A DNA stretch of 32,239 nt, from assembly GCA_012518025.1 (NCBI GenBank), contig JAAYTP010000016.1, positions 1 through 32,239 on the forward strand. Reading direction: 5' to 3'. Of this stretch, positions 1 through 32,239 are shown one piece after another (positions within the stretch are counted from its first letter, which is position 1; each line of letters begins with the position of its first letter). The translations under genes and the position numbers were made by a program. The notes below the pieces were generated by a model. It was not told where the DNA came from. It saw nothing but the letters and a program-made list of their open reading frames with translations, and did no database searches. The DNA is from Clostridiaceae bacterium (GTDB lineage Bacteria > Bacillota > Clostridia > DSM-8532).

Positions 1-13
1 AGGGGTGAGTGTA

Positions 14-541
14 ATGAGTTTGGACCATCTGCTGATTATACTGTTTTTTCCTGTCACCATTGCATTTGGTATCGGTATTTTCTTGCTGCTTCGTAGAAGA
101 GCCAGGAATAGGGAATTTGATGAACGGCAGCGTTTAGCTAGAGGCAAGGCCTACCAGGCCGCTTTCTGGACATTTGTTATATATTCACTTTTTTCCGCAT
201 TCATGAATGACGTGGCCGAAATACAATGGGCAGACTCGACAACCGGAACATTTATGGGATTATATCTGGCAATCGCAGTCTTTGCCATAATATGCATCAT
301 CACGGATTCCTTCTTCTCCTTCAGGGACAGGCCAGGCCCCTACTTCACCCTGTTTCTGATCGTTATCGCCGCAAACCTGATGATCTTCTTGCTGAACCTG
401 GCTGACGGAACTCCCATGGCGACTAACGGACTTTTTAATACTCACAGTTTGAACCTGTTCGCGGTCATCGCGCTGATACCCATTTATGTAACGCTGGTGG
501 CAAAGTATCTGTACGATAAAAAACATGCTGAAACGGAGTAG
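14..541 (+). CDS. Five-helix membrane protein of unknown function
   Basis: I do not recognise a named family. The roughly 175-residue product has five hydrophobic stretches (about residues 4-26, 46-64, 79-102, 109-129 and 143-165), a basic loop (RRRARNREFDERQR) after the first and a lysine-rich C-terminus, so it should be an integral membrane protein. ATG at 14 is preferred because AGGGG at 1-5 lies 8 nt upstream; a GTG at 5 is the alternative and its ribosome site would fall outside the window. The stop is 3 nt before a small XRE regulator on the same strand. Two-gene units of a small multi-pass membrane protein plus a compact XRE regulator are common in Firmicutes, so the regulator probably controls this unit. 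The gene may be preceded by more operon genes outside the window. Confidence 0.75.
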   Translation: MSLDHLLIILFFPVTIAFGIGIFLLLRRRARNREFDERQRLARGKAYQAAFWTFVIYSLFSAFMNDVAEIQWADSTTGTFMGLYLAIAVFAIICIITDSFFSFRDRPGPYFTLFLIVIAANLMIFLLNLADGTPMATNGLFNTHSLNLFAVIALIPIYVTLVAKYLYDKKHAETE

Positions 542-544
542 ATT

Positions 545-745
545 ATGAAAAACTTAAGATTGAAGGCTGCCCGTGCGGTTTTGGACATGTCTCAGCAAGA
601 TCTGGCCGATGCGGTGGGTGTGTCGCGGCAAACCATCAATGCCATCGAAAAGGGTGACTATAATCCCACCATCAAGCTATGCATAGCTATATGCCGCATC
701 CTTGGGAAGACGTTGGATGAGCTGTTTTGGGAAGAGGAGGCGTAA
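545..745 (+). CDS. Small XRE-family helix-turn-helix regulator
   Basis: A 66-residue protein that is almost entirely a lambda-repressor-like HTH domain. The recognition region reads SQQDLADAVGVSRQTINAIE (about residues 17-36), followed by the usual NPTIKLCIAICRILGKTLDELF C-terminal helices in which family members dimerise. It has no sensor domain, typical of the YozG-like group of tiny Xre regulators. GGAG about 6 nt upstream supports the ATG. It is 3 nt downstream of the membrane protein gene, so the two are very likely co-transcribed, with this protein acting as autoregulator or regulator of the membrane protein. The target operator is not visible because the promoter lies outside the window. 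Confidence 0.9.
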   Translation: MKNLRLKAARAVLDMSQQDLADAVGVSRQTINAIEKGDYNPTIKLCIAICRILGKTLDELFWEEEA

Positions 746-749
746 CCAC

Positions 750-780
750 GGAGGGCGGCGCTTCATTTGCACCGCCCTCC
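750..780. terminator. Strong GC-rich hairpin between convergent genes
   Basis: GGAGGGCGG and CCGCCCTCC form a near-perfect stem around a short loop, just after the XRE stop and 20 nt from the end of the convergent dehydrogenase gene. No clear U-run follows on either strand, so it may be a bidirectional terminator or an mRNA 3'-end stabiliser. Confidence 0.6.
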
Positions 781-800
781 TAAAGGCTTGAACCCTTTTA

Positions 801-1835
801 TCAGAAGCATCTGTCTTTTTCTTTTTTATCACAGTTTCCATATCTGGTGCACTGATAGCAAATCTCATTGGTGAGACCTTCATTTTCATAGAATTCCCTC
901 AGGTTTTCCAGAGTTGTTTCTGCAATATTCTTAAGCGCCTCATCGGTTAAGAACGCCTGGTGTGATGTGACAATCACGTTGGGCATGGATATAAGCCTTG
1001 CGAGGATATCATCCTTTATGACCACATTGGAGTAGTCCTCAAAGAAGATATCCGATTCCTCCTCATACACATCCAGGCAGGCTCCGCCGATCTTTCCGGT
1101 CTTAATTGCATTCAGCAGGGCTTCGCTGTCCACCAGGGCTCCTCTGGAGGTATTGACAATGTAGACGCCATCCTTCATAAGCTCAATGCTATCCTTGTTG
1201 ATAACATGATAGGTATCTTTTGTTAAAGGGGCATGAAGGGAAATGATGTCGGATCGTCTGAACAGTTCTTCCAGCTTCACATACTCTATATTGCTGTCCT
1301 TAGCCGGGAACGGATCGTAGCCTAAAATCTTCATTCCGAATCCTTTACATATATCTGCAAACACCTGCCCGATTTTTCCTGTGCCGATGATGCCCATGGT
1401 TTTCCCATACAGATCAAAGCCTGTGAGCCCGCTGATGCTGAAATTGAAGTCGCGGGTTCTTATATATGCCCGGTGGATCTTCCTGTTCAGGGTTAGAATT
1501 AAAGCCATAGCATGTTCGGCTACAGCATGGGGTGAATAGGCCGGAACCCGCACAACATGCAATTTGCCGAAGGCAGATTTGAAATCAACATTATTGTACC
1601 CGGCACAGCGCAGAGCAAGGATTTTTATACCATAACCATTCAAGATATCTATGGTCTTTTCATCAATAACATCATTGACAAAGGCAACCACGCCATCCAG
1701 CCCGGAACACATCATGGCCGTGTCGCTGTTCAGTTTGCTTTCGAAATACTTGAACTCAAATCCGTATTTCTCCTTTAGTTTTTCAAACCAGATTTTATCG
1801 TAGGGTTTGGTATCGAAAAAACCAATTCTTTTCAT
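801..1835 (-). CDS. ldhA: D-lactate dehydrogenase (LdhA-type D-2-hydroxyacid dehydrogenase)
   Basis: NAD-dependent cytosolic enzyme expected to reduce pyruvate to D-lactate and re-oxidise NADH during fermentation. Seen: Rossmann motif GTGKIG (151-156), substrate arginine in NTSRGALVD (Arg231), catalytic Glu in LDVYEEE (about 258-260) and catalytic His in TSHQAF (His292). The segment ESDIFFEDYSN followed by DDILARL is characteristic of the LdhA branch rather than phosphoglycerate dehydrogenase. The start ATG has GGAAGGAG close upstream. The 344-residue length is slightly above the usual 330 because of a C-terminal extension carrying Cys326, Cys329, Cys335 and Cys343. Another 2-hydroxyacid dehydrogenase specificity cannot be excluded. 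It is monocistronic and divergent from the xylanase gene. Confidence 0.85.
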   Translation of the reverse strand: MKRIGFFDTKPYDKIWFEKLKEKYGFEFKYFESKLNSDTAMMCSGLDGVVAFVNDVIDEKTIDILNGYGIKILALRCAGYNNVDFKSAFGKLHVVRVPAYSPHAVAEHAMALILTLNRKIHRAYIRTRDFNFSISGLTGFDLYGKTMGIIGTGKIGQVFADICKGFGMKILGYDPFPAKDSNIEYVKLEELFRRSDIISLHAPLTKDTYHVINKDSIELMKDGVYIVNTSRGALVDSEALLNAIKTGKIGGACLDVYEEESDIFFEDYSNVVIKDDILARLISMPNVIVTSHQAFLTDEALKNIAETTLENLREFYENEGLTNEICYQCTRYGNCDKKEKDRCF

Positions 1836-2183
1836 AGTCCAACTCCTTCCATAGCACGATTCGCATATCTAAAAGAAATGTCAGATACTCGTACCTGTTT
1901 ATATATACCACCATTAATACCAATTTCATCGTTCAATACAGTGACATCTTCCAAAAACAAACAGAACCGAGGCTTATTCTAACCATTATCAGATGAAGTT
2001 ATATAAAAGCCAGGGAAAGCTCGATTCGGAAGTGCTGAAATACTAATATTGAAACGCCGTTACATACCCTACAAATTATGGTATACTCAAAATGAACCGG
2101 TAATATAAGACGGTTCTGTTGATTGCTTGCATCCAGGATTTTACACCGGTTCAGTCAGTCAAATACATATTGAGGTGGTTTAG
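1836..2183. other. Divergent intergenic region with possible operator repeats
   Basis: This 348-bp gap separates ldhA (-) from the xylanase gene (+). It contains a probable xylanase promoter (2059-2087) followed by GAACCGGT (2094-2101), CGGTTC (2111-2116) and ACCGGTTC (2145-2152), which form inverted repeats in the expected leader. I see no convincing promoter for ldhA and no open reading frame worth calling. Confidence 0.45.
2059..2087 (+). promoter_or_regulatory. Probable promoter of the xylanase gene
   Basis: TATACT (2082-2087) is a good -10; GTTACA (2059-2064) is a weak -35 (4 of 6) at exactly 17 bp. Transcription would start near 2094, giving a leader of about 90 nt that contains the GAACCGGT/ACCGGTTC repeats. 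Confidence 0.45.
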
Positions 2184-3977
2184 ATGTGCAGAATCAGATC
2201 CTCTAAAAGCAAGATCATCGTTTTATCGCTGGTTATCAGCCTCACAGCATTCATGCTCTCAGGCTGCGGCGCAGACGGCCAGACCTCCGGCACCCCGCAG
2301 CCATCCCCCGCTCCAGCGTCAACCCCTGATCCGACCCCCACTCCGACGTCAACCCCCGAGTCCGGCGATTCAGGAAGCAAAAAGCCGAAAGGTCCTGTAT
2401 ACGAACCCACCGGTTCTTCATTGGCCGAGGCTTACTCCGATTATTTTCTCATAGGCACCATCTATACACCCAATACCCTGATCGACCCGGAAAAAAGTCT
2501 GGTACTCGATCAGTTCAACTGTATCACACCGGAAAACATCATGAAGCCTGAGGGTATGCAGCCCAGTGAGGGCTATTTCGGCTTCGCCCTGCCAGACACC
2601 ATGTTGAAGTTTACCGAGGAGAACAATCTTAAAGTGGTTGGACATACCCTCGTATGGCATCAGCAGTCCGGAAGATTCCTGGGTCAGACCTCAGACCGTG
2701 AAAAGGCCATAGAACAGCTTCGTAACCATATTACCACCGTTGTAAGCAACTATAAGGGCAGGATCATGGTCTGGGATGTTGTTAACGAGGCGGTGAAGGA
2801 TGACTGGCCGCTTCCTCCGGATGGTGACTGGACCAAATGCCTGCGGGAAACACAATGGCTGAGATCCATCGGTCCCGACTATATCGAGATGGCATTCCGG
2901 TTTGCCCATGAGGCCGACCCTGACGCAAAGCTGTATTACAACGACTATAACCTTAACGTTAATACCAAGGCCACCGTAGTCAACGCCATGGTCAAGGACC
3001 TCCTGGAAAAGGGCGTGCCCATCCACGGCATCGGCATGCAGGGACATTATAGCACTGATGTCTCCATCTCTTCGGTAGAGAACAGCATTAAGATGTTTTC
3101 GCAGCTCGGCGTTGAGGTGAGCATCTCCGAACTTGATGTCACGGTAAATAACGCCTCAGGATCACTGACCAGGGAGCAGGAAGTCAGGCAGGCCATCGTA
3201 TACGCAAAACTGTTCAAGCTGTTCAAAGAGTACAAGGATGCCATCGTAAGGGTTACCTTCTGGGGAACCGTCGATAATAAAAGCTGGCGCAGTGACAAGT
3301 TCCCATGCCTGTTCAGCCGCGACTATACCCCAAAGGAGGCTTATTTCGCTGTTCTGGATCCCGACAAGTACCTTGCCGAACACGATGTATCCGGTTTATC
3401 TACGGAAAAAATTGTGAAAAAGGCCCAGGCGATGTACGGAACTCCCTCAATTGACGGAAACAAGGAGGAACTCTGGAGTAAATGCCCTGAGATTCAGGCA
3501 AACAACTCCATCCTGGCCTGGGAAGGCGCAAAGGGTATCGTGCGGGTTCTCTGGGATGAAAACTTTGTATATTTCCTGATTGAGGTGGAAGATCCGGTTT
3601 TGAACAAGGATTCGGCAAGTCCTTACGAGCATGATTCCATTGAGGTCTTCCTCGACCAGAACAACGGGAAAACTTCTTCCTATGAGGATGATGACGGGCA
3701 TTACCGTGTAAACTTCGAAGGTCATGAAACCTTCGGCAATATACCCGAAAAAGAGGGGTTCAAGTCTGCTGCGAAAGTAACGCCCAACGGCTATCTCGTG
3801 GAACTGGCCATTCCGCTGATGAATCCCGCCTCCGAAGGCATGGTAATGGGATTTGATGTCCAGATCAACGACAGCGACGATACGGGTACCCGCGTAAGCA
3901 TCATGAAGTTCAGCGATCTTACCGACAACACCTGGCAAAGCCTTGAAAACATCGCGGATCTTGAACTGGTGAAATAA
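2184..3977 (+). CDS. Lipid-anchored endo-1,4-beta-xylanase: GH10 domain plus CBM9-like module
   Basis: Extracellular, membrane-tethered enzyme expected to hydrolyse internal beta-1,4 bonds of xylan. Order: basic N-terminus and hydrophobic core ending in lipobox LSGC (Cys28), so a lipoprotein; Pro/Thr/Ser linker (about 36-66); GH10 catalytic domain (about 78-400); C-terminal CBM9-like domain (about 420-597). GH10 hallmarks are GHTLVWHQQ (153-161), acid/base Glu202 in WDVVNEAV, nucleophile Glu316 in SISELDV and TFWGTVDNKSW (358-368). The CBM9 region shows the family pattern of an aromatic-rich beta-sandwich with ILAWEG, DSIEVFLDQN and HYRVNFEG. GAGGTGG about 6 nt upstream supports the ATG. The gene stands alone with its own promoter and terminator. 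Confidence 0.95.
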   Translation: MCRIRSSKSKIIVLSLVISLTAFMLSGCGADGQTSGTPQPSPAPASTPDPTPTPTSTPESGDSGSKKPKGPVYEPTGSSLAEAYSDYFLIGTIYTPNTLIDPEKSLVLDQFNCITPENIMKPEGMQPSEGYFGFALPDTMLKFTEENNLKVVGHTLVWHQQSGRFLGQTSDREKAIEQLRNHITTVVSNYKGRIMVWDVVNEAVKDDWPLPPDGDWTKCLRETQWLRSIGPDYIEMAFRFAHEADPDAKLYYNDYNLNVNTKATVVNAMVKDLLEKGVPIHGIGMQGHYSTDVSISSVENSIKMFSQLGVEVSISELDVTVNNASGSLTREQEVRQAIVYAKLFKLFKEYKDAIVRVTFWGTVDNKSWRSDKFPCLFSRDYTPKEAYFAVLDPDKYLAEHDVSGLSTEKIVKKAQAMYGTPSIDGNKEELWSKCPEIQANNSILAWEGAKGIVRVLWDENFVYFLIEVEDPVLNKDSASPYEHDSIEVFLDQNNGKTSSYEDDDGHYRVNFEGHETFGNIPEKEGFKSAAKVTPNGYLVELAIPLMNPASEGMVMGFDVQINDSDDTGTRVSIMKFSDLTDNTWQSLENIADLELVK

Positions 3978-4005
3978 CGCTGATTGATTTCTTCTGAACT
4001 ACGAC

Positions 4006-4034
4006 AGCAGGAGCCTTTTGGCCCCTGCTTTTGT
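4006..4034 (+). terminator. Rho-independent terminator after the xylanase gene
   Basis: AGCAGGAGCC pairs with GGCCCCTGCT (one mismatch) around a TTTT loop, followed directly by TTTTGTCTT. Confidence 0.85.
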
Positions 4035-4101
4035 CTTGCGGGATATTACAACCTCTTTTTCTTTTTTTATTTACATAAACAAACTATTTTAGACCGAATT
4101 G

Positions 4102-4110
4102 TGATACAAT
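4102..4110 (+). promoter_or_regulatory. Extended -10 promoter of the acyl-CoA synthetase gene
   Basis: TGATACAAT is a TGn extended -10; no good -35 is seen. The start point would be near 4117, making a very short leader and favouring translation from ATG 4148 over ATG 4133. Confidence 0.5.
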
Positions 4111-4147
4111 AACAGGAGTACTTTTCTTAAACATGAATGGAGATAAA

Positions 4148-5974
4148 ATGACTGATCGAATTAAACTGCACAATATAAGAACCATCGAACCTTATTACCA
4201 GGTAAGGCTCATCACCGACCTAAAAGACATGATGTTGCAATCGGTAGAACTTTATGGAGAAAGGACAGCTTTCAGGTTCAGAGATACACCCCGATCCCAG
4301 GTAAAATCAATAACTTACAGGGAAGCCCTCGACGATATGAACGCATTAGGAAGTGCCCTGGTCAAAATGATGCCGGGTCGCCCCAAGGTAGCGATTATCG
4401 GTGAGAACAGGTATGAATGGATCATTTCCTTTCTTGCTGTTGTCAACGGAGCCGGTATTGCGGTTCCCATCGACAGGATGCTTCCTCCTTCAGAGCTGCG
4501 AAGGGTGTTGGAGCGCGGAGAAGTAGATGCCGTCATATATTCGGAGCAATTCCACGAAACCGTGATGGCCTTTGCTCGTGACAATGACAGGATTAAAGCC
4601 TGTATCTGCATGAATCCAGGTGATGGAATCAGTACCGGAGATCAAGGCAAATACTATTCCTTCCATGAGCTCGTACAAAAAGGGCGTGAACTGACAGTCA
4701 AGGGTGATTCATCCTATACAGTCATCAAGCCCGACAACAGGACCATGTGCGTTCTTCTTTTCACCTCGGGAACATCGGCCGATTCCAAGGCGGTTATGCT
4801 TTCCCATGAAAACCTGTGTGCGGATATCATGGGCATAGGCGGAGTCGTTCATGTAGAGCCCGGTGAATCGGTGCTTTCCATACTTCCGCTTCATCACACC
4901 TTTGAGAACACTGCAGGCCTTCTCTACCCGTTATACTGTGGGATGACCGTTGCCATAAGCGATGGGCTCAGACATCTTTCCAGGAATCTGACCGAACACC
5001 GGCCCGATGTGCTTGTGGGGGTTCCCCTGATATTTGATAAGTTCAGGAAAAAGGTGGTCCATGAGATTTCAAAGCAGAAGAAAACCTTCCAGGTCGGCCT
5101 CCTGAAGGGAATCTCAGGCGCTCTACGCTTTGCAGGCCTCGATATGAGGCGCATCCTGTTTAAGAAGCTCCTTGAACCATTTGGCGGAAATCTCCGTGCC
5201 ATCATTACAGGCGGAGCATCCATGGAGCCCGATCTGGCCCGCTGGTATGAGAGCATTGGCATCAATGTTCACCAGGGATACGGTCTTACCGAGACCTCTC
5301 CGGTGGTGGCAGGCTGCAATGATCGTGTTAGAAAGCCCGGCACATGCGGCGAGCCCCTTCCGGGCGTAAGTATCGCCATAGCCAATCCCGATCTTAAGGG
5401 TATCGGCGAGATTGTTGTAAAGGGCAGAACCGTTATGCTCGGCTATTGGAACGACCCTGAAGCGACCAGGAACTGCATGACCGATGGCTGGTTCCATACC
5501 GGGGATCTTGGAAGAATAGACAGACGCGGCCTTCTCCATGTGACTGGAAGGCTGAAATCCATGATCGTCCTGAAGAACGGCAAGAAGGTGTTCCCTGAAG
5601 AATTGGAGTTTCTCCTGAACAAACAGCCCTGCATCAAGGAGTCCTTTGTGTGGGGTGAGACATTGGATGGCGGCGAGGTTGAGGTCTGCGCCAGGATCGT
5701 CCTGGATCCGGAGAACATGCCCTGTGACCTGTATGACAACCAGGCCATCCGCAATATCCTGGATCAGGCCATCCGTGATATCAATAAGCAGGTTCCCGCG
5801 TATAAGGCTATCAGATATTATGTGTACGGGTATAAGGAGCTTGTTAAAACCACAACCCTTAAAATCAAGCGGTATGTGGAGACCAACAGGATTCATAAGG
5901 CCCTTGAGAGCCTGGCGATTACCATTAAAAATGCATGCGGCAAAAACTTTGATGTGCTTGAGGCTGCAGAGTAG
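4148..5974 (+). CDS. AMP-forming acyl-CoA synthetase (long-chain fatty acid-CoA ligase type)
   Basis: ANL-superfamily enzyme that activates a carboxylic acid to an acyl-AMP and then a CoA thioester; the similarity is to the long-chain fatty acid ligase branch, but the substrate cannot be read from sequence. Motifs (numbered from the upstream Met at 4133): P-loop LLFTSGTSADSKAV (208-221), A5 motif YGLTET (383-388), TGDLGRID (456-463), TGRLKSMIVLKNGKKV (hinge, about 471-486), and C-terminal TTTLKIKRY containing the expected catalytic lysine region. There is no carrier-protein domain. GGAG 5 nt before ATG 4148 and the promoter position favour that start (608 aa); ATG 4133 would add five residues. 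It is monocistronic and convergent with addA. The substrate may be a membrane fatty acid. Confidence 0.88.
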   Translation: MTDRIKLHNIRTIEPYYQVRLITDLKDMMLQSVELYGERTAFRFRDTPRSQVKSITYREALDDMNALGSALVKMMPGRPKVAIIGENRYEWIISFLAVVNGAGIAVPIDRMLPPSELRRVLERGEVDAVIYSEQFHETVMAFARDNDRIKACICMNPGDGISTGDQGKYYSFHELVQKGRELTVKGDSSYTVIKPDNRTMCVLLFTSGTSADSKAVMLSHENLCADIMGIGGVVHVEPGESVLSILPLHHTFENTAGLLYPLYCGMTVAISDGLRHLSRNLTEHRPDVLVGVPLIFDKFRKKVVHEISKQKKTFQVGLLKGISGALRFAGLDMRRILFKKLLEPFGGNLRAIITGGASMEPDLARWYESIGINVHQGYGLTETSPVVAGCNDRVRKPGTCGEPLPGVSIAIANPDLKGIGEIVVKGRTVMLGYWNDPEATRNCMTDGWFHTGDLGRIDRRGLLHVTGRLKSMIVLKNGKKVFPEELEFLLNKQPCIKESFVWGETLDGGEVEVCARIVLDPENMPCDLYDNQAIRNILDQAIRDINKQVPAYKAIRYYVYGYKELVKTTTLKIKRYVETNRIHKALESLAITIKNACGKNFDVLEAAE

Positions 5975-6033
5975 TAAGGCCATTGGAGCGGAGTTAAGTT
6001 GGAGCATAGCATTCTAGCTCCTGAGCGGCTTTT

Positions 6034-6098
6034 GGGAGATTGCTTCGTCGGCTGCGCCTCCTCGCAATGACAAAAAAGGGAGCCTCCTCGCAATGACA
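6034..6098. repeat. Interspersed GCAATGAC-type palindromic repeat, one full and one partial copy
   Basis: A 38-bp unit at 6034-6071 has imperfectly palindromic ends (GATTGCTTCG ... CTCGCAATGAC). Its right half, GCCTCCTCGCAATGACA, is repeated exactly at 6056-6072 and 6082-6098. Its minus-strand translation gives the peptide CHCEEAQPTKQS, familiar as a spurious ORF product of repeats of this type in many bacterial genomes. It lies between convergent genes, about 13 nt from the addA stop. Confidence 0.75.
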
Positions 6099-6110
6099 GT
6101 AATGAACTCA

Positions 6111-9100
6111 TTATAAGTCTATTACTTCTCCGGTTGAAAAGAGATAGATATAACGCTCCTTAACCCTCTTCCCAGTCAGGGTTTCCAGAGCCTTGGAGTA
6201 GTAGCTGATCTGTGTGGCATAACGCTCCCTGATCATCTCCTCCTTACCAGGTAGGACATGGTCGGTCTTGTAATCGATCAGAACAAGCCCATCAGGCTCC
6301 CCAAAGAAGCAGTCGATAACCCCCTGGAGCAGGACGGGTTCATGCCCCATATCCTCCCGAATACCCGGGTAGAGCTCCCGGCAGGGTATTTCAATATAAA
6401 AAGGCACCTCCCGGTTAATGGTATCGCAGGACAAAACCCTTCTTCCCAGATCCGAGTCTATGAACCGCCTGATCTTGCCTGTATCGATGCTTTCGGCCTG
6501 CTTCAATGTCAGGAGATCTTTTGAAACCATCTCCTGAATTTGCTTTTCCAAATCAGGGTTTTTAAAGTCCAGATGCTGCATGACAAAATGCATCACCGTA
6601 CCCTTTTCTGCAGCACTCAATCCCTTCCTTTCTTCCAGGAACATGGGCTTTTTCACCATTTGGTGTAAATACCCCGGCGGGTCTCCCCTCTCATCTGAGA
6701 TTTGTGGGTCAAACCGTCGTTTTAGCTCGGTGACCGAGAACTTGGCCTGCACCCGGGACAATTTCGCAAAAGGATACTCCCAGTCAAGCCTTCTGTCAAT
6801 TTCCATATCATATGCGGACAGGTCTTCACTGTTATCATCTCCCTCAAGCCACTGGATAAGCCCGGTCTGTTCAGCTTCGTCTTCTGCAGGGTCTCCAGGC
6901 ACCTGATTCCGGTCCCAGAAGATAACCCGCCATATAGACTCATCATTCACCAAAAGATTGTTTAAATCATGATCCGCCGGCAAGCTATCCCACAATGCAC
7001 AGCAGCCTTGGTGCCGCATCAGGGCAGGAACCATCCAGTCCAGGTAAGTGGTTGCCTTAATCATCTTATATCCTGGAAGCCTCTGCTCTTCCGAATCTGC
7101 CGATTCTGCCCAGCCTTCCAGAGCCTTTGGCAAATCCCTGGCCGCTCCGGTTATGATCAGCTTTTCCCTGGCTCTTGTGAGTGCCACATAGAGGATGCGC
7201 ATTTCCTCAGAAAGGGTTTCAATCCTTATCTTCTCCCGGATAGCCTGTTTTACAGCTGATGGCCATGAAGCCCTGAGCCTGGTATCCACCACGTCGGGTC
7301 CGAATCCCAGATCCTGATGGAGCAGGATGCTCTTGTTCATATCCTGAAAATTGAACTTCTTTCCGCAGCCCGACAAAAACACCACGGGGAACTCCAGGCC
7401 TTTGCTCTTATGTATGCTCATGATGCGCACCACATTGTCGTTCTCGCTGAGGATCTTGGCACTTCCCATATCCCCCCGGCTGCTCTTTAGCTTGTCTACG
7501 AAAGTAATGAAGTTAAAAAGCCCTTTGTAGCTGGTCTTTTCAAACTGCCTGGCCCGGTCGAAGAGTATTCTCAGGTTTGCCTGGCGCTGTTCCCCGGCCG
7601 GCATGGCTCCCACCATACCATAGTACCCGGTCTCCTGATAAAGCTGCCAGATCAGTTGGTCAGTTGTCATATATAGCGACATCTCGCGCCATCTCTCAAG
7701 CTTATCCAAAAAATCTGCCGCCCGGACAGCGGTATTGCCATTTTTTGAATCGGCTAGCTTGCAAAGAGCATCGAATAGAAGTCCCTTCCTCTCTGCCAGG
7801 CGAATCTCGGCCAACTCATCGGTGGTGAACGAGAAGATGGGAGAACGGAGTACCGACAACAGGGGAATGTCCTGGAGAGGGTTATCAATGATCTGGAGAA
7901 GGGACAGAACCACTTGTACCTCAATGGTCTTGAAAAAGCCGCTTCCGGTATCGGCGAATACCGGGATTCCCATCATCCCCAATTCCTCGGTAAATACATC
8001 GCTCCAGCTCTTGGTGGTGCGAAGTAATATGACAATATCCCGATAGGTGACGGGGCGGTACTCTCTCCTGGATTTATCCCAAACAGAATAGACTCTGCCT
8101 TCTTCATCAGGGGACAGCAGCTCTTTTATCCGGCGGGCCACAATCCTAGCTTCGCATTGAATATTGTCCAGAACCTCTCCATCCTCGTTTTCATCATTAC
8201 CGGCATCATCGGTCTCATCAACATCTGTGGATCCCTTATCTGCACCTCCGGTCTGGATCAGGTGAAATTCTACTTCTCCGCCTGCTGTAATCCCTTCATC
8301 GGGGTCATTGAAAACAGCTCCCGGGTTCAGAGCCTCTTCCTGGGTGTAATCCAGCTCACCCACCTGCTCTGACATGAACTGCCCGAACAGGTAATTGACA
8401 GCATCAATCACTTCTTTCCGGCTTCTGAAGTTCTTGTAAAGCAGGATCTTTCTATAAGGGCTCCCCTTTTCTATTGAGTAGGTGTTGTACTTTTCCATGA
8501 AGATATCCGGGCGTGCCTGTCTGAATCGATATATGCTCTGCTTTACATCTCCCACCATGAACACATTTGGCCTTCCCTCAGGAGCCCTGGATATCATTTT
8601 GATGATGATCTCCTGCACCAGGTTGCTGTCCTGGTATTCATCCACCATTACCTCCACAAAACGTTCTCTGTAGGTTACAGCAGTTTGGGAAGGGATAAGG
8701 TTGCCATCCTCATCTTTTTGAGTGAGAAGCTCAAGGCATAGATGCTCCAGGTCATTAAAATCAACCATGGATTTTCGCGCTTTCTTTTCATTGTATTTCC
8801 TGGCCAGATCAGATGCCAGGCCGGCCAGGCAGCTCATTTTTGGATAGAGAGCGTTGAGATCTTTTATGATTTCTTCCGACCCGGCTGTAAAAATCCTCTC
8901 CTGCAGCTTTCTTATACCTGCTTTTACTTGATTGCGAATCTTTTTTACTTTCTCCTGGCTTACCTTGTCCGCATCCTTGCCCAGTGTTGGCATACGATCA
9001 AAATTAATGCTTTCGATGAGGCGGCAGACCTTATCCCAAATTGGCCCTTGGGATAAGGCAGCACCTTCAGAATCTGCCGGATCCGGAATCATCTGCAGCA

Positions 9101-9884
9101 CGTAGTCGATTTGATCATAGTCATTCTTAAGAACAGTCAGGTACTTATCCAGACCGGCCTCACGGCTTAGGGCCAGGGCCTTACCGGCCATTTCTTTGAG
9201 TCCCAGAAACTCAAGTCGGGCAACATCCAGAAGAATCCTGCCCCACGAAGTATGGCCGAAATCAGCCCCTTCTTCCAGGGATAGTGCCTGTGCCATTTCA
9301 TTAAGCCTGGCTTCAGGCCAGGGACTGCTTTGGATAAAGCCGTAGAGATTGAACACCATATCCATGAGTATTTGGTCATCACGGTTTCCCCCATAGCTTT
9401 CCAATAGCTCTAAAAAGTCTTTGTTGTCCTCCTTCTCATACTGCTCTTCAAAGACCTCATCGAGGGCTTCCAGCTTCATCAGCGTGCTTTCGGTCTCGTC
9501 TGCGATCCGGAAGTTGGGATCGATGTCAATATGCTGGAAATTGCTGCGTATGACATCCAGGCAGAAGGAATGGATAGTGGTAATGCTGGCCTTGCCCAAC
9601 AGGGTCATCTGACGCTGGATCTGGCGGTTGTCAGGATCCTTCTCCAGAGCCTGTGAGATGGCTTCTCCAATCCTTTCCCGCATCTCGGCAGCTGCCGCAT
9701 TGGTAAAGGTAACCACTAGCAATCTATCTATATCCACAGGTTCCTGAGGATTGGTTATCTTCCGGATGATCCTTTCCACCAGAACGGCTGTTTTCCCCGC
9801 TCCGGCAGCGGCCGCCACCAAAAGATTTCCGCTATTGTCCACGATGGCCTCTAATTGTTCATTTGTCCATTTGGTATTTCCCAT
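6111..9884 (-). CDS. addA: ATP-dependent helicase/nuclease subunit A (AddA)
   Basis: UvrD-type 3'-5' helicase fused to a PD-(D/E)XK nuclease; with AddB it resects double-strand breaks, recognises Chi and prepares ends for RecA. Numbered from the chosen start: Walker A GAGKT (28-32), VVTFTNAAAAEMRERI (motif Ia), Walker B/motif II VDEYQDS (about 414-420), GDVKQSIYRFRQA (445-457) and, near the C-terminus, nuclease motif VLIDYKTDH with Asp1204 and Lys1206. The 1257-residue length is normal. An acidic low-complexity insert (about 549-574) is unusual but lies in a variable region. A GTG at 9911 overlaps the addB stop, but ATG 9884 has GGAGGT 8 nt upstream and gives the N-terminus expected for AddA (KWTNEQLEAIV), so I chose it. 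It is co-transcribed with addB. Confidence 0.96.
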   Translation of the reverse strand: MGNTKWTNEQLEAIVDNSGNLLVAAAAGAGKTAVLVERIIRKITNPQEPVDIDRLLVVTFTNAAAAEMRERIGEAISQALEKDPDNRQIQRQMTLLGKASITTIHSFCLDVIRSNFQHIDIDPNFRIADETESTLMKLEALDEVFEEQYEKEDNKDFLELLESYGGNRDDQILMDMVFNLYGFIQSSPWPEARLNEMAQALSLEEGADFGHTSWGRILLDVARLEFLGLKEMAGKALALSREAGLDKYLTVLKNDYDQIDYVLQMIPDPADSEGAALSQGPIWDKVCRLIESINFDRMPTLGKDADKVSQEKVKKIRNQVKAGIRKLQERIFTAGSEEIIKDLNALYPKMSCLAGLASDLARKYNEKKARKSMVDFNDLEHLCLELLTQKDEDGNLIPSQTAVTYRERFVEVMVDEYQDSNLVQEIIIKMISRAPEGRPNVFMVGDVKQSIYRFRQARPDIFMEKYNTYSIEKGSPYRKILLYKNFRSRKEVIDAVNYLFGQFMSEQVGELDYTQEEALNPGAVFNDPDEGITAGGEVEFHLIQTGGADKGSTDVDETDDAGNDENEDGEVLDNIQCEARIVARRIKELLSPDEEGRVYSVWDKSRREYRPVTYRDIVILLRTTKSWSDVFTEELGMMGIPVFADTGSGFFKTIEVQVVLSLLQIIDNPLQDIPLLSVLRSPIFSFTTDELAEIRLAERKGLLFDALCKLADSKNGNTAVRAADFLDKLERWREMSLYMTTDQLIWQLYQETGYYGMVGAMPAGEQRQANLRILFDRARQFEKTSYKGLFNFITFVDKLKSSRGDMGSAKILSENDNVVRIMSIHKSKGLEFPVVFLSGCGKKFNFQDMNKSILLHQDLGFGPDVVDTRLRASWPSAVKQAIREKIRIETLSEEMRILYVALTRAREKLIITGAARDLPKALEGWAESADSEEQRLPGYKMIKATTYLDWMVPALMRHQGCCALWDSLPADHDLNNLLVNDESIWRVIFWDRNQVPGDPAEDEAEQTGLIQWLEGDDNSEDLSAYDMEIDRRLDWEYPFAKLSRVQAKFSVTELKRRFDPQISDERGDPPGYLHQMVKKPMFLEERKGLSAAEKGTVMHFVMQHLDFKNPDLEKQIQEMVSKDLLTLKQAESIDTGKIRRFIDSDLGRRVLSCDTINREVPFYIEIPCRELYPGIREDMGHEPVLLQGVIDCFFGEPDGLVLIDYKTDHVLPGKEEMIRERYATQISYYSKALETLTGKRVKERYIYLFSTGEVIDL

Positions 9885-9907
9885 AAACCAGTACCTCCGC
9901 CGATCAG

Positions 9908-12900
9908 TCACTCCTGACCCATCAGGCTCCAGATTTCATCGTCGCTCCTGTCCTGTAAAATCCTGTACCGATTATCCTTCATAGCCGCATCAAACTGGCA
10001 TATTGACTTGAAACCGCAATAGGTGCACGGGGTGCTTTTATTTTTCTTATATGGGCTTATAGACACGTTCCCCTTCATTATCTCCTCACAAATAGCTGCC
10101 ATGAGCTTCTTAACATGTTTCTTAAGCTGTACAAACTGTTCCTTTGTGGCTCCCGACGTATTCTTTCCGAGAACGTCCCCTTTGTTTATCGTGGCGGGGA
10201 TGATCGTGGAAGTGCCGTTAATGTTATTGTCCATCTTTTTGATAAGCCTGACATCGGCCAGGAGCAGCCCCCTCATTTTAAGCTGCTTCCGGATGGATTT
10301 CTCAATCTCTTCTTCAGATATCCGTGAATTACTCCTGATGATGGGATCGTCGATCTTAAAATAAAGCATCCCGGCAGGGTGGCAGGGCTTACTGCCGGTG
10401 TCATCCCCCTCATACCTTTCGCCGGACTCCCAAAGGGCATTGAGATAGGTAATCAACTGAATCTGTAGACCGTAGTAAACATCAGAAAGCCTGAAATCCT
10501 TGAACCCTGATTTGTAATCAATGATTCTCAGGTATTTTCCTTCCGGCGTCTCAAGTTCATCCACCCTGTCAATCCTTCCCTGCAGGTATATCTTTTCGCC
10601 TGACTTCAGTTCCAGAACAATGGACGGATATTTCTCCCCCTCACCAAAGCCAACCTCATAATCCACCGGGTTGAAATCGCCCAGGCGTATATGCTCTGCA
10701 ATTACCCAGACCGCCCTTTCAACAACACGCTTTAGTCTTGCTGCGAGGATGATATATCTTTTGGATGCCGCCATTCCCGAGCCCTTCATTCTGCTCAGCA
10801 TATCATCAACAATCTTTGAGACCATATCCTGGCATTGTTCACGGCTTATCTCCCTCCAGGACAGATGCTGCCTCTCAATGAGCCTTGAAAACCGCTCGAT
10901 GACGGCATGCATGAAAGTACCTATATCCGGTGGGCTAAGGCGATAGACCTTTCTTTCCTTTGCACCCAATCCATACTGAACGTAAAAGGAGAAGGGACAG
11001 GATGTATATTTCTCCAGCCTGGATACACTGTATACCGCCGGATAACCGTATAAAGAGCGAACATTTTCATGACTCACCTGTTGTGCCATATTTCTGTAGC
11101 TCATGGATTCAAGAGCCGATTCACATCTTTGCTTCCATTCGCCTCTTGAGGCGTACCAGCCATATACCCTTTTCCAGAGTGGCTGAACCCTTTCGCCGTC
11201 CATTTGTTTCCGTAGGGCTGATACCATATGTCTGAAGGTTGGATTCTTTCCGGTTATCAGGCTCATCTCTTCTTCAAGGGAGTCTGAAGGTATGATATCG
11301 CTTCCCTGGCTGATCGCAGGGAAAAGCTTTTTAAGCCGGGAAACCAGCGTGGAAGGCCTCAGGGTTCTGCCTTCCTGGTCACCAATAGCCCAGCTGATCC
11401 TCATGTATTTTTCGGCAGTTGTAAGGGCACGGTAGACTAAAAACTGCTCGTCGAAGGCCTGTGTTCTTGTATCACTGGCAAGCTCAAGACCGATATTGGT
11501 AAGAGCGGCTCTGTCCTGATCCGAAAGAACACCCTCCGATATGGCTGTGGACGGGAAAACGCCGTCATTGGCTCCCAACAGGATCATGGCCTTAATCTCA
11601 TGGCTTCTGAACCGCTCCGCGCTCCCTACTATGACCTGATCAAGGGATGGAGGAACCAATCCTATCCTGTATTCGCCAAGTCCGATCCTCAAGATCTTAC
11701 TGAACCGCTCAAGCCCGAAGGTCTCATCCCCCATGACCTCCACAATCTGGTCGAATACCTCCATCAGGATGTTCCAGACCTGCGAGTATTGGTCGGCTCT
11801 GTACAAATCGCCCTTCTTTTTGAAGTCCTCAATGCTTGTCTCAATGGCCTTAGGCACATCCAACCCGCAGAGGAAATCATATAAGGCGGCACAGAAATCA
11901 GAGGCCTTGTTCCGCCCCAGGGTCTTTTTCCTGAATTCCATCAGCGGCACTATCACTTTTTTACGTATGTAATTGATGGTTTTGAGATGCTCGCTGTAAG
12001 CCTCAAGGGATTTTTCGTCCTGAACCATTCCGGGAGACATCCGCCAGTCTTCATCACTGGTCCAGCGGCTTCCTCTGATACCACAGGCAAGAACATAATT
12101 TTCGAGGGTATCTATCATATTCTGAGGGATACCTGTCAGTCCCGTCTTCAAATACCGGAATACAGCCTCATAGGACCAGTTATCAATAAAAATATCCATC
12201 ATGGCAAGGACAAGCCGTACCAGGGGATGGTTGGAAATATCCACCTTACGGTCTATGAAATATGGGATCTCATATTCTTTAAACACAACCTCCACGATAT
12301 CCGAGTACCCCTCAAGATCTCTGGTAATCACTGCAATATCCCTGTACCTCATCCCCTCATCACGGCAGAGCCGGAGAATATCCCTTGCAGCAGCCTCCAC
12401 CTCTGAAAAGAGATTTGCTGAGGAAAAGATAAAGATATCCCTGGTCTTTTGCCCATAAACCTGATATGGCCATGCATTCAGGTTCTTTTCCAGATGAGCC
12501 AGTTCGGGGCTTGATCTGAAGCGTGGCAGTGGTTCGTGGTTCAGGTTGACTGCCTCTTCTATGGCAATGTTATTGTCTTTCGCCATTTTGTAAAGCTTGC
12601 GGCAGGCATGTTTAACCTTGCGGAAAACATCAAGTTCGTCATCGTTTTTACCAACCTCGATACTGTCGGTACAAAGACTGATATTAACCCTCCTGGCCTT
12701 TTTCAGCAGGGATTCGATCAGCAGATACTCCTGCGATGTGAAGCTGGCAAATCCATCGATCCATATCTCGGATCCGCTATACAGGGAGGAGGCTTCAAGC
12801 TTGCGTGCAGCAAGGGTAAGATCGTCGTCCGAGTCTCTATAACGAAGAGATAGGGCTTTTTCGAACTCTTCATATATGATGTGGAGTTCGAAGAGCTTCT

Positions 12901-13360
12901 CTGCCAGGGGATGATCCGTCCCCAACTGTTCACTGGCCTCTTTAAGGTGCTCGGGAGTTACATTATAGCGCTTGAACTCAGTTATGAGGGTTGTCACAGT
13001 ATTAACAAAGCCCTCCCGTTCATAGGCTTTCGAGAAGATCTTAAATCGATCCCCCATCCTGTCCAGGATGCGGTAGATCAGCATACTCTTTCCAGCAGGA
13101 TGAATATGGGGGTAGGTGATACCACCCAATTGGTTGAAGATTCTGAAGGCCATGCGGCGAAAGCTCAGAACCTCGGTTTTTATAATTCCCCCTGCCTCAA
13201 GGATGGAAATAATATCCCTCTCCGCTTGAAAGCTAAACTGCTCCGGCACAAGGAAAACCAATTGGTTCCCGAAGTTTTGATTAATCCTGCTTTTAATCTC
13301 TTCAAGGCAGAATCGGGTTTTCCCGCTTCCAGCCCGACCATAGATCAGTCTAAGACTCAT
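9908..13360 (-). CDS. addB: ATP-dependent helicase/nuclease subunit B (AddB)
   Basis: Partner of AddA in the AddAB recombination enzyme. Seen: Walker A GRAGSGKT (8-15) at the N-terminus; a second RecB-like nuclease domain with RIDRVDE (929-935) and IIDYKSG (Asp948, Lys950); and the four cysteines of the structural iron-sulfur staple, one in YTSCPFSFY (Cys788) and three in CTYCGFKSIC (Cys1112, Cys1115, Cys1121). Spacing and length (1150 aa) match clostridial AddB. The start ATG has AGGGG upstream. It is first in the addB-addA pair, with the end of addB only 23 nt from the preferred addA start, so expression is almost certainly coupled. Confidence 0.96.
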   Translation of the reverse strand: MSLRLIYGRAGSGKTRFCLEEIKSRINQNFGNQLVFLVPEQFSFQAERDIISILEAGGIIKTEVLSFRRMAFRIFNQLGGITYPHIHPAGKSMLIYRILDRMGDRFKIFSKAYEREGFVNTVTTLITEFKRYNVTPEHLKEASEQLGTDHPLAEKLFELHIIYEEFEKALSLRYRDSDDDLTLAARKLEASSLYSGSEIWIDGFASFTSQEYLLIESLLKKARRVNISLCTDSIEVGKNDDELDVFRKVKHACRKLYKMAKDNNIAIEEAVNLNHEPLPRFRSSPELAHLEKNLNAWPYQVYGQKTRDIFIFSSANLFSEVEAAARDILRLCRDEGMRYRDIAVITRDLEGYSDIVEVVFKEYEIPYFIDRKVDISNHPLVRLVLAMMDIFIDNWSYEAVFRYLKTGLTGIPQNMIDTLENYVLACGIRGSRWTSDEDWRMSPGMVQDEKSLEAYSEHLKTINYIRKKVIVPLMEFRKKTLGRNKASDFCAALYDFLCGLDVPKAIETSIEDFKKKGDLYRADQYSQVWNILMEVFDQIVEVMGDETFGLERFSKILRIGLGEYRIGLVPPSLDQVIVGSAERFRSHEIKAMILLGANDGVFPSTAISEGVLSDQDRAALTNIGLELASDTRTQAFDEQFLVYRALTTAEKYMRISWAIGDQEGRTLRPSTLVSRLKKLFPAISQGSDIIPSDSLEEEMSLITGKNPTFRHMVSALRKQMDGERVQPLWKRVYGWYASRGEWKQRCESALESMSYRNMAQQVSHENVRSLYGYPAVYSVSRLEKYTSCPFSFYVQYGLGAKERKVYRLSPPDIGTFMHAVIERFSRLIERQHLSWREISREQCQDMVSKIVDDMLSRMKGSGMAASKRYIILAARLKRVVERAVWVIAEHIRLGDFNPVDYEVGFGEGEKYPSIVLELKSGEKIYLQGRIDRVDELETPEGKYLRIIDYKSGFKDFRLSDVYYGLQIQLITYLNALWESGERYEGDDTGSKPCHPAGMLYFKIDDPIIRSNSRISEEEIEKSIRKQLKMRGLLLADVRLIKKMDNNINGTSTIIPATINKGDVLGKNTSGATKEQFVQLKKHVKKLMAAICEEIMKGNVSISPYKKNKSTPCTYCGFKSICQFDAAMKDNRYRILQDRSDDEIWSLMGQE

Positions 13361-13680
13361 AGTTAACCCCTGTCAAAAGAACATTCCAAACCTGCGGTTC
13401 GGCTCCTACACCATTATTTCATACATCAAAAATGAAGGCAAGATAAGGCACCCAGCACAAGCTACGGTGGAATCGGCTAAAGTTGTTCAAGCCTGGGTTG
13501 TATACCAAACCGGCAATGCTTTATAATAACCATAGAGTCTTTATTTGTGCCATTTCCGGGAGTAAGCGATGAAGCTAAGATTTCCAAGCCCAGCTTCACT
13601 GGGCTCGCAATGACACTCTGAATTTGGCATTCGAGAATCTTATAGTTTGAAATTACGATCACCTAAATGGAGGACGATTA
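13361..13680. other. Divergent intergenic region with a repeat-like hairpin
   Basis: A 320-bp gap between addB (-) and a lipoprotein hydrolase gene (+). GCCCAG/CTGGGC (13588-13604) form a short hairpin directly followed by TCGCAATGACA, matching the end of the repeat at 6034-6098. I find no confident promoter for either gene and no credible small gene. Confidence 0.4.
13588..13615. repeat. Hairpin with GCAATGAC tail, related to the 6034-6098 repeat
   Basis: A 6-bp stem GCCCAG/CTGGGC with a 5-nt loop is followed by TCGCAATGACA, the same 11 bases that end both copies of the repeat beside addA. It looks like a diverged or truncated member of the same family. Confidence 0.45.
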
Positions 13681-15054
13681 ATGAAAAGATATATGGTTAG
13701 CATCCTGGTAGTCCTGCTTCTTCTGACGGGCTGTGGCGGAGGGAAAGTTCCTGAGGAAACAACAACAACACCCGCACCGGTATCACCCGGGCAGGATGAA
13801 ATGAGCATAGAGGAGATGGCGGTGAGCCTGGTTTCCGATATGGCAGCCGGAGAGTTTGACAAAGTGGTCTCGTACTATCCCTTCTCACCGGAAATGAAAG
13901 CCGTAATAAGCGACGGGAAGTTTATAAAGGACCAGATATGGAACCCTCTCATAAGCGTCTATGGCGAATTCTCTGAAATTACGGGAACGCTGGCGTCTCA
14001 GTATCAGGAATATGACATAATCTCGGTTAAAACCTCCTTTGAGAAGGCTAAGCTATATATCAACGTGGTTTTTAATGCAGATAAACTGGTGGCCGGGCTC
14101 AATTTTGCCCCCGACCCGGACGGTGCCACACCGGCTGAAACCCCTGAAGGCATTACAGAAACAGAAATAACCTTTGGCAAAAGCGGCTGGGAGCTTCCCG
14201 CAACTCTGACCAAGCCTGCAGGTGATGGTCCGTTCCCGGCCATTGTTCTGGTTCATGGTTCAGGACCAAACGACAGGGATGAAACAGTGGGACCGAATAA
14301 ACCCTTCAGGGACATTGCCCTGGATCTTGCCCAAAAGGGAATTGCCACCCTTCGCTACGACAAAAGAACATATGCTCACCAACAGAAGATGTCCGCCCTG
14401 ACAGACATCACCGTATACGATGAGACTGTGGAAGATGCAGTTCTGGCAGCCGAGTTTTTAAAGGGTGACAGCAGTATTGATCAGGAGAATGTCTATATTC
14501 TCGGACACAGTCTTGGAGGCATGCTGATCCCCCGGATAGCCGAATTAACACCCAGTACGGCTGGTTATATAATTATGGCCGGTCCTGTTACACCCCTGGA
14601 GGATTTGATGGTAAAACAGGTCGAGTATCTCAACGATTTGGATGGAACCGCAACCGACCAGGAGAATCAGATGCTGGAGGCCTATAAAGCCATGAGGGAT
14701 AACATTAAAGCCCTTAAACCCGGTTCAGATACCCCTCCTGAGCAGTTGTTCGGTACCCCGGCCTCCTACTGGCTGGATCTTATGGATTACAATCCGGCAA
14801 AGGCGGCAAAGGCCATCGAAAAACCCTTGCTCGTCCTGCAGGGCGAAAGGGACTACCAGGTCACCATGGAGGAATTTGAACTATGGAAGGACTCACTCGG
14901 GCAGAAGAGTAATGTCACTTTCAAATCCTATAAAGGGCTGAACCATTTGATGATTCATGGAGAAGGCACACCGGATCCTCAGGAATACAACATCCCGGGA
15001 AAGGTTGACGATCAAGTGATTGAGGACATAGCCTCCTGGGTATTAGGCTCCTGA
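13681..15054 (+). CDS. Secreted alpha/beta-hydrolase lipoprotein with DUF3887-like N-terminal domain
   Basis: Predicted lipoprotein: short basic start, hydrophobic core and lipobox LTGC (Cys18), then a Thr/Pro spacer. Residues about 40-145 resemble the DUF3887 module found before hydrolases in Firmicutes. The alpha/beta-hydrolase part (about 155-455) has oxyanion region VLVHGSGPNDRDE (189-201), nucleophile elbow GHSLGG (Ser277), an acid in LQGERDYQV (Asp391) and a His in GLNHLM (His422), so a full Ser-Asp-His triad is present. Substrate is unknown; relatives are annotated as acyl esterases or S33-like peptidases. GGAGG about 7 nt upstream fits the ATG. It is monocistronic with a terminator downstream. 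Confidence 0.88.
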   Translation: MKRYMVSILVVLLLLTGCGGGKVPEETTTTPAPVSPGQDEMSIEEMAVSLVSDMAAGEFDKVVSYYPFSPEMKAVISDGKFIKDQIWNPLISVYGEFSEITGTLASQYQEYDIISVKTSFEKAKLYINVVFNADKLVAGLNFAPDPDGATPAETPEGITETEITFGKSGWELPATLTKPAGDGPFPAIVLVHGSGPNDRDETVGPNKPFRDIALDLAQKGIATLRYDKRTYAHQQKMSALTDITVYDETVEDAVLAAEFLKGDSSIDQENVYILGHSLGGMLIPRIAELTPSTAGYIIMAGPVTPLEDLMVKQVEYLNDLDGTATDQENQMLEAYKAMRDNIKALKPGSDTPPEQLFGTPASYWLDLMDYNPAKAAKAIEKPLLVLQGERDYQVTMEEFELWKDSLGQKSNVTFKSYKGLNHLMIHGEGTPDPQEYNIPGKVDDQVIEDIASWVLGS

Positions 15055-15125
15055 TATTCATCAAATGAAAGGAGCCCACCTCGCGATTATAGTGCCATAA
15101 AATTCCTTTACAATGAATTTTTCTT

Positions 15126-15152
15126 CCAGCATACCAATGCTGGTTTTATTTT
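15126..15152 (+). terminator. Rho-independent terminator after the hydrolase gene
   Basis: CCAGCAT and ATGCTGG form a perfect 7-bp stem with loop ACCA, followed by TTTTATTTT, 71 nt after the hydrolase stop. Confidence 0.85.
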
Positions 15153-15254
15153 GCCTGCATAGACTGAGCAATAAATCCAGTAATTCTCTGTACTTATTAT
15201 TTTTCATGAGGGGAGAATAGAGAATGAATAATTGTGCGGAAGGGATGTGGGATA

Positions 15255-15686
15255 ATGAAGGTAAAGGATGTCATGACCAGGAACGTTGCCTATATAAACC
15301 CTGCCTCCACTGTGGTTGAGGCGGCACAGCTCATGCAGAAACACAATGTGGGTTCTGTTCCTGTTTGCGACGAGAACGGTATCATCGGCATAGTCACCGA
15401 CAGAGATATCATTGTAAGAAATATTGCTCATGGAAAGGATCCTCATCAGACACCTGTGAAGGATGTTATGACCAGCGAAGTGACATCGGTTGACCCGGAG
15501 ACCGAGATCAGGGATGTCTTCGGCATCATGTCAGAGAAAAAGATCAGAAGGATTCCTGTGGTGGAAAACAATCAGCTGGTGGGTATTGTAGCTCTGGGCG
15601 ATGTGGCTACCAGCGCTAAGCAGGATGTAGAGATTTCCTCCACCCTGGCTGATATTTCTTCTCCCTCAAGGCCTGAAATGATGTAG
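15255..15686 (+). CDS. Tandem CBS-domain protein
   Basis: A 143-residue cytosolic protein consisting of two CBS domains (about 1-58 and 66-122) and a short polar tail. Each begins with the typical VKDVMT motif, and TDRDI in the first is characteristic of the Bateman fold. Such pairs bind adenosine nucleotides or related ligands and regulate partner proteins; free-standing copies are widespread with mostly unknown partners. ATG 15255 is preferred, with GGAAGGG 10 nt upstream; an in-frame GTG at 15234 has no properly spaced ribosome site. It faces the CNNM/CorC-type gene, which also carries CBS domains, but shared function is only a guess. Confidence 0.88.
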   Translation: MKVKDVMTRNVAYINPASTVVEAAQLMQKHNVGSVPVCDENGIIGIVTDRDIIVRNIAHGKDPHQTPVKDVMTSEVTSVDPETEIRDVFGIMSEKKIRRIPVVENNQLVGIVALGDVATSAKQDVEISSTLADISSPSRPEMM

Positions 15687-15711
15687 TTTTTCAGCGGAGC
15701 CTATGTGTGAA

Positions 15712-15772
15712 GGATTTGATGTTCAGGCCGGTATTATATGTAATAGCTTTCATAAACCTGAACATCAAATCC
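15712..15772. repeat. 16-bp perfect inverted repeat between convergent genes
   Basis: GGATTTGATGTTCAGG (15712-15727) is the exact reverse complement of 15757-15772, separated by 29 nt. It lies between the stops of the CBS gene and the CNNM/CorC gene. It could be a bidirectional terminator, although no U-tract follows, or a small mobile or regulatory palindrome. Confidence 0.7.
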
Positions 15773-15796
15773 CCCATTATAATCAACCTGGTTGTT

Positions 15797-17098
15797 TTAG
15801 TTTGTCCTGCAGACCTTGATCTTTTCAATTCTTTTTTCTTCTACCTGGATGACCTTGAAGAGCACACCGTTGAATTCTATCTCCGGCCTTTCATAATCCC
15901 CGGGAATCCTCCCCATCTGGCCGATAACGAATCCGCTTAACGTAAAATATTCATCCACCGGCAGCTCTGCATCCAACAGGTCACTGACCATATCCAGGCT
16001 GGCTTGTCCGCTGATGATGTAAGTGGCATCATCAAGCTTCTCAATCTCCTGTTCGTCCTCATCATATTCATCAAGGATATTGCCGACAATTTCCTCCATC
16101 AGATCCTCAATGGTTACAATACCGGCAGTACCGCCATACTCATCAATGATGATGGCCATATGGGTCTTGTTTTTCTGTAGTTCCCGGAACAGGGCATCGG
16201 CTTTTTTTGACTGTGGAACAAAAAAGGGATGGCGGATTATCTTTTCCAGGTCAAACTCCCCCTTTTGCTCATGTCCATCCAGGAACCTCAGCAAATCCTT
16301 TACATGGAGAATTCCCACAATATTATCCATGCTCTCTTCATAAACAGGAAATCTTGTGTATTTTTCCTTCCTGATCAACTCCATTATCTCTTCATATCCG
16401 GCACTGACGGGAAGCGCCACAATATCGGTCCGGTGCGTCATGATCTCATCGGCAGTCTTATTGTTGAAATCAAAGATATTAATGATCATCTCCCTTTCAG
16501 TACCGTGAATAGCACCCTTTTCCTCACCCACATCGACCATCATGCGGATTTCCTCCTCAGTGACCTCTTCATCACCCTGGCTGGGGTCAACACCGAAAAG
16601 CCTTACAAAGAAATTGGTGGACAGGGTAAGAAGTTTTACAAAGGGTGACGTGATGGCAGACAGGAAGGTAAGAGGCCGGGCAGCCAACATGGATACGGAC
16701 TCGGTCTTCTTCATGGCCAGCCTTTTTGGAACCAGTTCTCCCAGGACCAGTGTAAAATAGGACAGGATGAGAGTGATCAAAACAAGGGAAATGGTTTTTA
16801 TAACACCTTCATCTATGTCAACACCCGTACTTTGGATAAGGCTTACAAGCCCGCCCGAAAACTTCTCAGCAGCAAAGGCGCTGGCAAGAAAACCCGCCAG
16901 AGTAATCCCAATTTGAATGGTGGCGAGGAACCGGCTTGGCTCCATTATCAGCTTGTGGAGCAATTCAGCCTTTTTATTGCCGCCTTCGGCCATATGCCTT
17001 ATCTTGCTGTCATTTAGGGAAATCAGAGCGATTTCAGATGCGGCAAAGAACGCATTAACAAATATCAGGATAATAAGGAACAGTATATCGGTAAACAA
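15797..17098 (-). CDS. CNNM/CorC-family membrane protein (DUF21, CBS pair, CorC/HlyC domain)
   Basis: Integral membrane protein of the family often annotated hemolysin C or magnesium/cobalt efflux protein; characterised relatives handle Mg2+. Order: DUF21 membrane domain with about four hydrophobic segments (1-165, including FVNAFFAASEIALIS and LGELVPKRLA), an acidic helix (EVTEEEIRMMVDVGEEKGAI), a CBS pair (about 215-340) and a C-terminal transporter-associated CorC/HlyC domain (about 350-430). Length 433 is typical. The start is TTG, with GGAGAG 6 nt upstream and no better Met nearby. It appears monocistronic; the next gene upstream on this strand begins 1.3 kb away. Confidence 0.92.
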   Translation of the reverse strand: MFTDILFLIILIFVNAFFAASEIALISLNDSKIRHMAEGGNKKAELLHKLIMEPSRFLATIQIGITLAGFLASAFAAEKFSGGLVSLIQSTGVDIDEGVIKTISLVLITLILSYFTLVLGELVPKRLAMKKTESVSMLAARPLTFLSAITSPFVKLLTLSTNFFVRLFGVDPSQGDEEVTEEEIRMMVDVGEEKGAIHGTEREMIINIFDFNNKTADEIMTHRTDIVALPVSAGYEEIMELIRKEKYTRFPVYEESMDNIVGILHVKDLLRFLDGHEQKGEFDLEKIIRHPFFVPQSKKADALFRELQKNKTHMAIIIDEYGGTAGIVTIEDLMEEIVGNILDEYDEDEQEIEKLDDATYIISGQASLDMVSDLLDAELPVDEYFTLSGFVIGQMGRIPGDYERPEIEFNGVLFKVIQVEEKRIEKIKVCRTN

Positions 17099-17169
17099 GC
17101 TGCACTCTCCTCAACCAATCCAGTGATTTGGATATCCTTATGTACTGTCGTGAATGGCCGGAGATGGAT

Positions 17170-17215
17170 GGGACAATAAAAACAGGCTTGAACCCCCTGT
17201 TTCTTTTATTGTCCC
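17170..17215. terminator. Long hairpin downstream of the patatin gene
   Basis: GGGACAATAAAAACAGG (17170-17186) pairs with CCTGTTT-CTTTTATTGTCCC (17196-17215) apart from a small bulge. It lies just after the patatin gene stop on the minus strand and upstream of the CNNM/CorC gene. It is probably the terminator of the yibE/F-patatin unit, with the A/T-rich part inside the stem. Confidence 0.55.
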
Positions 17216-17230
17216 TAATTTTATTGCAGT

Positions 17231-18433
17231 CTAAACCGACTTTATACTTTCGGCTATAATCTGTCCTGCCCTTAAAAGTCTGTGCCTGCTTGACAGACTC
17301 TCTATTATTATGTTTTTTATGGAAGTGGTAATACTTAAGGCATCTGGCGTTTCCGGCATCTTCCCTGCCCTGATGGCTGTGAGAAAATCGTTCATCTCGT
17401 AGATTTGATACTTATTTATCCCCTGCTCTTCCGCCAACCGTTCCAACAGACCTACAAAGATGTCCTGTAGATCTGCTTCTTTCTTTAACCTCAGCTTGTT
17501 CCCTATTTCAGGCATTATCTTATCAGTCAGCATACATCCGGATTCGGCCTGACCTAGTCCAAAAAGCCTGCCAAGATGGTTGACCTGCTGATCGGTTAGC
17601 CGGTAGAGGGCACGAAGTATCAGTTCTTCCTTCACAGGCTTGATACAGTACTTGATGCCCTTGAGCCCCCTGATGATCCTTAAGCCGTCATAATACCCCA
17701 TTTTCAAATTACGCCTGATCAGATCCTGACTGAAATCAAAGATCTTGCCCAGATTTTCAGAAGGCAGTATGTGGGTAACCTTGACCCCGGGGTACTTAGC
17801 TTCCCTAAAAAACCCTGGTCCCAGCGTTCGGATGGCATAAATCTCCTCATACCCTTTTCGGGCGAGAAGATTGATGGGGCAGTTATCATACAGCCCTCCG
17901 TCGATATAATAATTATCCTCTATCTCCTTGAGCTTAAACCCTGGAAAGTTGGCACTGGCGATAAGGTAGTCAATCATCTTCCCTTCTGGAATATCTTCCT
18001 TATAAAGCTCCAGGGGTTTCAACCCGGTTAAGGAGATGGTGACCAGACCAAAATCCATCGGTGATTGGCGGATTTTTTCTTCATGGATAAGGCCCTGCAA
18101 GAACTGCTTCAGTTTGCTGGTATCCACACCTCTGTTTTTGATAATCCTGCTGATCCTGGCAGCAAGCTGAAGGGCGGCTTTTTTATCTAAACTACGGTTG
18201 ACAAGCCGCTGATATTCCTCATCATCTATATCAAACAACTCGGATGGGGTAAGGTTCTCCCAGGTTCTGTAACCCTCCTCGAAGGATCCCTGAACCAGAA
18301 TGGCACCGTTAAGGGCTCCTATAGAAGTACCTGTAACGCCGCCAATCTCATAGCCTTCCTCAAGAAAGGCCTTTATGACACCCATGTGGAAAGCACCCCT
18401 GGCTCCCCCACCCTCAAGTGCGAGGCCGATCAT
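17231..18433 (-). CDS. Patatin-like phospholipase
   Basis: Serine acyl hydrolase of the patatin/RssA-like group, expected to cleave acyl esters of phospholipids or other lipids with a Ser-Asp dyad. Seen: oxyanion motif GGGARG (8-13), nucleophile GTSIG (Ser37), and Asp178 in the YIDGGLYDNCP motif. The catalytic domain covers about residues 1-200; the remaining half is helical and without a recognised domain. ATG 18433 is chosen because GGTGGGAG sits 8 nt upstream and family members start directly at the beta-strand before GGGxRG; upstream TTG/ATG starts would add up to eight residues. There is no signal peptide, so it should be cytosolic or peripheral. It lies 82 nt after the YibE/F gene, probably in one operon. 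Confidence 0.9.
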   Translation of the reverse strand: MIGLALEGGGARGAFHMGVIKAFLEEGYEIGGVTGTSIGALNGAILVQGSFEEGYRTWENLTPSELFDIDDEEYQRLVNRSLDKKAALQLAARISRIIKNRGVDTSKLKQFLQGLIHEEKIRQSPMDFGLVTISLTGLKPLELYKEDIPEGKMIDYLIASANFPGFKLKEIEDNYYIDGGLYDNCPINLLARKGYEEIYAIRTLGPGFFREAKYPGVKVTHILPSENLGKIFDFSQDLIRRNLKMGYYDGLRIIRGLKGIKYCIKPVKEELILRALYRLTDQQVNHLGRLFGLGQAESGCMLTDKIMPEIGNKLRLKKEADLQDIFVGLLERLAEEQGINKYQIYEMNDFLTAIRAGKMPETPDALSITTSIKNIIIESLSSRHRLLRAGQIIAESIKSV

Positions 18434-18515
18434 AGCCATCACTCCCACCGAAAACAAAATACACGGTTTTGGATCAACCTTCTATTCTATGCATGCCGGG
18501 CAGCATAACCCGGGC

Positions 18516-19757
18516 TTAGTATCGGTAGCTTCTTCCATAAAAGCGGGGATCCTTCTTCTCATACTTTTCAATCAGCACCGAAGCCAGAGCAGTTATGGGA
18601 ATGGCAAAGATGATGCCGATACTACCGGCAATGGATCGCAGAACCTCGGATGCAATCATGTCCCAGTTTATGATATGCGTAAAGGGCGTTTCATAGGCCA
18701 TTAATAGCAGCATCAGGTGAAGAGAGCCGCCGGCATAGGCAAGAATCAAGGTGTTGGACATGGTGGCCATGGCATCCCTTCCCACATTCATACCCGCCTT
18801 GAACAGAGCTGATGTCTTGATATTCGGGCTGTTCTCCTTAATCTCGTGCATCGCCGATGCGATGGACATCCCCACGTCCATGGTAGCTCCCATGGTACCG
18901 ATAAGGATTCCGGCAAACAGCAGACCTCTGAAATCGAAGGTTATGTTCTGTGGTATATACATGAGCATCTGTGACTCATCATCCCCAAACCCGGTAAGCT
19001 TGGCCGCCGATCCCACAATCAGAGCGATGATCCCTGCGATGAGAACCCCGCCTGCAGTACCGATAATGGCGGAGAGGGTTTTCTTATTGAATCCGCTGAT
19101 GATCAGCAAGGTGACGGCAATGATCAAAATACACATCAAAACCGAGATTTTAACTGGATCCCATCCATTTAGTATGGCTGGAATCAGTATATAAATAACG
19201 GCCAGCGCAGTAAGTATCAAGGAAATGATAGCCTTTAATCCTTTGAGTCTTCCTACAGCAAGCAGGGCCAGCATAAATCCGATGACCAGGTAAAGAAGGT
19301 ATTTGTCCCTCACAATCTCTGCCACATAGGCTATTTCGATAACACCCTGCTCATTCTCCTGAAGGTAAAGAAGCACCTCGTCTCCCTTGGACAGGCGCGT
19401 ATATTCATATTTGTCGCTGAAGCCGTAGTTCAGCATATATTGTGCCTGAACTGTTTTACCGGTGTGGGCGCCGTTTAAAATGAGAACCTCCAGCATCTGA
19501 ATGCTGGTGTTGAAGTTCCCCCCAGAAAACTCGGTTTCCTCCTGGGTTTGATCCAATACCGCAATTACCCTTCCTCTGGGGTATTCAGGCTCAGCTATCT
19601 CTTCCTCCGGAAGACCGGAATCAACCTGGAATTCGTCATAGGTCTCCTGATATGTACTGTCTGGCAGGGTTTCCTCACACCTGGCAGTGGTTGCGCAAGC
19701 CATGATGAAAATGCTCACCAGCAAGAGCGTAAAGGCTGCCCTTTTCCTTGGCCTCAT
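18516..19757 (-). CDS. YibE/F-like multi-pass membrane protein
   Basis: Resembles the YibE/F family, polytopic membrane proteins of unknown function. The 413-residue protein begins with a basic stretch and hydrophobic core ending IFIMAC, which may be a lipobox (Cys21) or an ordinary signal sequence. An extracytoplasmic domain follows (about 25-150, with RGRVIAVLDQ and GKTVQAQYMLNYGF), then about seven or eight membrane helices (about 155-400) including GTMGATMDVGMSIASAMHE and GRDAMATMSNTLILAYAG, which are characteristic of the family. ATG 19757 has GGAGGG 11 nt upstream; a longer frame to 19835 lacks a ribosome site and masks the signal peptide. It is probably co-transcribed with the patatin gene. 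Confidence 0.85.
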   Translation of the reverse strand: MRPRKRAAFTLLLVSIFIMACATTARCEETLPDSTYQETYDEFQVDSGLPEEEIAEPEYPRGRVIAVLDQTQEETEFSGGNFNTSIQMLEVLILNGAHTGKTVQAQYMLNYGFSDKYEYTRLSKGDEVLLYLQENEQGVIEIAYVAEIVRDKYLLYLVIGFMLALLAVGRLKGLKAIISLILTALAVIYILIPAILNGWDPVKISVLMCILIIAVTLLIISGFNKKTLSAIIGTAGGVLIAGIIALIVGSAAKLTGFGDDESQMLMYIPQNITFDFRGLLFAGILIGTMGATMDVGMSIASAMHEIKENSPNIKTSALFKAGMNVGRDAMATMSNTLILAYAGGSLHLMLLLMAYETPFTHIINWDMIASEVLRSIAGSIGIIFAIPITALASVLIEKYEKKDPRFYGRSYRY

Positions 19758-19804
19758 GTTCAAAAAAGCCCTCCTAAAGAAAAGATGAAACAGACACGGT
19801 TGAT

Positions 19805-20056
19805 ATGTGCATAACCTGCCCGCCGAGCGTACCACAGGTTAGAAATAACTTATCATATACAATTTGGAGCGTCAACCTTGATGCCCACAGGCCTGAAAAA
19901 GTCTGGCCAGTAGAAATGGAAGTTAAGTTAGGGTGTGATGCACTTGTGAATATGGAAACAGTTGAAGGCGGACAAATCTATCGGTTTGCCGTGAAGAATG
20001 CTGAAGAAAACAACCCAGCCTTGCAGGAAGCAAAGGGCTTTGAATTGAGCCGTTAG
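19805..20056 (+). pseudogene. Orphan reading frame ending at a TAG in frame with the sigma factor
   Basis: Not recognised. The frame ends at TAG 20054-20056, and the same frame continues without interruption as DILFLYSEYAPSVYNFF into the sigma factor that follows. Its last residues (NNPALQEAKGFELSR) could be the missing first helix of that sigma factor, which would make this the 5' part of a gene broken by a nonsense mutation. Alternatively it is unrelated leader DNA that happens to be open. No convincing ribosome site or domain is visible. Confidence 0.35.
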
Positions 20057-20092
20057 GATATACTGTTCCTGTATTCGGAGTATGCCCCATCG

Positions 20093-20554
20093 GTGTACAA
20101 CTTCTTCTATTACAGCACAGGAGACAGGGATGCCTCAATGGATCTGGTCAACGACGTATTTGTCAAGGTTCTTGATAAAAGTGGGCAGTTCGATGAGCGA
20201 AAGGGTGACATCAGGACTTGGCTGTTCACTGTGGCGCGCAATACGCTGAGAGATTATTTTAAATCCAGACGCCGGGCGAGGCCGCATCTGACCATTGATG
20301 AAGCCAGAGAGGTTCCCGCAGCGGGATACGCCAACCCGGAGGAAACAGCCGCCCTCAAGGATGACATACTGGCTTTGACCAAAGCCCTGGAGGCTTTGAA
20401 CAAGCGGGAGCGCAGCCTCATATCCCTTAAATACGGCGCAGGCTTTCGCAACAAGGACATCGCAAAAATGCTGGACTTGAGGGAAAGGCATGTGGGCGTC
20501 ATCCTATGCCGTGCCCTTTCAAAACTGAGAAAGCAATTGGAAGATGGGAGATGA
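20093..20554 (+). CDS. ECF-type RNA polymerase sigma factor, probably 5'-truncated
   Basis: Sigma-70 region 2 is represented by DASMDLVNDVFVKVLDKSGQFD and WLFTVARNTLRDYFKSRRRAR; region 4 by LEALNKRERSLISLKYGAGFRNKDIAKML, a helix-turn-helix that binds the -35 element. It should direct RNA polymerase to a stress or envelope regulon and be controlled by the downstream membrane protein. The only frame start is GTG 20093 (GGAG 11 nt upstream), which removes the first helix of region 2: six codons matching that helix (LYSEYAPS region) precede the GTG, and then TAG 20054 closes the frame. Either a rare CTG start near 20063 is used or the gene is damaged. It ends within 7 nt of the anti-sigma start. 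Confidence 0.7.
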   Translation: MYNFFYYSTGDRDASMDLVNDVFVKVLDKSGQFDERKGDIRTWLFTVARNTLRDYFKSRRRARPHLTIDEAREVPAAGYANPEETAALKDDILALTKALEALNKRERSLISLKYGAGFRNKDIAKMLDLRERHVGVILCRALSKLRKQLEDGR

Positions 20555-20560
20555 TTTTTG

Positions 20561-21451
20561 ATGAATAGCATGAATCAGGATTTTTCGGAACTTGAGCAAA
20601 GGCTCGAATCCGTAGATTTCTACAGCCAACTGGCAGATAAGGACGGCATGTTCAGAGATTTTGTTAAACGGCTCGACCAGAGAGAACAGTGTTCCAAGCC
20701 CAGGGAACGTCGCCGGGTCATGCGTCCTGCCGCCATAGCGGCTATGATCGTTATGCTTACACTGATAACCTGCTTCACAGTTTTCGCTGACAGCATCGAG
20801 GGGCTGCTTATGCAATTGTTCTTCACCGGCGGCACCGCCAATAAGGTTGAACACTTAAGCGAAGAGTATGATCCCGATATTTCGTCAATAGGCATCATTC
20901 TAGGTGCGATTGAATCACCACATGCTGATGAAAACGATGAATCCAAAACGTGGGCACCGGAGTTCAGATTTGACACCCTCGATGAAGCGAAGGAAAGCTT
21001 AGCCTTTACGCCACTGGAACCCAAAGGCTTGGACAACTGGAAGCTGACGTCAATAAGAGCTTTTAGCAACGACGGCGATACTCATTCCTATGCGCTGGAA
21101 ATGGTATACGAACTTATGAGCGAGGAGATGCCATCACCTGCGATTGAAGGCAGCTGGGAGCAAAGCATCGAAAGCGGGTATATACCGCGCTATGCAGAAT
21201 TTTACGTTTACCAGCACTATATTGGGGATGACGCCGTGGTGAGAATTGATACCATCGAGGACATTCAAACAGTTAATATAAACGGAATTGAAGCTGTGCT
21301 CACAGGCCTTATCCCTTATGACATGAAAGAAGCCTATAGTCTCACATGGGTTCAGGATGGTACGAAGATCGATATCTGTCCGTCCTCATGTACCTACGAT
21401 GAGCTGATCTCATTTGCAGAGGCATTCATCAAGCCGGTGGAAGAGGATTAA
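20561..21451 (+). CDS. Membrane anti-sigma factor-like protein with DUF4367-type C-terminus
   Basis: Likely regulator of the sigma factor encoded just upstream. Layout: a charged cytosolic segment (about 1-50) that would hold the sigma factor, one membrane helix (about 57-77, AAIAAMIVMLTLITCFTVFA), and a large extracytoplasmic domain. The C-terminal part (LTWVQDGTKIDICPSS followed by TYDELISFAEAF) fits DUF4367, a module common on such regulators in Firmicutes. ATG 20561 lies 10 nt after GGGAG located inside the end of the sigma gene, so the two are translationally linked; TTG 20558 would add one residue. A decayed fragment of a paralogue lies 1.2 kb downstream (22624-22779). Confidence 0.8.
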   Translation: MNSMNQDFSELEQRLESVDFYSQLADKDGMFRDFVKRLDQREQCSKPRERRRVMRPAAIAAMIVMLTLITCFTVFADSIEGLLMQLFFTGGTANKVEHLSEEYDPDISSIGIILGAIESPHADENDESKTWAPEFRFDTLDEAKESLAFTPLEPKGLDNWKLTSIRAFSNDGDTHSYALEMVYELMSEEMPSPAIEGSWEQSIESGYIPRYAEFYVYQHYIGDDAVVRIDTIEDIQTVNINGIEAVLTGLIPYDMKEAYSLTWVQDGTKIDICPSSCTYDELISFAEAFIKPVEED

Positions 21452-21481
21452 TCGAACGGAACCCACCAGGCATCAAATTAA

Positions 21482-21548
21482 AAGCCGTTTTCCCGCTGAC
21501 CAAAGAAGCGAAGTCTTCTGCAAGGTCTGCAGAAGAGGAAAACGGCTT
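21482..21548. terminator. Nested double hairpin between convergent genes
   Basis: An outer 12-bp stem (AAGCCGTTTTCC at 21482-21493 with its exact complement at 21537-21548) encloses an inner perfect 9-bp hairpin (TCTTCTGCA at 21514-21522 with TGCAGAAGA at 21528-21536). It sits between the stops of the anti-sigma and esterase genes, so a bidirectional terminator is the simplest reading. Confidence 0.65.
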
Positions 21549-21556
21549 ATTCCATA

Positions 21557-22480
21557 TCAATTCTTATCGATGTAGAACTTAAGGTAGTCCCCTGCACATC
21601 TTCTGGCATTATCCAGGGAGTGCCCGCCGTCATATATTACAAATTCAGACGAAACACCCCGCTCCAGAAGAGCATCATTTAAGGATTGTAATGCAGATAA
21701 AAAGGGATCGTTCTCATTTCCTGCTTCGAGATAGACCTTTATGTTTACAAAACCGTTCTCCTTGGCATACTGAGCCACATCTGAAATATCCTCTGGATCA
21801 AGGTTTGGATACAGCCATTTCTCCAGCTGTTTTCCGGAAAAATCGTTGACAGGAACGGCCGCTGTATACCCGCCCACCTTGCTGAACAGATCGGGGTGGT
21901 GAAAGGCTACACGAAGGGCAATGGCTCCGCCCATGGAGAACCCTCCGATATATCTGCTGTCCGCAGATTTTACTGTATCATAATGAGAATCAATATATGA
22001 TATCAGTTCCTTCCACATGAACTGGTCCCACTTGCGCTCATCAAACTTCCCATCTTCCTCAAAATCTTCCTTTATCTCCTTTAAGGTAGCATCCATGGTC
22101 AGGGGAAATACCATGATAATGGGCTCAATTTCGCCATTTTCTATCATCTCGTCTGCCACTTCATCTATAGCAACCTCCCTGATCCACATGGATTCATTCT
22201 GAGTATGGCCATGGAGCCCATACCATACAGGATATTTTTGACCATTGCCGTAGCCCTTTGGAAGATAAACCTTGCAAGGTATCTCCCTTCCCATAATACT
22301 GCTCTTAACAGAGAGGCTGATAATTTGAGATTCGGTTAGCGGAACCGTAATACCAGCGCTCAAAAGATCCTCGTACTTATTCTTGCAGCCGCTGAGTATC
22401 AGACTGGATAATAAGACAGCAACTATCAGTGCGACGATGGAGCAATGTGCTCCTTTTTTACCCCTGTTAAAACACTTCAT
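21557..22480 (-). CDS. Lipoprotein esterase of the esterase D / feruloyl esterase-like family
   Basis: Predicted secreted, lipid-anchored serine esterase: hydrophobic segment ending in lipobox LSGC (Cys32). The alpha/beta-hydrolase fold follows with WYGLHGHTQNESMW (oxyanion loop, about 86-99), nucleophile GGFSMGG (Ser182), Asp258 in AGNENDP and His287 in DGGHSLDN. This arrangement matches the putative esterase family that includes feruloyl and acetyl xylan esterases as well as S-formylglutathione hydrolase. A role in removing side groups from plant polysaccharides would suit the xylanase in this window, but that is inference. The ribosome site is weak (GTGGGA close to the ATG). It appears monocistronic. 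Confidence 0.85.
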   Translation of the reverse strand: MKCFNRGKKGAHCSIVALIVAVLLSSLILSGCKNKYEDLLSAGITVPLTESQIISLSVKSSIMGREIPCKVYLPKGYGNGQKYPVWYGLHGHTQNESMWIREVAIDEVADEMIENGEIEPIIMVFPLTMDATLKEIKEDFEEDGKFDERKWDQFMWKELISYIDSHYDTVKSADSRYIGGFSMGGAIALRVAFHHPDLFSKVGGYTAAVPVNDFSGKQLEKWLYPNLDPEDISDVAQYAKENGFVNIKVYLEAGNENDPFLSALQSLNDALLERGVSSEFVIYDGGHSLDNARRCAGDYLKFYIDKN

Positions 22481-22576
22481 GATCCCACGGTTATGGAAGC
22501 ACTAATAAGCGGTATCCCGGTAACTTACTGCTACCCACAACCAAACCTCACCACCTGTAAGAACCATTTTGCATAA

Positions 22577-22585
22577 ATTATACCA
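22577..22585 (-). promoter_or_regulatory. Extended -10 promoter of the esterase gene
   Basis: On the minus strand TGGTATAAT is a TGn extended -10 about 100 nt upstream of the esterase ATG; no good -35 is present. Confidence 0.45.
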
Positions 22586-22623
22586 AATGATAACGGTTTG
22601 CGGAAGAAGTGAAACCTGAAACT

Positions 22624-22779
22624 GCACATACTAGTCCCGTTCCGTATGCTTCGTGAAATGTCCACATCCTGTCATGGACACAGGATGGTATAGCAACAGA
22701 TATGCGCTCATGTATCTACACCTACGATGAGCTCATCTCTTTCGCAGAGGCGCTGACCGCATCTGCTGGTGGTGAATAA
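22624..22779 (+). pseudogene. Remnant of a second DUF4367 anti-sigma-type gene
   Basis: In one frame this stretch encodes PYAS, a stop (TGA 22654-22656), then NVHILSWTQDG, and later TYDELISFAEA before a natural stop at 22777. The intact gene at 20561-21451 has PYDMKEAYSLTWVQDG and TYDELISFAEA in the same order and spacing near its C-terminus. Nucleotides around the last motif are also close to identical. Only the last 50 or so codons remain and the frame is interrupted, so this is a dead fragment of a duplicate. Confidence 0.8.
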
Positions 22780-22804
22780 ATTGCGGAGAATCAGCCCTGT
22801 GGTG

Positions 22805-23254
22805 TCAAACTCCGCATCCGCCCTCAACTGAGTCCTCTCCCTGAGAACGTGCCTTATTAGCCAGATCAGCGAGGGTAATGCTGTCCAGCACATTGTTTAT
22901 CGCATCATCAAGCTGCTTCCAAACATCAAGGGTAACACACTTGCTGCTGCGGGGACACTGATTGGGTTCATCTTCCATGCACGCCACAGGGACCAGATTG
23001 CCTTCAATCAGTCTCAGTATCATACCCACCGTGTATTCTTCCGCCGGTCGAGCCAGCTTGTACCCTCCCTGGGATCCCCGAACGCTTTTGACACACCCGC
23101 CTCGGTTTAATACTGAGATGATTTGTTCCAAATACTTGTAGGATATCTCCTGCCGTTCGGAAATCCTTCTGATGGTCACATACTGATCAGGATTGCTCAA
23201 AGCCAGGTCAAGCATCAGGCGCAATGCATAGCGACCCCTTGTTGAAATCTTCAT
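22805..23254 (-). CDS. Rrf2-family regulator with iron-sulfur-type cysteines (IscR-like)
   Basis: A 149-residue winged-HTH regulator. The DNA-binding part covers about 1-80 (STRGRYALRLMLDLA, ISERQEISYKYLEQIISVL, SVRGSQGGYKLARP). Cys92, Cys100 and Cys106 (pattern C-x7-C-x5-C) occupy the region where IscR and NsrR bind an iron-sulfur cluster, so it may sense iron-sulfur status, oxygen or nitric oxide. ATG 23254 has GAGGGGGTG close upstream; the six-codon longer frame has no better site. It is transcribed from its own promoter, downstream of cysK on the same strand. In clostridia such regulators often precede iscS-iscU, which are not present here. Confidence 0.9.
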   Translation of the reverse strand: MKISTRGRYALRLMLDLALSNPDQYVTIRRISERQEISYKYLEQIISVLNRGGCVKSVRGSQGGYKLARPAEEYTVGMILRLIEGNLVPVACMEDEPNQCPRSSKCVTLDVWKQLDDAINNVLDSITLADLANKARSQGEDSVEGGCGV

Positions 23255-23278
23255 TGGAACACACCCCCTCAATTGCCT

Positions 23279-23307
23279 ACTATAACATATGAATTATATG
23301 GATTCAA
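23279..23307 (-). promoter_or_regulatory. Promoter of the IscR-like gene
   Basis: Minus strand: -35 TTGAAT (23307-23302), 17-bp spacer, -10 TATAGT (23284-23279). The start point falls about 20 nt upstream of the ATG. Confidence 0.7.
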
Positions 23308-23342
23308 CAAGTGTTATTCAGTGTCAGCTGACATAAGCTTTT

Positions 23343-23367
23343 GAAGGCTGCGCTCTTCGCAGCCTTC
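23343..23367. terminator. Hairpin directly after cysK
   Basis: GAAGGCTGCG and CGCAGCCTTC form a perfect 10-bp stem with a 5-nt loop, beginning immediately after the cysK stop. The U-run on the cysK strand is missing, so termination may be partial and allow read-through to the Rrf2 gene. Confidence 0.6.
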
Positions 23368-23368
23368 T

Positions 23369-24301
23369 TTAATCCGAAAAGAGCGGAGTGGAAAGATACC
23401 TCTCACCGGTATCCGGCAGTATGACTACAATATTCTTTCCGACGTTTTCCGGACGCCTGGCAAGCTCTGTTGCAGCCCAAAGCGCAGCTCCGGATGATAT
23501 GCCCGCCAGCAAACCCTCAGTCCTCGCCAGCTCTCTTCCTGTGGCAAATGCATCGTCATTCTCAACGGTTAAGATCTCATCATATATCCCGGTATCCAGC
23601 ACTTGCGGCACAAAGCCAGCGCCAATTCCCTGAATCTTATGGGAACCGGGCGTCCCTTTCGAAAGCACCGGCGAACCAGCGGGCTCCACAGCAATAATCT
23701 TTATGCCCGGGTTCTTTGATTTTAAGAATCCGCCAGCCCCAGTAATAGTGCCTCCTGTACCGATGCCTGAAACAAAAATATCCACCTTGCCTTCTGTGTC
23801 ATCCCAGATTTCCGGTCCTGTGGTCGCCTTGTGTACTGCGGGATTTGCCTGGTTTATAAACTGGCCTGGTATAAATGAGTTGGGTATCTCTTTTGCGAGT
23901 TCTTCTGCCTTTGCAATGGCACCCTTCATACCCTTTGAGCCTTCTGTCAGAACTATCTCTGCGCCATAAGCCTTAAGGAGACTCCTTCGTTCAATGCTCA
24001 TGGTTTCAGGCATGGTGAGAATAATGCGGTAACCACGGGCTGCAGCAACAGATGCAAGACCAATGCCGGTGTTGCCACTGGTGGGTTCAATTATAACCGA
24101 GTCCGGCCTTAAAAGCCCCTTTTCTTCAGCATCTTCGATCATGGATTTTGCAATCCTGTCTTTTACGCTGCCAGCCGGGTTGTAGTATTCAAGTTTTGCA
24201 ATGATTGTGGCCTTCAGTCCATGCTTCTTCTCATAGTTGGTCAGTTCCAAAAGAGGAGTTTTCCCTATCAGATCTGTCAGGCTCTTATAGATTCTTGCCA
24301 T
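23369..24301 (-). CDS. cysK: Cysteine synthase A (O-acetylserine sulfhydrylase)
   Basis: PLP enzyme that makes cysteine from O-acetylserine and sulfide in the cytosol. Seen: PLP lysine in NPAGSVKDR (Lys47), PTSGNTG substrate loop (73-79), glycine-rich phosphate loop GTGGTITG (about 175-185), and GISSGA near the C-terminus. The 310-residue length is typical of CysK rather than of cystathionine beta-synthase, which is longer. The ATG is preceded by AAGGAGG with good spacing. It is divergent from the CymR-like Rrf2 gene, with a canonical promoter and a TTACATAG element near the predicted start point, suggesting control by an Rrf2 regulator according to cysteine or sulfide supply. Confidence 0.95.
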
Positions 24302-24357
24302 AGTATAACCTCCTTAAGACTTATCTTATATTTCATATATGTTTACTATGTAATGCC

Positions 24358-24386
24358 ATTATAATCCTGCCACTGGATTGTGTCAA
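24358..24386 (-). promoter_or_regulatory. Consensus promoter of cysK
   Basis: Minus strand: TTGACA (24386-24381), 17-bp spacer, TATAAT (24363-24358), a full consensus match. TTACATAG (24353-24346) overlaps the predicted start point, where a repressor would act. Confidence 0.9.
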
Positions 24387-24433
24387 TAGACAAAAGAAAA
24401 TATTATATACTTTTTACATAGGAATAATGGGTA

Positions 24434-24462
24434 TTGACAGTCAGCCCATTCTTACATATTAT
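24434..24462 (+). promoter_or_regulatory. Promoter of the CymR-like regulator operon
   Basis: TTGACA (24434-24439), 17-bp spacer, TATTAT (24457-24462). TTACATAG (24414-24421) lies 12 bp upstream of the -35, in inverted orientation to the copy at the cysK promoter. Confidence 0.85.
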
Positions 24463-24517
24463 TTATATATTAAAAGTATGGATTGTTTTGACTGTTGAGA
24501 AAGGAACGGTTTAATCT

Positions 24518-24964
24518 ATGAGAATATCGGCTAAGGGGCGCTATGGGCTTGCGGCAGCCATCAGTATGGCCGAAAACTATAATAGCGGCGAATACATTAC
24601 CGTGATCAGCATCTCTGAAAGGCTTGGCATATCCAAGATCTATCTGGAGCAGGTCTTCTCTCTTTTGAAAAGAGGAGGAATTGTTACCTCAATAAAGGGG
24701 GCTCAGGGCGGTTATCAGCTTGCTCGCCACCCACGGCAGATAACTGTTTTGGATGTTCTGTCGGCTGTTGAGCTTTCTCTTTTTGAGCAGGCAGAAGAAA
24801 CAGTAAAGTCCAAAGCCCCCGAGATCGAATCTGCCATGCGGGTATCTGTTTTTGATGAGATTGATGGTGCAGTTAAAAGCACTTTGGAGAATATAACCTT
24901 GTCTGATCTGGTAAATGAGGCTGAAAAACATAAAACCAATCAGAGCTTTATGTTTTTTATATAG
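24518..24964 (+). CDS. Rrf2-family regulator lacking cysteines (CymR-like)
   Basis: A 148-residue winged-HTH protein (SAKGRYGLAAAISMAE, ISERLGISKIYLEQVFSLL, SIKGAQGGYQLARHP) in the Rrf2 family. It has no cysteine, so unlike its neighbour at 22805 it cannot hold an iron-sulfur cluster; this is the pattern of CymR, the cysteine-metabolism repressor of Firmicutes, which signals through a complex with CysK. Lying divergent to cysK and first in an operon with a cystathionine enzyme and a C-S lyase strongly supports that role. AAGGAA 11 nt upstream is the ribosome site. It ends 16 nt before the next gene. Confidence 0.9.
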   Translation: MRISAKGRYGLAAAISMAENYNSGEYITVISISERLGISKIYLEQVFSLLKRGGIVTSIKGAQGGYQLARHPRQITVLDVLSAVELSLFEQAEETVKSKAPEIESAMRVSVFDEIDGAVKSTLENITLSDLVNEAEKHKTNQSFMFFI

Positions 24965-24980
24965 AAGAGGGTGGAGATTT

Positions 24981-26120
24981 ATGGATTTCAGTACCCTGTG
25001 CATACATGGCAATGATAATAAATATGACAATACCGGCTCCATCAGCGTTCCTATTTTCCAGTCGGCCACCTTTGCCCATCCCGGAGTGGGACTGAGTACC
25101 GGCTATGATTATTCAAGGCTTCAAAATCCCACCAGGGAACATCTCGAAAAGACGGTAGCAAAGCTGGAGGGCGGTCTTGATGCCATGGCCTTTTCCAGTG
25201 GAATGTCAGCTATCGCAGCACTCATGGAGCTTTTTTCGCCCGGTGACCATATCATCGCATCCGACGATCTTTACGGCGGTTCCCACAGGCTGTTCTTCAA
25301 CATATCGGAGAAAAACGGCATTGGTTTCAGCCTGGTGAACACTAGGGACATATCAGAGATTGAATCCCATATAAGAGCGGAAACAAAAGCCGTGTTTATC
25401 GAGACACCCACCAATCCCATGATGCATGTTTCTGATATTGCAAAGACGGCACACCTTTCAAAAAGCCATGATTTGCTTCTGATTGTAGACAACACCTTCT
25501 TAACACCATATTACTTGAAACCCCTTGCACTTGGTGCAGATATCGTGATTCACAGCGGGACTAAATATTTGGGCGGTCATAACGACACCCTGGCAGGGTT
25601 TTTAGTAGTATCGGATAGCGAGCTTTCAGAGAGACTCCGCTTCATCTACAAAACCACTGGCGCCTGCCTTTCCCCCTTTGACAGCTGGCTGCTTATCAGG
25701 GGCATAAAGACACTGGCGGTCCGCCTGGACAGGCAGCAGGAAACCGCGATAAAAATTGCCCAGTGGCTTTCGTTTCATGAAAAAGTAAAAGCGGTGCATT
25801 ATGTCGGCCTGCCTTCCCATCCGGATTATGAGATCTCAAAGAGGCAGGCAACCGGTTTTGGTTCCATGATCTCTTTTGAAACCGACTCTGAAGAAACAGC
25901 AGTACGAGTACTTTCAAAAGTATCTCTGATCCAGTATGCCGAGAGTCTGGGTGGTGTGGAGAGTCTGATCACATATCCCATGCTCCAGACCCATGCCGAT
26001 ATACCCAAAGAAGAGCGAGAGGCAAAGGGTATCCATGAAAGGCTTCTTAGGCTCTCGGTGGGGCTGGAATGTGCAGAGGATCTGATATGTGATCTCAAGC
26101 AGGCTTTCGAGGAGGAATAG
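24981..26120 (+). CDS. Cystathionine gamma-synthase / gamma-lyase family PLP enzyme
   Basis: Trans-sulfuration enzyme of the Cys/Met metabolism PLP family. Seen: YDYSRLQNPTR (41-51), GMSAIAA, VDNTF (169-173) and the PLP lysine in HSGTKYLGGHND (Lys195). The family includes MetB, MccB and MetC; sequence alone does not settle whether it makes or cleaves cystathionine, but the CymR-like and CysK context fits a role in homocysteine-cysteine interconversion. ATG 24981 has GAGGGTGGAG upstream; a longer frame to 24915 would overlap the preceding gene and add 22 residues unlike the family. It is the middle gene of a three-gene operon; the next start is 3 nt after its stop. Confidence 0.92.
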   Translation: MDFSTLCIHGNDNKYDNTGSISVPIFQSATFAHPGVGLSTGYDYSRLQNPTREHLEKTVAKLEGGLDAMAFSSGMSAIAALMELFSPGDHIIASDDLYGGSHRLFFNISEKNGIGFSLVNTRDISEIESHIRAETKAVFIETPTNPMMHVSDIAKTAHLSKSHDLLLIVDNTFLTPYYLKPLALGADIVIHSGTKYLGGHNDTLAGFLVVSDSELSERLRFIYKTTGACLSPFDSWLLIRGIKTLAVRLDRQQETAIKIAQWLSFHEKVKAVHYVGLPSHPDYEISKRQATGFGSMISFETDSEETAVRVLSKVSLIQYAESLGGVESLITYPMLQTHADIPKEEREAKGIHERLLRLSVGLECAEDLICDLKQAFEEE

Positions 26121-26123
26121 ACT

Positions 26124-27299
26124 TTGAAAAACAATTTCGATGAAATTATCGAGCGCAAAAATACTGATTCCCTAAAATACGACTTTGCAGCAAGGCTGGG
26201 CAAACCCGAGGGAATACTGCCCCTTTGGGTTGCCGATATGGATTTTAAAAGCCCGTCCTGCGTTATCGATGCCCTTATTGAGAAAAGCCGCCATGGGATA
26301 TTTGGCTACTCAAACACAAGAGAGGATTATTTTAATGCGCTGCGTCATTGGTTTTCAGAGCAGTTTAGCTGGAACGTAAAACCGGAATGGCTTGTGAAAA
26401 CTCCCGGCGTTGTTTACGCAATTTGCACTGCCATCCGCGCCCTCACCGAAGAAGGTGACGCAGTTCTTATCCAGCAGCCTGTCTATTACCCGTTTTCCGG
26501 ATCCGTGATTGCAAACAGGAGAAAGCTTATAGTAAATCAGCTTGTCTACTCTAAGGGAAAATACACTATTGATTTTTCAGACTTTGAAGAAAAAATAATC
26601 GAGAATAAAGTAAAGCTATTTATCCTATGCAGCCCCCATAATTCTGTGGGCAGGGTATGGTCAAAAGAAGAACTGGTGAGGATTGGCGAGCTGTGTCTGA
26701 AACACGGGGTACTGGTTATATCCGATGAAATTCATGCGGATTTTACTTATCCAGGACACAGGCATCTGGTATTTGCTGATTTGAAGCCAGAATTCTCAGA
26801 CATTACCATCACCTGCACAGCACCGACCAAGACTTTTAACCTTGCCGGTTTGCAGATTTCAAACATCTTTATTTCTAATCAGGAGATCAGGCGAAGATTT
26901 AAAAAGGAAATTGCCGCAAGCGGGTACAGTGACCCCAATATTATGGGTATCGTTGCATGCCGTGCTGCCTACTCAGGTGGAAGTGAATGGCTCTCGGAGC
27001 TTAGGGAGTATCTTTTGGATAACCTTAATTATTTAAGGGACTTTCTTAAACAAAGATTGCCACAAATCAAGCTTGTTGAACCTGAAGGCACCTACCTTGT
27101 ATGGCTTGATTTCAACGCCCTCAACCTTGATGATAGAAAGCTTGAGGACTTCATTGAAAACCAGGCAGGACTGTGGCTCAATTCCGGGACCAAGTTCGGC
27201 GCAGGCGGAGAAGGATTCCAGCGCATCAACATCGCATGCCCGAGATCCACTTTGGAAAAAGCCCTTATTCAGCTAGAACAGGCGATCAACCGGCTATAA
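26124..27299 (+). CDS. PatB/MalY-type C-S lyase (cystathionine beta-lyase, class I/II aminotransferase fold)
   Basis: PLP enzyme of the PatB/MalY subgroup, which cleaves cystathionine or other cysteine S-conjugates to thiol, pyruvate and ammonia. Signature stretches: LPLWVADMDFKSP (32-44), GIFGYSN, SPHNSVGRVWS, ISDEIHADF (Asp201) and the PLP lysine in TAPTKTFNLAGLQ (Lys236). Length 391 is typical. The start is TTG with GGAGG 8 nt upstream, and no nearby ATG suits. It begins 3 nt after the preceding gene, so translation is likely coupled. With the upstream enzyme it would convert cysteine to homocysteine for methionine synthesis; a cysteine-desulfhydrase role is also possible. Confidence 0.92.
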   Translation: MKNNFDEIIERKNTDSLKYDFAARLGKPEGILPLWVADMDFKSPSCVIDALIEKSRHGIFGYSNTREDYFNALRHWFSEQFSWNVKPEWLVKTPGVVYAICTAIRALTEEGDAVLIQQPVYYPFSGSVIANRRKLIVNQLVYSKGKYTIDFSDFEEKIIENKVKLFILCSPHNSVGRVWSKEELVRIGELCLKHGVLVISDEIHADFTYPGHRHLVFADLKPEFSDITITCTAPTKTFNLAGLQISNIFISNQEIRRRFKKEIAASGYSDPNIMGIVACRAAYSGGSEWLSELREYLLDNLNYLRDFLKQRLPQIKLVEPEGTYLVWLDFNALNLDDRKLEDFIENQAGLWLNSGTKFGAGGEGFQRINIACPRSTLEKALIQLEQAINRL

Positions 27300-27310
27300 T
27301 AAATTGGTTA

Positions 27311-27339
27311 TTGACATTGAGATTTGCTCTATGTATAAT
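27311..27339 (+). promoter_or_regulatory. Consensus promoter of tRNA-Lys
   Basis: TTGACA (27311-27316), 17-bp spacer, TATAAT (27334-27339); transcription would begin about 30 nt before the mature tRNA. Confidence 0.9.
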
Positions 27340-27376
27340 ATAAAATTGTCGGGCGGATCTCGACACAATTGAATAC

Positions 27377-27452
27377 ACACCATTAGCTCAGCTGGTAGAG
27401 CACCTGACTCTTAATCAGGGAGTCCAGGGTTCGAGTCCCTGATGGTGTACCA
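27377..27452 (+). tRNA. tRNA-Lys (anticodon CTT)
   Basis: 76 nt with an encoded CCA. Acceptor ACACCAT pairs with ATGGTGT, the D-arm has AGCTCAGCTGGTAGAGC, the anticodon stem CCTGA/TCAGG encloses CTCTTAA with anticodon CTT (27410-27412), and the T-arm contains GGTTCGAGTCC. It is a single gene with its own promoter and terminator. Confidence 0.97.
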
Positions 27453-27490
27453 GTAAAAACTCCGATATCAGATGGTATCGGAGTTTTTAC
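27453..27490 (+). terminator. Rho-independent terminator of tRNA-Lys
   Basis: GTAAAAACTCCGATA (27453-27467) and its exact complement at 27476-27490 form a 15-bp stem ending in GTTTTTAC, directly after the CCA end. Confidence 0.9.
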
Positions 27491-27536
27491 GTTAAACTCG
27501 GTGAATTCGGGTAGAAAGCTATTAGTGGATTTCTTC

Positions 27537-27567
27537 TTGCCTTTCACGTCCTCTTTTCCGATATAAT
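27537..27567 (+). promoter_or_regulatory. Possible promoter of the response regulator gene
   Basis: TATAAT (27562-27567) is a consensus -10; the only -35-like hexamer, TTGCCT (27537-27542), is at 19 bp. The predicted leader is short, about 20 nt. Confidence 0.4.
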
Positions 27568-27594
27568 TAATAAGAAGCGTCGGAGGTGTTACTA

Positions 27595-28518
27595 ATGAGA
27601 AAGCTGGATATGGATCAAAAGCAGAGCGTATTGATTATTGATGATAACCAGCAGGATGTTAATTCCCTGAAGAAATTACTGAGAAAAGAATATAGGATAA
27701 GATCAGCGAACACTGTGGAGAAGGCTTTCAAGGCAATTGGAACTCGGAATCCCCCCGACCTGATATTGCTCAATTCCCTTATGGCTGGCATGGATGGCAG
27801 TGAGCTTTGTAAAAAGCTAAGATCCACTCCTAAAACCTGGAACATCCCAGTTATCTTCATTACATCAGAGTTCAGCGAGGATGAGGAATCCCGGCTTTTT
27901 AAGATGGGTGCCGCTGATTATCTGCTTAAGCCATATAATCCACTCACCGTTGCTGCCAGGGTACGAACCCATGCTGAAATCAAAAAATACAGGGAGTGCC
28001 TGGAGGTTTCCTATTATCGGGATGGTCTTACCGCCCTGCCCAACAACCGACGTTTTGAGGAATACTATGATTCTGTTTGGAGTTTTGCAGCGCGTGAGTC
28101 CCTGCCTCTATCCTTAATCAAAGTAAGTATTGCTGATTTTGACTGGTATATTGACAATTACGGTCAACAGGCGATGGATGATTGTCTAATGGCAATTGCA
28201 AATAATCTATCCCATGCAGCCAGGCGGAAAACAGATATGCTTGCCCGGACCGGCCGTGAAGAGTTCACCTGTGTGTTGCCAAATACAAGGATCGACGGAG
28301 CCATTGTCCTTGCGGAAGCATTTCGTGCGAGTGTATCTTCTCTGGGCATTTTGGGTTCCTCCAATGATACAGATGTCTCTATCGGTATTAACCAGGGAGT
28401 TGCAACTACTATTCCCACCAACGATATGCTTTCCAAAAAACTGCTTGAGGCAGCCGAAGAGGCTCTTAAAAAATCTATATCTGAAGGGAGCAACCAAATC
28501 AACTGTAAAAGTATTTGA
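27595..28518 (+). CDS. Response regulator with GGDEF domain, both signature sites altered
   Basis: Receiver domain (about 10-125) followed by a GGDEF domain (about 140-305). The receiver keeps the acidic pair (IIDDN, Asp16-Asp17), Thr90 and Lys112 (LLKPY), but the phospho-acceptor position in PDLILLNSLM is Asn60 instead of Asp. The GGDEF half keeps DGLTALPNNRRF, but the signature reads GREEF (220-224) with Arg for the second Gly, and the usual metal-binding region is IADFDWY. An RxxD (Arg211-Asp214) sits at the position of the inhibitory c-di-GMP site. It is therefore probably not a normal diguanylate cyclase and may bind c-di-GMP or act by protein contact. ATG 27595 has GGAGG 8 nt upstream. 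It is monocistronic as far as can be seen. Confidence 0.88.
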   Translation: MRKLDMDQKQSVLIIDDNQQDVNSLKKLLRKEYRIRSANTVEKAFKAIGTRNPPDLILLNSLMAGMDGSELCKKLRSTPKTWNIPVIFITSEFSEDEESRLFKMGAADYLLKPYNPLTVAARVRTHAEIKKYRECLEVSYYRDGLTALPNNRRFEEYYDSVWSFAARESLPLSLIKVSIADFDWYIDNYGQQAMDDCLMAIANNLSHAARRKTDMLARTGREEFTCVLPNTRIDGAIVLAEAFRASVSSLGILGSSNDTDVSIGINQGVATTIPTNDMLSKKLLEAAEEALKKSISEGSNQINCKSI

Positions 28519-28765
28519 TAAAAATCTCAAAAAATCTGCAGTTGTCTCACCTGTTTGTGATATAATATTCTCAGTCAACTAAATACATTATGTGGTATCC
28601 ATGGTCAAAAATGTGGCCGATCACCCTCATTGAATACTCTGTCCTGTTCAAGTCTTTGCTTCCAGGATAGCGGGTATACCAGAGCGGATATTTGAGTCAG
28701 ACATGGATACGATTTATGTATAATACACTGACATACACTTGCCTTATACAATGAGAGGTGATGAT
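28519..28765. other. Intergenic region before the DUF1538 gene
   Basis: The 247-bp gap holds TATAAT at 28719-28724, about 42 nt before the DUF1538 start, with no good -35. I see no terminator for the preceding gene and no small gene. Confidence 0.35.
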
Positions 28766-30286
28766 TTGACTGAGATAACCGCTAAGCTTAAAGAAGTACT
28801 TACCTCAGTATTACCCATTACATTCATTGTTCTGGTACTCCACTTCACCATAACCCCTTTAGAAACAGATATGCTATTTGCTTTTCTTATAGGTTCTGCT
28901 CTGGTGATTATTGGTCTCACGATCTTCCTATTTGGCATAGACCAGGGTCTGGAACCCATCGGACAGGGTATTGGCAAAACAATAACCCGCTCCAACAGCT
29001 ATGCAGTATTAATTACGGTTAGCTTAATACTGGGTTTCTTTATTTCTTATGCAGAACCAGATCTTCACATCCTTGCAAATCAGGTAGACAATGTAACTTT
29101 CGGCCGGTTTGACAACAAATTGATGGTAATCGCTGTCTCCATCGGACTTGGTGTGATGATGACCCTTGGAATGCTGCGCATAATTAAGAGCGTCCGACTC
29201 AAATATGTGTACGCAGGCGCATATGGCTTGATTTTTATTCTGTCACAATTCTCATCGCCCGATTTTCTAGCCATTGCTTTTGATGCTTCTGGAGCAACAA
29301 CTGGTGCGATAACGGTTCCTTTTATGCTTTCATTGGCCGCTGGTATCTCTGTTTTGAAGAAAAGCAGCAAGATGAGCGAAGCCGATAGCTTTGGTCTTGT
29401 AGGTATTTCTTCTACAGGTGCGATTCTGGGTGTCTTGATTACAGGCCTTTTTCTGAACGTTGATAAACTGGAGGGGGCATTACCTGAAGCAGATATCGCT
29501 ACCTCCAATATACTGGATGCTTACGGCTCCAAACTTCTTACCATAGCATGGGAGTCCTTTTTATCCCTGCTTCCCATTATTATCGTGTATATATTATTCC
29601 AGATATTCTTCTTCAAGCATAAAAAGAACAAGGTCATAGATATCTCAAGGGGTCTTGTCTTTACCCTTGTCGGGCTTATCGTATTTTTGCTGGGGGTAAA
29701 TGGCGGTTTCATGGAAGTGGGTGCCCAGCTGGGAATACAGCTTGCTTCGCTTGACTCTAAGATTCCTGTTTTACTTGTGGCACTACTGCTCGGGCTCACC
29801 ACTGTATTGGCCGAACCTGCTGTTCTTGTATTGACCCATCAGGTGGAAGATGTTACTGGTGGCTCGGTCAACCGTGTTCTTGTGCTCATCTTCCTATCCA
29901 TAGCAGTTGGGGTTTCTATCTTGATGTCCGCATTAAGGATTCTCATACCCGATATTCAGCTGTGGATGTATTTATTACCCGGATTTGGCCTCTCCGTGTT
30001 ACTGGCTTTCTATGTGCCTGATCTATTTGTAGGTATAGCCTTTGATGCAGGCGGTGTCGCCTCTGGACCCATGACGGCAACTTTTTCCCTTGCATTTGTT
30101 CAGGGTATTGCCGCACAAGTTCCAACAGCTGACGTGGTAACAGACGGATTTGGTATGATAGCTATTGTCGCAATGATGCCTGTTGTTGCTATCGAACTGC
30201 TCGGAGCACTCTATCAGGCTAAATCCCGCAAGATATCCCCAGCTGTTGTTATAAAAAAGGGAGCAATTGGAGGTAATCATGGATAA
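28766..30286 (+). CDS. Duplicated DUF1538 multi-pass membrane protein (putative permease)
   Basis: About 506 residues with roughly twelve or more membrane helices and an internal duplication. Each half carries an AEP motif (YAEPDLHILANQVDNVT near 95; LAEPAVLVLTHQVEDVT near 348), then a helix ending in LRI, then IAFDAxG with small residues (IAFDASGATTG near 171, IAFDAGGVASG near 424). This is the DUF1538 arrangement; the family is predicted to be transport proteins but I know of no characterised substrate. TTG 28766 is chosen because AGAGGTG lies 5 nt upstream and the product then starts as LKEVLTSVLPIT, as expected; an upstream TTG at 28739 would add nine residues. Its last 8 nt overlap the PII-like gene, implying co-translation and a functional complex. 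Confidence 0.85.
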   Translation: MTEITAKLKEVLTSVLPITFIVLVLHFTITPLETDMLFAFLIGSALVIIGLTIFLFGIDQGLEPIGQGIGKTITRSNSYAVLITVSLILGFFISYAEPDLHILANQVDNVTFGRFDNKLMVIAVSIGLGVMMTLGMLRIIKSVRLKYVYAGAYGLIFILSQFSSPDFLAIAFDASGATTGAITVPFMLSLAAGISVLKKSSKMSEADSFGLVGISSTGAILGVLITGLFLNVDKLEGALPEADIATSNILDAYGSKLLTIAWESFLSLLPIIIVYILFQIFFFKHKKNKVIDISRGLVFTLVGLIVFLLGVNGGFMEVGAQLGIQLASLDSKIPVLLVALLLGLTTVLAEPAVLVLTHQVEDVTGGSVNRVLVLIFLSIAVGVSILMSALRILIPDIQLWMYLLPGFGLSVLLAFYVPDLFVGIAFDAGGVASGPMTATFSLAFVQGIAAQVPTADVVTDGFGMIAIVAMMPVVAIELLGALYQAKSRKISPAVVIKKGAIGGNHG

Positions 30287-30980
30287 GCACGTTCAAATAT
30301 CAGGGATTGAATATCATATTCTTACCCTCATCCTCAGTGACAGTCAATCCCATAAATGTATCCATGTCGCAAAGGCAAAAGGCGTCTGCGGTGGTATCGT
30401 AACCATAGGCAAAGGCACGGTAAGCAGCGCAATCTTAAACGTATTGGGAATCAAAAGCCAGAAAAGAGAGGTTATTAGCTTCCTTCTTGACAAGGAACAG
30501 GCAAATGAGATCCTTAATCACTTCACCACTGAGCTCCAACTCCATGAGCCAGGTCATGGAGTTGCTTTTACAACGCCTGTGATAATGGCAAATCGCAGCA
30601 CAGAGACTGTTCAGGATACCGGAAATACAGAAAAAGCTTTGGAGGAAATGAGTATGTATAAGAAGCTGACGGTAATTGTCGATCGCGGTATGGCAGAAGA
30701 GGTAATGGATGTTGCACACAATGCAGGCGTCAGGGGCGGTACAATCATGCACGGGCGGGCTGTGGGTGCAGAATACACTGAAAAACTATTCGGTGTGGAA
30801 ATCGAGCCGGAAAAGGAACTGGTTCTGATCCTTATACCCAACGAATTGGTTAATAAAGTAGTAAGCACATTATATGAAGAACTCCAGTTGGATGAGCCCG
30901 GAAAGGGAATCCTGTTTGTAGAACCTGTTATGGAAGTCCGGGGGCTTTTTGAATCAGCCCAACATGATAAGGATTCCTAG
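30279..30980 (+). CDS. Tandem double PII-like (GlnB-fold) regulatory protein
   Basis: A 233-residue cytosolic protein made of two PII-like domains: about 11-103 and 126-220. Matching motifs recur in order: GVCGGIVTIGKGT (35-47) and GVRGGTIMHGRAV (150-162); LHEPGHGVAF (88-97) and LDEPGKGILF (204-213). Classical PII proteins are about 112 residues and trimeric, bind ATP/ADP and 2-oxoglutarate and control ammonium transporters; this fusion lacks the usual uridylylated-tyrosine T-loop sequence, so its ligand is unknown. ATG 30279 has GGAGG 5 nt upstream, located inside the end of the DUF1538 gene, and the genes overlap by 8 nt. It very probably gates or senses for the DUF1538 protein. Confidence 0.88.
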   Translation: MDKHVQISGIEYHILTLILSDSQSHKCIHVAKAKGVCGGIVTIGKGTVSSAILNVLGIKSQKREVISFLLDKEQANEILNHFTTELQLHEPGHGVAFTTPVIMANRSTETVQDTGNTEKALEEMSMYKKLTVIVDRGMAEEVMDVAHNAGVRGGTIMHGRAVGAEYTEKLFGVEIEPEKELVLILIPNELVNKVVSTLYEELQLDEPGKGILFVEPVMEVRGLFESAQHDKDS

Positions 30981-31114
30981 TTTATAAGAGCGTAGCTGCA
31001 CCTCTGGGAAATACCCTTTATTGACATTCAAAACCTCCGGGTTCCCAAGAACCGATTGGCTTCTTTAGGCGTTCCAGACTGAGTTTGACGACTTTATCCC
31101 ATCTTAAGGCTTAC
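30981..31114. other. Intergenic region after the PII-like gene
   Basis: Only a small GGTTC/GAACC hairpin (around 31040-31055) is visible, without a U-run. No gene is supported here; the smpB promoter follows at 31115. Confidence 0.3.
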
Positions 31115-31143
31115 TTGACGAATGGGTTAATCGGTTGTATACT
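31115..31143 (+). promoter_or_regulatory. Promoter of smpB
   Basis: TTGACG (31115-31120), 17-bp spacer, TATACT (31138-31143); start point expected near 31150. Confidence 0.8.
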
Positions 31144-31150
31144 AGAAAAT

Positions 31151-31181
31151 GCCTCCCGAGCAGGAGGCTTTTGTCTCTTTT
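31151..31181 (+). terminator. Terminator-like hairpin at the 5' end of the smpB transcript
   Basis: GCCTCC and GGAGGC form a 6-bp GC stem with a 6-nt loop, followed by TTTTGTCTCTTTT. It begins within a base or two of the predicted smpB start point, so it is either a terminator for upstream transcription placed over the start site or a 5' stem-loop of the smpB mRNA. Confidence 0.6.
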
Positions 31182-31220
31182 ATGAGACATATCACACATC
31201 GAAAAGGATGAAGAATAAAG

Positions 31221-31682
31221 ATGCCTGAAGGTACAAAGGTCATTGCCAAGAACAGAAAGGCCAGGCATGAATATTTTGTTGAGGAAGTATTTGAAGCAGG
31301 AATTTCCCTCACCGGAACTGAGGTTAAGTCCCTGCGTCTTGGTCGTGCCAACCTTCAGGACAGTTATGCAGTAATAAATAACGGTGAGGTTTTTATACAC
31401 GGCATGCATATCAGCCCTTATGATCAGGGCAACCGGTTTAACCATGACCCGATGAGAACGCGCAAGCTTTTGCTCAACCGTTACGAGATCAACAAACTGA
31501 TCGGGTTAACACAGAAAAAGGGATTCACACTGATCCCTTTGAGCCTGTATTTTAAAAGGGGGCTCGTAAAGGTGGAACTTGCGGTATGCCGTGGTAAAAA
31601 ATTATACGACAAGCGTCAGGATATCGCCAGGCGGGACGCTGCCAGGGAGATAGAAAGACGGATGAAAGACAGCAGCAGGTAA
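31221..31682 (+). CDS. smpB: SsrA-binding protein SmpB
   Basis: Partner of tmRNA in trans-translation: binds the tRNA-like part of ssrA RNA and brings it to stalled ribosomes. Seen: [19 protein letters not shown], the core motif [38 protein letters not shown] and the C-terminal basic tail ([17 protein letters not shown]) that enters the mRNA channel. Length 153 is normal. AAGGA sits about 12 nt upstream of the ATG, a slightly long spacing. It is followed after 62 nt by ssrA itself, an arrangement that keeps the two partners together. Confidence 0.97.
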
Positions 31683-31709
31683 TTACCACTATATATTCAG
31701 GGTCAGCTG

Positions 31710-31718
31710 TGATATAAT
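31710..31718 (+). promoter_or_regulatory. Extended -10 promoter of ssrA
   Basis: TGATATAAT is a TGn extended -10 inside the smpB-ssrA gap; transcription would begin near 31725, about 20 nt before the mature 5' end, leaving a leader for RNase P to remove. Confidence 0.6.
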
Positions 31719-31744
31719 ATATATTGGCACACTGCCATTTTAAT

Positions 31745-32101
31745 GGGGGTGTTTTGGTTTCGACGGGGCTGTTGAAGCCGGAGAAGCGGGTAGTGGATTC
31801 TCGTTGGCCACTTTAAAAAACGAGAGCATAAAAATAAACGCTAACAGGAATAGCGAATTAGCTTTTGCAGCCTAATGTAGGCTGCCGTCCCACCTGGGAG
31901 GACCACGGCCCGGGATGGGGCGTCGACAGTGGTGAACGTGACACGACAAAGCTTTGAGTCGTGCATGACAAATGAAGCTACTGAAGTTGTAAGCCTGTTC
32001 ATGGGCGTACAGCGGAGGGAATAACAAAACATGAACTGCACCCGGAGATGCTCTTGCGAATGCGGTTTCGGACAGGGGTTCAACTCCCCTCACCTCCACC
32101 A
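31745..32101 (+). ncRNA. ssrA: tmRNA (transfer-messenger RNA)
   Basis: One-piece tmRNA of about 357 nt. The 5' GGGGGTG pairs with 3' CACCTCC before ACCA, and the T-arm GGGGTTCAACTCCCC is near the 3' end. The tag reading frame starts at GCT 31840 after ATAAAC and encodes ANRNSELAFAA with stop TAA 31873-31875; the stop lies in a GCAGCCTA/TAGGCTGC hairpin. The tag adds a degradation signal to proteins from stalled ribosomes. The ends were inferred from the acceptor pairing. Confidence 0.97.
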
Positions 32102-32157
32102 TCAAAGGTCACAAAAACTTAAACTGCTGTTACTTGGAGGCCTTAAGCCAGATATTT

Positions 32158-32190
32158 AACCCCGGCATCATCACGATACCGGGGTTCATT
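32158..32190 (+). terminator. Probable terminator of ssrA
   Basis: AACCCCGG and CCGGGGTT form an 8-bp stem with a 13-nt loop, followed by CATTTATTA. The remaining bases to the window end show no gene. Confidence 0.75.
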
Positions 32191-32239
32191 TATTACTGTC
32201 TCAGATCTGCGGGAAGGATATGCTGTAATGTTCCAATGG

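Follow-up and report, generated by a model that had tools for sequence, protein, structure and literature searches.

PII proteins are textbook sensors of nitrogen and carbon status; the transporters best known as their targets carry ammonium and bicarbonate. In the window (the whole stretch of 32,239 nucleotides that was analysed), a gene for a DUF1538 membrane protein is overlapped by a gene for a PII-type protein. A literature search, with most subscription journals and preprints outside its scope, found no published link between DUF1538 and PII.

A divergent DUF1538 permease with two homologous halves

The permease gene (28766..30286, + strand, stop included) encodes 506 residues with two homologous halves in one chain. 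Its start is most likely the TTG at 28766, to judge by the starts of homologues and by an SD-like AGAGG 7 nt upstream, a probable ribosome site read in the sequence (28754..28758, +); the in-frame ATG 28751 or TTG 28739 may serve as alternative starts. The open frame ends at TAA 30284-30286. Pfam PF07556 matched two stretches of the protein, with a total of 415.4 bits against a gathering cut-off of 22.6, and the two DUF1538 domains were placed at 28817..29452 (domain A, +) and 29576..30208 (domain B, +). The original prediction had noted repeated AEP and IAFDAxG motifs in the permease, and both repeats were confirmed: AEP occupies residues 96-98 and again 349-351, and the second motif reads IAFDASG (residues 170-176) and IAFDAGG (residues 424-430). 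In the AlphaFold model (mean pLDDT 82.9) and the alignment, conserved acidic residues were found where two helices of each half are broken (E97 and D173 in domain A, E350 and D427 in domain B), and they are retained in all permease forms. Upstream of the permease gene no site stood out as a sigma-70-like promoter, and no Rfam riboswitch match able to control the operon was found in the window and 18 related loci.

The substrate had been described as unknown. This was too strong, as DUF1538 includes UmpA and UmpB of Halomonas zhaodongensis, homologous proteins that co-precipitate as a heterodimer, are both needed and jointly confer Na+(Li+,K+)/H+ antiport on E. coli membranes (PMC5484666). UmpAB was active in E. 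coli given only umpA and umpB, and the paper has no mention of PII (PMC5484666). The window permease resembles UmpAB in its Pfam family and in having two homologous membrane halves with seven predicted TM segments each (PMC5484666); it differs in being one chain instead of two genes, in its divergence and in its attached PII gene. The name UmpAB was rejected for the window permease, because its scores fell far below the NCBIfam equivalog cut-offs (161.6 vs 490 bits for UmpA, NF041627, and 139.5 vs 500 bits for UmpB, NF041628); NCBIfam also gave no reliable separation of UmpA from UmpB in split pairs. Since the window permease is only distantly related to UmpAB, we infer its substrate from the family. 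No solved homologue was found by sequence, and the fold comparison with solved transporters gave no significant match (best Foldseek E 0.019, best VIA Z 5.7). The known antiporter folds considered were NhaA/CPA, NCX, EAAT and NaS, and entries of EAAT, NCX and NaS reached a Z of about 4, which is the noise level.

A doubled PII-type protein

The PII gene (30279..30980, +) encodes 233 residues. It starts at ATG 30279, so that eight bases are common to both genes, and its probable ribosome site, GGAGG at 30269..30273 (+), read in the sequence, lies within permease codons, in agreement with the original prediction. The short overlap is conserved: with D denoting a DUF1538 domain, P a PII domain and joined letters one chain, 45 of the 74 DD-PP operons overlap in this way (median -8 nt). 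The overlap had been regarded as a sign of a stoichiometric complex, but it shows translational coupling only.

Pfam P-II matched only domain B of the protein (30657..30944, +; 37 bits against a cut-off of 25), and domain A (30309..30590, +) gave no Pfam P-II match. The AlphaFold model (mean pLDDT 74.5, pTM 0.73) contained two complete PII-type units, each a ferredoxin-like beta-alpha-beta-beta-alpha-beta domain, and the single domains matched PII/GlnK, CPII and SbtB chains in the PDB by Foldseek. The model, these PDB matches and the homology of the halves identify domain A as a PII domain too. Both proteins of the operon are thus internally duplicated, as had been proposed. Domain B retains the subfamily signature (GGTI, RG and EIEPEKE); only some of this signature survives in the divergent domain A, from which EPEKE has been lost.

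In the same genus, a canonical GlnK-type PII is fused to an ammonium transporter (L211, 2033-3784, genome G028). Alignment of the window PII with this GlnK part indicated that the T-loop Tyr, the B-loop Lys (GDGKIF) and the C-loop Arg (IRTGE) are absent. In classical PII proteins, this Lys and Arg are the residues that hold ATP. The T-loop of the window PII subfamily is also shorter than the classical one. Judging from these differences, uridylylation by the classical route is unlikely and, as the classical ATP-holding Lys and Arg are missing, the effector may not be ATP.

Linkage and co-occurrence of DUF1538 and PII

The original prediction had called for a genome search for DUF1538 next to PII-like genes. 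Of the 98 regions found by DUF1538 alone, 95 carried PII in the operon (78 of 80 in Bacillota and 17 of 18 in Actinomycetota). Two of the three regions lacking PII were contig ends (L092 and L206). In the third (L138, genome G249), the genome's only PP gene is on another contig. G249 jointly retains the pair although the two genes are unlinked. Scanning genomes with the window PII yielded 29 loci, a set biased because it was found via PII, and a doubled DUF1538 gene lay directly upstream of PII in every locus with enough sequence. Five annotated plasmid records also showed DUF1538 followed by a 'P-II family nitrogen regulator'. Two of them, the alphaproteobacterial plasmids that make up the whole coverage of Pseudomonadota, pair two DUF1538 genes with just one PII.

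For co-occurrence, a single sample of 398 Bacillota genomes was surveyed, with the PII subfamily called by profile A1 at E up to 1e-12. DUF1538 was found in 139 genomes and the PII subfamily in 139, both in 137 and neither in 257 (60 families); the Fisher p value was ~1e-102, uncorrected for kinship. The four discordant genomes comprised two with DUF1538 only and two with PII only. In G335 the permease runs off the contig end, and in G080 the match covers only 62 residues. The complete genome G087 has a decayed DUF1538 gene with six in-frame stops and no PII of the subfamily (L222/L224), which is a case of joint loss or decay. In G398, which has a PII of the subfamily and no DUF1538, the PII gene is immediately followed by a gene for a CitMHS/ArsB/MamN-like ion transporter (L218, 1381-3303), a possible partner swap.

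The window genome contains only two PF00543 genes, both of the DUF1538-linked PII type. The second also encodes a doubled PII protein (L034, 5453-6439, contig C12), and the adjoining upstream contig end encodes the C-terminus of another DUF1538 permease. The window organism thus seems, from these sequences, to possess two DUF1538-PII operons and no canonical PII.

In two actinobacterial loci (L192 and L194), a single D+P pair lies near genes for Mrp antiporter subunits (MnhG and an MrpD-like Proton_antipo_M protein), and this neighbourhood fits a role in ion/pH balance. A universal-stress-like gene was also seen nearby by eye.

Taken together, the DUF1538-PII pair is near-obligate and spans several phyla. 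Linkage, co-occurrence, overlapping starts and the natural fusions described below supported the idea that PII and permease are one functional unit.

Architectures and history of the operon

The operons comprised DD+PP (74), D+D+P (29), D+D+PP (15), D+P (12), D+D+P+P (9) and PP+DDP (7), plus single oddities. Separately, L051 (3806-4744) holds one DUF1538 domain and one PII domain in a single 312-aa frame. In the trees, the A halves, including that of the window permease, clustered with the genes that come first in split pairs, and the B halves with those that come second, indicating that the permease was duplicated first and fused later; most single D proteins formed a separate clade. The halves of both permease and PII trace to older separate genes.

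It had been suggested that doubled permeases occur with doubled PII proteins. As a count this is nearly true, yet it represents approximately one evolutionary event; matched doubling was only partly supported, and a matched invention was not supported in that form. The fused A halves form one clade (support 0.986), and in this sample the tree showed one change for permease fusion and about nine changes of state for one-chain PII. Among split permeases the PII partner is P, P+P or a fused PP; within these lineages PP and P+P are interleaved. As a statistical claim, matched doubling as an independent correlation was rejected, because the permease became fused only once on the tree and a single independent pair was found.

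Opposite charge bias of the permease halves

Lys and Arg residues were counted per side, with the loops taken from the AlphaFold model of the permease. For the ANTIPARALLEL halves, the N-terminal side and the other side of the fused A halves carried 9.24 and 1.53 Lys+Arg, respectively, with the same direction in 85 of 85; the fused B halves showed the opposite direction in 85 of 85 (2.92 and 9.69). The split genes carry the same biases (52 of 53 first genes and 51 of 53 second genes), and the single D proteins are near balance (4.25 to 3.50; 12 proteins, several of them close relatives). This opposite bias predicts that the two halves are antiparallel. The cytoplasmic face of the permease would therefore be built of unlike surfaces from the two halves. 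Whereas GlnK and SbtB dock on threefold faces, the face of the DUF1538 permease is predicted to be asymmetric.

DUF1538 exists in single, paired and fused states. The coexistence of all three with opposite Lys/Arg bias was known from DUF606 and UPF0016, named in 2014 as the only two families with this pattern (PMC4067407). DUF1538 shows the same pattern; its sequences are unrelated to DUF606 and UPF0016, which have no PII partner (PMC4067407).

Natural fusions of PII to the permease

Eight relatives (L035-L042) have a permease of approximately 620 residues with an extra C-terminal PII domain, which was recognised at E values of 1e-15 to 1e-24 by a profile built without the fusion proteins. In seven of the eight, a doubled PII gene lies just upstream and ends on or shortly before the permease start. 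The fused PII end is predicted to be cytoplasmic by the positive-inside rule. Such natural fusions are indirect but strong evidence that PII acts on the permease.

Proposed control of a cation/proton antiporter by PII

By summarizing these results, we propose as the probable explanation that the operon encodes a PII-regulated cation/proton antiporter of the UmpAB type, with its halves fused antiparallel and a dedicated PII regulator, in an arrangement of the AmtB-GlnK or SbtA-SbtB type. The product would be a monovalent cation/proton antiporter; in the window lineage, cation/proton antiport is inferred by analogy with UmpAB, and E97, D173, E350 and D427 would be suited to ion/proton binding. 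On the model of GlnK on AmtB and SbtB on SbtA, the PII regulator would dock on the cytoplasmic face and open or, more likely, close the antiporter according to a small cytoplasmic effector. A brake appears likelier than an obligatory activator because UmpAB worked in E. coli with only umpA and umpB supplied. By analogy with SbtB (PMC10117731), an adenine nucleotide may be the effector.

The known systems resemble this arrangement in part. SbtA, a sodium/bicarbonate symporter, and SbtB are likewise a transporter and a non-canonical PII-type protein encoded in one operon; SbtA, however, belongs to another transporter family, and SbtB has one domain per chain and sits as a trimer on a trimeric transporter (PMC10117731), whereas the window PII has two domains per chain and its permease is predicted to be built of two antiparallel halves. 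In AmtB-GlnK, the PII gene also adjoins its transporter gene or is fused to it, but GlnK has a full T-loop and the classical residues, and AmtB is unrelated to the DUF1538 permease. Among other non-canonical PII proteins, CPII matches the single window PII domains (TM-score up to 0.71 on the target), although the window PII has two domains per chain and a DUF1538 permease as its partner.

Several points count against the proposal: the permease sequence is far from UmpAB, the sole characterised pair, so that the substrate may differ; one PII of the subfamily, in G398, lies beside a CitMHS/ArsB-like transporter; and the classical ATP-holding Lys and Arg are missing from the PII protein. The first two speak for an alternative in which PII controls the permease and the permease carries another ion or a small metabolite instead of exchanging Na+ or K+ for H+, as does the lack of a significant fold match to known antiporters. 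We consider this alternative unlikely, though not negligible, in view of the acidic helix-break residues kept in all forms, the Mrp context in Actinomycetota and cation/H+ exchange as the sole known activity of the family (PMC5484666).

The signal might also run in reverse, if the permease served as a sensor, or as an anchor holding PII at the membrane, and PII then acted on other targets. In known systems, AmtB does sequester GlnK at the membrane. However, a PII domain welded to the permease C-terminus, as in eight genomes, could not leave, the window genome holds no PF00543 genes besides those of the DUF1538-linked type, and nothing pointed to a wider PII network; this direction of control is improbable. 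Least probable is mere co-expression, with PII aiding the folding or assembly of the permease or having an unrelated task. The translational overlap alone would yield co-expression, but it would leave aside the co-occurrence in 60 Bacillota families, the unlinked yet co-retained pair, the joint decay and the fusions.

The PII-regulated antiporter may be one example of a widespread control system, a broader proposition that we regard as evenly balanced, in which a dedicated PII subfamily would gate an antiparallel cation/proton antiporter, with PII duplicated, fused and sometimes welded to the transporter, and the transporter passing from one gene to two genes to one chain. If so, the ion/pH balance of many anaerobes would be coupled to an energy or second-messenger signal, and the docking of two dissimilar PII domains on the asymmetric permease face would constitute a new PII-transporter geometry. 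A cation/proton antiporter would be a third, very common class of PII target, joining ion/pH balance to the same signalling fold. The linkage of DUF1538 to PII hints that ion exchange is switched by cell state in a manner not yet described. DUF1538, a family with one characterised member pair, thus becomes testable through an operon of two genes, for which the hypothesis is clear and nature supplies many variants, built-in fusions among them.

Genes flanking the operon

Directly downstream of the operon, the window contains smpB (identified by eye) followed by the tmRNA gene ssrA (Rfam) at 31221-32101. Upstream, at 27586-28518, a response regulator-like gene with a GGDEF-like output domain was recognised by eye.
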